From: Petasospora fabianii
Lineage: Eukaryota; Ascomycota; Saccharomycetes; Phaffomycetales; Wickerhamomycetaceae
Length of the DNA: 64,000 nt
Direction: 5' to 3'
Assembly: GCA_022641835.1 (NCBI GenBank)
Contig: CP048717.1
Coordinates: 1,520,726 to 1,584,725 of the forward strand
Part shown: positions 1 through 64,000 of the stretch, one piece after another
How the letters are laid out: each line of letters begins with the position of its first letter
Numbering within the stretch: the first letter of the stretch is position 1
The notes under the pieces: model-generated
Told to the model about the DNA's origin: nothing
What the model saw: only the letters and a program-made list of their open reading frames with translations
Database searches by the model: none
Made by a program: the position numbers and the translations under genes

Positions 1-942
1 CCACACTCTGAACTATCTAAGCATAAGACTACATTAGAATCTATTGCTAATTGTCTTTCCACATTCCCAAATAACATCCATTGTACAACACTATACAAGA
101 GAATCACAGATTTCCTCTCGGACTCACCAATGACATCAGGAGTTGAAGATGAACGTACTCTTGATAAGGAACTGTTTGAACAAGCCATCACGTCACTTAA
201 TGATCCACTTATCCCCATCAGAGCACATGGATTATATCTCCTACGTCAATTAATCATGAAGAAATCTGATGTTCTTGCCCTTGATTTTGTCCTTGAGCTT
301 CATATAGTTCAATTACGTGATCAAGAACCATTCATCTATCTCAGTGTGATTAAGTCTCTTAATGAGCTGATTGAGTTTGATAAGGAGGGCACCCTAAAGT
401 TCCTACTTGAGTTCTATTCGAACAAGAAGGAAAAACTTGATGAGAGACTCAAAATTGGTGAAGTTGTACTTCAATTCATTGATCATGCTGGTGAATTGTT
501 AACTGGTGAACTCGTTGATGAAGTACTTGCTAGAACGTTGACTATAGTCAGGGACTTTGAAGAGGATGATAGGATTAGAATGTCGGCCATGTCATTGATT
601 GGTGAGGCACTTAGAGTTAATGCTAGGGGTGTCGACAAGTTCATTAAGGATTCCTTAGATTGTTCTATTGGTGTATTGCAAATGGAGAAACAAGATATCA
701 TGAAACGAGCTGCTGTGGTGTTAATTGCTGATTTGATTGCATTTGGAGGACTTGAGATTGTTCCTAGAGGATATGGTTCCAAGATTAAGTCGGTTTTAGA
801 GTATACAAGAAACAGTGCTAATGATTATTTACTTGTGGAACAGATTGAAAAAGCTCTTGGTGTCATTGATGAGTTATTTAAGGAGAAGTTCAATCCAACT
901 GAGATCCCATCTCAGTTTGGTTCTTTGAAGATATCAAAGTGA
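1..942 (+). CDS. RTP1: RTP1-like RNA polymerase II assembly/import factor, C-terminal part (truncated by window edge)
   Basis: The reading frame is open from base 1 through the stop at 940-942, so the 5' end lies outside the window; the ATG at 130 is probably internal. What is visible is an all-helical HEAT-repeat-like C-terminus with the family-typical stretch around 'DPLIPIRAHGLYLLRQLI' followed by 'QLRDQEPFIYLSVIKSL'. This matches the Rtp1/TANGO6 C-terminal domain. In yeast Rtp1 is a cytoplasmic factor needed for assembly and nuclear import of RNA polymerase II. The gene ends only 20 bp from the convergent OPY1-like gene. Identification rests on recognising the C-terminal motif; the N-terminal half cannot be checked. 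Confidence 0.75.
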   Translation, partial: PHSELSKHKTTLESIANCLSTFPNNIHCTTLYKRITDFLSDSPMTSGVEDERTLDKELFEQAITSLNDPLIPIRAHGLYLLRQLIMKKSDVLALDFVLELHIVQLRDQEPFIYLSVIKSLNELIEFDKEGTLKFLLEFYSNKKEKLDERLKIGEVVLQFIDHAGELLTGELVDEVLARTLTIVRDFEEDDRIRMSAMSLIGEALRVNARGVDKFIKDSLDCSIGVLQMEKQDIMKRAAVVLIADLIAFGGLEIVPRGYGSKIKSVLEYTRNSANDYLLVEQIEKALGVIDELFKEKFNPTEIPSQFGSLKISK

Positions 943-962
943 TAATACAGAGTGACATACAT

Positions 963-2066
963 TTAGTGCTTAGATACATCTTCCTTTTCATCTTTCCTTG
1001 TCTTGACGATGGTCTTGAGTAGTACTAACCACTTTGTCAATTCGTCTTCTGAATCAGCACAGAATCTGATTCTCTTCTTTGGAGTAACGATAAGCATACA
1101 AAACACTCTTGATCTGCTTAATGGATCCAACTCAACACAGTCAATGATCTCATCGACGTTTATGCTTTTGTAAACCTTGTTGTTCTCAAAATCCTTCGAG
1201 TTCTTGTAGAAATAGAGATAATGGTTTGTTAATGTTAGGTAGTACTTCTTCCATTGCTTATAACGTTTCTTGAGACGATAGAGGTAACCACTATCGATGA
1301 TGTGTTCTGGGGAAGTTGATGAAAAGGAATTGAAGTAGACGGTACGTTTGTGATGATGATCATCATCATCATGATGATGACTTGTAAGATCTTCATTCTC
1401 CTCTGGGATTGATGTTGGGATCATCTCCTTTTCGTTAAAGTATCCAAGCGAGACAGAAGAATGGTTGTTTAAGAGAGCACCGGGGCTTCTTCCAGGGTTA
1501 GAACCCGTATCACTTAGTCCACCAGAGGTAAAGTTATCATCTGTACCTGAGAAATGGAAATTTTGAAGATCATGATCGATAGAGTCACAATCATGGGTAA
1601 TGATACGTTTCGTTGGGGAGAAAGTCTCCACTTCACCATCTCCTACTTGGTCTTCATCGTCATCATCATCATATACTTCATGTTGTAATGAGCTATTCTC
1701 TCGATCACGACCTTCAACTTGTTCGTTACTACGAACAACTTGATCCAAGGCTTGTGCCCATTTGAGATATGTCTCTTTGTCTTGGGCTCGAAGATGGAAG
1801 ACACGGTAACTGGTAACAACGATGAAATGCCACTTATTCGAGTCTGGAATCTCACTGAAGGATAAGATATCCTGTGCTGGGATCACACGTGAAGCCTTAT
1901 ACTCTTTGGAATCCTTATAATAAGCGAGTTGATTACGACGAAGAACACACCATCGTTTCTGCCATGAATGAGACTTTGCCCTTTTGTAAAGCCATGAAGA
2001 GAGTACAATTGCGTGTTGTTCTGGTTCGGCTGGTGCTGGTGGTGTCGGTGCTGTTGTCTCTGTCAT
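963..2066 (-). CDS. OPY1: Tandem PH-domain protein, Opy1-like
   Basis: 367 residues, ATG start. Two pleckstrin-homology domains are visible: an N-terminal one (about residues 20-112, opening with a WLYKR...WQKRWCVLR pattern) and a C-terminal one (about 256-355, GYLYRLKKRYKQWKKYY). They are joined by a long acidic, His/Asp-rich and Ser-rich linker. This two-PH layout is that of yeast Opy1, a plasma-membrane PI(4,5)P2 sensor that interacts with the PIP 5-kinase Mss4. The basic clusters in the first strands of both domains fit phosphoinositide binding. The product is slightly longer than S. cerevisiae Opy1 because of the linker. Confidence 0.8.
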   Translation of the reverse strand: MTETTAPTPPAPAEPEQHAIVLSSWLYKRAKSHSWQKRWCVLRRNQLAYYKDSKEYKASRVIPAQDILSFSEIPDSNKWHFIVVTSYRVFHLRAQDKETYLKWAQALDQVVRSNEQVEGRDRENSSLQHEVYDDDDDEDQVGDGEVETFSPTKRIITHDCDSIDHDLQNFHFSGTDDNFTSGGLSDTGSNPGRSPGALLNNHSSVSLGYFNEKEMIPTSIPEENEDLTSHHHDDDDHHHKRTVYFNSFSSTSPEHIIDSGYLYRLKKRYKQWKKYYLTLTNHYLYFYKNSKDFENNKVYKSINVDEIIDCVELDPLSRSRVFCMLIVTPKKRIRFCADSEDELTKWLVLLKTIVKTRKDEKEDVSKH

Positions 2067-2803
2067 AATCTGTTGACTCGGGATAAGAATGAACGTATTG
2101 AGATATCGTGTGTAGATGTGGAATTGATTATGTGTTCATACTTATAAATGAGATGTATTTTTGTCTACTATACTTTTCCCTTGGGACTTGGGTATTAAGC
2201 ACTACTTCTTTCTACTTTTTTTCTACTTTTTTCTACTTTCTTCTGATATATATGAAGATAGTATCATCAATATCTATATAGACTAAACAAATTGCTTAAA
2301 AATCCAACAAATAATGACTTTATTCAACTATATTGAATCTATTATAGTCTGCCATTTGACGACGGGTAAAATGATCTAACTCCAAATACAGTAATTCCCT
2401 AATCTGTCCATTTCACCATCTTTTCGCGCTTTTGTCGGTCGCGTTTTTTTTTTTCGCCCAAAATCGAAAAAATCAAAAAAAGAGCCGCGCGGTAAAGAAG
2501 ACGTTTCTTATAAAACTCATTAAGATTAAATCACCAGAAGGAAGAAGTATGTTTTTGATTTGATTTGTTTGATTGTTTGATTGTGTTGGATTTAGCGGTT
2601 TCAATGGTGTAAGAATCGTGTTTAGCGCCCTACTGGTTCAGCGGGTAGTAGGGTTAATGATAATGCTAGCCGCTGACTCATGATGCCATTACTCTATTGT
2701 CTTATTGCTATATTCTTCACTAATATCAGTTGACATTTCATTTTATGATATGTCATTACATTACTATATCCATAGAGACCACTACTAACACCACTATAGC
2801 ACA
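2067..2803. other. Divergent intergenic region, OPY1/SUI2 promoters
   Basis: 737 bp between divergent genes. It holds pyrimidine tracts near 2200-2240, a poly-T run at about 2447-2456, a small inverted repeat (CCCTAC near 2628 with GTAGGG near 2648) and a Gcn4-type site. I see no tRNA or other gene in it. Confidence 0.6.
2674..2680 (+). promoter_or_regulatory. Gcn4-type site TGACTCA upstream of SUI2
   Basis: A perfect TGACTCA lies about 124 bp before the SUI2 ATG. This is the consensus for the bZIP activator Gcn4. Function is inferred from the motif alone. Confidence 0.4.
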
Positions 2804-3709
2804 ATGTCCACTTCCAGTTGCAGATACTATGAGAACAAGTACCCAGAGGTTGATGAGGTTGTAATGGTCAACGTTCAGCAAATTGCTGAAATGGGTGCCT
2901 ACGTTAAACTCTTGGAGTATGATAACATTGAAGGTATGGTTCTCTTGTCCGAATTGTCTCGTCGTCGTATTAGATCTATTCAGAAATTGATTCGTGTCGG
3001 TAAGAATGAGGTTGTTGTTGTCCTTAGAGTTGATCGTGAAAAGGGTTACATTGATTTGTCTAAACGTCGTGTCTCTTCAGAAGATGTTATTAAATGTGAA
3101 GAGAGATATCAAAAATCCAAGGCTGCTCATTCAATCTTGCGTCATTGTGCTGAAAAATTCGGTATCCCATTGGAGACATTGTATCAAAGTATTGGTTGGC
3201 CACTTAGTCGAAAGTATGGTCACGTTTATGATGCTTTTAAGATCTCTATTACTGATCCAACAGTCTTTGAAGATATTCAGGCCCCATCAGATGATGTTAT
3301 GGAGGAACTTAAGTCTTATATCTCTCGTCGTTTGACTCCACAAGCCATTAAGATCCGTGCAGATGTTGAAGTGTCATGTTTCTCCTATGAAGGTATCGAT
3401 GCCATCAAATCTGCCCTAAGAGCCGCTGAGGAACTTTCTACTGAACAAATGCAAGTTAAAGTTAAACTTGTCGCTGCTCCACTTTATGTTGTCACTACAC
3501 AGGCTTTGGATAAACAACAAGGTATTGACCTTCTTACAAAAGCTCTTGAAGTTATTGATGAAAAGATTAAATCTGCAGATGGTACAGCTACAGTGACAAT
3601 GGCTCCAAAGGCTGTTACTGCTACTGAAGATGCTGAATTGCAGGCTCTCTTGGAGAGAAAGGAATTAGAAGCTGCTGAAGAATCTGATGAGGAGTCTGAT
3701 GAGGAGTAA
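2804..3709 (+). CDS. SUI2: Translation initiation factor eIF2 alpha subunit
   Basis: 301 residues, close to the usual ~304. The N-terminal S1/OB-fold runs from about residue 16 to 88 and contains the diagnostic 'GMVLLSELSRRRIRSIQKL' loop. The serine in SELS is residue 52 (Ser51 in mature numbering), the site phosphorylated by the stress kinase Gcn2 to turn down initiation and induce GCN4 translation. A helical domain and an alpha-beta C-terminal domain follow. The last ~15 residues are an acidic ESDEESDEE tail, as in fungal orthologues. It acts in the cytoplasm in the eIF2-GTP-Met-tRNAi ternary complex. A TGACTCA site upstream could couple it to Gcn4. Confidence 0.97.
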   Translation: MSTSSCRYYENKYPEVDEVVMVNVQQIAEMGAYVKLLEYDNIEGMVLLSELSRRRIRSIQKLIRVGKNEVVVVLRVDREKGYIDLSKRRVSSEDVIKCEERYQKSKAAHSILRHCAEKFGIPLETLYQSIGWPLSRKYGHVYDAFKISITDPTVFEDIQAPSDDVMEELKSYISRRLTPQAIKIRADVEVSCFSYEGIDAIKSALRAAEELSTEQMQVKVKLVAAPLYVVTTQALDKQQGIDLLTKALEVIDEKIKSADGTATVTMAPKAVTATEDAELQALLERKELEAAEESDEESDEE

Positions 3710-3986
3710 TCATTTTGCATATTATGGAAAAGAGAGTCAGAGAGTCAGTTGCACAAGAGATCCGGAAATTGACTAAAGCAAAACACAATGATTATTCTTG
3801 TTTTTCATGTACATTTAGTTTATTGTTTTTAAGAGATTTATTTGTAGAATTAAGGGAATAATTAAAGGTCTAAAAACATCCGAACATCTCTCGATTTTTT
3901 AAATTAAAAATGTGAAATTATAAGCGACAGTTAAACTTCATACTTAATAGACGATCAACGATCCACCTACCCCTACTTCTCCATCT

Positions 3987-5225
3987 ATGTCATCAGTGAT
4001 ACAACCACTAAGGAGACTTAGAGCTCACACATTTGCATTTGTGCGGCAGCAGATGTTATGTCAACAGACCTTGCCTCCACATGCTACTCATCTTCCCATC
4101 ATCAGACTCTTCAACACTACAACAAAGGGAACTATGGTACAGGCCAACTCTGATTATGCTTCGATGATCCTTGAGAAGAACCTTATGCATCGTAATCATG
4201 TGAGTTATACCGAATCTCAAACTCTTCGATGTACAGTGTTTGATGCTCAGGGAACATTAGTCTCACCTTCAATGGACATTAAACGTACAGAGCTTATCAC
4301 TAAACATGGACTCTTCCCAAGAGATATCCGCAAGATTGATCAAACAAATCATAGTTTTGAGATAGCACCAGCTATCTCAGTGAGACGTACTTCTATATTG
4401 GTGAGTCTTTTACACATTCGTTGTCTTATCAAAGCTGATACAGTGATCTTGTTTGATGATTCGGGATCAAGATCAAGTAGGGCACATTCACAATTCATTG
4501 CTGAGTTGGAATCTAAGTTGAAAAGTACACAGCAAAGTGATTTACCATATGAGATAAGAGCCCTCGAAGCTGTTCTTGTGAGTGCTTTGGCAAATCTCGA
4601 TGCAGAGATGAAAGTTAACACAACTGTAACGAAAGGTGTTCTTGCCGAGTTAGAAGAAGAGATCACTAGAGAGAAATTAAGATTCTTATTGATTCAGAAT
4701 AAGAAGATTTCCACTTTTGCACAAAAGGCAACACTAGTGAGAGATGTTATTGATGAATTACTTGAAAATGATGACGATCTAGCTGGAATGTACCTAACTG
4801 CAAAGAAGAATGGTGTTCCAAGATCTGTTGATGATCATGCTGAAATAGAAATGCTGTTAGAATCCTATTACAATCACTGTGATGAGATTGTTCAAACCAT
4901 CAATCGTGTTATAAACAACGTTAGAACTTCGGAAGAGATTATCAATATCATCTTGGATAGTAACAGAAATCAACTTATGTTACTTGGATTGAGATTTTCT
5001 ATTGGTTTATTAAGTATGGGTTCAGGACTCTTTATTGCTGCTGCATATGGTATGAACCTCGAGAACTTCATTGAAGAAACCAATTATGGATTCCCTCTCA
5101 TCATCTCTATATCGACCTTAACCACTATATTGCTGTTTGGTTATTCGGTCAAACATCTAAACAAGTTGCAAAAAGTCACCATGATGGGTGAACACTACAA
5201 GAGTGTTAGAGATAATGGTTTCTGA
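3987..5225 (+). CDS. MRS2: Mitochondrial inner-membrane Mg2+ channel, CorA/Mrs2 family
   Basis: 412 residues. The start carries a basic, Ser/Thr/Arg-rich mitochondrial targeting sequence of about 45 residues. The large helical matrix domain contains the family stretch 'ISVRRTSILVSLLHIRCLI...LF'. Two C-terminal membrane segments follow, the first ending in the signature YGMN motif (G355-M356-N357), then an acidic NLENFIEE loop and the second helix. GMN is the selectivity motif of CorA channels. S. cerevisiae has two paralogues, Mrs2 and Lpe10/Mfm1; I cannot say from sequence alone which this represents, but no second copy is in the window. It is followed by the long gene-free region. Confidence 0.93.
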   Translation: MSSVIQPLRRLRAHTFAFVRQQMLCQQTLPPHATHLPIIRLFNTTTKGTMVQANSDYASMILEKNLMHRNHVSYTESQTLRCTVFDAQGTLVSPSMDIKRTELITKHGLFPRDIRKIDQTNHSFEIAPAISVRRTSILVSLLHIRCLIKADTVILFDDSGSRSSRAHSQFIAELESKLKSTQQSDLPYEIRALEAVLVSALANLDAEMKVNTTVTKGVLAELEEEITREKLRFLLIQNKKISTFAQKATLVRDVIDELLENDDDLAGMYLTAKKNGVPRSVDDHAEIEMLLESYYNHCDEIVQTINRVINNVRTSEEIINIILDSNRNQLMLLGLRFSIGLLSMGSGLFIAAAYGMNLENFIEETNYGFPLIISISTLTTILLFGYSVKHLNKLQKVTMMGEHYKSVRDNGF

Positions 5226-5440
5226 CAGCTTTTGTTTATTACGAATCATGATATATGCTTAATGATATGTATTGGTAGGTATACTATAGTGTTATGCTCC
5301 TCGCGCACCCCAGCCCATCCTAACCCCTTTCTCCCCCAATACTTAAAGAACATCATAATAACTACAATATACTTATACAACTACAACTATAACTACAGTA
5401 ATAACTAATATCATATCAATCTTCGGGATCTGAACCCCGT
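5226..5440. other. Intergenic region 3' of MRS2
   Basis: MRS2 3' flank with a C-rich stretch near 5303-5338 and an ACTA/TACAACT-rich stretch near 5360-5410. No gene is seen. It would be the promoter of the proposed structured RNA if that RNA is transcribed on the + strand. Confidence 0.4.
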
Positions 5441-5905
5441 CGTAGTTGTTGTCCTTTTGTGGCCCATTGTCACGGTGACCGAGTCCGAGCCACATAGATA
5501 ATCTCTCTATCAAGAACTCCCTCCATTCTCCATTCTCCTTTCCTCTTGCTCTCTTTGATAAAGGTCTACAAAGTTAACTTTGTCAGCTGAACTTGCACCG
5601 GTCTGCTATGTGATGCAGTACTACCGTCTTGAGTGCTCGAGAGGATTGGTGCCAGTTGCCTCGGGATTCAAAGAAGCTACCATCTTGAGCTTTGAAGATG
5701 ATCCTTGGCCCCCTGTTCACTTTGCTTACCCTCTGGTAGTCATTCAGCTATCTCTTAGTGTTATGTGAAGGTCCAATATTGATCCAGTGGGCCCCCTGGC
5801 CAAGGGACCACAACGGCAATGACGACTTCATGGTTACTGGAGAGTTGAAAAACAGTCATCATGATGATATAGTGTGGATTCAAAAAGGCATACGGTATTG
5901 GTCTA

Positions 5906-6025
5906 ACATGGTTTAACATGTGTCCTTGCAAGACAATCATTAGATTGTCTATAAGTCGAGGCAGGAGTGCTAACTGCCTCCATTCCATTATCATTGTCTT
6001 CTTGGAGAAAGCACTTTAGCTTAAT
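5906..6025 (+). repeat. Hairpin module, copy A
   Basis: Three consecutive hairpins: ACATG/CATGT (5906-5910/5917-5921), then the linker GTCCTTGCA, AGACAAT/ATTGTCT (7 bp, 5931-5937/5944-5950), then GAGGCAG/CTGCCTC (7 bp, 5958-5964/5974-5980). CATTC and a GAGAAAGCACTTTAGCT tail follow. Confidence 0.65.
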
Positions 6026-6051
6026 GAGATCTGTTATGAGTGGAAGTTCTT

Positions 6052-6087
6052 GGAGGTCGTCTATCCATAAGGGAGTCGTACACCTCC
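6052..6087 (+). repeat. Bulged stem, copy 1
   Basis: GGAGGTCG (6052-6059) pairs with CG (6077-6078) and ACCTCC (6082-6087), leaving TAC (6079-6081) as a bulge. The same geometry with a different loop occurs at 7005-7050. Confidence 0.5.
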
Positions 6088-6253
6088 GACTGTCCATTCA
6101 TTTATTACTCAGCTCGGCACGGCTTGGAGATGGAGGTTATCTTCCCATTATTGTTTTACTACTACTTGACCTCTTCGGAGAGGCCGTGCTTTCCTGCCAA
6201 CATTGTGGTTATGTTCAGTTGTCTAATCAGTTTGGCTGAGAGTAGTGTCTTAC

Positions 6254-6380
6254 CATGTGTCTACACATGTGAACTTGCATTTTAGGAGTGTTGCGGTACT
6301 CCTATCTATAGGTCGAGGGGAAGAGCTTAACTGCTTTTCATTCACTATTTTCACCTACTGACACAAGACACTGAACTAAC
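6254..6380 (+). repeat. Hairpin module, copy B
   Basis: CATGTG/CACATG (6254-6259/6264-6269), the shared AACTTGCA linker, TAGGAGT/ACTCCTA (7 bp, 6283-6289/6298-6304), CTATAGGTCGAGG linker, then GAGGGG paired with CTTTTC (6315-6320/6334-6339), which needs three G-U pairs. The CATTC and GACACAAGACACTG tail follow. Confidence 0.6.
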
Positions 6381-6463
6381 GATCCCCTATCCCCCTCTCC
6401 GAGCCTTATGGGTCAATGGACACTGTGGTTCTCCGGTGCTACATCTGATGAGTTATTGGCTTA

Positions 6464-6580
6464 ACACATGTTTACATGTGTGTCCTTGCATGATATGTCT
6501 TTTGACTATCTATAGGTCAAGGCAGGTGAGCTAACTGCCTCCATTCTGGTATCTCATTTTGACAAAGCACTGTAGCTATG
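6464..6580 (+). repeat. Hairpin module, copy C
   Basis: ACACATG/CATGTGT (7 bp, 6464-6470/6475-6481), GTCCTTGCA linker, a stem GATA-T-GTC / GAC-TATC with one bulged T (6492-6499/6504-6510), CTATAGGTC linker, AGGCAG/CTGCCT (6520-6525/6535-6540), CATTC and GACAAAGCACTGTAGCTA tail. Confidence 0.65.
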
Positions 6581-6664
6581 AGCCTTCACAGGGCTCTGTG
6601 GACAATGGTGACTGTTGAATGTTCATGTATCGACACAGCTGTTTTGCTGGATGTGATGTCTAAT

Positions 6665-6765
6665 CATGTGTCTTCACATGTGTCCTCGCTTTGTCGAGGC
6701 TGATGAGCTAACTGCCTTCATTCATTACTACCGCACTCTGACAAGATACTGAGCACCTATAACCC
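6665..6765 (+). repeat. Hairpin module, copy D (shortened)
   Basis: CATGTG/CACATG (6665-6670/6675-6680), GTCCTCGC linker, CCTCG/CGAGG (6684-6688/6695-6699). The third hairpin is degenerate and overlaps the second. TGAGCTAACTGCC, CATTC and CTGACAAGATACTGAGC correspond to the tail of the other copies. Confidence 0.5.
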
Positions 6766-6971
6766 TAATGCCTAAATAGAATATAACTTGAGCTGTCAGT
6801 TGACAGCTTCTCAGAGAGGTGGATTGGTCTCAGGGGAATCGTCCACATTTGGTTACCATTTTAAAGTCGGAGTTGAAGAATGCCCAGCCAAAGAAGAGCT
6901 GCGAGCAGGGAGGAGTCCGTTGCCTTATATCACACCCAGCTTGTATATAATACATGTCTAGGGTGCCCTAA

Positions 6972-7059
6972 GGGCCAGTGCTTCTTCTGGGTCAGTGTCT
7001 GCATGGAGGTCGGTGTTATACCTCTTAGTTGAAGGACTCCGTACACCTCCCGCTGGCCC
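6972..7059 (+). repeat. Bulged stem, copy 2, inside a longer stem
   Basis: GGGCCAG (6972-6978) pairs perfectly with CTGGCCC (7053-7059). Nested inside it, GGAGGTCGG (7005-7013) pairs with CCG (7039-7041) and ACCTCC (7045-7050), again leaving TAC (7042-7044) bulged. Confidence 0.5.
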
Positions 7060-7620
7060 CACCTAACGAGGGGGAAGCCAGTATGGCCTCGCACATGACG
7101 GTGGACTAGACCTACCACGACATTCATCGGGGTGTGAGCTTCCTTCTTGGGACAGTGACATGGGGGCTCGTGTGCACCTCAATAGTAGGCTCCGGATTCC
7201 CCTGTGCCTGGCAACCCGAACGGGGGAAGTCGGCAAAACCTAGGTGGTGTCCCTCGCAGACAGGTGGAGAAATCCTGGAGGGTCATCCCAGGATGTCGGA
7301 CACTTCTCCCCCCAGGTAAAGACTACGGAGATGGTCGTCAGAGTGCCACCTAGGATGGAATAGGAAGGAATTGGTGGTCTCTGGACACGACTATCCCGAA
7401 TAGTCCCTGGCAGTGGGATAAGCCTTACGCTGACCCAAAAGTAGATCCGCGGCCCCTGGGAAGAGGTACTAACGTTGAACATAGACAGGGTGGACAGAGT
7501 GATGGATGATACCCCGGTGGTGTTGTTCTTCCCCCAGGTGGGGATACTCAGGTGGCCATGAATCGTCATAGGCAGTGAGGTGATGCCTCTCACCATAGTG
7601 AGGCATCGGACAAATTCACT

Positions 7621-9380
7621 GGGGCCCAACTCTTTGCACACAACCTGTAGTTTCAACGTAGAGGCCACCATTAAAGCAAGAGGCCCTTCCTTGCTATATT
7701 AATGGTCCCAGTGGGGTCAAAAATGTTGGGTAATCATGGGAGAGCGGGGGCATGTCCAATTTTCGTAGGTATAGGGTCATGTCTGGCTAAGTTGTAGGAA
7801 GGCGCTGGAGATTGAAGGAGGGCAGTTATGAATCTCTAGTGCACATTTAGGGATCTGTTAGATGCATGGTAGTAATAGAATGCTTGTCTTGTGCTTGTAG
7901 TTAATGCGCTGGCCATGTTATGGTAAAATGAAGTATAAAACGGGTGGTGTCATGACGCGTCAGGGAGACATGTAGTGCCTATGTTGTGCCAATTTCAGCG
8001 ATTACAAAGCTCTACAGTAGATTGAGGTGTTTCATAGGTGCTAGTGAGGGCGAGCTTAGGTTTGAGAGTAGCTTTAGGCGGTTATACGCAGATATAGATC
8101 AGAAAATCAACGAAGTGTAACCGGATACACTTGACTATCGTGACAAAACATCATGATAAAGCCTCGGTTTAAAGCTATCCAGCAACAAATGAAGTAAGTT
8201 GTACCACTGTAACTTGAATGAGAAGGCATATGATGCTACTGAAGGCAGTTACAGGCAGTTTGAAGCCATTTTGATGACATATGATCCATTTATAGACGCC
8301 AGAAATTTGCCAGATTATGAAAATGAAATGCCACGCAGTAGGGACGATCATACACGATGGAATTAAGCTATAACAAGGAGCCATGTTGCTCTTATGATAC
8401 ATGGGACGTCTATCTACGCTCTGTATGAGGCTTCTAGAGTTAATTCACGTTCGTCGTTGTATATGATCGTAATCTGGCCCTTGGAGGTTAGTCGATCAAG
8501 GAGGCAGATCGGGATCAAAACGAGATCAGTTGTATAGAACGAGTGCCTATTACCTTTCAAAAAGCCGGAGCTACTATAAAACTATCAATACAAGGCTTCA
8601 CAATGATCTCTCTTGCAGGTCTTCAAGAAAGCGGATGCGAATATATGACGATATTGTATCTGGACCTATTTTCTCGTTTATTTTTTATTCATTTCTGCAT
8701 AATTCGCGAATAATATGCATAATTTGAGAGCGTGCATAGCTATGCCGATAGATGCATAAATACACAGGATATACTCCGTGCAAACTTCTGCATAAGTGTC
8801 GTAAAATACTGCACTTAATGTGAGGAGTGCCGATACTTGCATTAGACTACCGATATATATATATTAGCACCCATCTGATATAAATGACTCCTATACCTAT
8901 ACCTATCTACTTTCTTATAAACACTTTTTTTGTCTAGTAGTCCTCAAACATAGAGTCATCATTTATTGGAAAGTGAAATTGTCTAAGTGTGTGATAAATA
9001 CTTCTTTGTAGCAAAGTTGTATCGTGTGTAAATAGATCTCGGTTAGAGCACTACTATTGATTAGCATTAGTGCGCCGTTCAAAACCAGCACTATCTCGAT
9101 CTATTAAGCGTAAACACATTTTGAAACCAAGACAAGATGCTCCAATATCAATAAGCGACATTTAAATCGCCATGGTTTCTGCCCTTGATGAACACAAAAT
9201 GTCCATCAAAGATTTTGTCCAATCACAAATATTTGTCTTATTTGTCTTGAGGTGTCGACGCGATGTTATTATTTCCCCTTTGAGAAAGTTCAACAGGATC
9301 AAAAACAACAAGACAAGTCATATATTCAAGGGTGTTATACTACTAAACACAGCAGCACAACTTGAAGCAACAACATACAC
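7621..9380. other. Gene-free stretch with no recognisable element except a TGCATAA cluster
   Basis: About 1.75 kb. Short frames exist on both strands but none resembles a known protein. From about 8100 it becomes AT-rich. Four TGCATAA copies and one TGCATAG lie in 8696-8795, and a T7 run ends at about 8932. The last few hundred bases should hold the promoter of the DUF4246 gene. Confidence 0.5.
8696..8795 (+). repeat. Cluster of TGCATAA heptamers
   Basis: TGCATAA starts at 8696, 8716, 8753 and 8789, and TGCATAG at 8733, all in the same orientation. It lies about 585 bp before the DUF4246 start. It could be a regulatory site array; no known factor is assigned. Confidence 0.45.
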
Positions 9381-11072
9381 ATGTCAGCTTCCATTAGTAA
9401 TTCAGTCGAGAAGCGAGTTGTTGGGCGTCTCTCACCGTTCCCACATCCATGGTTCACCAATTGGGCACCGAATGCCCCACCTGCTCAACCACTTAACCAT
9501 TGGAGAATGCAAGAGATGTCTAACGCCATTAGATCGAAGCCTGATTGGCAAAGAAAGTACAAAGATGTTGAGATCAGTCGTAAATGGAGAAATGAGATCC
9601 GTCAACAGTTCCCTGATCTTGATCTCATGGATAAGATGTTCGATTACGTCTTGGCGGAACTTAAGTGGGTCGAAAAGATGGAGAATGAGTACCCTGGAAT
9701 GAAGACCTCGGGATTTGTGATGGAGTGTGACGATCGAATCGTTAGCAGTGTCACTGCAATTGATGAGACAACAAGACACAAGTTTGTTCAACAAGTTCAA
9801 AGTCTTCACGATAGCTTTGGTGAGGAGATTGATTACCATCCAGGGTCTAAGAACCAAGTCATCGATTTGGTACATCCATCTTTGTTCCCAGTTCAATATG
9901 GAACCACAGTGACTGAAGATGATAAAGGAGACTACAAGATTGCTAAATTCTCCTCTGATATCCCTATGGCCAAGGACATGACCGAAAATTCCGAGTTTGG
10001 TGTCTCCAAGAAGTTCCAATGGCTACCAACACCACTTACTCTTAACAATGAAACTGGTCTTTTCCAATTCTCATCCTACATCAATAATTTGCACCCGGTC
10101 CAACACAAGGAGCTTTACAATACACTCGAAACAATTTTCAACAAGACTCTTCCAGGTCTCAATTTTACACTCGCAAGATTTGCTTCGCCTGTTTATGAAA
10201 GAGTTGATGAGGACGTTTATACAAACCCATACCAGACCCATGGGAAGGAGAGCATGTGGGATCATATGAATGCTCTTGAAGAGGCAGCAGATGCTGATCC
10301 ATCTATCGATTTTGAAGATGAGTGGAAGCTTCGTGTCTCCAAATACATGAGAGAAATCTTTTCCCCATACAACAAAGATCCAGAGACCGTCAACTTTGAT
10401 TTAAAAGAATTTGGTGAGGTTAAAGTCATCACTAAGATTGCCACCATTGAGCTCACACCGGAAGATCCTGTGTATGAAGGAGGTTCATGGCATGTTGAAG
10501 GAACAGTGAACGAGGACATTGTTGCCACTATAATCTACTATTTTGATTCTGAAAACATCACAACATCCAAATTGAGTTTCCGTACTGGATTTGGAGAACC
10601 GATGTATGAACAAGGTGATGATCTTGGTGTTGAATTCATCTTTGGATTGCAAGAAGAGCAGCTCTTGGTTAGAAACATTGGTGAAGTGACAAGTGAGACA
10701 AATAAGGTCGTTATCTGGCCAAACCTGTTCCAGCATCATGTCGAGAGATTTGAGCTGGCTGATAAGTCCAAGAAAGGTCACAGAAAGATTATGTGCTTCT
10801 TTATATGTGATCCATATAATGACCAAGTCCTCGCCACGGACAAAGTCCCCATGCAGAGAAAGGATTGGTGGGATGACGCAACACTCGGCATGACAGACGA
10901 AGAGAAAGCCAAGATATCTAAGGCAAGTGATGGAAAACTTCCACAAACTCTCGAACAGGCTTTCAAAATCAGAGAGGAACTCATGGCTGAGAGAGCCATC
11001 GATGCTGAACTTGATCCTGATGACTGTAGTGAAATGGCCTACAGAACTTTCTTCAACCTTTGCGAGCACTAA
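9381..11072 (+). CDS. DUF4246 family protein, probable Fe(II)/2-oxoglutarate-type oxygenase fold
   Basis: 563 residues. The N-terminus has the family pattern of an N-terminal basic/proline segment, 'LNHWRMQEMSNAIRSKPDWQ' type, then a long alpha-beta region. The C-terminal half contains 'GGSWHVEGTVNEDI...YYFDSENIT' and 'WPNLFQHHVERFELADKSK' followed by 'GHRKIMCFF', hallmarks of fungal DUF4246 proteins. H371 and E373 together with a histidine at 452/453 could form a metal-binding facial triad; that is inference. No cellular role is established to my knowledge. CTG codons fall at conserved leucines here, for example residue 449. The gene stands at the edge of the large gene-free region. Confidence 0.8.
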   Translation: MSASISNSVEKRVVGRLSPFPHPWFTNWAPNAPPAQPLNHWRMQEMSNAIRSKPDWQRKYKDVEISRKWRNEIRQQFPDLDLMDKMFDYVLAELKWVEKMENEYPGMKTSGFVMECDDRIVSSVTAIDETTRHKFVQQVQSLHDSFGEEIDYHPGSKNQVIDLVHPSLFPVQYGTTVTEDDKGDYKIAKFSSDIPMAKDMTENSEFGVSKKFQWLPTPLTLNNETGLFQFSSYINNLHPVQHKELYNTLETIFNKTLPGLNFTLARFASPVYERVDEDVYTNPYQTHGKESMWDHMNALEEAADADPSIDFEDEWKLRVSKYMREIFSPYNKDPETVNFDLKEFGEVKVITKIATIELTPEDPVYEGGSWHVEGTVNEDIVATIIYYFDSENITTSKLSFRTGFGEPMYEQGDDLGVEFIFGLQEEQLLVRNIGEVTSETNKVVIWPNLFQHHVERFELADKSKKGHRKIMCFFICDPYNDQVLATDKVPMQRKDWWDDATLGMTDEEKAKISKASDGKLPQTLEQAFKIREELMAERAIDAELDPDDCSEMAYRTFFNLCEH

Positions 11073-11392
11073 TGAGTGAGCAATAAGAAATGACACCCCA
11101 TTTATAACAATAATATATATCTCATAACTTGAACAACATCATTTAATAACTAATTATTGTGCAAAATGAATATAAAATGAATATAAGAATGAATAATGTG
11201 GTGTCCGGATGTATCCCCTCAAAAATATTGATTACGTAAACGTTGATGAGCTCAAATGTAAATCTCGGACATCTCTCCAATAAGTGATTGGTGCTTATAG
11301 ACTCTTGCTTCTTGTGAGATTATTGTTGATCTTTGTCAGAGGATAACAGTTACCTACACCAGAGAAAAAATACATCTCCTACGGCCACAGAG

Positions 11393-12859
11393 ATGGAGGA
11401 TACAGACGCTTCTCAAAAGCTCTACGAGCTCAGTCAGATGTTCCCAGACATCCCATTCGAACGAGTTCTCTCTATTTTCTATGGGAATGGAGGCGATGTG
11501 GAGGCCTCCATTACTTCCCTTCTCTCCAACTCCTCGGATAAACCAGACGAGAACGATTCAGACTTCCAACTCGCAACATTATTCGAGATGTTCCCGAACA
11601 TTGACCAGGACATTATTAGATCGCAACTCAATGACTGTGAAGGAGATGTCACTCGTGCCTCTGAGGCCATAATGGCATACGAGACTGCTAAAGAGCTGGA
11701 AGATAAGTGGAAGATTGAAGATGAGTCAGTTTCAAGTGCCACTAATGTCGAGTGGAGGAGTTCATTTGAAGGAAAGATCCAAAAGCTCGCCGAAACAACT
11801 GGACTCAAGGAACCTCTGGCCATGAAGTATCTTCGGAAGAACGAATCAGACTTTTGCAAAGCACTCGTTGATATTGTGTTTCATCACCAGGCCGATGTCG
11901 ATAGGATTAGACTGGAAAAGTTTAGGAAAACCAAGGGGAAAGTCCCCAACGGTCCCAAGAATCTATCACGAGTTCAAGGTGGATACAATAACAATAGCAC
12001 AGTGTCATCCTCGGGGACCACAATATCTCATGCCTCTGAAGACTCTAATGAAGATGGTTTTAACACTACTATCGGCTCAAGCCTAACAAATGATACCGAA
12101 TACTCCAAGGTTACAATTGATCCACACGAGATTGAAAGTGAGGACGAGGAGGACCGCTATGTCTACAGCGACAAGAACCCAGAATCAGTTGAACTTGCTA
12201 ATATGGTCTTCTCCACCAAGATATTAGCCGATATCAGTTGGCTTTTCTACAAAAACGCTCTGATCCTATTCAAAGGTGATAAGGAGATGGCACTAAATGC
12301 TGGTCTGTTGCTGATTGAGAACGATGCTGCTGAACTGTCCTTTAGTGGTGTTGATAAGACTCTTGACTACACTCAGCTCTTTGCTCAGACTCGTGCTGAT
12401 CATGAGACGTATTCATCGGTTGCTTCAAACTCTTCTAACATGAAGAATTTCACTCCAGTGATGAAAAGACGTGTGCGTGCAATGGAAAAGCCAGAGGATA
12501 ACATTGAAGAGGGCTTTGACAATGGACAAATTGCACTTCAGCGTAATGAATTAAGGAGTGCCGTTCAGAACAACCACTTGGATCTGCACAACTTTACTGT
12601 CGCCAATGCTAAGGCTACAACTGATTATGCCCTCAAGAGGTGGTGGAAAGATGAGCTACGTGCGAGAGAGGTGGATGGCAGGCTCCTGAAATCAACCAAG
12701 GCGTACATGATTCCGCCATTGACCATTGTCACTGGAAGAGGAATCCACTCTGACGGTGGTAAGTCTAAAGTAAGACACTCTATCAAGGCTTTGCTCGAGA
12801 AAAGCCCATATAAGTATGAAGAGGAGACGTCAAGGTTCATTGTAGTGGGGAAGAAATAG
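11393..12859 (+). CDS. CUE2: Cue2-like endonuclease with CUE and Smr domains (no-go decay)
   Basis: The first ATG in frame is at 11393, giving 488 residues; the open frame extends upstream without ATG. Two CUE-type ubiquitin-binding helices bundles are visible near residues 7-45 (MFPDIP...) and 59-98 (MFPNID...). After a long linker an Smr domain ends the protein, with LDLHN (D397, H399) and the GRGIHS motif from residue 448. In yeast Cue2 cleaves mRNA at stalled, collided ribosomes. The size exceeds S. cerevisiae Cue2 (about 443). In S. cerevisiae CUE2 and MIF2 are neighbours, and MIF2 is two genes away here. Confidence 0.9.
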   Translation: MEDTDASQKLYELSQMFPDIPFERVLSIFYGNGGDVEASITSLLSNSSDKPDENDSDFQLATLFEMFPNIDQDIIRSQLNDCEGDVTRASEAIMAYETAKELEDKWKIEDESVSSATNVEWRSSFEGKIQKLAETTGLKEPLAMKYLRKNESDFCKALVDIVFHHQADVDRIRLEKFRKTKGKVPNGPKNLSRVQGGYNNNSTVSSSGTTISHASEDSNEDGFNTTIGSSLTNDTEYSKVTIDPHEIESEDEEDRYVYSDKNPESVELANMVFSTKILADISWLFYKNALILFKGDKEMALNAGLLLIENDAAELSFSGVDKTLDYTQLFAQTRADHETYSSVASNSSNMKNFTPVMKRRVRAMEKPEDNIEEGFDNGQIALQRNELRSAVQNNHLDLHNFTVANAKATTDYALKRWWKDELRAREVDGRLLKSTKAYMIPPLTIVTGRGIHSDGGKSKVRHSIKALLEKSPYKYEEETSRFIVVGKK

Positions 12860-13134
12860 AACGTTAAGAAATGTAAATCTTGGGTGTGCTATCGCCACTG
12901 ACAGCTAGATTAGTAGATAGTTAACAGTAGAGAAGACTAGTAGTTAATAATACCTCAAAGATGGCACGAAGATGACGAGCAAGGCGAAAGCATTTTAAGG
13001 ATAGCCTATACTGCCACTTCTACACTCTACATACAAAACGTTACCCTACAAACAACTAGATCTTATTATTTGAGTCATCATCTATAGTCTTATTCTATTC
13101 ATGAACAAGCAGTCATAATTGTCGAATCACTCTC

Positions 13135-14790
13135 CTAATGAATGTCACTCGCATACCCATCATCATCTAGCTTGATCAGCTTCAATCCACAAACGTCCCA
13201 TCTCTGTTGAGAGAACTTGGCATGAAACTGATCCCAAGCTTGAGCAGCTTTACAATCTCTGGTCTCATATTGTGGTTTGACCAACTTAAGATCATTACTT
13301 TTGCTCTCCTTAAATGGCGTACAGCGTCTTCGATGGCCCATGTACTCCGCATGAACATCCTTCTCTATCCACGGTTTAGGGATAGGGGAGTCGCTGAAGT
13401 GAAGATACTTGACATTTGGAAGCCATTCTGAAGACTCATGCTCAAAAGAGGTATAATCGTAGTATGCTGCCTCTGAAGAATGTGTGATTCGCCATTCGGA
13501 TCTATCGATGTATGGGATATCTTCAAGCTCTGCAAGGAAAGTGCTATGCTTACGTTTAACGTTCAATTCACTCGTGAGAAGACCATATCGTTGATGTGGG
13601 AGGATGAGAAGGTCTGGAATAGCCGTGAGTGTTTTCTTACGTGCTCTTTGACGTTTGAGAATGGCCGGGAGGGAGAACATCTGGTTGATGAGTTCCATGT
13701 CAAAATCTGTTGGAGAAGATACTGAGAGCGTCTCCATAGCTCTCTCATAAAGTGGAAAACTCGGTGTAATGACCATCAGGATAGAAGTGATGTAGAATTG
13801 ACGGATGTTGAAATGTGCCGGGAGAGAGTTATAGACGGTGGTGTACATGTTCTTCTGGGTGACTAATTGCTCTGAAGTTAGCTCCACTTTAGAGAATGGC
13901 CAGACAGGAAGTTTGCCTGTACTATCGGCATAACGTGTCAAGTTCATAACAAATTCATTCTCGTATTGTATCTTTTCAGAGTGTGTCATTGGTCTCGGAG
14001 GCTCCCAATTTCCATCATTCTTTGAAGCCATAAGTGATGACCACCATGACATGTCGAAAAGTGGAGCAATTAGCCAGTATGCAGGGACAACGGCAATCTC
14101 TACTGGTGGGATAAAGAATAACTCATCCAAATGACCCTGTGGAATCTGAGAATCAGAGTCCATGTAGATAATCCTCTCATAATCTATCAATCCAAATATG
14201 TTCATCTTGGTCATACTCGAGGTCCAGTACGAGTCTCTGTTCAATTGTTGGATCCTCTTAACACGATTCACAATAACATTAGCCCTCTTGACGGATCCAT
14301 CGATAGTTGGTGATATATCAACGTCCTCAGTGAGGAGGATAACTAGAGAAGCCTTGGTGCCCTTGGACCTCAAGTCTGAAAGAAGCATCACAGCATTGCA
14401 AAGATGCGTCTCGGACGTAGCATACGTAACATAAGCAAGTCTTGACCACTTTACATTGGTCTTATCAATGTGTGAGTATAAGAAGTCAATTGTCTGTGAG
14501 GAGATGCGTTTGATCGTGCTTCGGTCGTAGTCGATGAGCTCCATGGGGAGTATGATCTGTGGTTGTGAAGCTCGCCATGGCAACGATAATGGAAGTGAAT
14601 GTAGAGGGAAACTGTATCTAAGCAGATGAAGGCAGAGTAGAAGAGCAACTGCTATTAAGAGATAAACCGATCGAGTCTTGGATCTGGGTGTCATTGCGTT
14701 GATGAAAGTGACCTTCTGATGGGACAATGCCTGGCCATTGGACTTGATCCGTAGATGTAACTTGCGCAAATATGACCGTGTCGAGAACAT
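13135..14790 (-). CDS. GNT1: Golgi N-acetylglucosaminyltransferase, Gnt1-like (GT8)
   Basis: 551 residues, a type II membrane protein. A short cytoplasmic, basic N-terminus precedes a hydrophobic anchor at about residues 41-60 (SVYLLIAVALLLCLHLL). The lumenal part has the glycogenin-like GT8 pattern 'AYVTYATSETHLCNAVMLLS' and the metal-binding DSD in 'RIIYMDSDSQIP'. This fits fungal Gnt1, which adds GlcNAc to N-glycan mannose chains in the Golgi. A second in-frame ATG at codon 32 (14697) sits just before the anchor and could be the real start. The protein is longer than the usual ~490. Confidence 0.85.
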   Translation of the reverse strand: MFSTRSYLRKLHLRIKSNGQALSHQKVTFINAMTPRSKTRSVYLLIAVALLLCLHLLRYSFPLHSLPLSLPWRASQPQIILPMELIDYDRSTIKRISSQTIDFLYSHIDKTNVKWSRLAYVTYATSETHLCNAVMLLSDLRSKGTKASLVILLTEDVDISPTIDGSVKRANVIVNRVKRIQQLNRDSYWTSSMTKMNIFGLIDYERIIYMDSDSQIPQGHLDELFFIPPVEIAVVPAYWLIAPLFDMSWWSSLMASKNDGNWEPPRPMTHSEKIQYENEFVMNLTRYADSTGKLPVWPFSKVELTSEQLVTQKNMYTTVYNSLPAHFNIRQFYITSILMVITPSFPLYERAMETLSVSSPTDFDMELINQMFSLPAILKRQRARKKTLTAIPDLLILPHQRYGLLTSELNVKRKHSTFLAELEDIPYIDRSEWRITHSSEAAYYDYTSFEHESSEWLPNVKYLHFSDSPIPKPWIEKDVHAEYMGHRRRCTPFKESKSNDLKLVKPQYETRDCKAAQAWDQFHAKFSQQRWDVCGLKLIKLDDDGYASDIH

Positions 14791-15006
14791 AGAAATAGAA
14801 TGGTGTTAATAGGAAGATAACACAGTATAACTTCTGTTAATGCTAGTTTAAGGTCTGAAGTAATGGAGATGTCGGATGAGACATTTTTCCGAGTCTCCGC
14901 GAAGATCCGATCTTTGTGGGGAAATGATAAGAGAGTCATTACAACTTGTTTCCTTCTTCTTTATTAGTACAAACGTTAATAATTAATAAAAGTATCGTGA
15001 TCATAA

Positions 15007-17136
15007 TTAGTCTTCCCATTCGACAATCTCTTGTCCCTTTGTTTGCACAAAGAAAAGCGTTGCTTCGGTGTTTCCCTTGTTAGTGAATTCGTAGAAGTTA
15101 CCCATCGGTACCTCTAGCGAACATCCCTTGTTGATCATGAACACAGTGCCCGATAGTGTCACTTGAATGATACCCTTGATACAATAGAATACAAAGTATG
15201 TCCCATCGGTACTTTTCAGGTTCTTTCGGCCACCTATTGGGAGCATCATCATACCAGAAGCGATGAATTCACGGTTCTTATCAAACAAGATAGCCAACTT
15301 GAAATCATCCTCAGCGGTTTTCACTTCAGTGCTAAAGTTCTCTGTACCAGCAGCCCATGCAACGATTCTGTTTGACTTATCTTCACTTCCATGACCCTCG
15401 TAGGCATCCACTTTAAGGAATCCATTTCTCATCCATTCTGATCCAGCAGCATCACCATTACGCACAGCAATTTCCAATTCATCGTTATCTTCGTTGTCAT
15501 CTTCTTCATCATCCTCGGGGATGATATCAATCCTAGGACGACGCGTTGTGTTACGTGATCTTGCTGGAGTTGTCCTTTGGCTTCCACCTCTAACCTTAGA
15601 TGAAGAACGTGATGCCCTCCGTGAACCAACTGTGGATGATGAACGAGAGATTGGTTTCTCTGGTGGCTGCTCAACGGTGACAATCTCCTTAGCAGATGGA
15701 ACAGAATCATTTGGTTTCCTCTCGTACACCATTCTCTCACCTCTCCAGTATTCCAATGGCGAAACACGAACTCTTGATGAACGTCTTGTTGGTGCCTGAG
15801 ATGATGGGGGCCTTGATGGAGCTCTACTCTCTTGATCCTTCCGAAGTGTATCTATATCGATATGATGCTCCTTAACTGTGAATCTTCCCCTAGATGGTGG
15901 CTTCGAGTCTTCTTCTCTGCGGAACTTGTTCTTTCTACCATTATCCTTTTCAATAGGTTCTGGTGCTGCATCAGATTCTCCCGAGGGAGAATCATCGTAT
16001 TCAGTAATGACTGGGACCGAGCGTTTTGCACGTGGTTTCCTAGCGGTGCTAACAGTGGACTTCTTAACTGGGGCCCTAACTGGAACTTTAGCTGGTGCCT
16101 TCTTAGCTGTAGATCCTTTAACAGTGGTCTTCTTTGGTGGTGGCATCGATTCTTCAATTGTATCCTTCCTCGAACCACCTCTTTTCTTTGATGTAGGTTT
16201 CAAAAATGGCTCATCATCATCTTCTTCTTCATCCTGATCATCCTCTCCATTATCATTATAGTCGTCTTCATCATCACTATCAACAATTCTCTCCCTTAAT
16301 CCCATCGTACCACCTCTGCTGTATGTTTCACTCTGATAACCGTCATCGATTGGGAAGTCAGGTGAAGGTGGTGGAAGATTATTATTTCTACCTCTTTTGT
16401 TAGAGGCAATTGATTTGGTGAGAGAGGCCATGGACCTTGATGACATTTGTCCCGTATGTAATGGACTGTTGAGTTTGCCTGATAGAGAAAGTAAAGGTGA
16501 AGTTTGAAATGCCGGTGGTGTATGATCTCTGTAAGAATTAGTGTTACCTCTGGTGGATTTTCTCGTTGATGAGCGCACCGTTGTGTTACGTTCAAGCTCT
16601 CGTTGGCGTTCTTCAAAAGTCTTGTCTCTAGCATCATCACTATCCGAGTCATCATCACTAGAGAGGAACAACGTTGTGCCTCTTGGAGGTCTCGGTGGTG
16701 TGTGATGAGTTAGATGATTATGATCAAAATTGTTGACAGATCGTATGCTTCCTCTGCTATCTTCGTCAATCTCCATCTCTGCAGACTGTGAGCGAGGTGG
16801 AACGCTATCCAACGCGTCGTCGTAATGATCATCACCATCTGTATCGGTAGCTTGTCCTCTTGATAGTCCCTTTGAAGGAAGCGGTGATAAGAGAGGCGTT
16901 CTCTTCCTTGCGGAACCTCGGCTAGGCTCAGCATCTGATCTAGCCGCCCTTGTAGATCTGGTACTTGATCTTTCGGCGATTGATGTGGAATTGCGCACTG
17001 GAGCATCACTAGAAGCCGGTTCATCATCTTTAAAGAAGTCTTCGATATCGTCCATGTCGTGCGCGTCCCGTTTGACGTTTTCACGCGCCGTGAGCCCGGT
17101 TTTCCGGGACTTGACTCCAATCTCAAGGAAGTCCAT
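15007..17136 (-). CDS. MIF2: Inner kinetochore protein CENP-C/Mif2
   Basis: The first ATG in frame is at 17136, giving 709 residues beginning MDFLEIGVKSRKTGL. This is the conserved Mif2 N-terminal motif, so I chose this start over upstream non-ATG codons. A long Ser/Arg-rich and acidic disordered region follows. The CENP-C signature, with RVSPLEYWRGE at its core, lies near residue 458-470 and is the part that contacts CENP-A nucleosomes. The C-terminal ~100 residues form the cupin dimerisation domain ('GTYFVFYCIKGIIQVTLSG' type). It bridges centromeric chromatin to the Mis12 complex and COMA. Larger than S. cerevisiae Mif2 (549). Confidence 0.95.
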   Translation of the reverse strand: MDFLEIGVKSRKTGLTARENVKRDAHDMDDIEDFFKDDEPASSDAPVRNSTSIAERSSTRSTRAARSDAEPSRGSARKRTPLLSPLPSKGLSRGQATDTDGDDHYDDALDSVPPRSQSAEMEIDEDSRGSIRSVNNFDHNHLTHHTPPRPPRGTTLFLSSDDDSDSDDARDKTFEERQRELERNTTVRSSTRKSTRGNTNSYRDHTPPAFQTSPLLSLSGKLNSPLHTGQMSSRSMASLTKSIASNKRGRNNNLPPPSPDFPIDDGYQSETYSRGGTMGLRERIVDSDDEDDYNDNGEDDQDEEEDDDEPFLKPTSKKRGGSRKDTIEESMPPPKKTTVKGSTAKKAPAKVPVRAPVKKSTVSTARKPRAKRSVPVITEYDDSPSGESDAAPEPIEKDNGRKNKFRREEDSKPPSRGRFTVKEHHIDIDTLRKDQESRAPSRPPSSQAPTRRSSRVRVSPLEYWRGERMVYERKPNDSVPSAKEIVTVEQPPEKPISRSSSTVGSRRASRSSSKVRGGSQRTTPARSRNTTRRPRIDIIPEDDEEDDNEDNDELEIAVRNGDAAGSEWMRNGFLKVDAYEGHGSEDKSNRIVAWAAGTENFSTEVKTAEDDFKLAILFDKNREFIASGMMMLPIGGRKNLKSTDGTYFVFYCIKGIIQVTLSGTVFMINKGCSLEVPMGNFYEFTNKGNTEATLFFVQTKGQEIVEWED

Positions 17137-17291
17137 TGGGTTCAGTATCGATATATCAATTACTGCCAATGGGGCAAATCGTCTCTAAAGCAAATGGACA
17201 GAGAGTTAGATCTTTAAGGGCCCCTTCACTGTAGTTACCGCGCGTCTCTCTTTGTTTTTGTTTTGATTTTTTTGTTTTTAAAAAGGACTGT

Positions 17292-17304
17292 GGTGTCCGG
17301 GTGC
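17292..17304 (+). promoter_or_regulatory. TGGTGTCCGGGTG motif (recurrent intergenic element)
   Basis: Lies between MIF2 and STE20. Near-identical copies occur at 11199-11211, 38083-38095, 48905-48917 (minus) and 52208-52220. Its complement CACCCGGACACCA resembles a Rap1-type site. The binding factor is not known. Confidence 0.4.
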
Positions 17305-17485
17305 TTCAACGCTTCTTCTTTAGGAAATTTACTATTTTGGGATGTTTTTCCCCGCGTTTTAAGGCTCTCCGACGATGTCCGTTAACAGTACTTTCTATCC
17401 ATTCTCCCTCTTTTTAACTAAAAGACAACAAAAACATCTTTATAAAGGTCATCAGTATATATACGATCAATCCAGAAGTGTTCAT

Positions 17486-20400
17486 TCAATCATCCTCGGC
17501 ATCCTGTGCGAGCTTCTTTGTTCTTGCGAGCTTCACCAATGGGGCTAAAGTACTAACGTTATCGGCATCGGTAATGAATGGATCACTCAAGAGTTCAGTA
17601 GCATCGGCTCTTCTTTCAGGATCAACCTGTAAAGTCCAACTCAAGAACTCTTTCAGTATGTCGGTCAACGACTCTGGGTCCTTCAGCTTTGGAGTACCAT
17701 TTGTAGCAATCAAATACAACGCTCTTAATGGTGTCTCATTCAAGTATGGTGGTTCACCTTCAATCATCTCAATGATCATGATACCAAGGGACCAAATATC
17801 AACCTTTGGACCGTATTCCTTTCTTGAAACAACCTCAGGGGCCATCCAGTAAGGCGTACCAACCATCGTGGTTCTCTTAAGATTCACCTCATTGATCTGT
17901 GCACAGAATCCAAAATCAGTAAGCTTAATCTCACCATTCATCGATAACAAGATGTTATCCGACTTAATATCTCTATGAATGACACCTTTAGAATGCAAGA
18001 ATTGCAAACCTTTCAATGTCTCTCTAGATACAGCACCAATTTGGCCCTCGGTCATAACACTATGTGTCACAACATCTGTCAATGATCCACCCTCCATGTA
18101 CTCCATAACAACCCACAAATCACCTTTCAAAAGATAGGCATTAATGAAATTGACAATGTTCTTGTGCTTTGAGGCCTTCATCACAAGAATCTCATTGATA
18201 ATCAACTCCTTTTTCGGTTGTTGTTCCAAGTTCATCTGCTTAATAGCAACACACATGTTGCTTCCCAATTCATAGGCAGTATACACACCACCACTAGCAC
18301 CTTGTCCAACCTTAACAAGGTTACGATACATCTTGGATGGATCACCTTCAGAGCAAATAGCAGTAAGCTTGGCATACACTTGGGCATGACGTCTTCTTTG
18401 CTCCTCTTTCTTACGTTGGTTATGAGCAGCTGCAGCTTGTGGATCTCTAACTGGCTTTTGGTTTTTGGCAACTGCACTAGATCCATCAGAAGGTGGTTCT
18501 TGAGGAGAGTTAGCAGCAGGCGACTGCTGTTGTTGCTCTTGTTGGTTTTGCTGTCTCTCACGTTGCTGCTGATGCTGAGCATATGGAGAATGAGCTGATT
18601 GCTGCTGCTGCTGCTGCTGCTGCTGACGGCGGTACTGGTCCTGTGGAGACAACTTCCCAGAGTACTCAAGCTTTCTTTCATTGAGTGGATGCTCATTGAC
18701 AGCCTCGTGTTTTGGTGGAGGTGGTGGAATTCTTGGTGGTGCTGGAGCAACTCTCTGAGGAGAGAAGGAGTTCTGAATGTTGTTTCTCAAGTGTGGCGTC
18801 GAAGATGCAGACTTCTTATGGCTACTCATGACAGAGTGAGATCTTGACAGTGGAGATATCACAGTAGTTGGAGAGTTCCCCTGTGGAGGTCTTGGAGCTG
18901 GTCTTGATGGAATAAACTGCCTCTCTTTGTCCTTATCCATGACACCTTGAATTGGAGGTGGAGGTGGAGCCTGTCTTGGTGTTGTAGACGAGAATTGACT
19001 TTTAGGAGCAGATTGTGGAGTGAACGTACCTTGATTTGTTCTTGGGGTTCTGAAAGAGGAAGTAGATGTGAGCTTGGTGTTGGCTTGATTAAACTTCTTA
19101 AACACAGTATCATCGGCATTCTTGGTTTGGTCCTGATAGAAGGCCACAATGTCCATAACAGCCTGTGGATTCTTTTGTTGCTCAAACTTGGAAATACCAC
19201 TTGAAGCCAACAATCTTTCCCATTCCTCAGGAAGACCAGTGTACTGTCCGTCTTTATCAACACCAACGTGCGCAAGGTGTTTGGCATCGTATGGTGTAGA
19301 GATTTTGAGACTGCTCGATGTCGAGGCATTAGTGCTCTTAACAACATCGCTTGAACTTGAACTTCTCATACTGTTGACGAAATTGGAAAAGACACCTTTC
19401 ACCTTGTTGGTACTTTTTCTTTTGGAGGATGACTTGGAGCCAAATGGTGAGCTAACAGATCTGCCACCAACCTTCGGTAAGGTGGACTGTGAAGCCGACG
19501 CTGTGGATGGCGTACTTGAAGGATTAGAGTGTCTGGTGGCCATGTTATCACGAGTCTTTGGTGTCTCAATCTTCGGCAGGAAACTTGACTCCGTTGACGC
19601 AGAGTTCTTGGAGTCATAACTGAAGTTTCTCGCCGCAGAACCGGACGCAGAAGATCCAGAAGTGTTGGGTAATTTAAAAGTTTCATCACCTTCATCACCA
19701 AAGTTACTGCTATCACTTGTACGTTGTTGCAAATCGCTGTTCTCGTCAGCTTCCTGGATGGTGATGTCTCCAATGTTACCAGCCAGGTCATTCATGCTTG
19801 AGCTCAGACTGGAGATATTCACATTTGAAGAGGCAGCGATTGGTTTGTCAAAATCATCAATTGAGCGGTCTATCGATGTATCGAGGATGGAGTCCTTGGC
19901 AGTGGCGAGTTTCGAGTCGGAATCTCCATGATAGACATCAATGATCTTGTTCTCAAAATTAGAGGACATGTGTGACGAGGCAACCACAGAGGAGTGATCA
20001 GCAGTGTTGAGTAAACTCTTTCTGTTACCACCTTGGGTAACACACTCTTGAGCAGCAACATCTTCAGAGGAGGACATGATACCGTTGGTGGATGGTACCA
20101 CCGGCGCTGAGATATCTCGATGCTCTTCTTCTTCTTGGTCGTCTGGAATATCAACATACTTTTCAGACTCAGAAATGAGAGATTTAGAATGTCCTTCATC
20201 GTCGTCATGATCCTGAGCATCACTAATGACGTGCGACTGTTGCTCTTCTTGGTCAACGTCTTCATCGTCATCATTATCATAGTTGATAGACCTCATCATG
20301 TTTCGTTGGATCATCACGGGCTCTTTGAGTTTTGGAGAGTTCTCACTCTTTACACCACCATTTTCGTTGTTATCAATAGAAGTGCTATGACTTGTTTGAC

Positions 20401-21145
20401 TGGTGTCAAAATCTGAATTGACATTGCCAGAGTCCAGATTCAATTCATCGGTGTTGATAACGTCCAAGTTGTTTGACTGATCTTCAGTAGTGGAGCGTAC
20501 GGGTGACTTGATAGGTCTTGCCGTTGGTGTGGCTTTTGATAGGGTTGTTGTTGTTGCCGTGTTTATAACGCCGACTGTGAGATCATCGTTATGGCTCAAG
20601 CTGTGATCTCCAGCACTCATATCGATAGAGTGCGATGTTGTGTTGTAACTTTGTTCTGAGTCCGTAGAACCTGTCGTCATGGTGGAGACTCTCTTGAAAT
20701 CAATAGGTTCATCTAGAGAGTTAACCAGATCATTGACCCGTTGATCCACTGATGCTGTTGGTTTGCCCGGGTCAAGCGTTACCTGGTCGCCATTGGAATC
20801 GAGCTGTGGGGCCTCCGTAGAGGTCTGTGGGATCTGTAAATCTTTGTCGGAGACGGGTGAAGAGTTGATAGATTCTGGAGAGCCGCTAAACTGGAAAGAT
20901 GTATTGGACGAGGCTAATGCAGTCACGTTAAGAGTGCCAGGGTATCGTGGGAGAGAAGTTGGTGAGAGGGAGATATCTAGGTCCATCTCTGATGGCTTGG
21001 GCGTGGCGAGCTTTGCATGGCCATTATTTGTACTGGAATCAGAATCAGCATGAGAATCAACATCAGCCATGGCGGTAGTTGTAGTCTGGGACAAAGAGCT
21101 CTTAAAAGACGCGTTTGGGGAGATCTGCTGTTGTACCTCAGGCAT
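17486..21145 (-). CDS. STE20: p21-activated protein kinase Ste20
   Basis: 1219 residues. A very long Ser/Thr/Asp-rich N-terminus leads to a CRIB/p21-binding domain near residue 612-640 ('[19 protein letters not shown]'). A proline- and glutamine-rich linker with a near-pure CAG tract follows. The C-terminal serine/threonine kinase (about 935-1195) has [24 protein letters not shown] and the TPYWMAPE activation segment. The far C-terminus '[14 protein letters not shown]' is the G-beta (Ste4) binding motif, and no PH domain is present. This identifies Ste20 rather than Cla4. It acts downstream of Cdc42 in mating, filamentous and osmotic MAPK signalling. S. cerevisiae Ste20 has 939 residues. Confidence 0.95.
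18541..18626. repeat. Glutamine-codon tract in STE20
   Basis: The + strand shows repeated CTG/TTG triplets (eight successive CTG at 18602-18625) that encode a polyglutamine run on the minus strand. Such pure CAG runs are prone to length change. Confidence 0.7.
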
Positions 21146-21803
21146 TGCAGAAACAACGTGTCTGTGAGCGGAGATGAAGAGAATAAAGAGTGGACGCCTT
21201 CAAATGGGGCAGTTGCCTGGATATTTCAGCAGTTGGTATTGGGCAGTGAGTAGTGAACACTGGACACTGACGGGGGAAACGAGTCGTGGAGGGAAAGGGA
21301 CCCTTCAAGAGTGGAAGAAGAGGTGAAAGGGGCACCAAAAAGACAGGGGGATCTGGTGGTCGGAATTGCACGCGGAGAAAGCTCGTACGCAACGTCTGAA
21401 GGATAAAAAAACTGCACTATGACTGGTCTTCTGTAGATCAGTCTTTAACGATGGGTGTTATGCTTGCCCGCCCGTCGCTTATACTTGTTTTGTTACTGCT
21501 TCTTCTGTTTGGCGAGAAACTAATTTCTGGGGCGGTAGGGGACACACTTACGCGAATATTCCCTCATTAGGAAACCATCTGCTGCTTCCTTCATTAGTGT
21601 TGAAGTGGTTTTAAGAGAATATGGATCTCCCTATCGGTTAATATTATGCCATTGTGTTCTTCAGTCCTTGTGGTCTACTATATGGAGGCGGCCAGTGTTA
21701 AGTAGGGCAGAAAGACGAGCGGAAGGGGAAGAGAAACCTACATCTAAGACAAAGTATAGATCTCCTATCAACATGGGTCATATTCTTTTCACATCAAGTT
21801 TAT
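21146..21803. other. STE20 upstream / MRP4 downstream intergenic region
   Basis: Both genes read leftwards, so this 658 bp region holds the STE20 promoter and MRP4 3' end. There are short frames only. I see no further gene or RNA. Confidence 0.5.
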
Positions 21804-23106
21804 TTACAATGTAGTTTCAGCAGCGACTGGAGCCTGAGAGGCTACGTGCTGCTGGTATGCTCTAAGTCTAGCTTGCTGACCAGCCTGGGCAGCCTTAGAC
21901 AAGACACCAGCAATCAATGTGACAGCTCTAGTGGAGTCGTCATTAGCTGGAATTGGATACGTCACGAGTGAAGCCTCAGAATCTGTATCAATGATACCAA
22001 TGGTTGGAACCCTAGTCTGCATGGCCTCTTGCAAAAGAACTCTGTTCTCAGTTGGGTTCAACACAACAATTAGATCTGGTTTAACAATAGTCTTTTGCTC
22101 AGTGATACTCAACTCACGACCAGTTGGTAAATCACCCATCGTAACTTCCATTCTAGCCCACTTGGAAATCTCTGTAGAGTTGGTCAATGTTCCTGGAACC
22201 CACTTGTTACTGACATAGTAACCCCCACAACGGGTAGCAGCCTTCTCAAGAATACGTTCAGAACCTTCTCTGGTACCGACAAAGAGAACAATACCACCTT
22301 TAGATGCAACACCTTCGGCAACATTGCATGCTCTCTTCAAATACTGCAAAGTCTGCTCAAGGTCAATGATGTGGATACCCTTATATTCACCATAGATGAA
22401 CTTCTGGTTGGATGAACGGTAGAGTGACTTAGAATGACCAAGGTGAGCACCAGCAGCGAGAAGCTTAGCAACGGATAACTCACCAACGCTTGGTGGGGCA
22501 GCAACCTCTCTATGTGGGATATAAACGTCCTTGACAATGGCACCAATGCGACCATTTTGTTTCTCAATAAATTTCTTACGCAAAAACAACTCCTGTGTTG
22601 TGTAGGGCTCATTCTTGAGTGATGGTTCGAGATGTGGGAAGGTATCACTAACCTGGGATCCCAGCGTACGCTTTGACTCCTGTGCAAGTTTCTGCTTATG
22701 GAGATTGAGTGTGTAGTCTTCCACAAATTGTTTAAGTTCGGAACGGAGAGTCTCGTTCTTTGACAAACGTTCTGTGAGTGGTGAAGTGGTCTCACCGGTG
22801 AGAATCTCGTGAAGTGTACGGTCGAGCTCCTTCTCAGCGGAACGCGTCATTTTCACAGCCTCGTTGTGAATATCATTGATGAAATCAACAGCAGAAGCTG
22901 TAGATTCCACTTCAGCCGGTGTCTCGGCCTTTGGAGCCTCTGATGTAGCAGTCTCTGTGATGGTCTGCTGTGCTTCCTTTTGAGCCTCAACGCGCAATGC
23001 ACGCGCGCTTGTGAACGAACGGGCCAACACTCTCGCTTCAAAATTTGTTAGTCAAGCTCCTTTAGGCAGAAGTAATAAATCTTTACTCACGAATACGTGG
23101 CAACAT
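21804..23106 (-). CDS. MRP4: Mitochondrial small-subunit ribosomal protein uS2m, spliced
   Basis: Exon 1 is 23106-23091 and exon 2 is 23035-21804, giving 415 residues. Translation across the junction reads MLPRIPRVLARSFTSARALR, a good mitochondrial presequence. Without splicing the frame has no ATG near the start, which is why I place the start at 23106. The uS2 domain occupies roughly residues 185-395, with 'LLAAGAHLGHS', 'GIHIIDLEQTLQYL' and 'KWVPGTLTN'. The first ~180 residues are a mitochondrial extension with coiled-coil character. It is a mitoribosome 37S subunit protein. In S. cerevisiae MRP4 is near STE20, LAG1 and RPL14B on chromosome VIII, as here. Confidence 0.92.
23036..23090 (-). 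other. Spliceosomal intron in MRP4 (55 nt)
   Basis: The 5' site is GTGAGT, the branch site GACTAAC is at 23053-23047, and the 3' end is TTTTGAAG. It joins ATT-C to CG-AGA in phase 1. Confidence 0.85.
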
Positions 23107-23509
23107 TCTTAACTGGTGAAACAGACGGCCTCTCAAGACTTCTCGATCTTCTCCATTGGTCAACTTGTCCGCCCAGATTTTTCACTTTCGCGGAGCTGGT
23201 GATACATCCAAACACCACAGCTCTCTTCCCACCTCTTGTGCTAAGCATTCAGGTTGTCGTAGTTCTTTATTTGGTTCTTTTTTCAATTACCTGACTACCG
23301 ATGAAGTGACAACTTGATGTCTTTCGACAGCTAGTGGTATTTAGAATATATTAGAGTCTTTGACATATAAATCATTGAAATAAGGCTCACATTGAGTGGC
23401 CATATCAATTGCTTGCCTGGGCCAACCTACGCATTCATTTCCAATATCTAAATCACTACTACAACTCAATTCACATAACAAAAGTCATTAATTCCCTGGA
23501 TGTAAAAAA
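23107..23509. other. MRP4 promoter / UFD4 3' region side
   Basis: Between the MRP4 start and the UFD4... the region to the right of MRP4 holds the MRP4 promoter and, at its right end, the 3' flank of UFD4. A T-rich stretch is at about 23270-23290. No other gene is seen. Confidence 0.5.
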
Positions 23510-26500
23510 TCAGGACAACAAGAAAACGTCGGCACCATCACTGATGGCCTTAGATAATCTTGTCTTCATCACCTCCAAGGAGGAGTAGTCTGGTAACTTC
23601 AAGTAGTTGGCACAGGTCATAACACTTGGCAAGTAATCGTCCGGTTTCAATCCATCCTCCTCATGTTTACGAACCACTGTGAACTCTGGCTTTAAGTTCT
23701 TGAAGCCACCAATTGGCAAACGTGGAGAACCCGTCATGAACTTAAGGAAGGCACGGCGTTCTGTTGGATCAAACGATGACATGATTCTGATCAAGTTTTG
23801 CACAGCTGGTGAGTCCAAATTATAGCCATGGTCAGCATGAAGTGAGCTCAGCAATGTCTCATAGCTCCAGTCCTCGTTGCTGTTACCAAAGAGTTCAACA
23901 AGTTCGGATGGAGTAAATACAAGCATCGAATAGTATGGGAACACCTCAGAGAATCCAACAACAAAGTTCTCCACTTGTTCTTTGATACCCTTACCTAAAG
24001 TGAAGTCCACAACTAGATCAACATATTGCTGGCAGTTAGTTGAGTCAACACAAATGTCAGAGCCGTTCTCAATCAGCTCAATATCATAACCTGGAAGCAC
24101 AAATGTAAGTCCCAAATCAGCAACAAGAGCTGGATTTTGCTCAATATACAGTAATGAGGTGTACAAGTGGTTGTCAATGTGCTTCAATGTTTGAAGACCA
24201 ACCTCACCGAACGATTCATCAATCTCTCTTGCACAAGCTTCAAAGAAAACAGGATTGAAATTGAAGTCCAAGATTCTACCATCAATCAAGGCACGAGCAA
24301 TGAACTTACCCAAGTTCTTAAACAGACTCAACTTGTTGGAGGAGTTTGGATCAGATGGACCAATCGGAGCCGGGAACAAGCCCTTTACACAGTAAACGTG
24401 CTTACCTGACTGTTCACCATCTGTTCTCCAAAGACCATACTTTCTCTCAACAAAAGCATAACAGACATTCGAGTAGAACTCCAAAGTTGGGCCAAGACCA
24501 GTACCAGCCTCATCGACAAACTCAACTTCCAAGATACTTGGATGAGCTCCCAGTTTCTCTAACACCTTGATTGAGCTCTTCAATAGATGTTGTCTTGAAA
24601 CACGAACCTTGTGTTTTTGCTGTCTTCCAAGCGATACCACACCATTGTCATTCTGATTTCTTTCATTATCTTGGTTGGCCCTGGTGTTCCAGAGTTGAAT
24701 CAGTCTTGAGTATCCGAAGGATGTAGACTGCAAGAAAAACAAACGAGTTTCCAATGGGAACAAGAACGGGAATTTTCTAGTGATATGAATGGACCAGTTA
24801 GGCAAGATACCAGAGGCAACGACCAAGGGCTCTTCCAACTGTCTGTTCAATTTAGCAGTCAGCTTGAAGTTCAAGAACAAGCTATCAGTACTTGTATCCT
24901 CACGGAAATCATAGAGGATCCTCAACAAGTGCAGGATCTTGATAGTGATCGGCTGTTCTAAAGCCTCCAAGGCGTCGTCAGAGAAATCTGGGTATCTCTC
25001 CTCAATCTCTAATGCTGGTTGGGCGCCTTCAACTTTACGACATTGGATCTCATGGATATCAAACCAAAATCTGTTGGTATCAAAGTTTGGATTTTTGGTC
25101 TGGCAATGCTTGTAAAGAGCACCGTAAATGGTTGTATCTTGTGGAATCACCTCACCATCCAGAAGGAACTCAACATGCCAATTTCTCGAAGCTTGATCAA
25201 CTGGACGGCGAGCACCAAATAGGAATGGAGTATCGAAGCGTCTTTTCAAAAAGATGCTGATATTGGTGAATGATGCAATGGCATGGACCAGAACAACTAG
25301 TGGTTGACGACTGTCAAAGAGTCTTGGGTATTCAAGTTCCTCCACATCAGAGGCATTTTCAGTGGTATCCTCCATTGGTAAAAGCTTGAGTTTAAGTTGC
25401 TTCCCCAATGAGGCTGCTCTATTTTCACCAGTGTTAAGTCCACAGTTGACAATCTCAAATGATTCAGATCTTGTAAAGGACTCCTGAAGCTTCTTGACCA
25501 ACGTCTCAAAGACATCGCCTTTGAACACCTGGGTGAAAGTAACTCTCGCCAGACTCGCGACTGAGCCAAATTTGGGATCATTAAAGAATGCTGATAACGT
25601 CTCAATGATACCGGAGCTAATAAGTTCGAAACTCGATATGACGTAGCTATCCTTCATCAATGCCATCTTGAAATTTCCCCAAAGTCTTGTCCAGTCGTCC
25701 TTGGTATACGACTCAACAATTTTGACATCAGCCAATTCACCACAGATTTCATCAAGCAATCTCAAATGCTCCAACTTGGAATCTCCTGAGGCTTTCTTTG
25801 ACAAGTAAAGTTGTTCAATCTGTGTGGCAAGCTTGGTAAGATGGTTTAGAAGACCATGCATATCCAAGTCTTGGAAGACGAACAGACCGTCAACGTACCT
25901 TTCTTGAGCGGAATCAATTTCGTCATCATCTTCATAGCCATAGTCGTCTTGGTTGGAGCCGTCAGATGAGTATCGATCCTGATCTTGATCCATTTCTTGG
26001 TCGTTTGCTTCTTCCTCTTCTTCTTCTTCGTCCTCCTCCTCCTCATCAATTTGATGCGTCTGTGTCTGTTCTTGATCCTCATCCAACATTTCTTCATCAG
26101 CATCAGAGTTCTCACCTTCATAATCTTCAGTTGAGGTGTCTTTTACACTAGGTTCATTCATACCTTCTTGTCTCAGGATCTCCAACAAGGAAGAAGTGTC
26201 AGCGAGCAAACCCTCTCTCTCAAACTCAGTTATGAAGGTATCTGGATTCTTCTCGAGCAAGCTCTGGGTGATTATCAAAGAACCTAAGAGAGCCAGATAT
26301 GGTTTGATATCCTTTTTCTCACTTCTGATGATACTCTTGTTTTGAATAACGATTGAAGCCAAGAGGTTGACGATGAGCAAGTGTTCAGTCAAGTCATTGA
26401 TGTCATCAAGTGAGGACATAATTCTGACAAAGCAGAGTGTAACACGACGACGCACTTCGAATAGCACAGTTGATGAATAAATGTTAATCAACAATGGGAA

Positions 26501-27890
26501 GATTTCATTTACAAATGTCTTGTACTCTGCCTTGACCGATGTATAGTCTTTGACTAATTTGGTCTTGTAGGTTAAGATTGGAGTTTTCTCAGGTGGAAGT
26601 ACGTAAATGATAAGGTCCAAGATTGAGGTAATCAAATCCTTTGGAGCAGCCATCAACGTCTCAATTGAAATGGTTGGCTCTGCTGATTTTTTGTATTTTG
26701 TCAATGCCGAAATAATAGATTCAGCAAGCTTATTGGATTTGATGATCTGTGAGCTCAAATTGCTGTTCTGTGCACAGATTGAGAGGGAGCTGATGAGTTT
26801 TAAATTGGTTGAGAGTGAAGTGTCAGAGTTGGAGATGACTTGAATAATTTTGAGAAGAAGTTCTGAAGACACAAGGTTTTCCAATTGTGGCGTACTTTTG
26901 AAGTTCTTTATGATTCTTGATAGAGCAAGCCATGCACTTTCAAGCTCCTGAGGGTCTGTGAACTCAATGACGATTCTTTGTAATGCTGGTAGAACTTCAT
27001 CCAAATTGCCAACTTCGGAGACTCTGATGTATTTGACAGAGTTTGCCACAATATTGATAGCTTTCCTTTGTGCATGAATGGTGAAGAAGTCCAAGTATTG
27101 CAACACTGAACCTAAACAATGTTTTCTAAAGATTTGCGTTCCACATGTTCTTGAGATGAATTCCAATGTTTGTAATGCCTGTTCAGCCAAGTCGATATAG
27201 CTAATTTCACAAAGTTTTGATTGGAGTGCCTCGATAGCACCGTAGTTTACAGCGGAATGGATATAGTCGAGGTTAACCTCTAAGAAGTTGTAAAGACATC
27301 TGCATGCCACTAGTTGCAGTTCCAATTCTTCCTGAAACATGGGTTCATTAAGGATGGCAACTAGGGCTCTTGAGAGTTGACCAGCGGGGATATCACGTTC
27401 GGCAAGAATACCATTCATCATCAATAATCTTTCACTCAACTCATTCAAAGTTTCAAGTACTAAGTAAGGATCATCTCTACGAGATAATCCTTCAATGAGT
27501 CCTGAGATTCTTGATCCACCACCTCCAAACCCTCCAAAGAGACCCATTGCCTCTGGGAAGATACGAGCCATATTTTCAGCAAGAGATGTATTTGCTGAAT
27601 GATTTCCTGAAGCGGATCCACCAGCGCGTGCGTTAGCCAATGCACGAAGTGCCCCAGCTAATGGATTAGCCTCTGTATCATCATCATCATCATCATCATC
27701 ATCGTCGCCACTGTGCTCATCTTGGTCATAGTCATCATGTGCTTCATCTTCTTCACCCTCGTCCTCTTCCTGATTCTCAATTTGTTCTCTAGAACGACGT
27801 GTGTTGGAGAAACGTCTATACTGTGCACTTAACCTGGCGAGTGAGTCGTCATCGTCATCATCATCCTCCTCCTCATCCTCATCCTCTTCC

Positions 27891-27922
<32 letters not shown>

Positions 27923-28084
27923 CTCATCATGATCATCGTGATTCTCGTCGTAGTTATAGTCATCACTACCACCATGTAGTTCATTTTCTGGATCATTAAC
28001 TAACTGCTGCTCATGGTGATCATCAGCGGCTATGTCCACAGGCGTGGCCTCCCTACGCTGTTTGCCCTTATTGGTTGGCGGCAT
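23510..28084 (-). CDS. UFD4: HECT-type E3 ubiquitin ligase Ufd4 (TRIP12 family)
   Basis: 1524 residues, close to S. cerevisiae Ufd4 (1483). The N-terminus has long acidic Asp/Glu tracts (about residues 55-80 and 125-140). ARM/HEAT repeats follow from about 180 ('YLVLETLNELSERLLM', 'LVACRCLYNFLEVN'). A second acidic block lies near 660-730, then the HECT domain in the last ~380 residues. The catalytic cysteine is in 'SVMTCANYLKLPDYS', near residue 1491. It ubiquitinates ubiquitin-fusion and N-degron substrates for proteasomal degradation, in cytosol and nucleus. It is divergent from MRT4, exactly as in S. cerevisiae (YKL010C/YKL009W). Confidence 0.96.
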
Positions 28085-28794
28085 CGGAAACTGTGCGCGC
28101 GGTTGATCTCAAGGTTGTGCGTACCTGTCTGTAATGACACTACTCTCCTGTGGTCTTTATAATAGAGGAGACTCTCTGTGTTGTGATGTGGCGGCTAAAG
28201 GTTTAATGATATGAGGAGGAGGTTTGGATCCGCTTGTGATGCAATGATTGATTCCGTGGCGCGCGCGCGCTGGTTAGGAGCGACGGCCGGTGGCGATAGG
28301 TTCATTAACTTCAGGAGGGTCTTTGTTTAGGTGTAGGTGGATGTTTACTATATATGGTTTATTATATCGTTTGGATGTATTTATATGGATTTAGTCAGCC
28401 TAAAAGTCTACCCGTGAACCCGACCTACTTAAAGCTCTGCTTATAGCGTTGTAAGACTTGTGATAACCCCCAGAGAAGGACAGTCTAATACAACTCAAGC
28501 CATAGATACTCTAAGTTTAAATCTGACTACATTATCAGTGCTATCTACTCAATGACCCACCATAAACAAATATAAACACATGTATTCCTATAAATAATCA
28601 CCAATAACTAAATATCAGAGTATAAACACAAGCACCTGGATAAGCTCCTATATCACGTGACCCATGGGGAGAACAGGTTACGCAGCCCTTGGCCTCATCG
28701 CAGAAAATTTTTGTCTTTAACTTAAGTCAAATCAATCTCTCTTTGTTACTCTGTGTGTAATACCTCTTGTCTATAACAGAACAAACCCATTAAG
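28085..28794. other. Divergent UFD4/MRT4 promoter region
   Basis: 710 bp. It contains a CG-alternating run near 28260-28270, a CACGTG box at 28654-28659 and the PAC/RRPE pair listed separately. No tRNA or coding gene is evident. Confidence 0.6.
28694..28713 (-). promoter_or_regulatory. PAC and RRPE ribosome-biogenesis elements before MRT4
   Basis: CTCATCGC (28694-28701) is the reverse complement of the PAC motif GCGATGAG. It is followed immediately by AGAAAATTTTT, an RRPE-type element. This pair marks yeast ribosome-biogenesis promoters (Dot6/Tod6 and Stb3 sites). It lies about 90 bp before the MRT4 ATG. Confidence 0.75.
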
Positions 28795-29511
28795 ATGCCA
28801 AGATCTAAACGTTCCAAACTCGTGACACTCGCCCAGACAGATAAGAAAGGTAGAGAGAACAAGGAGAGAATCTTTGATGAAGTACGTGAGGCTCTTGACA
28901 CATATAGATATGCTTGGTTATTTTACCTTGATGATGTGAGAACTCCAGTTTTACAAGAGATTAGATCTGAATGGTCTGGATCTAAACTTATCATGGGTAA
29001 ACGTCGTGTCTTGGAGAAGGCTCTTGGTGATACCGTTGAGCAGGAGTATAAGGAGAACTTACACAAATTTGCCAAGCTTGCAGATGGTGTTACCGGTTTA
29101 CTTTTCACTAATGAAGATGTTGATACCGTTTCTGATTACTTTACAGCATATTCTAAGAAGGACTTTTGCAGAGCTAAACAGAAATCTCCAATTGATTTCA
29201 CGATACCTGCCGGTATCATCTATTCCACAGGTGGTCAAATCTCTCAAGAGTTGGATGTTCCAATGCCACATAATTTGGAAGAGACAATGAGAAATAAGTT
29301 CAAAATCCCAACAAAGATTAAAGCTGGTAAGATCACTATTGAAGAACCATACCCTGTTTGTACTAAAGGTGAAACTCTTGATGTTAGAAAAGCTCTTATC
29401 CTTAAACAATTTGGTATCGCTGCTGCTGAGTTCAAAGTTAAAGTGAAGGCTTACTTTGATTGTGAGACCTCTGAGATTAAGAAGGTTAACTTGAACATTG
29501 ACGAGGAGTAA
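28795..29511 (+). CDS. MRT4: Ribosome assembly factor Mrt4 (P0-like)
   Basis: 238 residues, matching the usual ~236. The start MPRSKRSKLVTLAQTDKKGR is nearly invariant in the family, followed by the uL10/P0-like RNA-binding fold ('YAWLFYLDDVRTPVLQEIR', 'GKRRVLEKALG'). Unlike P0 it lacks the C-terminal acidic P-stalk peptide. Mrt4 occupies the P0 site on pre-60S particles in the nucleolus and is later exchanged for P0. PAC/RRPE promoter elements agree with this role. Confidence 0.96.
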   Translation: MPRSKRSKLVTLAQTDKKGRENKERIFDEVREALDTYRYAWLFYLDDVRTPVLQEIRSEWSGSKLIMGKRRVLEKALGDTVEQEYKENLHKFAKLADGVTGLLFTNEDVDTVSDYFTAYSKKDFCRAKQKSPIDFTIPAGIIYSTGGQISQELDVPMPHNLEETMRNKFKIPTKIKAGKITIEEPYPVCTKGETLDVRKALILKQFGIAAAEFKVKVKAYFDCETSEIKKVNLNIDEE

Positions 29512-29706
29512 ATTATCGTTGCATTATGACTAAAACTTTGGGTGACTTAGAGGAGAGACAGTAGCCAAGTTACAAAGCTGCTGAACACATTGTACACTAC
29601 CAATCTTTATATGGGTAGATATCTACCCATGCATGCATGATTTTGTTTGTTTTCATTATAATTCGTGTCTTAATGATCATTATTATACTTTCATCCATCT
29701 TTGTAG

Positions 29707-30159
29707 TCAACTGGCCTCTATGACACACCACTTGGATAGCTTCCTGTTAACATGAACACCATCCACCTTGTCCTTATTATCACCTATAATCACTTTACAA
29801 CTTTCATTAGTCTTACTCAATCTACTTAACGCTAAAGAAAGTCTTGGATTATTAGCTTGAGTACTCATTAACCCCCATATTGCAATTCTCTTAATCTCCT
29901 TCCCTACTTGTATATACCCATCCATAGCGATCTTTGTCACTATCACCATCAAAACACTCAGATCTGAAATATTAACAACATCTACTAACTTAGAACTATG
30001 AAGATACTTTGGTGAAGATCTATGTGGGCAATTTGTTCTAGTTGGTTGAAGATGTTGTGATCCCGAAGCATCAAATACTATGAGTAGTGTTTGATGTTGT
30101 GCTGTATACACAAGATGATCCACAAATGAGGTGAATGTGTGTCCAAGAGTTGCCTCCAT
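29707..30159 (-). CDS. SHU1: Small protein, probable Shu1 (Shu complex) orthologue
   Basis: 150 residues, the same length as S. cerevisiae Shu1. Sequence similarity by eye is weak but collinear: a hydrophobic strand followed by a small loop ('TLLIVFDASGS'), a long helical/strand middle, a strand-then-helix 'IAIWGLMSTQ...LALSRLS', and a Trp near the C-terminus. The position supports it: in S. cerevisiae SHU1 lies between STE20 and MRP4 close to LAG1 and RPL14B, and all of those genes are in this window. Shu1 with Shu2, Csm2 and Psy3 promotes Rad51 filament assembly. If the synteny argument is wrong, this is an unrecognised small protein. Confidence 0.5.
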   Translation of the reverse strand: MEATLGHTFTSFVDHLVYTAQHQTLLIVFDASGSQHLQPTRTNCPHRSSPKYLHSSKLVDVVNISDLSVLMVIVTKIAMDGYIQVGKEIKRIAIWGLMSTQANNPRLSLALSRLSKTNESCKVIIGDNKDKVDGVHVNRKLSKWCVIEAS

Positions 30160-30180
30160 TGTCTAAGCTGATGAACTTGG

Positions 30181-30220
30181 TTATATGATGTTATATGATG
30201 TTATATGATGTTATATGATG
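30181..30220 (+). repeat. Tandem repeat of TTATATGATG, four copies
   Basis: Four perfect 10-bp units and a decaying fifth lie in the divergent promoter between the SHU1-like gene and SFT1, starting 22 bp from the SHU1-like ATG. Confidence 0.9.
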
Positions 30221-30367
30221 TTATATATGTTGTATGTATATGTGTATGAGAAGGTCCCGCGAAAGCTGAGGGGAGATCTAATGAATCCGTTTAAGGAAGG
30301 TTCTCTTACTCTTTCTCTTTTCAGTTATTAGGAGACTATAGACCTTACCCTATTAATCATTAAGAGA

Positions 30368-30652
30368 ATGTCCCGTTACGGTCAAGTGGAGAATGAGAAT
30401 AATGCACAATTTGATCGTTTATCTTCAACATTGGCACAATTTAGAGCAGTGAATCAAGATATTCATAACATTGCCCGTGAGAGTACTTTAATTGATTCAC
30501 TCTCAGAACAGATGAGTTCATTGTATGATGGTATAAGAAACTCTTCACAAGGACTTACAAGAAGTATGCAAAGTGGTCATGGTGTGTGGAGGTATGTTGG
30601 CTTAGCGCTATTAGCATTTGTTGTGCTTTACACTCTTTGGAAGTTTGTATGA
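30368..30652 (+). CDS. SFT1: Golgi Qc-SNARE Sft1
   Basis: 94 residues (S. cerevisiae 97). A short N-terminus leads into one SNARE helix (about residues 12-68, 'FDRLSSTLAQFRAVNQDI' ... 'LSEQMSSLYDGIRNSSQGL') and a C-terminal membrane anchor (about 74-92). 'SGHGVWRYVGLALL' before the anchor is typical of Sft1. It acts in intra-Golgi retrograde transport with Sed5, Gos1 and Ykt6. Sft1 and Bet1 are related; the short N-terminus and neighbours CAP1 and RPL14 favour Sft1. Confidence 0.88.
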   Translation: MSRYGQVENENNAQFDRLSSTLAQFRAVNQDIHNIARESTLIDSLSEQMSSLYDGIRNSSQGLTRSMQSGHGVWRYVGLALLAFVVLYTLWKFV

Positions 30653-30798
30653 GGTGTTTGTTGTACTTGGTAACATTTGGTTACATATGAACATGAAGAC
30701 GAACGGTTATAGGGTGGTTTGCATTGGAAGTACAGTTGTTATAAATCAATGACTATTATGTTTACAGAAGTGTACTTCGTACACTTTGTAGGTATATA

Positions 30799-31566
30799 TC
30801 AGTTACTAACATCTTTACCGAGACGGTAGTTACCAATGGCCTTACCCCATTGAACTTTAGATCTCGTCACTGGCAAAGGTCTTCTAAGGTTCTTGAACTG
30901 TGTTGTGTTTATATCAACTATGGTCTTTTGCAAAGACAACTGAAGCTTATCTTCAATCTTGGAAATAGCAGCAGCAATAGTGGATTCAATGTCTCCAGAG
31001 ACTTCTTGTTTCGTTTTCAAACGAACATTACCATCCTCATAGTAGTGTACATCGATATCCACGGTTCCTGATATGAATTGACCTTGAATCTCATACTTAG
31101 AGGTCCATCTTGCATTCCAGAAATTGGCGGGGCTCTGCTTCTCCCCAATAATGACAATGTGTTCAGCATCTGGAGCCACAAGAAGAGCATACTGAGATGG
31201 GAATTTTTCCTCAAGATAGTCTTCAATTTGTGAATGAAGCGCAACACACTCTTGACTTGTTTCCAATTGCTCTACACGTACAGCCTTCTGTGATAGATGA
31301 TCAACTTGAACAGAAACACCACGGGCAAAATCAACAAAAGTGTCATTCTCATCTGCATTCCACTCTGAGAGTACGACATCGGTACCATCACAATCAATGA
31401 CAACGTTATTAGCAACGTTATAAGCTCTAAGTGCAGTTTCAAGCTCCGCGTTGATGTTACGACCAACAATGGTCTTTAGATCCTTAATGACCGTCTGGGC
31501 CTCTGCGACTGGCGAGTCAGCCAAAAGGTCAGCTATAACATCTGCAAGCTTAAGATCTGTGGACAT
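30799..31566 (-). CDS. CAP1: F-actin capping protein alpha subunit
   Basis: The first ATG is at 31566, giving 255 residues starting MSTDLKLADVIADLL; the open frame extends four codons further without ATG. The C-terminal part 'LRRPLPVTRSKVQWGKAIGNYRLG' is diagnostic of capping-protein alpha. Earlier features include 'NFWNARWTSKYEIQG' and 'DIDVHYYEDGNVRLKT', also family-typical. With Cap2 it caps barbed ends of actin filaments at cortical patches. Confidence 0.95.
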   Translation of the reverse strand: MSTDLKLADVIADLLADSPVAEAQTVIKDLKTIVGRNINAELETALRAYNVANNVVIDCDGTDVVLSEWNADENDTFVDFARGVSVQVDHLSQKAVRVEQLETSQECVALHSQIEDYLEEKFPSQYALLVAPDAEHIVIIGEKQSPANFWNARWTSKYEIQGQFISGTVDIDVHYYEDGNVRLKTKQEVSGDIESTIAAAISKIEDKLQLSLQKTIVDINTTQFKNLRRPLPVTRSKVQWGKAIGNYRLGKDVSN

Positions 31567-32005
31567 AGTGGGAGTCAATAGTACCTGATAAACAAGCTTA
31601 TGATAAAGTGACTAAAACAGGGGGTTCTGGGGGTTGCGTGTTATAAAGAGTAATCTCTTGTTTATTCGCGCTTGACGGCCGGGGCACATAACGGGACTAA
31701 ACAGTTAACTAGAGGTAGTAAGAGATATACAGTCTTTAGAGATACTTAGTACTCATTGATACCTATAGATTATACTAATTGTAACCCTAAGCAACTGATA
31801 TATACAGTCTGCCCCTAATAGTTAAGTTATCCCTTAACACCGACTACGCCCGAGCATAAAAGTTTAGGGGGTATATTGACCCGTCACTAAATGGCAGATA
31901 CGCCCAGGTTAAAGTCTCAGCGACCATCGAAACCAATTCCACTTAAACAACAACACAACTATTAAGTTATATCAACTAAGACCACTGAAGGACTCTATTA
32001 ACCCG

Positions 32006-33214
32006 ATGGCCTCTCGCAGAAGAACATCCTCAGTCGGCAAGATCGATCTTGGAGACTCCGTTCCTGGTCTCGCTGCCCAGCGTACCTCAAAGAGGTCTCA
32101 TAGGGCATCGGCCTCACGCGTTACACAGCTTTCTAGCAAGTCTTCAACAGATAGTGAGATCCTTTCCAAGATTAAGACCGCTTATGTTGAGCTTAGTTAC
32201 CGTCATACATGGCTCACACCGTTTATGATCCTCGTTGTTGTATACGGTGCATACTTCTCCTCAGGTAACTATACAGAGTCTAACCCTCTCCACATGTTTG
32301 TCGCAATCTCGTATCAACTCGAAGAAGGTAAAGACGTTTATGCTAAAGGTTGGAAAGATCTTTGCTTTGTCTTTTACTACATGATCTTCTTCACTTTCCT
32401 TAGAGAATTTGTTATGCAGTGTATCCTTCGTCCACTTGCTTCTGTTGTTGGTGTTAAGAAACCAGGTAAAGTGAAAAGATTTATGGAACAGGCATACTCC
32501 ATCTTTTACTACGGTATCTCTGGTCCATTCGGTCTCTATGTCATGTACGGTTCAGACCTTTGGCTCTTTAGAACCGATACTATGTACAAGACATACCCTG
32601 ACATCACTACGGAATGGCTCTACAAGTTGTTCTATCTCGGTCAGGCTGCCTTTTGGTCACAACAATCTGTGCTTTTGATCTTACAAGTTGAAAAGCCAAG
32701 AAAGGATTATCACGAATTGATCATGCATCATATTGTGACTATGCTTTTGATCGGTTGCTCTTACCAATTCCATTTCCAAAAGATGGGTCTTGCAGTATAC
32801 ATCACCATGGATGTTTCAGATTTCTTCCTTGCCGTCTCCAAGGTTCTAAACTACTTGGATTCTCCATTCATTGGACCATGGTTTGCACTCTTTGTCGGAT
32901 CTTGGATCTATCTTAGACATTGGGTTAACCTCAGAATCCTTTGGTCAGTGCTCACGGAGTTTAAAACCATTGGTCCATATACCCTTAACTTTGCCACTCA
33001 ACAGTACAAATGTTGGATTTCTCAAACTATTACATTCATTCTCATTGGTGCCCTCCAACTTGTGAACATTTACTGGCTCGTTCTTATCCTTAGAATCGTT
33101 TACAGATTTGTCTTTGGATTGAACGCTAAGGATGATAGATCTGATTCAGAAGATGAAGATCAAATTTTGGACGAACATGAAAACATTCCAGAGTCTTCTA
33201 AGAAGACACAATGA
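32006..33214 (+). CDS. LAG1: Ceramide synthase catalytic subunit (Lag1/Lac1)
   Basis: 402 residues, a multi-pass ER membrane protein with a TLC domain. The Lag motif is visible as 'HELIMHHIVTMLLIGCSY' followed by 'YITMDVSDFFLAVSK', with the paired histidines and aspartates needed for catalysis. The C-terminus is acidic with Ser, a probable CK2 site region as in Lag1/Lac1. It condenses very-long-chain acyl-CoA with sphingoid bases. S. cerevisiae has two duplicates: LAC1 near CAP1 and LAG1 near MRP4. This single gene has both contexts. It lies one gene group away from AUR1, which uses its product. Confidence 0.95.
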   Translation: MASRRRTSSVGKIDLGDSVPGLAAQRTSKRSHRASASRVTQLSSKSSTDSEILSKIKTAYVELSYRHTWLTPFMILVVVYGAYFSSGNYTESNPLHMFVAISYQLEEGKDVYAKGWKDLCFVFYYMIFFTFLREFVMQCILRPLASVVGVKKPGKVKRFMEQAYSIFYYGISGPFGLYVMYGSDLWLFRTDTMYKTYPDITTEWLYKLFYLGQAAFWSQQSVLLILQVEKPRKDYHELIMHHIVTMLLIGCSYQFHFQKMGLAVYITMDVSDFFLAVSKVLNYLDSPFIGPWFALFVGSWIYLRHWVNLRILWSVLTEFKTIGPYTLNFATQQYKCWISQTITFILIGALQLVNIYWLVLILRIVYRFVFGLNAKDDRSDSEDEDQILDEHENIPESSKKTQ

Positions 33215-34494
33215 GGAACTCTTAGATATTGTATAATACTCTTTGGTGGATCCCCTCTTAAAACCAGTTTTTTCTGTGGTGTGCTTATAACTAATGCCTT
33301 GTTGGCGCCCCCGCATTTTAGCCCCCATACATTAGAGAGTCTTTCTCCCACGGATCCATCATATTATTCCATCATACTAATCAACTAATATAATATTCTT
33401 AATATAATATTCTTTACCTGTGTAGTATTCGGTATAATCTTACGATCAGTTGCTAGAAAAGGAAGCCTTGAACACGGTGTAGATCTACATTGATATAGTG
33501 AAAGATTGTATATAAAGCTATTAAACTGTTAGTACTCCATCTTCAAAAGATAGACGACACAATGAAACCTGAAGTATGAGATCCCAAACTCTTGTCAATA
33601 TGCTCAGCGTAGATCTTGGTGTTTTAGTTTTTATCTCTTCATGAATGTCAAGAAAAGGCGAACGTTTCTCATCCCGATATTAAGACAAGAGATGGTAATC
33701 TCAAACTTCATCAAGTGACATTGTGTATATCCTAGTTGATATCCAAACTTACGCTTTAAATGCATGTTAATAACGTTGCTCAACGAGAGGATTGGATGCC
33801 TCTACCTCTCTCAATACATCACACATATACAACTTCCCCTTATAGAAAACTCCACAATACAACACCATATAGACACTGTTAAGAAAACAGAGTCAAAAGT
33901 CAGTCGTAAAGGTTGTTTACAGTTCCCACTAGGCCCCATAAGTGGAACTAGGCGTGTCCCGGTGACCTGTGTAGTCAAACGCAAATTATATCATCAGTAT
34001 AGATTGTAATGTGGTGTTTCTGTAGGGAGTTGAGAGAAAAGTATGATGGATAGAGAGACCAATTGACAAAGTGGATGAGTGAAACATACCTTCCTGACTG
34101 AGACCCTTCTCAGAGGAGTCTTTGTTGTCCAAAGAACTGGTGATGTGCTTAACAGAGAAAGAGAAGAGTTATGTTTTATGGGCGCAAGTTTTTTCACTTT
34201 ATTGGTGTAGGGTACTCATGTATCCACGTGACTAAGTAGGTCTCTCATCAGGGCAACACTCCGCGACCCTTTGAGTTACGGCGAGTCATGGTGTTCAGGT
34301 TTATATACCTATTTGCACCTAAGTGGTATGGGAAACCCGTGCACCACATACAAAAACCACAGAGACAGTCCCGCGAAAGAGGCACAGGGCGCGCGAGTTT
34401 CGGTCGCGACATTTTTCAACCATAACAAAAATTCGACTTTGAACACCTTCAACAGGGGCCTATTTGATTAGAAGGAATCAGCATAACACCAAAG
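33215..34494. other. LAG1 to RPL14 intergenic region (1.28 kb)
   Basis: It holds the LAG1 3' end and the RPL14 promoter, with a CACGTG box at 34225-34230 preceded by TAGGGT at 34208-34213. In non-Saccharomyces yeasts Cbf1 and Tbf1 sites of these types drive ribosomal protein genes. A minus-strand frame at 34197 runs into a GTATGT at about 34093, but I could not build a recognisable spliced protein. No tRNA is seen. Confidence 0.45.
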
Positions 34495-35374
34495 ATGTCC
34501 ACTGAAACTACCGTTAAGGCTTCCAACTGGAGATTGGTCGAGGTTGGCCGTGTCGTCCTTGTCAACAAGGGTCAGTACGCCGGCAAGCTCGCCACCATTG
34601 TCGAGATTATCGACCACAAGAGAGTGAGTGAAGATCCATCAAGGAACAGAGTATAAGGCAAGCACAAAAGGTATACAAGTAAATGTTCACACAAGACATC
34701 CATACAGTACACATAAAACACACTGACCATACTGAGCACCATCATATCTACCCAAATCAGCACACGCCAGTTACACACAGCTAACTATTCACTAATTCAA
34801 ATGCCAGAGACACAGATGGGCCATCAACAGACTGTCATATAGCACATACTGTGTTCCCACATGAACATAATCATAACTGATGTGTCCATATCGTTGGACT
34901 CTCTTCAGCGGTCCTGGCACGAAGCCTTGTGTTAGTCTGATCGATGTCACACTACCAATGATACAGTCAGCACAATACATCGGTCACCTTTCATCACAAT
35001 GAATGTCACCCTCTGTGTGCTCTTATTGCTAATGCTCTGTTCTATATCCCATCATTTTCCAGCTATACTAACAAATCTTTTAACAGGCTCTTGTTGACGG
35101 TCCAACCACCGGTGTTCCAAGACAGTCCATCTCTTTGGCTCACGTTGTCTTGACCCCATTGACCTTCTCCCTTCCAAGAGGTTCCAGAACTGCCACTGTC
35201 GCTAAGAAGTTCACCGCTGCCGGTGTTGCTGAGAAGTGGGCTGAGTCTGCTTGGGCTAAGAAGATTGCTCAGAGAGAGACACGTCGTGCTCTTTCCGACT
35301 TTGACAGATTCAAGGTTATGGTGTTGAAGAAGCAGAGAAGATTTGCTGTCAAGAAGGCTGTTGCTAAGGCTTAA
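34495..35374 (+). CDS. RPL14: Cytosolic 60S ribosomal protein eL14, spliced
   Basis: Exon 1 is 34495-34623 (43 codons) and exon 2 is 35087-35374, giving 138 residues, exactly the S. cerevisiae Rpl14 length. Exon 1 encodes [19 protein letters not shown] and a KOW-like segment. Exon 2 begins [19 protein letters not shown] and ends in the Lys/Ala-rich tail typical of eL14. Codon use is strongly biased, as expected for a ribosomal protein. Only exon 2 is long enough to look like a gene on its own. Confidence 0.96.
34624..35086 (+). other. Spliceosomal intron in RPL14 (463 nt)
   Basis: The 5' site is GTGAGT, the branch site a perfect TACTAAC at 35066-35072, and the 3' end TTTTAACAG. It is phase 0, between AGA and GCT. 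It is 7-8 times longer than the other introns here, as is common for ribosomal protein introns. I found no clear snoRNA in it. Confidence 0.93.
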
Positions 35375-35727
35375 GTTTGGCTCTATCTCTTGTAATGTAT
35401 ATCGGGTTTTAAAATGAAAAAAGTACGAAAAAAGTAATGCCAGTGCTGCTTCTCTCTCATGATCTATAAAGAGTTGCTACATAATTCGTTTTGTTGATTT
35501 ATATCGTGCTTCTTAATGGACTTGAGAGATTGTAGAATCCAGTAGGTTTCCGTACTCTACACTGTATGTATGTGTGGACGCATGGGCTCTCCCACAAACA
35601 AACGGGGAGTATATCAATGTCAATCCTATAATTACAAATATTACACAGCACAACGATGTAGTCATCACGGGTCGTACAGCGTTATCATATACAAACAAAT
35701 AAACAGAACATGAACAAATGCTGTAAC

Positions 35728-37986
35728 TTATGCACCTGGCATGAGTTGTTGCAACTGCTGGATCAAGAAGACCGGATCAGTTCTAGCCCTTGGATACATA
35801 TCCAAGATCTTATCCACAACAGCACGTTGTTCTGGAGACAATACAGACAAGAAATCCAATGCACCACCATAAGAATTACTTAAGGTAGCATTAGTTGTGG
35901 CACTTGGGTCATAATCATCATCATCAACATCAGCAACACTACCCATCGAAGTGTGTTGTTGAGGTTCATTTGAGATGAGCTCTTGACGCACAACAAACAC
36001 GACAAAGAGTCTCACCTGTGAATTGTCCAATTGAATCCTACCAGAGTCTGGCATTGACCGCATAAATTTTGGAAGACTGGCGCTGATGGGGAAGAGGTAT
36101 GCATCCTTGATGAGACGATTCTTATTCATAACCACACCAAACTTGTTTCTCTGAGCGAAATAGTCAAATAACTTCTTAAAGTTCTTATCAAGAGAGTCTT
36201 GTGGTTTCAACTCCATCACAACTACCTTTCTGGTACTCATAACTTTGGTAACGTAATCATCAGCGGTTCGAGCATCAAGACGACCTTCGATCTCCATTGG
36301 GACAAGTGGATCAATCAGTTGACGTGCTATATTTGAAAACTGATGTGATTCCAAAGTTGTAGAGAAATGGTGTAATGTGGAAGCAACATTTGTAAACCCG
36401 GTGAAGATGGTTTGTCCTTGCCATAACGTAGTATCGTTAGCGATTGCAGTAGGGTCATAAGACTCCACAGTTTGCTCAATTGTCTTCTTCGTCTCACCTA
36501 AAATAGCAGCTAAGTCATCATCATTATCGAAATCGAAAGCAGCAGCAGCATGGCTCTTAGTCTTTTCACCGTTCTCTTCGCCATGATCAAATTCGACATC
36601 ATGTAGTTCTCCAGTGACATCACCAGTGGGGTAATCATTATCAATATCGTTATCGTCGTCATTATTAGCATCCTGTTGTGGGCCATCGAAGATGGAATGC
36701 TTTCTGTTTCCCTTGATGGACATATTACTTTCAGATTTGACAAATTTCTCATCGTCATTGTCCAAATGCACACCAACGTTGAAATCGACTTGATTTGGAG
36801 CATTACCCATGTCTTCATTCTCAATCAACACATCACCCTTATGTGTTCTTCTAATGTTTGACACTTGAACTTGTTCGAGAGTGGCTTGTTCCATGGATTC
36901 TTTGATAGCTTCTTCTCTCTCTTTACGAAGTTCTGGGTTGAGCATTTCATTGAGTGGCATACGGACAAGCTTACTGAATGGCATCTCACGATTGATAATA
37001 GAATCTCTAAGCTTTGTGTTTTTCTTGTCCTTTACGTTAGAGAAGATACGGGTGAATAGTTCCTTATAGTCCTTAGTAGTTTTACCCGTCTCACGATCAT
37101 GATATGCCTCAAACAGTTCTTCTTCAAGTTTCTTGGCCCAACGTTTAGAGATCTCTGCAGTAGTTCCATCCTCTCCAGGGATCGAATCTGGAAGAAGCAT
37201 CTGAAACATTTGTTCGAGTCTTTTAAGGACGGCTTCACGAGCTTTCTTATCAATCTGTGATACGTCTGGTGTTGATGGAGTCGGAGTTGTAGTCTTTCTC
37301 TTCTTGATGGCAGGTCTAGAGTGATGTTCGCTCTTGACATGAGATGACGTTGAACGAGATCTGCTCGTTGGGGTTGATTGTTTCTTTCTCTTTTGGTCCT
37401 CTAGATCTTCTTCCTTTCCATCTGATTCATTATCATTACCATCGTCATCATCATCGTCATCACTAGAGGCACCGTCATGTGACTCTTCATCGCCATCATC
37501 ATCGTCATCATTAGTCTGACGCTTAATACCGGTCTTCTTGAACTCTTCGAGATCGTTTAGCATACGCTGTACTTCTCTAATCTTCTTATTTTTCCTCTTA
37601 TCGTGCTTCTCGACCTCTTTTCTAGTGGTTTCAGGATCCAATTTATACTTAAGAGTCTTGAAGTGTTTGTTGTTCGGATCGCATAAGTTACACAGATAAG
37701 TTTTGGGTAATTTTTTCGGATTGGAAAGCATACATTCACTGTGTTGCCAGATTTTACACTGGTCACACTGAATCATTTCCCTGGTATCTTCTTCATCATC
37801 ATAATTGTTGTCTGTAGTACCACAAACCATGCACAAGACATGTCCTTCTTCAGCCTTAATTCTCTCCTCTTCAGCTTCTTTCTCAGCTTGGCGCAGAGCC
37901 TCTTCCATGGCTTCTTGCTCCTCGCGTTGAAGCCTGCTGTTCTTACCCTTATTCTCTCTACTGGATCTGCGGATGGTCTCAGCCAT
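35728..37986 (-). CDS. BYE1: Transcription factor Bye1 (PHD, TFIIS-like and SPOC domains)
   Basis: 752 residues. After a basic/coiled N-terminus a PHD finger spans about 50-102 (C4HC3 pattern, 'MCGVT' region 'CMVCGTTDNN' to 'CNLCDP'). An acidic, low-complexity linker follows, then the TFIIS central-like domain (about 245-370, 'KRWAKKLEEELFEAYHD') and a SPOC domain near 510-680 ('LWQGQTIFTGFTNVASTLHHF'). In yeast Bye1 binds H3K4me3 and the RNA polymerase II jaw. The gene sits between RPL14 and AUR1 exactly as in S. cerevisiae chromosome XI. Confidence 0.93.
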   Translation of the reverse strand: MAETIRRSSRENKGKNSRLQREEQEAMEEALRQAEKEAEEERIKAEEGHVLCMVCGTTDNNYDDEEDTREMIQCDQCKIWQHSECMLSNPKKLPKTYLCNLCDPNNKHFKTLKYKLDPETTRKEVEKHDKRKNKKIREVQRMLNDLEEFKKTGIKRQTNDDDDDGDEESHDGASSDDDDDDDGNDNESDGKEEDLEDQKRKKQSTPTSRSRSTSSHVKSEHHSRPAIKKRKTTTPTPSTPDVSQIDKKAREAVLKRLEQMFQMLLPDSIPGEDGTTAEISKRWAKKLEEELFEAYHDRETGKTTKDYKELFTRIFSNVKDKKNTKLRDSIINREMPFSKLVRMPLNEMLNPELRKEREEAIKESMEQATLEQVQVSNIRRTHKGDVLIENEDMGNAPNQVDFNVGVHLDNDDEKFVKSESNMSIKGNRKHSIFDGPQQDANNDDDNDIDNDYPTGDVTGELHDVEFDHGEENGEKTKSHAAAAFDFDNDDDLAAILGETKKTIEQTVESYDPTAIANDTTLWQGQTIFTGFTNVASTLHHFSTTLESHQFSNIARQLIDPLVPMEIEGRLDARTADDYVTKVMSTRKVVVMELKPQDSLDKNFKKLFDYFAQRNKFGVVMNKNRLIKDAYLFPISASLPKFMRSMPDSGRIQLDNSQVRLFVVFVVRQELISNEPQQHTSMGSVADVDDDDYDPSATTNATLSNSYGGALDFLSVLSPEQRAVVDKILDMYPRARTDPVFLIQQLQQLMPGA

Positions 37987-38928
37987 TGCTTAAAGTAACG
38001 ATTAAACTTAGGGACAAAGAGGTAACTTTAAGAGACCTCACCTTTCTCCTCCGCATAACTAATTTTCTAATGGGAAATATATTGGTGTCTGGGTGTTTGA
38101 TATAAAAATGAAAAAAAAATTAAAAATAAAAAAAAAAAAAAAAAAAAAACGAAATATATTGTGTTGTCCGAGCAACCATACCGCTTTCAATCCCTTTTTA
38201 GCGGAGAGGCATCTTAGTCTTCAACTTATCGTTTGCTCTACTAATGCTTGGCTATTTGCTTTGCTCTAGTGTATTGCTCCGTGTAGTTACCCCGTATTCC
38301 CGATTGCTACAAGAACTCTTAAGCAGGGTTGCATGATTAAAGTAAATTACGTCTGATTGATGTGTAACTGATGCTGGTTGAGGTCTTAGGACATGTAGGG
38401 TTTAAGGGTTCAACATAACAGGCATTGCTTAGATAGATAGAACTAGATAAATACCAAAAGACATAAATACATACACACAATCACAACACAACACAACACA
38501 ACACAACACAATCACATCTACATAATCATATCATATCATATCATATCCTTAATAGGCTATATAGATAAAAGTCTCGGAACTATCCGAAAAGCCGATCCCG
38601 CAAGAGCCGACCCCCTATTTTTTTTTTTCTTCTCTTTCGCGAATTTTTCTTCTACTGGTGATGACGTTCTTTTCTTTTTTCCGCCTCCTTTTGCAGCCCA
38701 AAACAAAAACAAAAGACGAACTTCATCCCGTCTTCCCTTCGACTCGTTCTCCTTTCCTGTTGCCTCTGTGTCATTAGGGCTTTCGTCTTTGGCCCCACAA
38801 CTGCTCTTCTCATTTACCGCCCTGGACAGTTCCACAACATAGCGCTTCACTCTTCATCATCACCACCACCACCACCTTGTTTTGATACACCTTCTATTAG
38901 CCGCCCAAGTATACTCCACACATACACC
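37987..38928. other. Divergent BYE1/AUR1 promoter region with low-complexity tracts
   Basis: 942 bp. It includes the recurrent motif TGGTGTCTGGGTG at 38083, a 23-bp poly-A run at 38128-38150, (ACAAC)n at about 38483-38511, (ATATC)n at about 38525-38547 and a T/C-rich tract near 38620-38660. A 97-codon minus-strand frame at 38557-38850 is low complexity and is not credible as a gene. Confidence 0.6.
38128..38150 (+). repeat. Poly-A tract, 23 bp
   Basis: Uninterrupted A run in the BYE1/AUR1 intergenic region, likely nucleosome-excluding. Confidence 0.9.
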
Positions 38929-40398
38929 ATGGCCGCCCTCGTTCGCTGGTTTAATGGCTATTTCCTTGCTGAGAAGCCCGTTGGTGCTACTGTTGCTGAT
39001 ATCGACCTCGAGATAAGCCCGAAGGTTGGTCTTCAAAGACTTTCCACTTTCAAATGGTCTCGTAATGATATTATGCATTTTACTACACTCGCAACTTTCC
39101 TTATAGTGGCATTCTTCCTTAATCCGGCTCCTGTTATCCTCAAGTTTGCTTTTGTTGGACTCATGACACTGCTTTTGCTTGTGCCGCTCACATCTCAATT
39201 TGTCCTGAATGCCCTACCAATCATCACTTGGCTTCTCTTCTTCTTTTCTTCAACAAAGATTCCACCAGCTTACAGACCACCAATTAGCGTTAAAGTGCTC
39301 CCTGCAGTGGAGACTATCTTTTATGGTGATAACTTGTCTCAGTTACTCGCAACTTCGACAACTCCATTCCTCGATATCCTTGCTTGGTTGCCTTATGGAC
39401 TCATCCATTTCGGTTTGCCTTTCTTCGTGGCTGGGATGCTCTTCCTTTGGGGGCCACCAACCGCTGTCAGATCCTTTGGATTCGCCTTTGGTTATATGAA
39501 CTTGATTGGTGTCGTTATTCAGCTTATGTTCCCATCTGCTGCTCCATGGTATAAGCTTCTTCATGGTCTTGACCCGGCAAATTATTCCATGTTGGGTTCT
39601 CCAGGTGGGTTGGGTCGTATCGATACTTTACTCCATTTGGACCTCTACACAACTAATTTCTCTAAAAACTCCCCTGTGGTGTTTGGTGCCTTCCCATCAT
39701 TACACTCAGGTTGTGCTACCATGGATGCATTGTTCCTTTCTTACCTTTTCCCAAGACTTCAGCCACTGTTTTTCCTTTACGTGACATGGCTTTGGTGGTC
39801 CACAATGTATCTCACTCATCATTATTTCATCGATGTCATTGCCGGTTCAACATTGTCCTTCATTGTGTTCACTTACACCAAGTACGTTCATCTCCCAATC
39901 AATGATAAGAATGCAAAGAACCGTTGGTCCTATGCCGAGATTAGAAAAATCAACATGTTCAAACTTGACCCATTGGCATCTGCATGGGCCACTGATGAAG
40001 AAAGTCGTATCTCTTCATCAACAGAACAATTTGTCACTAGAACACGTTCTAGATCTATCAGACAACAATTTGAAATGGATGTTATGCAATCCACGCAAAG
40101 ACAACGTGGTAACTCTCTTACAAACCCATCAATCTCTGGTTCTTCTCAATCACTCAATGCTCCATCTCCACAGTCCATTGCCGCTGCCGCCGCTGCCTCT
40201 GTGATGCAGGCTCCCAAGGCACCATTGACAAGCTCTACGGTATCAGAGGACTCTGACTCGGAAGTAGTGTTTGACCCAGAAGTTCCACGCAGTTATTCAA
40301 GAAGTTCTAACACATCTGCTACATCCATTGAGAGTCAGTTTGATCTCGGTTTGGGATTCCCAACCTCATCTGCCAATGCAAAGACAAGACTTGACTGA
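38929..40398 (+). CDS. AUR1: Inositol phosphorylceramide synthase catalytic subunit Aur1
   Basis: 489 residues, a Golgi membrane protein with about eight hydrophobic helices. PAP2-like catalytic motifs are clear: 'GAFPSLHSGCATM' with H259, and 'LTHHYFIDVIAGS' with H297/H298 and D302. It transfers phosphoinositol from phosphatidylinositol to ceramide, and is the target of aureobasidin A. The cytosolic C-terminal tail (about residues 340-489) is Ser-rich with a short poly-Ala run and is longer than in S. cerevisiae (401 in total). Ceramide synthase LAG1 is encoded nearby. Confidence 0.96.
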   Translation: MAALVRWFNGYFLAEKPVGATVADIDLEISPKVGLQRLSTFKWSRNDIMHFTTLATFLIVAFFLNPAPVILKFAFVGLMTLLLLVPLTSQFVLNALPIITWLLFFFSSTKIPPAYRPPISVKVLPAVETIFYGDNLSQLLATSTTPFLDILAWLPYGLIHFGLPFFVAGMLFLWGPPTAVRSFGFAFGYMNLIGVVIQLMFPSAAPWYKLLHGLDPANYSMLGSPGGLGRIDTLLHLDLYTTNFSKNSPVVFGAFPSLHSGCATMDALFLSYLFPRLQPLFFLYVTWLWWSTMYLTHHYFIDVIAGSTLSFIVFTYTKYVHLPINDKNAKNRWSYAEIRKINMFKLDPLASAWATDEESRISSSTEQFVTRTRSRSIRQQFEMDVMQSTQRQRGNSLTNPSISGSSQSLNAPSPQSIAAAAAASVMQAPKAPLTSSTVSEDSDSEVVFDPEVPRSYSRSSNTSATSIESQFDLGLGFPTSSANAKTRLD

Positions 40399-40784
40399 TT
40401 TTATTTGTCACAGCATAACACCCCCCACCTCACTCCACTACATCACATCATATCACATCACAGACAACGATTACAACGAATTTAAAAAAGACTTAGGCAA
40501 TTCACCATTTCCGTTGTCTCATTTCAAACTGCTTAATGTCTGCAACGAAGTAATGTTTAATTTTCTTGAAACCAAGGTATACAGTACCCTACATCCTTTT
40601 TAATAATACTTTGCATTTAATCTGTTAGTTATACAAGTAGACAGTAGACAATTGATAGCCTTGTTGTGTTAGGATTTGTAGAGTACTACTGGTGTGCCCC
40701 GTCCAAAAAATTCTAACTAAATAGATTTATCTCTGGGAGCCTTCATTGTCCCATCGTTTCTACGAAAAAAACACATAAGACAAC
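40399..40784. other. AUR1-IPA1 intergenic region
   Basis: 386 bp. It has a CACATCA-like simple stretch near 40437-40460 and AT-rich flanks. It serves as the AUR1 3' end and IPA1 promoter. No other gene is seen. Confidence 0.5.
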
Positions 40785-41864
40785 ATGACCAAATCTATGT
40801 TGTACTACGCTGAAGTGCTTGAAAGGATTCGCAGTGTCTCCATAGCCATTGAGCTCACGGGGACCGTTCCAGCAGAGGCCATCTTAGTCAATGTTATCGA
40901 CTCATCCAAGATCATAGTGCAACCCCCATCACAAGAAACAATCACCATTGAGCTCCCGCGTAAAGTGGCTAATATCACACAAGAACAACTTAAGGCATGT
41001 GTCAAAGTACGAAATCACACTATGTCACTAAGACTTCCACTTGAAGGGAAACCAAGCCATGACAGATCCGTCAATCAACTGATGAAGTTAAGCTCATCTT
41101 ACAAATGGAACGCTCTCGAATTGCGCAAGATGCATGATTATAAGCTCACATGTACACAATGTCAGGCTCCTCTGGTGAATTCAAAGGATATCAGTGCCAC
41201 CACGGAGATGCCCTCTGAACTATGGGCGGAGATGATGGATTTTTGGCATTGTCACAAACCACACGACACCGAGCACCATAGCCACCATATTGATACAGAA
41301 CGCTTCTCCACACTCAAGCCACTCAACAACGCCATCATCACAGGTTCTTACTATTTCGCCTTCAGAGCCAGTGACACAGCATTCAAAGTGAGAATGGAGC
41401 AGGAAAAAATGTACTGCGAGGGCTGTGGCACGCTTGTGGGAGAATATGACGGGGCATCTGGCCTTGACAAACTGTTCAAGTGGTGTGTTGAGTTGGATGG
41501 GGACAATTACCCTGCTCACAACTACGTTTACAACTCGCTTCTTGATAACGTTAACGGAGCAGCAACACGAATGGTGGAGTACGTGTCACCGAAGGACGAG
41601 AAACTGTTGCTATGGGTCTTCAATGTCGGCTACGACTACATCACAGCTGAAGGTCTCCACACGGATGCCATCAAGCTCTACTACACTAGGGACCCTAGCG
41701 CCATCAAAGATGCCCGTGAAGAGCGCGGAGAACTCGAGTCAATTGAAGTGCCACAGCATGTCTATGATTCTGCCCTAAAGTACATCGAGTTGCAACACAA
41801 TCACCTCCCAAGTGCCCTGAGGTCGTTGAACGAAAGCTGGAAGTTAGGTATGCTGAGTAAGTGA
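40785..41864 (+). CDS. IPA1: Ipa1-like HECT_2/UBE3D family protein
   Basis: 359 residues. Family landmarks are 'MPSELWAEMMDFWHCHKP', the Cys pair in 'LTCTQCQAPL', and 'MYCEGCGTLVGEYD'. This matches yeast Ipa1, the UBE3D-type E2-binding protein important for mRNA cleavage and polyadenylation. In S. cerevisiae IPA1 (YJR141W) is two genes from HOM6 (YJR139C) and three from IML1 (YJR138W), and both genes follow here. Confidence 0.88.
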   Translation: MTKSMLYYAEVLERIRSVSIAIELTGTVPAEAILVNVIDSSKIIVQPPSQETITIELPRKVANITQEQLKACVKVRNHTMSLRLPLEGKPSHDRSVNQLMKLSSSYKWNALELRKMHDYKLTCTQCQAPLVNSKDISATTEMPSELWAEMMDFWHCHKPHDTEHHSHHIDTERFSTLKPLNNAIITGSYYFAFRASDTAFKVRMEQEKMYCEGCGTLVGEYDGASGLDKLFKWCVELDGDNYPAHNYVYNSLLDNVNGAATRMVEYVSPKDEKLLLWVFNVGYDYITAEGLHTDAIKLYYTRDPSAIKDAREERGELESIEVPQHVYDSALKYIELQHNHLPSALRSLNESWKLGMLSK

Positions 41865-42054
41865 TTATGTAAACAAAACAAAAACCAGTTCTTCTATGAA
41901 GTGACGTCATAGAGTGGTAAGGGCCACATGTATCTAGTTTATAGTGAGTCTTTTGATACTGGTGAGGCTGGTGAAGAAAAGAGACAATAGATTGTCTTTC
42001 CCAACCCCCTAACTCTTTGATGGAGATGGAAGACGTTGTATTCCAGCAGCTGAT

Positions 42055-43188
42055 ATGGTCCACCCCATACTTCGCTGCATTGGATTCACCGTACTCACGG
42101 TCGGATTGATCATTGCACTTTTCTGCCGGGGAAGTAACATAAGCTCCTACAAAGATGGTTTACAGAATATCATCCATGGTCAACAAGCACCTGTGAGGGC
42201 CACTTTTGTCTCGGTCATCGAAGAGAATGATCTATGGCCAATTGTTGACTCCATCAAGCAAGTGCAGGACCGTTTCAATAACAAGTTCAACTATGATTGG
42301 GTCTTCCTCAGTCGCACAGAGCTCTCGGAGGAGTTCAAGAGTCAAACATCATCCGCTATAACAGGTAACACCAAATTCGGACTCATTCCAGAAAGATACA
42401 GTGATTACCCTGAATGGATTAACAGTGACGATGCCAAAGATGCATTCAGAGCGATGAATGAAAATTCTCTTATACCAGGTGACTCTGCTTCTATCAGGTT
42501 CGATAACCGTTACAAAACAGGTTTCCTACACAAGCACGATTTGCTTCTTGACTACGAGTACTATTGGAGAGTTGATCCGTCTATTAAGATCCACTGTGAC
42601 ATTGACTATGATGTGTTCCAGTTCATGAAGAATAATGACAAGAAATTTGGATTTGCTATATCTCTCCACGAGTATCAAGTCTTTGTCAAGACACTTTGGG
42701 ATACGACAAATGCCTTCATGAAGGAGAATCCACAGTACACCCACGAGAACAATATGATGAAGTTCATCTCTGATGATAACGGTGACACCTATAACTTGTG
42801 TTACTTCTGGTCCAACTTTGAAATCGCTTCCCTCGACTTTTGGAGAGATGAGGCCTACTCCAAGTATTTTGATCACCTTGACAAGGCGGGTGAATTCTTC
42901 TTTGAGAGATGGTCTGAGGGCCCAATCCACTCATTGGCCGTTTCTCTGCTCTTGGACAAGTCTCAAGTTCACATTTTTCAGGATGTAGGTTACTACCATG
43001 TTCCTTTCACTACTTGCCCAATTGATTCTCAGTTCAGAACCGAGCACAAATGTTCGTGCGACCCAAAGAGTGACTTCACGTTCAGGGGATTTTCATGTGG
43101 TAAAAAGTACTTTGAGGCAAATGATCTTGAAAAGCCAGTTGATTGGGAGGCATATACAGATAGACCTTTTAAGGGAACTGCCCATTAG
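42055..43188 (+). CDS. Alpha-1,2-mannosyltransferase, Kre2/Ktr family (GT15)
   Basis: 377 residues, a type II Golgi membrane protein with an N-terminal anchor at about 7-26. GT15 motifs include 'RATFVSVIEENDLWPIVDSI', 'YDWVFLSRTELSEEFK', 'YYWRVDPSIKIHCDIDYD' and 'ENNMMKFI...NLCYFWSNFEIASLDFWR'. The C-terminal 'FQDVGYYHVPFTTCP' and Cys-rich 'HKCSCDPKSDF...SCGKKYFE' are family-typical. It extends O-linked and N-linked mannan using GDP-mannose. I cannot assign the exact KTR paralogue. Confidence 0.93.
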   Translation: MVHPILRCIGFTVLTVGLIIALFCRGSNISSYKDGLQNIIHGQQAPVRATFVSVIEENDLWPIVDSIKQVQDRFNNKFNYDWVFLSRTELSEEFKSQTSSAITGNTKFGLIPERYSDYPEWINSDDAKDAFRAMNENSLIPGDSASIRFDNRYKTGFLHKHDLLLDYEYYWRVDPSIKIHCDIDYDVFQFMKNNDKKFGFAISLHEYQVFVKTLWDTTNAFMKENPQYTHENNMMKFISDDNGDTYNLCYFWSNFEIASLDFWRDEAYSKYFDHLDKAGEFFFERWSEGPIHSLAVSLLLDKSQVHIFQDVGYYHVPFTTCPIDSQFRTEHKCSCDPKSDFTFRGFSCGKKYFEANDLEKPVDWEAYTDRPFKGTAH

Positions 43189-43414
43189 ACATTAGACATG
43201 GACTTGAAGCTGGTTTATGAGTCAAATATATTATGTAATACATAGTACTTGGATTATGTAATATTTTTATTGGTAAGCGCACTCCCTCAATAAGGGAAAA
43301 CCCCGACCCTCAAAGCCCCAAGTTATATGACGGTAGTTTTTAACATCAATTGTAGGTGAAGAGCCCAGCAAAGAGCAGAATCACAGGAGTCACCGGGTAC
43401 CTTAATACCTCACA

Positions 43415-46400
43415 ATGAACACAATGCACTCCAACGCTCTCACACTGACGGTCCGGCGTGATAAGGACAACGCTCTGGCCGTCGAGAGTAATGCACCTCT
43501 CACCCCACGAAGACCACTACTACGACACCGTAGCCAGGTATCGGAGGTCTCATCACAGCAGGCACCTGCCCCCATTGAGACTGACCATTTTGACGAGCCA
43601 GTACATCTTTCAGCTGCCTTTCATGACACACGAGTGGCCTCAGAGAACGTGCTCATCGATGTGTCCCAGATTCCTGGGGCCAACGAGGGAGACGTTGCAG
43701 AGCTCGAGACTATGGAGACTTCAACTCGCAAGAAGCTGCTCTTCGTGATCCACAAGATGAATGATGAGCTGATGCGTCGTGCAAAGACCACACAGGTGAG
43801 TATACTGTCTGGATCTCTTCAGCAATTGCTTGGTATCTCAACCAGAAGCCCTGTTATTGTGAGGTTAAAACACAAGGAAGAAGTCGAGGCAGATCTCATT
43901 GAGATTCTCATCAAGGACATACATCTCTCGAGAGGTGACATGTGGACCCTTGCATCATGGTTGAATAACACGTGCGTCTATAAGGGTCAAAGAATAACGT
44001 TTCTTGAGACCATCAGAGGAAATATCAGTGCCGTGTATCGTGAGGGAAAGAAGGTGTTCTCCTCTTACATTGGAGAGAACACCAAGGTGGTCTTCAGATC
44101 AGAGTCTGCGCGTCTTGTGTTCTTAATTCAGATGACAGAGGAGATGTATCATTTCCAAGAAGATGGTGAAGTGATGTTTCACAAGTTTGTCAGTTCCCTG
44201 TTCCCTACAATCTTCAAGCGATGGAGGGACGAAGGTACACACCATCTCATCACCATTGTTTTTGCTGCCAACATCGACACTTCGGAGAACAGCTGGACTG
44301 ATCTCAAAGAGGGACAGAGGTGTAAGAACACCAAGGATTTCTATAGAGTCGTTGTTGATCAAGTCAACATTGTACACTGGAACGATATCATGATCTCTCT
44401 CCGTTACGAATTTGCCAACTTCAGAAAAGACATCATATCACACCAACTCAAACACAGTGGTGGAAATACAGTTACACCAAGGTTTGTACCCACCATCAAG
44501 TCAGACATTTTGAACACTATTAACTTGGCCACTACGCTCGTCGTTGACCGTTTCAGAGATCCAGACCTGAGACATACAACAACCCACTTCATCGTTGTCA
44601 GTGCGGGTAACGGACTCTTTGACGTCGATTATGACGACTTGTTGGATACAAGTAAGAGAATTTTCAATTCAGAACTTTCCGTTGACATTCTCTGTATGGC
44701 CCAGCCACCACTTCATGCCACTCCATTGTTCAGATACAGGGACCATTCGGGACAGTTGCACCACTGCATTCCTGGATGGGTTGATGTATCATATTGGACC
44801 GAGCAGCGTTTCAGAAATAACCAGTGGATCCCACGCTGTAAGATCTATGAATTGCAGATGATGGGTGTTATGGAAAACGAGATGAGTACCGTGACGGTCC
44901 AGCACCTTCAACCATCTATTCAAGCTGCCACTATAACCGATATGATGGATGAGTATGATAAGAATGTGTTCAGTTCAGACGTCTCCAAAGCGGAAACCCA
45001 AAAGCCAAAGAAGAAAGAATCCTCGTCATCACTTCTGTGGAAAGTTCAGACACATACGCCTGTTAAGGCAAAGGCCGAACGCACAGTTTCATCTCCAGTC
45101 TTCAGCAATGTTACTCCACTATCAGCTCTTTCATCTTTACAACAAATAGGTAAGAGACCGAATACATCACAAGTTGCCTCTGCATTATCAGAGAACTTGA
45201 GGTCCAGGGTTGCCTCGAGTGCCAATTCATTGCACATGACCTCTGGTGTGTTATCATCAAGAGGAAACCGCTCGCAGAAACAACAACAGCAGGCCCAAGC
45301 CCAACAACAGCACCAGCAACAACAGCACCAGCAGCAAATGGTTGAACAACAACAACAACAACAGCAGCAGCAGAAGCACCACTCCGAACAGCACAAGGTT
45401 GTCACGGCTGTGGATACTTTGAAGTATGTGATGTGGACTGAGATTGAAAACCCATCGAAGCAGTTGAGCCCAGATGTTGTGAAGTCAATCAGTGTTGGAA
45501 AGTGGCAAGATGTGTTTCCACGCTATGTTAAGAGACGTAAGATTAAATGGATATCCTTGGAGACCCCATCTGAGCTTCCTGTCACAACTCCGATCTTCCC
45601 AACTCCAGAGGACTTTGCTGAGAACTTCACCTTCCAAACACATCAAGTCACTGTGGCACCAGAACGTGAAAATTACATGACACCAAGTGACTTGCTCAGA
45701 GAAATGGTTTACTTGAGACTCTCTGTCGGATTCCAGATTTGTTACGGCCCAAAAGTGGAGAAGGTTGAAATGAACGACACATCCTTGTTGATGAAGAAGT
45801 TGCCACAAACTAGAGATTTTACAGGTATGAGAGTTTATATGTCACTTGACGAAGAGATCCACAGAATTTTGTGTGATTATGATGGTACCATCAACGTTCA
45901 AAGATACAACAGAAGGCAACAACAGGACTTTTATCGCAACAGTTTCAACAGGGTTATGGTCAAGACACGATACCAGAATCACTATCATCCATACTATCCG
46001 GATCCAGCTGTGGTGAAGCCAAAGACTTTTAAATGGAACGCCTTTGATCAGAAACTTGCTGGTTATGATGATGATAATGACTTCTTTGACAAGAAGACTC
46101 TTAACAGAATGAAGTTTGTCTTGTTGCCTACTTTGATTCCAAAGACCACATACATGACCACTGGTAATGATAAACAAGACGTCTTGTCTGCCGAGGAGAT
46201 CAGAGTTGAAGGTCTTCGTCGTTTAATTGTTAGTTTGCATCGTGGTGTTTTCAATCCAGATGGTAAGAGACAAAAATCTAAGAAGGAGGAGATCTTCCCT
46301 GAGATTAACTTTTATACGGGTGATTTGATTTCGTTTTTGAAAGAACAAGAACATGCCTCTACCAAGACTGCTACAGAGCAGAAATCACAGGATGGTCGTT

Positions 46401-47548
46401 CGTCATCGCTCACTGGTACTCTGACCAGAGAATCTCCAACTGATGAGATCGTGGCCATGCTGCATGGACCAAAAGGTGTCCTAGTCGCTGATCGTAAATG
46501 GCATTGGAAGATCCACAGAAATGTGTTTAGAGGTTTAGATCTTGTCAACTGGTTGTATGAGAACTTTAGTGATATGTCATCGAGAGATGAAGCCACTGCA
46601 TTTGGTAATGAGCTTATGGATCGTGGTGTCTTTGTTCACGTTGAGAACCGTCACAAATTTTTAGATGGTCACTTCTTCTACCGTTTGTCGCCATTGCAGC
46701 AGAGTACCGATGAGGAGGTTGATCCCGAGAAGGAGATTAAGAAGATCAAAAGTGAGAGCAGTGTTCCTGCAGTGTCACAGGTTATCACTCCAGTTTCTTC
46801 AACAAATAGTGAGCGCCGCACCTTTGTCTTGTCGAGATCTCTGAGATACGACCTGGATACTTCGAGGAAATCATACAGAAGAGAGGTTATGATGGTACAC
46901 TATGACAATGTCCACAATCCAAATCACTGTTTCCACATCAGACTTGAATGGTTGACTGCAACACCAAAGCTCATCGAGGATACCATCAACAGTTGGTCCA
47001 GGATGTGTGAGAGATACGGTCTGAAGCTTGTTGAAACACCATGGGCGGAACTCTGTGAGATTCCTCGGTTAAACCCATTCCATTCGTTTGTTGATATTGT
47101 TCTTGCCATCAACCCATGGGAAGATCCGGAATTCAACGATGCATCCATCATCAATGAGACGAAGTTCTACTATCATATCTACTTGCTTGAATACTCTGGG
47201 TTCTTGATGGACAATAGAGCCTCACTGTTCTTTCAAAATGACAACGAGTTTGAGATCTTGTACTCCTGGGGTAAACCTGAGTTTAAGTATGCTCAGTACA
47301 TCCACAAGACTGGTGCTTATATTGCTGAGATTAGAGACACTGGTGATTTGTTCCTTGCTCCAAACAATACGCACATCTCCAGGGTCAATGTCAATGTTAG
47401 CTCAGCTAGTGCTCAACCAAGCTTTATTTTAGACTCTCAAAAGATTATGTTGGAGTTTAGAGCTACATGTTTGGATCGCAAAAGACTCAACAAGATCTTC
47501 AAGGAGGCTAAGTTGAATTGGGCCAAGAGAGTACATGTTGAAGGGTGA
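43415..47548 (+). CDS. IML1: Iml1/DEPDC5, GATOR1 (SEACIT) subunit
   Basis: 1377 residues. N-terminal domain, then the structural axis of Iml1 ('NLATTLVVDRFRDPDLRHTTTHFIVVSAGNGLFDVDYD'). A glutamine-rich insert encoded by CAA/CAG repeats lies near residues 620-655. The DEP domain is near 1030-1090 ('FRGLDLVNWLYENF...GVFVHVENRHKFLDGHFFY'), followed by the Iml1-specific C-terminal domain. With Npr2 and Npr3 it is the GAP for the Gtr1 Rag GTPase and inhibits TORC1 on the vacuole when nitrogen is poor. A CTG codon at residue 1203 encodes a conserved Leu. Convergent with HOM6, as in S. cerevisiae. Confidence 0.95.
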   Translation: MNTMHSNALTLTVRRDKDNALAVESNAPLTPRRPLLRHRSQVSEVSSQQAPAPIETDHFDEPVHLSAAFHDTRVASENVLIDVSQIPGANEGDVAELETMETSTRKKLLFVIHKMNDELMRRAKTTQVSILSGSLQQLLGISTRSPVIVRLKHKEEVEADLIEILIKDIHLSRGDMWTLASWLNNTCVYKGQRITFLETIRGNISAVYREGKKVFSSYIGENTKVVFRSESARLVFLIQMTEEMYHFQEDGEVMFHKFVSSLFPTIFKRWRDEGTHHLITIVFAANIDTSENSWTDLKEGQRCKNTKDFYRVVVDQVNIVHWNDIMISLRYEFANFRKDIISHQLKHSGGNTVTPRFVPTIKSDILNTINLATTLVVDRFRDPDLRHTTTHFIVVSAGNGLFDVDYDDLLDTSKRIFNSELSVDILCMAQPPLHATPLFRYRDHSGQLHHCIPGWVDVSYWTEQRFRNNQWIPRCKIYELQMMGVMENEMSTVTVQHLQPSIQAATITDMMDEYDKNVFSSDVSKAETQKPKKKESSSSLLWKVQTHTPVKAKAERTVSSPVFSNVTPLSALSSLQQIGKRPNTSQVASALSENLRSRVASSANSLHMTSGVLSSRGNRSQKQQQQAQAQQQHQQQQHQQQMVEQQQQQQQQQKHHSEQHKVVTAVDTLKYVMWTEIENPSKQLSPDVVKSISVGKWQDVFPRYVKRRKIKWISLETPSELPVTTPIFPTPEDFAENFTFQTHQVTVAPERENYMTPSDLLREMVYLRLSVGFQICYGPKVEKVEMNDTSLLMKKLPQTRDFTGMRVYMSLDEEIHRILCDYDGTINVQRYNRRQQQDFYRNSFNRVMVKTRYQNHYHPYYPDPAVVKPKTFKWNAFDQKLAGYDDDNDFFDKKTLNRMKFVLLPTLIPKTTYMTTGNDKQDVLSAEEIRVEGLRRLIVSLHRGVFNPDGKRQKSKKEEIFPEINFYTGDLISFLKEQEHASTKTATEQKSQDGRSSSLTGTLTRESPTDEIVAMLHGPKGVLVADRKWHWKIHRNVFRGLDLVNWLYENFSDMSSRDEATAFGNELMDRGVFVHVENRHKFLDGHFFYRLSPLQQSTDEEVDPEKEIKKIKSESSVPAVSQVITPVSSTNSERRTFVLSRSLRYDLDTSRKSYRREVMMVHYDNVHNPNHCFHIRLEWLTATPKLIEDTINSWSRMCERYGLKLVETPWAELCEIPRLNPFHSFVDIVLAINPWEDPEFNDASIINETKFYYHIYLLEYSGFLMDNRASLFFQNDNEFEILYSWGKPEFKYAQYIHKTGAYIAEIRDTGDLFLAPNNTHISRVNVNVSSASAQPSFILDSQKIMLEFRATCLDRKRLNKIFKEAKLNWAKRVHVEG

Positions 47549-47646
47549 TACTTATAGACAAAAAAAAAATCCTGAATGACTGCTACGATCAACAATGATT
47601 AACTTGCTGTAAAGAGTTCGACTCCCCTTAAATATCTATAGATATA

Positions 47647-48770
47647 TTAGACCAATCTCTGGGCAATCTTGATGGTATCAGCCAAGACACCAGCAGCGGT
47701 GACATCAGCACCGGCACCAGCACCCTGAACAATCAATGGGTTCTGGTAACGCTTTGTCTTGATGGAGATGACATTGTCAGAACCCTTCAAGGATGCGAAT
47801 GGGTGGGAGACGTCATATTTCTCAACACCAACGGAGACAACATTGTTTGGCAAGTCAACTTTACCAACGAATCTCAAAACCTTGTTCTCAGCAGCGGCTT
47901 CATCCTTAAGGGCTTGCAACTCATCGTCGTGGTTTGGCAACTTCTCCATGAACTCTGAGGCGGACTCAACGGACTCGAGGGCCTTTGGAATCAAGGACTG
48001 AACTGGGAAAGAAGTTGGTGATTCAACAGAAGCACCGGAGAGTCTAGCGAGGATAGTAACTTTTCTAGCAACGTCCAAACCGTTCAAGTCATCTCTTGGA
48101 TCTGGTTCAGTGTAACCAAGCTGCTTAGCGATCGAGACAATCTCGGAGAACTTGGCATCCTTAGCACAGTATTCGTTGAAGATGTATGACAAAGTACCGG
48201 AGAAGATACCCTCGATCTTCTCAACTTCGTCACCGGTGGAGATCATGTCATTCAAAGTACCAATGATTGGCAAGCCGGCACCGACTGTAGCTTCGTGATA
48301 AACCAAACCGGAACCCTTCTGGGAGGAAGCATCAAAGAGTTGTTTCCAGGAGTCCAAGGAAGAGGAGAATGCCTTCTTGTTTGGAGTAGCAATGGAGATA
48401 CCGTTGGCTACGAGCTTTTGGTATGAGTCGGCAATCTGAGCATCAGAAGTGTTGTCAACGAGGATGACTGGAGCTGGAGACTTCTTGAGGAAGGCAACGA
48501 GTTCATCGGTGGATAAGTTATCCTGGGATGCTGACTCTGTCACAGACTTCCAGTTTGAAAGGTCAATTGGAGAGTAGTCGGCGGAGATGACAGACTTCTT
48601 GGATCTTGCAATGAGAATCACATTGTACTGAATAGCAGACTTGAGACCAGCGAGCTGGTTAAGGAAAGCGGCGCCGACGACACCGGTACCTGTTCGCCAG
48701 GTGTTAGAACTGAGCAGTCTAAATAGAGATTATCACAAAACGTACCAATGACAGCGAGATTGACAGACAT
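47647..48770 (-). CDS. HOM6: Homoserine dehydrogenase, spliced
   Basis: Exon 1 is 48770-48746 and exon 2 is 48689-47647, giving 355 residues (S. cerevisiae 359). Splicing restores MSVNLAVIGTGVVGAAFL, the Rossmann GxGxxG nucleotide-binding site; the intron interrupts the first glycine codon. Downstream 'ANGISIATPNKKAFSS' and 'GAGLPIIGTLNDMISTGDEVEKIEGIFSGTLSYIFNEY' are hallmark homoserine dehydrogenase motifs, with catalytic Lys/Asp residues in the following segment. It reduces aspartate semialdehyde to homoserine for threonine and methionine synthesis. Exon 2 alone lacks any ATG start that would keep the nucleotide site. Confidence 0.96.
48690..48745 (-). other. Spliceosomal intron in HOM6 (56 nt)
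   Basis: The 5' site is GTACGT, the branch site TTCTAAC at 48709-48703, and the 3' end GCGAACAG. It splits the glycine codon GGT as G|GT. Confidence 0.9.
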
Positions 48771-48944
48771 CTTTGAAGAATTAGTAAACTAGAAGAAACA
48801 GAGACAAAGATGTTTAAGCCCATGTTAAGAGAGACACCGAAGAGTAGAGATCAGTCATTTTCGCGAAACACTGAAAACCATCAGGGCTGCGTAACCCATG
48901 TTAAAACCCGGACACCACATCTTAATTGTTGATTATTCGATTTT

Positions 48945-48953
48945 ATCGCCACC
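48945..48953 (-). promoter_or_regulatory. PACE-like Rpn4 site (GGTGGCGAT) before RPN10
   Basis: GGTGGCGAT on the minus strand differs from the proteasome-associated control element GGTGGCAAA at two positions and lies 67 bp before the RPN10 ATG. It is also within the HOM6 upstream region. Function is inferred. Confidence 0.4.
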
Positions 48954-49019
48954 TTGTCGAGGGGGTCAACCTGTTTTATCTTCTTTGGCTCCCCATTGAC
49001 ACATAGAGACTTATTCAAG

Positions 49020-49853
49020 ATGGTGCTTGAGGCTACTATGATTGTGATTGACAATTCCGAGTTCACTAGGAACGGAGACTACGCGCCATCGCGTTATGAG
49101 GCACAGCTTGACGCTGTGGAGCTCGTGTTCACTAGCAAGGTGCACTCTAATCCAGAAAACACCGTGGGACTACTCGCATATGGAGGTGAAGGTCCCCAAG
49201 TGCTTTCGACACTCACAACAGATTTTGGTAAGTTGCTCTCTGGAATCCACGAAACCAAGATCCATGGAGGTTTGCACTTTGCCACGGGGATCCAAGTGGC
49301 AGCTCTTGCCCTTAAACATCGTCAGAATAAAGTACAACATCAGAGAATCATTGCATTTATCGCATCACCGATCCAAGAGTCGGAGAAAGAGTTAGAGAAG
49401 CTCGCTAAGAAGATGAAGAAGAATAACATCGCTATTGATTTTGTCAATTATGGTGAAGAGGCTGTTAACACTGCAAAGCTCGAGAAGTTTATCTCTGCGG
49501 TAAACTCTCACGACAATTCAAACCTTGTCACGGTTCCACCTGGTGTGGGAATGCTATATGAGGCCCTTAGTGCCTCACCTATCATTGCCGGTGAAGGTGG
49601 TGCTGCTGCCGGTGCTGGACCAATTGGCGGTGACGCTGGCGGATTCGATTTCGGTGCAGACCCAAACATGGACCCAGATCTTGCATTGGCCTTACGTCTT
49701 TCATTAGAGGAAGAACAAGCCAGACAAGCTAGAGAGTCCCAACAAGCACAGTCTCAAGATCAACAGATGGAACCGATCCAGGAGGATTCCACTACAGGTA
49801 ATGAGACGGGTGAAGGTAACAATAATAATAACAATAATGGTAACAGCAATTAA
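49020..49853 (+). CDS. RPN10: 26S proteasome ubiquitin receptor Rpn10
   Basis: The ATG at 49020 gives 277 residues starting MVLEATMIVIDNSEF, the invariant VWA-domain start; the frame is open further upstream but without ATG. The VWA domain runs to about 190. One ubiquitin-interacting motif is at about 217-233 ('DPDLALALRLSLEEEQA'). The tail is Gln/Asn-rich and ends in an Asn run. It sits at the lid-base interface and captures polyubiquitinated substrates. A PACE-like element lies upstream. Confidence 0.96.
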   Translation: MVLEATMIVIDNSEFTRNGDYAPSRYEAQLDAVELVFTSKVHSNPENTVGLLAYGGEGPQVLSTLTTDFGKLLSGIHETKIHGGLHFATGIQVAALALKHRQNKVQHQRIIAFIASPIQESEKELEKLAKKMKKNNIAIDFVNYGEEAVNTAKLEKFISAVNSHDNSNLVTVPPGVGMLYEALSASPIIAGEGGAAAGAGPIGGDAGGFDFGADPNMDPDLALALRLSLEEEQARQARESQQAQSQDQQMEPIQEDSTTGNETGEGNNNNNNNGNSN

Positions 49854-49896
49854 AGGCCAAGTGATAATGATGATGCAGTTGTGTATATGTATCTAT

Positions 49897-51966
49897 CTAT
49901 AAGGTGAATAGCATGCTGTCGATTTTCTGTACGGAGAATGGATCAAGATGGTTTTCAAGTAAGAAATCAAGTAGATCAGGACCTGGAGATGTCGAGATCT
50001 CAACCTCACCAGTGAGCTTAACCAAGTTATCAGTGATATCCCTTGGTATGATATACTGGAGATCCATATCCATTTTCAGATCAATAGTGGTTTTCATGTA
50101 ATCCAATAATCTTTGACGTACTGATGATTCCGGTTTGAGTCCAATTGTAGTCAATATGGCATCCGATCCAAACTTATGAATACGTCTTGCAAATGCAAAA
50201 CGATCACCAATTCGACCAAGATTTGTCAAGATGATCTTTGTGTTTGATAGTAATAGGTCCATAGCTGGTTCAAGATCAAATCTAGCGTCTTTAGATTGCA
50301 TGTAGATGAGACGAATAAGTAAAGAGAAATGCAATTGGAAACAACGATGTAAGATCTGTGTAATCTTGGGGATAAGATTGAATGTTAAGCCAAAATGAGA
50401 TTCCAAGTTGTATTCATGATGTGAGTCGGAGTTTAAGAAATATGATATTGGGGTAAGTGCATTCAAGGCACGGATCACTTTCATCGAAAACTTGGCAGAG
50501 TTATCAATGTCATTTTGACTAAAGAAGTGTAATAACATATGGGCACAAAGCATGAAACACAGTGATGAAAGATCCAAAAAGTTGTTCATCTTGGTTAGTT
50601 TGATCACTTTCTGTTCAACAGTGAGAGATGGCATAGCCATGATAGTCTCCAAAGTGCAAGTCTGAAGATATTCATTGACTGCATCAATCTGACTCTCATA
50701 TTTACGAATAGTGGGTGGTTCTCTTACGTTGTCCAATTGACATGAAATCGGTTGGACCAAAGAGTATACTGAAGATCTTTCCAGCATCATAGTGTGGACA
50801 ACTTGTTGGTATGAATTCTTCGATGATGAGGGCAATGCAGTGGTGTAAGAGTCCATGGAGATTGATAATGGCGACCCATCATAAAAGAATCTCATGAGGT
50901 CCAATTCCAACACAACCGACCAAATTCTCCTCTGAATGTCTGATCCACTATCAATATTCAGCCTATTGATGTAACAAAGTCTTAGCAACTTGTTCAAGTC
51001 AGACACGACCCAATCGTGGACCGGGCTCAAATCATCAATGTTGAAAGTTTGGTAAAGGATGATAAACATAAACAGTTGGATGTAATTGAGACATGAATCC
51101 TGCATAGTCGGGAATGTATAATCAAGACACATCTTAGCCAGGAAGAAGACATCGGGGGAAACCGGTTTCAAAGCTCGCACTTCGGCGTCATTGTAACCAC
51201 AATTGTAGAATGACAAATAGGTGATTCTCATGATTATGAGTACTTGACCGATGAATAAGTAATCATCACTGTCATAGTCTGCCCTTGGAGTCGAGAAGGA
51301 AGATAAAGAATTGATAAAGCTTTCCTTATCGACAAAGTAAAAAGTAGCATAGAGCTCAGAGTCAAAGAACCTAGTCACAAGATACCAAACATGGTTCAAG
51401 TCCTGGATGTGTTCTTTGATAAGATCAGAGAGTTTTGTTCCTTCAGTCTTAATCTGAAGCTTTATGAGGTCTGTCTTTTCCACTGTAGTTCTAATGTCTT
51501 TGAGTTCCTCTTTGATATCAGCTGGAGGATCCTTCATGGCGTTAACTTTGTACATTTCAAATATTCTGTTAAGGAAAGGGTCTCTCCTTATAGGGGAGAA
51601 CAGTGCAAGGGCATGACCTAGGATAATTGGTTCGTCAGAATGGGAGGACTTACCTCTTCGTGTGGCCTTAAGTGCCTGAGTACGTTTTGACCTGAGCAGA
51701 GCCACTTCTTTCTCAAGACGTTCAATTTTTTCAGAAATGGCATGAACACTTTGAATCTCCGTAGCAGTACCACTTGAGATGTATTCACAAACAATGTTTA
51801 ACTTACTACAAGTGGCACATGAAGGTTTCTCACGATCACATTTTAGTTTGCGAGTTCGGCAATGGAAGCACGACTGGATCATTCTGTTACGACGACGCTT
51901 CGGTGCCATTGGGTCGAAGGCCATCGAAGGCTGTGAAGGTGGAGGTTGCACTGGAATCTGAGACAT
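49897..51966 (-). CDS. Zn2Cys6 transcription factor (cluster-flanking regulator 1)
   Basis: 689 residues. An N-terminal Zn2Cys6 DNA-binding domain has C33, C36, C43, C50, C53 and C60 in the CX2CX6CX6CX2CX6C pattern. A coiled-coil dimerisation segment follows at about 75-95. The rest is a fungal-specific transcription factor middle homology region ('SELYATFYFVDKESFINSL...'). I cannot assign a specific orthologue. It converges on RPN10 (43 bp between stops) and diverges from the MFS transporter gene, which makes it a candidate regulator of the cluster. Confidence in the class is high, in the role low. Confidence 0.9.
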   Translation of the reverse strand: MSQIPVQPPPSQPSMAFDPMAPKRRRNRMIQSCFHCRTRKLKCDREKPSCATCSKLNIVCEYISSGTATEIQSVHAISEKIERLEKEVALLRSKRTQALKATRRGKSSHSDEPIILGHALALFSPIRRDPFLNRIFEMYKVNAMKDPPADIKEELKDIRTTVEKTDLIKLQIKTEGTKLSDLIKEHIQDLNHVWYLVTRFFDSELYATFYFVDKESFINSLSSFSTPRADYDSDDYLFIGQVLIIMRITYLSFYNCGYNDAEVRALKPVSPDVFFLAKMCLDYTFPTMQDSCLNYIQLFMFIILYQTFNIDDLSPVHDWVVSDLNKLLRLCYINRLNIDSGSDIQRRIWSVVLELDLMRFFYDGSPLSISMDSYTTALPSSSKNSYQQVVHTMMLERSSVYSLVQPISCQLDNVREPPTIRKYESQIDAVNEYLQTCTLETIMAMPSLTVEQKVIKLTKMNNFLDLSSLCFMLCAHMLLHFFSQNDIDNSAKFSMKVIRALNALTPISYFLNSDSHHEYNLESHFGLTFNLIPKITQILHRCFQLHFSLLIRLIYMQSKDARFDLEPAMDLLLSNTKIILTNLGRIGDRFAFARRIHKFGSDAILTTIGLKPESSVRQRLLDYMKTTIDLKMDMDLQYIIPRDITDNLVKLTGEVEISTSPGPDLLDFLLENHLDPFSVQKIDSMLFTL

Positions 51967-52074
51967 AACCCTTCTCTCCTCTCTTCTCCTCTACCTCTGT
52001 AATTGTATGTTTGCTCGCTTTTAGTCTCTTTAGATGTACAAGATAAGACTTGAGACACACAGAGTTAAAAGATG

Positions 52075-52093
52075 TTCGGATCATCCACCCGAA
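52075..52093 (+). promoter_or_regulatory. TTCGG-N9-CCGAA inverted repeat
   Basis: An inverted CGG-type pair as bound by Zn2Cys6 dimers. Related pairs at 55674-55690 (N7) and 59037-59054 (N8) lie in other promoters of the cluster. Confidence 0.4.
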
Positions 52094-52121
52094 AGGCCGA
52101 CCGCGAAACTCCGATGCCTAA

Positions 52122-52205
52122 ATAAAAAAATAAAATTTAATTTAATTAAATTTTATTAAATTAAATAAAATAAAATAAAATAAATAAATAAATAAATAAT
52201 TTTTA
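52122..52205. repeat. AT-only simple repeat
   Basis: A/T sequence made of AAATT, AAAATA and AAAT units. Confidence 0.85.
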
Positions 52206-52595
52206 AATGGTGTCCAGGTTTCTGATCCATCGGATGTTTTTTTTTTTCTTTTTTGTTTTTTTTTTATTTTTCTTTTTTAAGTCCCCCGTCTTGATCCTCT
52301 TATCTCCATAAATATGTTCAAGTTTTTTGCTCATCGGATCCCATTGTTCCCCTAAGCAGTGTTGGTGCATAACTTCTGAATGTTAATTCCCATATGCAGC
52401 TCTCTTTGTCGTATAATTGCGTTGCTGCTTCAGTTTTAACGGCACATATTCGGCCGGAGACAGTCTAAAAGAATCATGCGGTTATGATATTGGATGCAAC
52501 ATCTAATGAAAAAAAGTTGTTTAAAGGGAGCCATTCGAGCTATAATTTTGGAGATTATCATACAAGATTAATGAGGTCAGGTACTACCATCCAAG

Positions 52596-54005
52596 ATGAG
52601 TGATATCGACGTTGCTAAGAAGTATCTTGAGAAGGAAGAGGCCGAGTCTGTTGTATCAGAGGAGGTGAATTATTCACATGTGCTTCGTAAAGTTGATTTA
52701 CACATTATGCCCATCGTGATGGCCATCTACTTCTTTCAATTCCTTGACAAGGCTCTGTTGAACTATTCTGCCGTCATGGGTATCAAGAAGAACCTCAAAG
52801 GTAACGAGTTTGCCAATCTCGGTACAATCTTCAACGTTGCCTACATTATCGGTGAACCTATCAGTGGATACCTTCTTCAAAGATTCCCACTGGCCAAGAC
52901 TTTCACCTGTGCCATTGTTGGCTGGGCCATCGTGGTTGCATGTCATGCTGCGTGCCACACTTATGCCTCGTTGATGGTTATGCGTGTGCTTTTGGGACTC
53001 TTTGAAAGTAGTACAGTCATTGCCCTTGTTTCCATCACGGGAATGTATTACACGAGATCTGAACAATCCAAGAGAATCGGTATTTGGGCTGCACAGGCAG
53101 GAACTGCCACAATTATCGGTGGTTTAATGTCATTTGCCTTCCAGCACGTTAATAGCTCCGTCTTGGAAGCATGGCAGATCTTGTTTATGGTATTTGGTAT
53201 CATCACATTCTTATTTGGTGGTGTTATTTACCTATGTTTACCTGATAACTTGGCCAATGCTAAATTCTTGACTGAATTGGAGAAAAGGGCCCTCGTTGAA
53301 CACGTTAGAGACAACCAAACCGGTATCGAGAATAAGAAATTCAAATGGGAACAAGTTAAAGAACTCCTTTTCGGTGACGTGCTAACCTGGTTGATGTTTG
53401 TACTTACCATCACATCGCAGATCGTTACTGGATCTTTGGGTACTTTTTCCACTACAGTTGTGGCTACTTTTGGCTTTGCCAATAAGGATGCTGCTCTTTT
53501 GCAAATTCCTATCGGTGTCATGATTGTCATCTGCTGTGTATGTCCGGCATGGCTTGTATCGAGATATCGTAGCTTCACCATTATCCATATCTCTACGTAC
53601 GTGCCCTCAATTGCCGGTGCCGGTATGCTCTTCTCCCATGGTCAATTAACACAGTTGTTTGGACTGTACCTTTTATACCCGGGATCATGTGCCATCACGC
53701 TGTTGTACGTTTGGAATGGAGCCAATACTGCCGGTCACACAAAACGTATCTTCCGCAATGCCGTTACAATGGTGGCTTTCGGAGTAGCCAACATCATTGG
53801 TCCACAACTTTTCCAGGCAAATACAGCCCCACGTTACGTCCCAGCCAAGATTACAATCCTCGTCACACAAGCTGTTTCCATCTTGTTGAGTATTGCTGTC
53901 GGTTACATCTGTCGCCAACGCAACAACTCTCGCCCACCAGTTGAGTCTTACACTTTTGACGACTCGACAGATCTTCAGAACCCATCCTTCCGTTACCTCT
54001 GGTGA
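52596..54005 (+). CDS. MFS transporter, anion:cation symporter (allantoate permease-like) family
   Basis: 469 residues with about 12 hydrophobic segments. 'LHIMPIVMAIYFFQFLDKALLNYSAVMGI' in TM1 and 'VMRVLLGLFESSTVIALVSITGMYYTRSEQSKRIGIW' in TM4-5 are typical of the Dal5/Tna1/Seo1 group. Members import allantoate, ureidosuccinate, nicotinate, dipeptides or similar small acids. The substrate here cannot be told from sequence. It is divergent from a Zn2Cys6 regulator and opens the cluster. Confidence 0.92.
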   Translation: MSDIDVAKKYLEKEEAESVVSEEVNYSHVLRKVDLHIMPIVMAIYFFQFLDKALLNYSAVMGIKKNLKGNEFANLGTIFNVAYIIGEPISGYLLQRFPLAKTFTCAIVGWAIVVACHAACHTYASLMVMRVLLGLFESSTVIALVSITGMYYTRSEQSKRIGIWAAQAGTATIIGGLMSFAFQHVNSSVLEAWQILFMVFGIITFLFGGVIYLCLPDNLANAKFLTELEKRALVEHVRDNQTGIENKKFKWEQVKELLFGDVLTWLMFVLTITSQIVTGSLGTFSTTVVATFGFANKDAALLQIPIGVMIVICCVCPAWLVSRYRSFTIIHISTYVPSIAGAGMLFSHGQLTQLFGLYLLYPGSCAITLLYVWNGANTAGHTKRIFRNAVTMVAFGVANIIGPQLFQANTAPRYVPAKITILVTQAVSILLSIAVGYICRQRNNSRPPVESYTFDDSTDLQNPSFRYLW

Positions 54006-54209
54006 TAGACACATACAGACTTACATACATACCTAGTTCTCGAGTCTGTTCATCTCCGCCATTGTCCGACTCCGCAACTCATCGCGCAATGTGTGGCGCT
54101 CCGGTATGGCTTGTATATTTCCCCGACTAGACATAAATATCCACACTTTTCTTACTTCTTCTTTGGCTGTAAACGCCCAATTACTCTTTCTTCATTCTTA
54201 TAGCAGAAA

Positions 54210-55562
54210 ATGGTTAAGATCATCGCTGGCGGTGACGCCCTCTATTCCTCTACAAACCTCAAGAAAAGAATCGATCCGAAGCTTGTCAGGGCCCTTGCAG
54301 ATGCAGACACATGTTTCCTCAATGCTGAGTTCCAAACCCCAAAGCCAGACACTCCAGCCACTTACAATAAGATGTATCTCACTAGTATACGTCCTGAGGC
54401 ATTTGATGACCTCAAGGACCTCAACTTTAGGTTGATTTCCCTTGCAAACAACCATACCGTTGAGTTTGGTTGGAAGGGTCTTCTCGATACACTCGAGGAA
54501 GTGGAGAAAAGAGGTCTTATCGCTATTGGTGCAGGTCGTTCCCTTGATGATGCCAAACTTGCCAGATTCTTCGATGCTCCAACTGGAAGAGCTGGTTTCG
54601 TTTGTGCCTCCGCCACGGGGTCCCATCTAGCTGTCGCCTCAAACAATGGGTCCCACACTCCAGCCCGTGCCGGTCTCTTACCCTTGAGATGGAAACCATC
54701 ATATGTGCTCCCAGAGGAGCAGTTCAAGCAGCTCGATGAGATCGACAAGCTCTTGGGCACTCGTCACTCGATGACGGTCAATGCTGCCGTCGAGATCAAG
54801 GACCTTGTGGCCCCAGATAGATTCACCTTTGGCCATATCTTTGAGTCCAACCTCACCATAGTCAAGGCTAAGGAAGGAGAGAAGGCCCATGTCCGTACCA
54901 CTGCTGATACAGGTGACATTGCCAGAATCTTGAAGTCCGTCGATGATTGTGTCCAGAGATCCAACTTGCCTATCTTTGCCCTTCACACCCACGAAGGTGA
55001 TAACAACAATTGGTATACCACTAAGCCACCACTTTTCATCCAAAAGATTGCTAGACAGTCCATTGATCATGGGGCTAAGGCTTTCATCGGCCATGGTGCT
55101 CACATGCTCAGAGGTGTTGAGATCTACAAGGGAAGACCAATCTTTTACAACGTGGGCTCTTTCCTCATGGAGTTTGAGATTGGCGACTCTTTCATCGGTC
55201 CAGAGATGTATGCTAACTACGGTTTGGACCCCTATGAGTCTCGTCCATCCGATTTGCACAATTTGAGATCCTATGGTCCAAACGGTGAGAACATTGGCTT
55301 CAGAAGTGGTCGTCCATTCTCTGTCAACATTTGTGTTGAGCTCGAGATTGATGAGGACAATGAAGACTCGTTCACTTTCAAAATCATTCCAATTGATTTG
55401 GGTCTTGACACTAGAACCAATAAGCTCAAGAGAGGTTTACCAGAGTGGGCCAAGCCAGACGTTGCCAAGTGGTGTGTTACTTACTTAGAGGACGCCTCCG
55501 CCAAATGGGGGACTAAGTTCGAGTATGACGAGAAGACTGGTTACATTCACATTGTCTCTTGA
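54210..55562 (+). CDS. CapA/PgsA-like metallophosphatase-fold protein
   Basis: 450 residues, no signal peptide or membrane segment seen. Motifs of the CapA (poly-gamma-glutamate synthesis) family are present in order: 'IIAGGDALYS', 'FLNAEFQTP', 'ISLANNHTVEFGWKGLLDT', 'FALHTHEGDNNNWYT', 'AFIGHGAHMLRGVEIYKGRPIFYNVGSF'. These correspond to metal-binding residues of the calcineurin-like phosphoesterase fold. The family is best known from bacteria but also occurs in filamentous fungi. Its reaction is unclear even in bacteria. The cytosolic look differs from membrane-anchored bacterial CapA. Within a catabolic cluster it is more likely a hydrolase than a capsule gene; that is inference. Confidence 0.9.
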   Translation: MVKIIAGGDALYSSTNLKKRIDPKLVRALADADTCFLNAEFQTPKPDTPATYNKMYLTSIRPEAFDDLKDLNFRLISLANNHTVEFGWKGLLDTLEEVEKRGLIAIGAGRSLDDAKLARFFDAPTGRAGFVCASATGSHLAVASNNGSHTPARAGLLPLRWKPSYVLPEEQFKQLDEIDKLLGTRHSMTVNAAVEIKDLVAPDRFTFGHIFESNLTIVKAKEGEKAHVRTTADTGDIARILKSVDDCVQRSNLPIFALHTHEGDNNNWYTTKPPLFIQKIARQSIDHGAKAFIGHGAHMLRGVEIYKGRPIFYNVGSFLMEFEIGDSFIGPEMYANYGLDPYESRPSDLHNLRSYGPNGENIGFRSGRPFSVNICVELEIDEDNEDSFTFKIIPIDLGLDTRTNKLKRGLPEWAKPDVAKWCVTYLEDASAKWGTKFEYDEKTGYIHIVS

Positions 55563-55573
55563 ACCTTGGTCTG

Positions 55574-55854
55574 ATAAGATATATGAAATTGACTCTCTCG
55601 GATTGGTACAAGTGTAGATTTTAACATAGATTGTCTGAATAAGGAAATGAATGCGATAAGGAATACACCGAGATTCGGGCGGAACCCGAAATCCGAGATT
55701 AAAGTACTTCTCAAAAGGGCAAGTCGGAGGAATACGCCCAACAAGTGGGTATCTACGTATCGATAGATACAAGAAATGAGACGTACTTAATCTTGAAATA
55801 TGCCTCCAGTGTGTCCATCTAAGCTTAACTCACCGTATCAACGAGAAAACGTGC
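55574..55854. promoter_or_regulatory. Promoter region of the FAD oxidase
   Basis: It has two GATAAG sites (55573-55578 and 55655-55660), TTCGG-N7-CCGAA at 55674-55690 and a direct CCGAGATT repeat flanking that pair (55668 and 55693). Confidence 0.5.
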
Positions 55855-55855
55855 G

Positions 55856-57286
55856 ATGACACCAAAGGATAAGAACTCCAAGATCATTATCGTTGGCGCA
55901 GGAGTCTACGGTCTCTCCACGGCTCTTTCCCTCCTAGAAGATGGGTTCCAAGATGTCCATATCTTTGACAAGAACGATTACCTTGTCCAAAAGTACAGTT
56001 ACTTCAATGGATGTGACAGTGCCTCCTCTGATATGAACAAGATCTTTAGAGCTTCATATGGCTCACAGACTCATTACCAAAAGATGTCGCTCATCAGCAG
56101 AGACAAGTTTCTCCAATGGAACAAGCAAATTGCAGAAGAGAAATGGGAAGGTGGATCTCCTATCTATATCAATTCGGGAAACACACACATGAGTGATTTG
56201 AACGAATTGCCTCTTTTTGAAAGAGAGACTTTGAAACGAATGGGTCATGATGGGTCTGCCATTGACATCAATGATCCTCAAGCTGTAGAGAAGGCTACCA
56301 AGAAAGGGCTCAGTGCACGTGCAGTTAATCCATTTGATGCTAAGAGCAAGGGCATTAAGCTTCAAGGTGTTTTGGATACCACTGGTGGTATCATGATTGC
56401 TGAGAAGTGTTGTCGTTGGGTCCTCGAATTGTGTCGTCGTGTTGGAGGTGACAGACTTCATTTACATTTAGGCAAGCTTATCGGTGAAGTTGAGTACCTT
56501 CTCACCACTTCTGGTTCTGGTGGTGAGAAGAAGAAGTGCCTTGGTATCAAGACCAAAGATGGAAAGTGTCATTTTGCGCCACTGACATGTATCTTTGCTG
56601 GTGCATGGCTCTCACAGATAGTTCCAGAAGCCAACGAGAAAGTTGAGGCCACTGGTGGTACTGTTTGTATCTGCAAAGTTGACTCCAAGGGAGCATTGGA
56701 GAAATATAGTGAGAAGACATTCCCATCTTGGACTTATAAGATGAGAGATGGAGCCATGGGTGGATTATACGGATTCCCAATCACTCATGATGGATACATG
56801 AAGATCGGATACAGGGGCCTAAAATGGATCAATCCTAAAGAGGGCGTCAACTCCAAGGTTAAGACCGCTCATACCATTGACAAGGAGACCAATGTGCCTC
56901 TCTTTGGGTTGCTCAGGATTAAGAATCTAATCAAGAAATTCATACCAGAGATTCAATCAATAACACTCACAAGACTCTGCTGGTATTCTGACACTTCGGA
57001 TAACGATTTCTTGATCACCTATTGTCCTCACTATGATGACGAAACTCTCTTTGTTTGTGCTGGTGATTCTGGACATGCGTTCATGATGCTTGGAAGCATT
57101 GGCCCTGTTATCAAGGATATCATTCTGAAACAAGGTGATGATTTCTTACAAGATCTCTTCTCTTGGGAACGTGAAAGAGAGCAATTGAATGAGATTAACC
57201 TCGGTCTAGCCGATCCAAGGGCACTTTCGAACCTCAAAATGGCTACGCCACATGATTGGAGCATCTATCCTAAGAGTCATCTTTGA
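55856..57286 (+). CDS. FAD-dependent amine oxidase, amadoriase/sarcosine oxidase-like, probably peroxisomal
   Basis: 476 residues. The N-terminal Rossmann FAD site is GAGVYG (14-19) with a distal acidic residue in 'VHIFDKND'. 'SSDMNKIFRASYG' follows, as in fructosyl-amino-acid oxidases. 'LTRLCWYSDTSDNDFLI' contains C375, the position of the covalent flavin cysteine in amadoriases and monomeric sarcosine oxidase. 'VCAGDSGHAFMMLGSIGP' is the second family signature. The C-terminus SHL fits a peroxisomal PTS1. It should oxidise a secondary amine (glycated, N-methyl or cyclic amino acid) with H2O2 production. The substrate is not known. Confidence 0.88.
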   Translation: MTPKDKNSKIIIVGAGVYGLSTALSLLEDGFQDVHIFDKNDYLVQKYSYFNGCDSASSDMNKIFRASYGSQTHYQKMSLISRDKFLQWNKQIAEEKWEGGSPIYINSGNTHMSDLNELPLFERETLKRMGHDGSAIDINDPQAVEKATKKGLSARAVNPFDAKSKGIKLQGVLDTTGGIMIAEKCCRWVLELCRRVGGDRLHLHLGKLIGEVEYLLTTSGSGGEKKKCLGIKTKDGKCHFAPLTCIFAGAWLSQIVPEANEKVEATGGTVCICKVDSKGALEKYSEKTFPSWTYKMRDGAMGGLYGFPITHDGYMKIGYRGLKWINPKEGVNSKVKTAHTIDKETNVPLFGLLRIKNLIKKFIPEIQSITLTRLCWYSDTSDNDFLITYCPHYDDETLFVCAGDSGHAFMMLGSIGPVIKDIILKQGDDFLQDLFSWEREREQLNEINLGLADPRALSNLKMATPHDWSIYPKSHL

Positions 57287-57324
57287 CTAATATATATATA
57301 TACAGAAAATGCAACGAAGTCTAT

Positions 57325-58671
57325 TCAATCCTTGTAGATCAGCTGTGACAAGTCTGTGATAACCTCAGAAGCAAAAGTGACACTGGCCTCTTGTTCCTTG
57401 ATGTCGGCTGCCCAGGCAGCCTTAACCTCGGCAAGCTTCTCTTGACTCAGCAAAAGCTCCAAACTGGTGAAACCAAGACACATACCAGTCTCGAGAGCAG
57501 ACTCATGAGACTTCTTTGTACCGGCAGCAGCGGCGAAAACCTTGGTATGTGGACCATCTTCACACACCACGTTAAACAATGGTTGCAGGGCAGGCACAAC
57601 CCAAGAGACGTTGCCTTGATCAGTCGAGGCACTCATTCGACTTGTACGACGGTCCTCTTCGAGTGGGGGCATCTTCTGACCGAATACATCGGTCATATAC
57701 TTGGTGTGGCAGGCAGCTAGAACGTCGTTGCAAATCAAGTTGTAGTAATTGGTCCATAATGTGATCTTGTACTTGCAACCGGTGGCTAAGGCAGCAGCCT
57801 TGGCACAGTTCTCAACTTTTGCCTGAAGCTCTCTTAATCTTCCCAGAGTTGGTGCTCTCACGGCAAACATCGACTCGGAGTGACCACAGATGATGTTTGG
57901 AACATGACCACCGTCGTTGATGTTACATTGGACAACGTCGGTGGAGAGAAGTTGCTGTCTAAGCACGGAGACGGCATTGTACATCAGCACCATGGCATCG
58001 AGAGCATTGATACCTTGCCACGGAGAGGCTGCAGCATGGGCCTCCTTACCGAAGAACTCGACGATGAATCTCTGGTTGGCATTGGTGTATCCATAGGAAG
58101 TGGGGTCCTTGTTGAAAGGATGGGCCATGAGAGACACATCAACGTCCTTGTACGCACCAGCTTCGATCAACTTGATCTTTCCACCACCACCTTCCTCGGC
58201 TGGGGTACCGATGAGTCTCACGGTTCCTGGGATATCGAACTTGGCCATGGCATTGGCAGTGGAGAGGGCAGCGGTGATACCACACACGGCAATGAGGTTG
58301 TGGCCACAAGCGTGGCCAACATTTGGAAGAGCATCGAACTCCGAGTTGATTGAAACAATGGTTGGGTTTTCCTCTGGTTTATTCTTGAATTCACACAGGA
58401 AAGCTGTCTCAAGGCCGTATGCGTGTTTGGTGACAGTCCAGCCTGGCTGCTTCTCCATGTAGGCGGTCAATGTGTCATGAGCAAACACTTCCTAAGCATT
58501 GTGACTGTTAGTGACCAGCTTTTTTTTGTGTTCAAGAGTTAAAAAAGTATTACTCACCTTATATGCCAACTCAGGGTTCTCCCAGATGGAGTGTTGGAGC
58601 TCGAAGAGCTCCTCTTCGATACTGGCGATCTGAGATCTAACGTAGTCGGTGATGTCCTTGGTGACAGACAT
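57325..58671 (-). CDS. M20 family amidohydrolase/aminoacylase (M20D, PM20D2-like), spliced
   Basis: Exon 1 is 58671-58558 and exon 2 is 58491-57325, giving 426 residues. Exon 1 encodes MSVTKDITDYVRSQIAS...SIWENPELAYK and exon 2 continues EVFAHDTLTAYMEKQPGWTV, together forming the M20D N-terminus. Metal-site motifs include 'INSEFDALPNVGHACGHN', 'GTPAEEGGGGK' and 'MAHPF'. The family cleaves amide bonds of N-acyl amino acids or dipeptide-like compounds. It ends 38 bp from the stop of the convergent FAD oxidase gene. Confidence 0.9.
58492..58557 (-). other. Spliceosomal intron in the M20 gene (66 nt)
   Basis: The 5' site is GTGAGT, the branch site CACTAAC at 58513-58507, and the 3' end AATGCTTAG. 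Length is a multiple of three and the only in-frame stop is the TAG of the 3' splice site. Confidence 0.9.
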
Positions 58672-59302
58672 AACGATCCAAGTGTTCAAATGAGTGAGTG
58701 AGTCGGTATGAGAGTTTTGCGGGGGTATCAACGACTTGATATAGCTTCCGGGGATGTGTCCGATCTTGCAGAGATACCAACCAAAGAGAAGTGTCCACTG
58801 CGATAAGCCGATCTTGCGAGATTACAGCCGCGTCAGGTAACAACTCATGAGTCGCAAAGGAGACTTGCACTGCCCAACGCTCATATTTGAGATGGCCCCT
58901 CTTTACCTCTGACGTCTAGGTTTATTTTGACTATGATGATCCTCTCATCCCCAGACTTTAACCCTCGAGGCCATCACAAGTTAGCCAAGGAAGATCTCGA
59001 GGAAACGGTTTATGCCCAGCGTACAATGTTTCCTGATTCGGAAACAACGCCGAAGCTCGGGAAATAGGATATCCATCCGCATTAGGAAATAGGAAAGATA
59101 CGCCTTTATTCCTTCTCCTAGCTTCTGGCCCCCGCCACTTCCTCTCTCGTCCAAGCTGGGTGTTCCTGAGTGTTTGTCCCAAAGTGTGAGTGATAAGCGC
59201 ACCAGGCACCTTAGGGATATAAGTCATTGTGGATCCACCGAACATAATGGCAGCGGAGGACGCTAATTGTACAACAGCAGCAACTTCAACGGCAACAACA
59301 AC
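58672..59302. promoter_or_regulatory. Divergent promoter of the M20 and reductase genes
   Basis: 631 bp. It holds GATAAG at 58802-58807 and 59192-59197, TTCGG-N8-CCGAA at 59037-59054, a direct repeat CCGATCTTGC(A)GAGAT at 58760-58775 and 58808-58822, and a short upstream ORF. A 262-codon frame on the minus strand (58958-59746) is the antisense shadow of the reductase. Confidence 0.55.
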
Positions 59303-59306
59303 ATGA
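59247..59306 (+). other. Possible upstream ORF of the reductase gene (19 codons)
   Basis: ATG at 59247 opens 19 codons (Ala/Thr-rich) whose TGA overlaps the main ATG at 59303 as ATGA. It matters only if the transcript starts before 59247; a TATA-like ATATAAG lies just upstream at 59217-59223. Confidence 0.35.
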
Positions 59307-60322
59307 CCAGTTCCACTAACGTTCTTCTCATCGGCACAGGTGGTGTCGGGACCATTGTGGCCTACGGTATCAACTACGTTGGCAAGGCTAATATCTCCGT
59401 CGTTGTGCGTCGTGACTACGACAAGGTCTCCAAAGAAGGTTACGAGATTCACTCTTGTGACTATGGTGATAATAAGGGCTGGAAACCAGATAACATCTTC
59501 CCCAACGTGGAGGCTGCAGCCTCCAATCAGTACGACTTTGTCATTGTCACCACCAAGAACCTCCCAGACATCGTCAAAGTTGAGGATCTCATCGATCCAG
59601 TCGTTACCCCACAGAAGACAACCGTGGTTCTCATGCAAAACGGTTTTGACCTCGGTCGTCCAATCATTGCCAAGTACCCAAAGAACGTGTGCATCTCCGG
59701 TGTGTCCCACATCGGCTCCCATAACACCAATGGTGTCATTCATCAAACGCAGAAGGACAAGTCGTTAATCTCCTACTTTGAAAACCCAAACCTTACCAAA
59801 GAGGAACAAGAAACCAAGACCAAGGAGTTCATTTCGATCTATTCTAACGAAAAGAACAACTGTACCTATTTCCCAGATGCCAAATGGTACAGATACAGAA
59901 AGCTCGTCTACAATGCCACGTTGAACACTGTTGCGGCCCTCACAAGAGTCGACACTGGTAGATTGGATTTCTCTGGTGGTCTTGAAGCTGTGTCGATTCC
60001 AGCAATGAGGGAGGTTATCAGCATCGCTAAGGCCGATGGTGTTGAACTTCCAGAAGATGTTATCAACCTTGTTGTTCATTCCGATGATGGGGATTGGTTC
60101 AAGCCATCTATGCTTGTTGATATCGAGAAGGGTAACCCTATTGAACTTGAAGTGATCTTGGGAAACTTGCTTGTTGTGGCTAAGGAGTTAAAAGTTGAGA
60201 CACCAATCTTGTCTTTGGTGTACCAACTTCTCAAGGTGGTCCAATTCAAATTGAAAGAGGACAAGGGTATCATTGATCCCCTTCCAGAAAAGAGACCTAT
60301 CAGTGATAAGTTTTATAGTTAG
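59303..60322 (+). CDS. Ketopantoate reductase-like (PanE/ApbA family) NAD(P)H-dependent reductase
   Basis: The ATG at 59303 gives 339 residues; the frame is open upstream without ATG. The Rossmann motif GTGGVG is at 11-16 and is followed by 'VVVRRDYDKVSKEGYEI', an NADP-type second strand region. 'VVLMQNGFD' and the C-terminal 'RYRKLVYNATLNTVAAL' (catalytic Lys and Asn in family members) are present. Such proteins reduce 2-dehydropantoate or related 2-keto acids. The cluster context suggests a catabolic keto-acid substrate rather than pantothenate synthesis; that is inference. Confidence 0.88.
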   Translation: MTSSTNVLLIGTGGVGTIVAYGINYVGKANISVVVRRDYDKVSKEGYEIHSCDYGDNKGWKPDNIFPNVEAAASNQYDFVIVTTKNLPDIVKVEDLIDPVVTPQKTTVVLMQNGFDLGRPIIAKYPKNVCISGVSHIGSHNTNGVIHQTQKDKSLISYFENPNLTKEEQETKTKEFISIYSNEKNNCTYFPDAKWYRYRKLVYNATLNTVAALTRVDTGRLDFSGGLEAVSIPAMREVISIAKADGVELPEDVINLVVHSDDGDWFKPSMLVDIEKGNPIELEVILGNLLVVAKELKVETPILSLVYQLLKVVQFKLKEDKGIIDPLPEKRPISDKFYS

Positions 60323-60476
60323 ATAATTGATTGTAAGATGATGATAGTGCCATGTCCTCCATTTGTAGTCTTCCAGAATTATATATAACAAGCCCATTCT
60401 TATATAACTTTATCTTGAAAGCACTACAGACTCATGTATAAGAATTTATCATATTCTATTCTATACAACTACATAT

Positions 60477-61289
60477 CTAATCCTTCTCGAAATCAGGAGA
60501 ACCAAACTCCTTTGCACTTCTTGTTCTGATTCTCAACCCATCCTCCTTGAACTCATCTTCTGGAAGAGTTCTGGCTTTCAAACCTGTATAGAAGTGATCA
60601 ATCATGGTAATCACGTCGTACACAGGCAACCCCGTAGCAGCTTGAATAGCCTTGGAAGTTGGTGGCATTTGGGTACACTCAAGGACAAAGGCACCAATGG
60701 TTGGATCTTGTTCAATGGCAAACTTGGCCAATGAAACGAGCTCCTTCACAAGCTCTTCATGAATATATGGCTTACCATTAATAATGAGCTCCTTTAAATG
60801 TCCATCATCCTTGCAACCATGGACAACGAGGCGAGATTGCTGTTGTTCAGTGAGCCCGAGACCATCAAAGTGAAGCTTCCCCAACTGAGAACCATCAAAT
60901 GTCAAGATAGCAACTTTCTTCTTCGGATTTGTAATAAGCAAAACCATTGGAAGTTGAATCAAACTGCTAGTGGCAACAGGCACTTTCACTCTTTCCATGA
61001 GTCTTGTCTGCACTTGGGCAAGGAACCCACAAGAAGTAATGATACCAATTGCGCCTCTATCAGCGAGCTTATTGGAAGCATCAACGAAGGCATCGAGAAA
61101 CTTGTCGCTGAACTTACCACCAAATACAATGTTCTGTACGGTACCATTCTTCACTTGCTCATGGATAAGCGGGAACTGGAACGATATCTCATTCAAAGGG
61201 TCACCAGGTGGTCTATGGATGTCATCTGTGTAGTCGAGACACAATGCTCCCAATGGTGGTAGCTCCTTACGTGGTGGGTAGGTGGCCAT
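60477..61289 (-). CDS. Asp/Glu/hydantoin racemase superfamily protein
   Basis: 270 residues. The superfamily's two catalytic cysteines are visible: C87 in 'IITSCGFLAQ' and C205 in 'FVLECTQMPP', one from each pseudo-symmetric half. 'RPPGDPLNEISFQFP' near the start is typical of a bacterial and fungal branch of this superfamily. Members racemise Asp, Glu, hydantoins or allantoin, or isomerise maleate. With both cysteines intact, enzymatic activity is likely. It converges on the reductase gene (154 bp gap). Confidence 0.87.
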   Translation of the reverse strand: MATYPPRKELPPLGALCLDYTDDIHRPPGDPLNEISFQFPLIHEQVKNGTVQNIVFGGKFSDKFLDAFVDASNKLADRGAIGIITSCGFLAQVQTRLMERVKVPVATSSLIQLPMVLLITNPKKKVAILTFDGSQLGKLHFDGLGLTEQQQSRLVVHGCKDDGHLKELIINGKPYIHEELVKELVSLAKFAIEQDPTIGAFVLECTQMPPTSKAIQAATGLPVYDVITMIDHFYTGLKARTLPEDEFKEDGLRIRTRSAKEFGSPDFEKD

Positions 61290-61598
61290 TTTGAAAGTTG
61301 ATGTAGGAGATTACTGGTCATTTTCAACGTAGCAGACAACAGTGTACTGTCGATAACCTCTTATACTGTTTTCGTTTCCTTTACACATGGTACAACGTCT
61401 CGATCAACCATCTCGATGATGTCCCGATCGGGATGTGCCAGCGACAGATGCAGCGATAAGAAAGTTGCGGAAGATCCCGCTCCCAACTGTCTGTTTCGGG
61501 AACTAGACACATATCAACAGGCGAGTCTGCCCGTCCATTGATGTCTTTCTCTTCTGGTCTGCTGAATCAGAAACTCTGAGCACTGAACACCTTTGGCA
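61290..61598. promoter_or_regulatory. Divergent promoter of racemase-like gene and regulator 2
   Basis: 309 bp with a 12-bp palindrome TCCCGATCGGGA at 61422-61433, and GATAAG at 61455-61460. Both suit Zn2Cys6 and GATA-type regulators. Confidence 0.45.
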
Positions 61599-63752
61599 AT
61601 GCCTGCGAGCAGTTCGACACCCATCCCAGGACAATCTTCGTTTCGGGTCGTCAAGCCCACCAAGAAGACTGCCATCGAGGTACCCCTCGACGGCCCACCC
61701 ATCAAGCACAGGTTAGGTGGAAAGCATCAAATTGGTGCATGCTGTTCTTGCAAGGCCAAGAAGAAGAAGTGTGACGGTGCATACCCCGCCTGTGGAGGTT
61801 GTGTCTCTTCTGGAATCGAGTGTACCATCGTCGACCTCGCAACTTCTAGAACCATTCCCCGAGACTACATTGAGCAGCTAGAGAAGAAGATATTAGCCTT
61901 GGGTCAAGAGATTGATACTCTGAAAACTTCAGGACAAAATTCATCGGTAAAGCGGAGCCTCGAGATGGAAATTGGATACATCACATTGGGTGCTGGTGCT
62001 GAGAGTAATGGTTTCCTGGGGGACTCCAGTGCTTATTCCATAGCTAAAGCCATCACGTCAACAATCGGGTACTACAACAAGAAGGAGCAAGACCAAGAAA
62101 TGTGTACTCCTCCAGATGTCACAGATGAGCTCAGCAATATCCCATTCACAAAGCCCTCGCCTGCAATGGCTCACAACTATATGGCCTCATATTTTGACAA
62201 TGTCCAGTGTCAGTATCCCTTCCTGGAATGGGATGTCATCGAGCAGCATTTCAGTAGCTATCTCGCTGGTAGATCTAATCAAGAGGCTGAGTTTTTTCTT
62301 TACATGATATTTGCAGTTGGTTCACAAGTTTACAGCAATTACTCCTCTTCTTCCAACATTTACACCCGGATGTACTACGACAAGGCCATGGAGAGCGTAC
62401 ACAGGGTTGTCGAACGAGCAACACTTGAGTCTGTTCAGGCCTATCTCATGCTCTCTGTGTTTGCTCAGAAGATGCCCGATGCCAGTTCTATTTGGCAAAC
62501 TATCGGTCTTGCCATAAGAACCGCTGCTGCTCTGGGTCTTCATCGTGTTTCATACAGACAGAGAGTTGGAAGTGCCACTACCACCGATGATGACGAACGA
62601 AGACTTGATCAACTTAAGCTACGAGTGCTATGGTGTGCCTATGGTATGGAGAGAATCAACGGTATCATCCTGGGGAGACCCTTTGGTATTGCCGATGTTG
62701 ACATTGATGTTCCCCTACCGGATGACTCGTTATCATATCGTGTCTCAAACCATGTGATAAAGCTCCGACGCATCCAATCCAACATCTGCACGTTTGTGTA
62801 CTCTCCTTTTCATATGACCAATGGTGATGAGGACTCTACTAGAGTTGGTATCGTGCTTGAGTTGAACGAGTGGATGTCAACTTTCCCTGCTAAGATGGCA
62901 GCATCCTCCATTTTTGAATCAAGGAATTGGGCAGAGATTTCTTACCACAATTCTATGATTTTGTTGCTGAGGCCTGTTGTGTTGGAGGTTTCCAAGTGTT
63001 CCCATGAGAACAACACACCTTCCAGTAGGTCCTTAGAGTGGTTCAAAGTCTTCACCCAATCTGCATCAGCCATCTGCATGAACTATAAGGAGCTTCATTC
63101 CAAGGGTAAGATGGGTTACACATGGTTGGCTATGCACTGTATCTTTGTCGCAGGTCTTTCATTCCTCTACTGTGTTTGGATTGATAATGCCTTCAAGCTA
63201 CAGGTTTTGGAACTTAAGAGAAAGAGTCTCATATATGACACAATCTCTGCGTGCTCCTCCATTCTCTATGTCTTTGCTGAGAGATTCAAGAAGGCCATCA
63301 TGTTCAGGAACACGTTTGAGAGAGTCTCCAATACGGTGCTTTTGAGACTAAATAAGCACGAGCAAAAAAGAACGGCAACGCAGACATCTACAAAGGCAGA
63401 AGTCAGTTCGAGTACAGGTCCACTGCGCATATCTACTGCATCATTGGGTGTTCTTGACGAAAGAAGTATCGGCATCGATCAGTACTTTAACTTTGAGCCA
63501 AGTCTACTCTGGGGTAATGCTGCTTTACCAGACCAGTCTGTGTTGGAAGTCGACAACACAGCATCTATTCTGGAATCATCGCAGCCAGTTGATCATTCAG
63601 AAGTCACAGCTGCTGATCCTGGTCCAGTCAATTTAAAAAGAGATGACATGAGTCCCATTGAGCCTTCGCTCTGGGAATTCCTTGACACCACAGGAGATAA
63701 ATACCTTCGTGACATATTTCATAGTATGGAACAGAGTCTGTCTGCCCCATGA
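61599..63752 (+). CDS. Zn2Cys6 transcription factor (cluster-flanking regulator 2)
   Basis: The ATG at 61599 gives 717 residues; the upstream codons of the open frame are not ATG. Zinc cluster cysteines are C48, C51, C58, C65, C68 and C75 in the CX2CX6CX6CX2CX6C pattern. A short coiled coil follows (about 88-105). The Fungal_trans domain is in the middle ('QYPFLEWDVIEQHFSSYL', 'SIWQTIGLAIRTAAALGLHR', 'RRLDQLKLRVLWCAYGMERINGIILGRPFGI'). The C-terminus is acidic and could activate transcription. No orthologue is recognised. It is divergent from the racemase-like gene and probably regulates the cluster. Confidence 0.93.
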   Translation: MPASSSTPIPGQSSFRVVKPTKKTAIEVPLDGPPIKHRLGGKHQIGACCSCKAKKKKCDGAYPACGGCVSSGIECTIVDLATSRTIPRDYIEQLEKKILALGQEIDTLKTSGQNSSVKRSLEMEIGYITLGAGAESNGFLGDSSAYSIAKAITSTIGYYNKKEQDQEMCTPPDVTDELSNIPFTKPSPAMAHNYMASYFDNVQCQYPFLEWDVIEQHFSSYLAGRSNQEAEFFLYMIFAVGSQVYSNYSSSSNIYTRMYYDKAMESVHRVVERATLESVQAYLMLSVFAQKMPDASSIWQTIGLAIRTAAALGLHRVSYRQRVGSATTTDDDERRLDQLKLRVLWCAYGMERINGIILGRPFGIADVDIDVPLPDDSLSYRVSNHVIKLRRIQSNICTFVYSPFHMTNGDEDSTRVGIVLELNEWMSTFPAKMAASSIFESRNWAEISYHNSMILLLRPVVLEVSKCSHENNTPSSRSLEWFKVFTQSASAICMNYKELHSKGKMGYTWLAMHCIFVAGLSFLYCVWIDNAFKLQVLELKRKSLIYDTISACSSILYVFAERFKKAIMFRNTFERVSNTVLLRLNKHEQKRTATQTSTKAEVSSSTGPLRISTASLGVLDERSIGIDQYFNFEPSLLWGNAALPDQSVLEVDNTASILESSQPVDHSEVTAADPGPVNLKRDDMSPIEPSLWEFLDTTGDKYLRDIFHSMEQSLSAP

Positions 63753-64000
63753 ACTATCTAATGAATAATAGCTTTACTCTTGTAATAATTTTTTCTTTGT
63801 ATTTGTTTCAAGTACGCCGTTATTCCATAATGTAATTGTCCAACTATCTCGAGTATTGACTGAAAAAAACTAATTGATCAATAAAGCAGTTATAGTTGAT
63901 TTTTCGGTACCGGGTGATGTTAATTTTAACTTTAATCTTACTATTACTAAGCTTTCAGTGACAAGATAATTACTTAGGACAAAGTAATTATACTAATGGC
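63753..64000. other. 3' flank at window edge
   Basis: AT-rich sequence after the last gene. No feature is recognised. Confidence 0.5.

Follow-up and report, generated by a model that had tools for sequence, protein, structure and literature searches.

The 64,000 nucleotides of Petasospora fabianii DNA analysed here (the window) have 29 listed open reading frames (ORFs), and the longest gap between them separates MRS2 from a DUF4246 gene (Table 1), where an earlier note on this DNA had placed an array of hairpin modules; both flanking genes have Pfam matches. The array ends 2.6 kb before the DUF4246 start. Within the gap, the putative RNA body has a longest stop-free frame of 94 codons on the plus and 152 codons on the minus strand, a Pfam search returned no match for the three ORFs tested in this region (7240-7671 on the minus strand, 5967-6236 and 6040-6282 on the plus strand) or for 9172-9699 (+).

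Elsewhere in the window, the second-longest gap (2513 bp) contains an apparent RPL14. By eye, the possible split gene at 34495-35374 (+), which we presume to be RPL14, has its ATG at 34495, a GTGAGT near 34624, a TACTAAC at 35066 and a second exon running to 35374; further TACTAAC motifs are present in the window. The eIF2alpha ORF matches a solved protein with 502 bits over residues 1-300 of 301 and the MRT4 ORF another with 382 bits over residues 1-235 of 238, both of which we take to be S. cerevisiae entries. CTG codons, leucine in the translation table, stand by eye in leucine-like contexts (three of seven checked ORFs having any).

Table 1 Features of the gap between MRS2 and the DUF4246 gene, including putative and candidate elements.
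Feature	Position	Strand	Remarks
MRS2	3987-5225	+	left flank of gap; Pfam 5.4e-99
Longest inter-ORF gap	5226..9380	.	4155 bp; among 29 ORFs listed; no convincing ORF
Possible promoter and start region	5280..5420	+	C-rich element 5306-5328, then very G-poor A/C-rich tract
Putative structured non-coding RNA body	5420..7720	+	stem excess; no long ORF; ends approximate
Module A	5895..6030	+	P1 5896-5900/5986-5990 (one mismatch); H1 5906-5921; P2 5924-5928/5957-5961; H2 5931-5950; H3 5958-5980
Module B	6242..6385	+	P1 6243-6247/6343-6347; H1 6254-6269; P2 6274-6277/6314-6317; H2 6283-6304; H3 (shifted) 6320-6339
Module C	6453..6584	+	P1 6454-6458/6547-6551; H1 6464-6481; P2 6484-6488/6518-6522; H2 6492-6510; H3 6519-6541
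Module D	6653..6765	+	P1 6654-6658/6723-6727; H1 6665-6680; P2 6684-6688/6695-6699; H2 absent; H3 remnant 6696-6718
Speculative telomerase template	6758..6787	+	30 nt, TATAACCCTAATGCCTAAATAGAATATAAC; mean unpaired probability 0.69
Candidate Nrd1-type terminator (GTAG cluster)	7626..8025	+	8 in 400 nt, densest of window, both strands
DUF4246 gene	9381-11072	+	right flank of gap; Pfam 1.2e-115

Four diverged copies of one module lie in the gap, and their order, strand and places, as claimed earlier, were recovered by blastn, a repeat finder and a covariance model. Built from the same four copies that it scores, the model gave 137.3 bits for C, 124.5 for A, 124.2 for B and 104.3 for D; it found no fifth copy at E<=10 in the 64 kb, and with filters off everything else in 5230-9400 stayed at or below 6.3 bits. 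When 5230-9380 was searched against the window by blastn, A matched C with 74% identity over 136 columns (E 6e-15), B-C was collinear with C-D over 360 columns (61%, E 4e-11), and B matched D at 70% over 74 columns (6211-6281, 6619-6692), starting upstream of the hairpins. A resembles C, and B and D share a flank, so that the modules arose by tandem duplication; in the simplest history a first duplication made a pair, which was then itself doubled to (A B)(C D). Tandem Repeats Finder reported eight short arrays in 5200-9400, none of which is the module array.

A further blastn match, joining 6317-6368 to 59503-59453 on the opposite strand (73% of 52), was taken as chance; its E value is 0.016 under one scoring and 0.78 under the other, and it falls inside a coding stretch. 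Two similar CGTACACCTCC stretches on the plus strand, at 6077-6095 between modules A and B and at 7040-7058 in the GC-rich 3' part, agree at 84% of 19 positions; both are by eye preceded by GGAGGTCG, and they are perhaps another diverged hairpin repeat.

Anatomy of the module

RNAalifold, run on the four rows, added a closing helix, P1, to the anatomy described before. The P1 sequences are UAGUG/CACUA (B), UGAUG/CAUUA (D), UAUUG/UGGUA (C) and UAUUG/CAUUA (A, one mismatch). The strands of P1 lie 64-95 nt apart, and the helix is weak in single-sequence folds, where the pair probabilities are 0.49-0.74 for B, 0.24-0.42 for D, 0-0.49 for A and 0.01 for C. With RIBOSUM scoring, the conserved 'linker' CCUUG was found to pair with CRAGG to form a second helix, P2, with a separation of 28-36 nt in A-C. 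The four copies have CCUUG/CGAGG (A), ACUUG/CGAGG with the outer pair broken (B), CCUUG/CAAGG (C) and CCUCG/CGAGG (D), so that one and the same P2 pair is U-G, U-A or C-G.

P2 encloses the second hairpin (H2), which had been claimed to pair in all four copies in spite of unrelated sequences. This holds for A, B and C, where the H2 arms pair with their own partner at 8 of 8, 8 of 8 and 7 of 7 positions (the bulged base of C omitted by hand) and with the partner from another copy at only 2-4 positions, and it fails for D, where the alignment has a gap at H2. What had been taken for the second hairpin of D (CCTCG/CGAGG) is in fact the 'linker' together with the 5' arm of hairpin 3, homologous to P2, because D has no H2 and P2 there closes a 6-nt loop. 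The alignments place the extra bases of B, relative to A and C, in hairpin 2, where they supply the upstream-pairing strand.

The first hairpin (H1, CATGTG/CACATG-type) is a CA/TG-type sequence with two registers, so that its apparent base changes may be slippage. The GAGGCAG/CTGCCTC-type third hairpin, ascribed to every copy, stands in A, whereas B pairs in a shifted register (GAAGAGC/GCTTTTC) and the columns homologous to the hairpin no longer fully pair in B, C and D. Every copy retains a 3' segment resembling GCTAACTGCCTYCATTC.

In A, C and D, P2 shares bases with the 5' arm of hairpin 3, and the two are thus mutually exclusive. The base-pair probabilities favour hairpin 3 in A (0.88-0.89) and P2 in D (0.91-0.98, with hairpin 3 at 0), and they are about evenly split between the two in C (0.43-0.44 vs 0.35-0.47). 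In B, the shifted hairpin 3 reaches 0.98-1.0 and P2 0.32, without overlap between the two.

Kept pairing and stem excess

The consensus fold of the four copies has a z of -5.45 on the plus strand, with none of 400 column shuffles as low, and of -3.01 on the minus strand (1 of 400). The plus strand also has the lower z for A+C (-4.40 vs -3.71), A+B+C (-3.91 vs -3.61) and B+D (-2.66, 6 of 400 shuffles, vs -2.34, 9 of 400), i.e., in four of the four row sets tested; the absolute energy of B+D is lower on the minus strand (-61.92 vs -57.83 on plus).

For the structure made of P1, H1, P2 and H2, 90.1% of 91 cells are paired (reached by 6 of 500 shuffles), compared with 25.8-53.9% when the structure is slid along the alignment; P1 and P2 taken by themselves are kept in 95% of their cells. 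Its covariation score is 0.287 (8 of 500), and the slid structures give 0.020-0.140. A two-sided change is seen in four cells (11 of 500) and in only three pairs (31 of 500, and the -2 slide also gives three), and the number of further pair types, 13, is reached by 132 of 500 shuffles. Replacing P2 by hairpin 3 lowers the paired fraction to 87.9% (26 of 500) and weakens the covariation score to 0.272 (62 of 500). A re-dealing test gave P<0.05 in seven of 12 directed comparisons, and in five of 12 if P2 is exchanged for hairpin 3; the best comparison was C to D, in which all 9 of 9 substituted pairs still pair (P 0.0015), with B to C keeping 8 of 8 and A to B, the poorest in kept pairs, 4 of 10 (P 0.26).

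Because these tests draw on four paralogues, are not independent and use a structure derived from the same four rows, they support selection on pairing without proving it. The earlier reading of the modules as selected RNA structure is strengthened by the consensus fold, by the paired fraction and covariation score of P1, H1, P2 and H2, and by the pairs kept from C to D and from B to C; against it stand the comparison of A to B, the weaker score of the version with hairpin 3 and the small number of pairs changed on both sides. Selected RNA structure is therefore favoured but not proven on the sequence data, and four paralogues are suggestive, not decisive, evidence for kept pairing.

The hairpins also exceed chance expectation by number. 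Counting perfect stems with loops of 3-10 nt against 300 shuffles, we found seven stems of at least 6 bp in 5890-6770 (shuffle mean 1.5, as many in 1 of 300, 2.1 expected from the window density), all seven of which are module hairpins, and four of at least 7 bp (0 of 300), while a single stem of at least 8 bp was matched by 23 of 300 shuffles and is not unusual. The excess spans the whole of 5420-7720, beyond the modules, with 14 stems of at least 6 bp (shuffle mean 4.2, 0 of 300; 5.4 expected from the window) and seven of at least 7 bp (shuffle mean 1.09, 0 of 300), and here again the two stems of at least 8 bp are not unusual (13 of 300).

Single hairpins are modest, since only five of the 12 named ones reach a shuffle p<=0.024 by folding energy, and a longest-stem test of the H2 interval gave 12 of 3000 for A and 48 of 3000 for B, against 2519 of 3000 for C, where a bulge breaks the stem. 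Local folding in 150-nt windows on the plus strand is unremarkable (z from -2.45 to +1.2 for starts 5400-7600). The whole-region folding energy is the lowest of 21 stretches, and its G+C is likewise the highest of 21; the strand difference in this energy, -85.5, lies inside the range of 20 other stretches (-91.8 to +107.6). Perfect stems of at least 6 bp are richer elsewhere, with 19 in the 2300 nt from 301 compared with 14 here. That stretch (301-2600), the richest for short perfect inverted repeats, takes in the ORFs 130-942 and 963-2066 together with the gap that follows. The GC-rich 3' part of the region (6900-7700, with 57% G+C in 7001-7500) has perfect stems at 7272-7294 and 7582-7607.

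Strand and candidate transcription signals

Two findings point to plus as the RNA strand, namely its better fold and the G-U pairs within P1 and P2. Upstream of the putative RNA, the G-poor tract is one of four places in the window with a 75-mer having at most one G, and three further places are equally poor in C. The tract looks leader-like, and the region around it may serve as promoter. The candidate promoter element is not enriched elsewhere in the window, where CACCCCAGCCCATCC matches twice, a count that 27 of 100 shuffles also reach, and CATCCTAACCCC four times (34 of 100).

Downstream, the candidate terminator is a cluster of GTAG, which corresponds to the Nrd1 motif GUAG described in PMC4053934, and its density compares with means of 1.05 per 400 nt in the window and 1.59 in noncoding windows. 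The second-densest cluster, with six, lies on the minus strand at 5351-5750, at the left edge of the putative RNA gene. If TGTA or GTAG is counted, 7626-8025 on the plus strand leads again (12), followed by 5351-5750 on the minus strand (11), and with GTAA, GTAG and TGTA a plus-strand window overlapping 7626-8025 ties for first (15); once Nab3 motifs are added, the cluster falls outside the 12 densest windows listed. A branch-point-like TACTAAC at 7467-7473 (+) lies within the putative RNA and could be chance.

Explanations and known systems

With moderate confidence, we favour a single plus-strand gene whose product would be a structured non-coding RNA about 2.3 kb long, transcribed by RNA polymerase II from roughly 5.4 to 7.7 kb. 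Each domain of about 75-105 nt, measured from P1 to P1, would be closed by P1 around H1 (CACATG/CATGTG type) and an interrupted hairpin, consisting of the outer stem P2 and an inner stem H2 of free sequence, and two rounds of tandem duplication would have produced (A B)(C D). In A and C, the GCTAACTGCCTYCATTC-like segment could alternatively pair with the 3' strand of P2 as hairpin 3, giving two exclusive folds, whereas D would favour P2 only and B would form its shifted hairpin 3 clear of P2. The four arms might then act as repeated sites for one protein or complex, offering several equal docking points; such multivalent protein binding through the module arms is conjecture. A more far-reaching version, namely a long non-coding RNA of yeast not described before, which might be the telomerase RNA of its lineage, with a scaffold grown by two rounds of tandem duplication and with some modules bistable between P2 and hairpin 3, appears unlikely when taken as a whole.

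Hairpins could also arise without any RNA function, if duplication copied inverted repeats and template-switch mutation re-made perfect stems, a mechanism described as creating and repairing stems in a single event (PMC8794818). This account is serious for H2 of B, where the extra bases of hairpin 2 supply the second arm and the rebuilt stem may be one mutation, and it fits a CA/TG-rich hairpin 1 that can slip and a hairpin 2 wholly absent from D. It accounts less well for P1 and P2, whose strands lie 64-95 nt apart (P1) and, in A-C, 28-36 nt apart (P2) and stay paired in 95% of cells, and for the G-U pairs that keep both helices on the plus strand, which template switching does not produce; the better consensus fold on plus and a stem excess reaching outside the modules also speak against it, and we consider it improbable overall. 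An RNA made from the minus strand is very doubtful: it could draw on the GTAG cluster at 5351-5750, on a minus-strand consensus fold that is still well below the shuffles, on the lower B+D energy there and on the foot pair of hairpin 3 in C (G-U on minus, A-C on plus), but the z of the plus strand is lower, and P1 in C and D, with three G-U pairs and one respectively, and P2 in A and B, each with a single G-U, pair on plus only. That the inverted repeats are instead sites of dimeric transcription factors, within DNA that regulates the DUF4246 or MRS2 gene, we hold to be scarcely credible, despite the great length of the region upstream of the DUF4246 gene, given that the modules stop well short of its start and that the hairpin 2 arms vary between copies and yet remain complementary, which a sequence-specific factor would not require.

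Among long yeast RNAs invisible to Rfam, telomerase RNA is the obvious suspect, and the telomerase RNA gene of P. fabianii would be a special case of our preferred reading, in which the modules would add scaffold arms ahead of the template. Size and single intergenic location fit, and apart from two matches at chance level Rfam gives none at E<=10 in 5230-8500. Directly after module D, the largely unpaired stretch TATAACCCTAATGCCTAAATAGAATATAAC has a direct repeat of TATAAC 24 nt apart and contains TAACCCTAA; as a template it would specify a 24-nt repeat. In yeasts, the two ends of the template usually share a few repeated nucleotides (PMC6115765), 25-nt telomere repeats occur (PMC8211666), and TAACCC is a conserved template motif in ten aligned RNAs of the Yarrowia clade (PMC6746865). 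On the other side, direct repeats of at least 6 nt at 15-30 nt spacing are common (428 in the 64 kb, six of them in the region), TAACCCTAA occurs again at 31782, and six words from the predicted repeat were met in no paper of the collection searched. Telomerase RNA is expected to have a U-rich pseudoknot (triple-helix) strand and, near its 3' end, an Sm site of consensus AATTTTTGG. The longest T run in 5400-7800 is four, and AATTTTTGG has no exact match on either strand of the window, the nearest relaxed form being AATTTTCG at 7758. We regard this assignment as quite improbable.

Database searches gave no assignment for the locus. Rfam returned no match in the window at the curated gathering threshold, and the permissive matches to TarB (E 1.2) and SNORA2 (E 7.2) in 5230-8500 were rejected as chance. 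ARAGORN found no tRNA gene in the window, which bears on a tRNA or tRNA-derived repeat; a distant blastn of 5400-7700 against a plasmid collection gave no match, and one hairpin-3 pattern each had none in viral contigs or in bacterial and archaeal genome contigs, which are not yeast collections and so say little. A narrow literature search, which is no proof of absence, turned up no repeat-bearing structured long RNA in Saccharomycotina.

We know of few large structured RNAs in yeasts, and of no fourfold tandem arm in yeast telomerase RNAs. The locus would show an RNA scaffold growing by domain duplication while its stems are rewritten, and, with internal paralogues as evidence of kept pairing, it is recognisable from one genome. 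Fast evolution has left telomerase RNA unannotated in most Saccharomycotina genomes (PMC6115765), and TLC1 is a target of Nrd1-Nab3 (PMC4053934). Like TLC1, K. lactis TER1 and the TERs of the Yarrowia clade, the putative RNA would be a long intergenic structured RNA that Rfam may miss, with scaffold-like arms and a possible TAACCC template core, and it differs from them in that the searches found no canonical Sm site and no U-run, and in a template that is a candidate only.

Clusters of box C/D and H/ACA snoRNAs share with it several structured units in one stretch and Nrd1-type motifs downstream; judged by eye against the boxes as we know them, the module copies have no consistent ones, for which reason both snoRNA readings were rejected, and a match at the Rfam gathering threshold is likewise absent. 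In long non-coding RNAs, tandem protein-binding hairpin repeats are exemplified by the A-repeats of Xist and the roX boxes. The four tandem copies of one unit, with stems beyond chance, correspond by description to such a scaffold, in which repeated hairpin units within one long RNA suggest equal docking sites, although the unit here is a domain of several helices whose inner stem varies, and it is found in a yeast.
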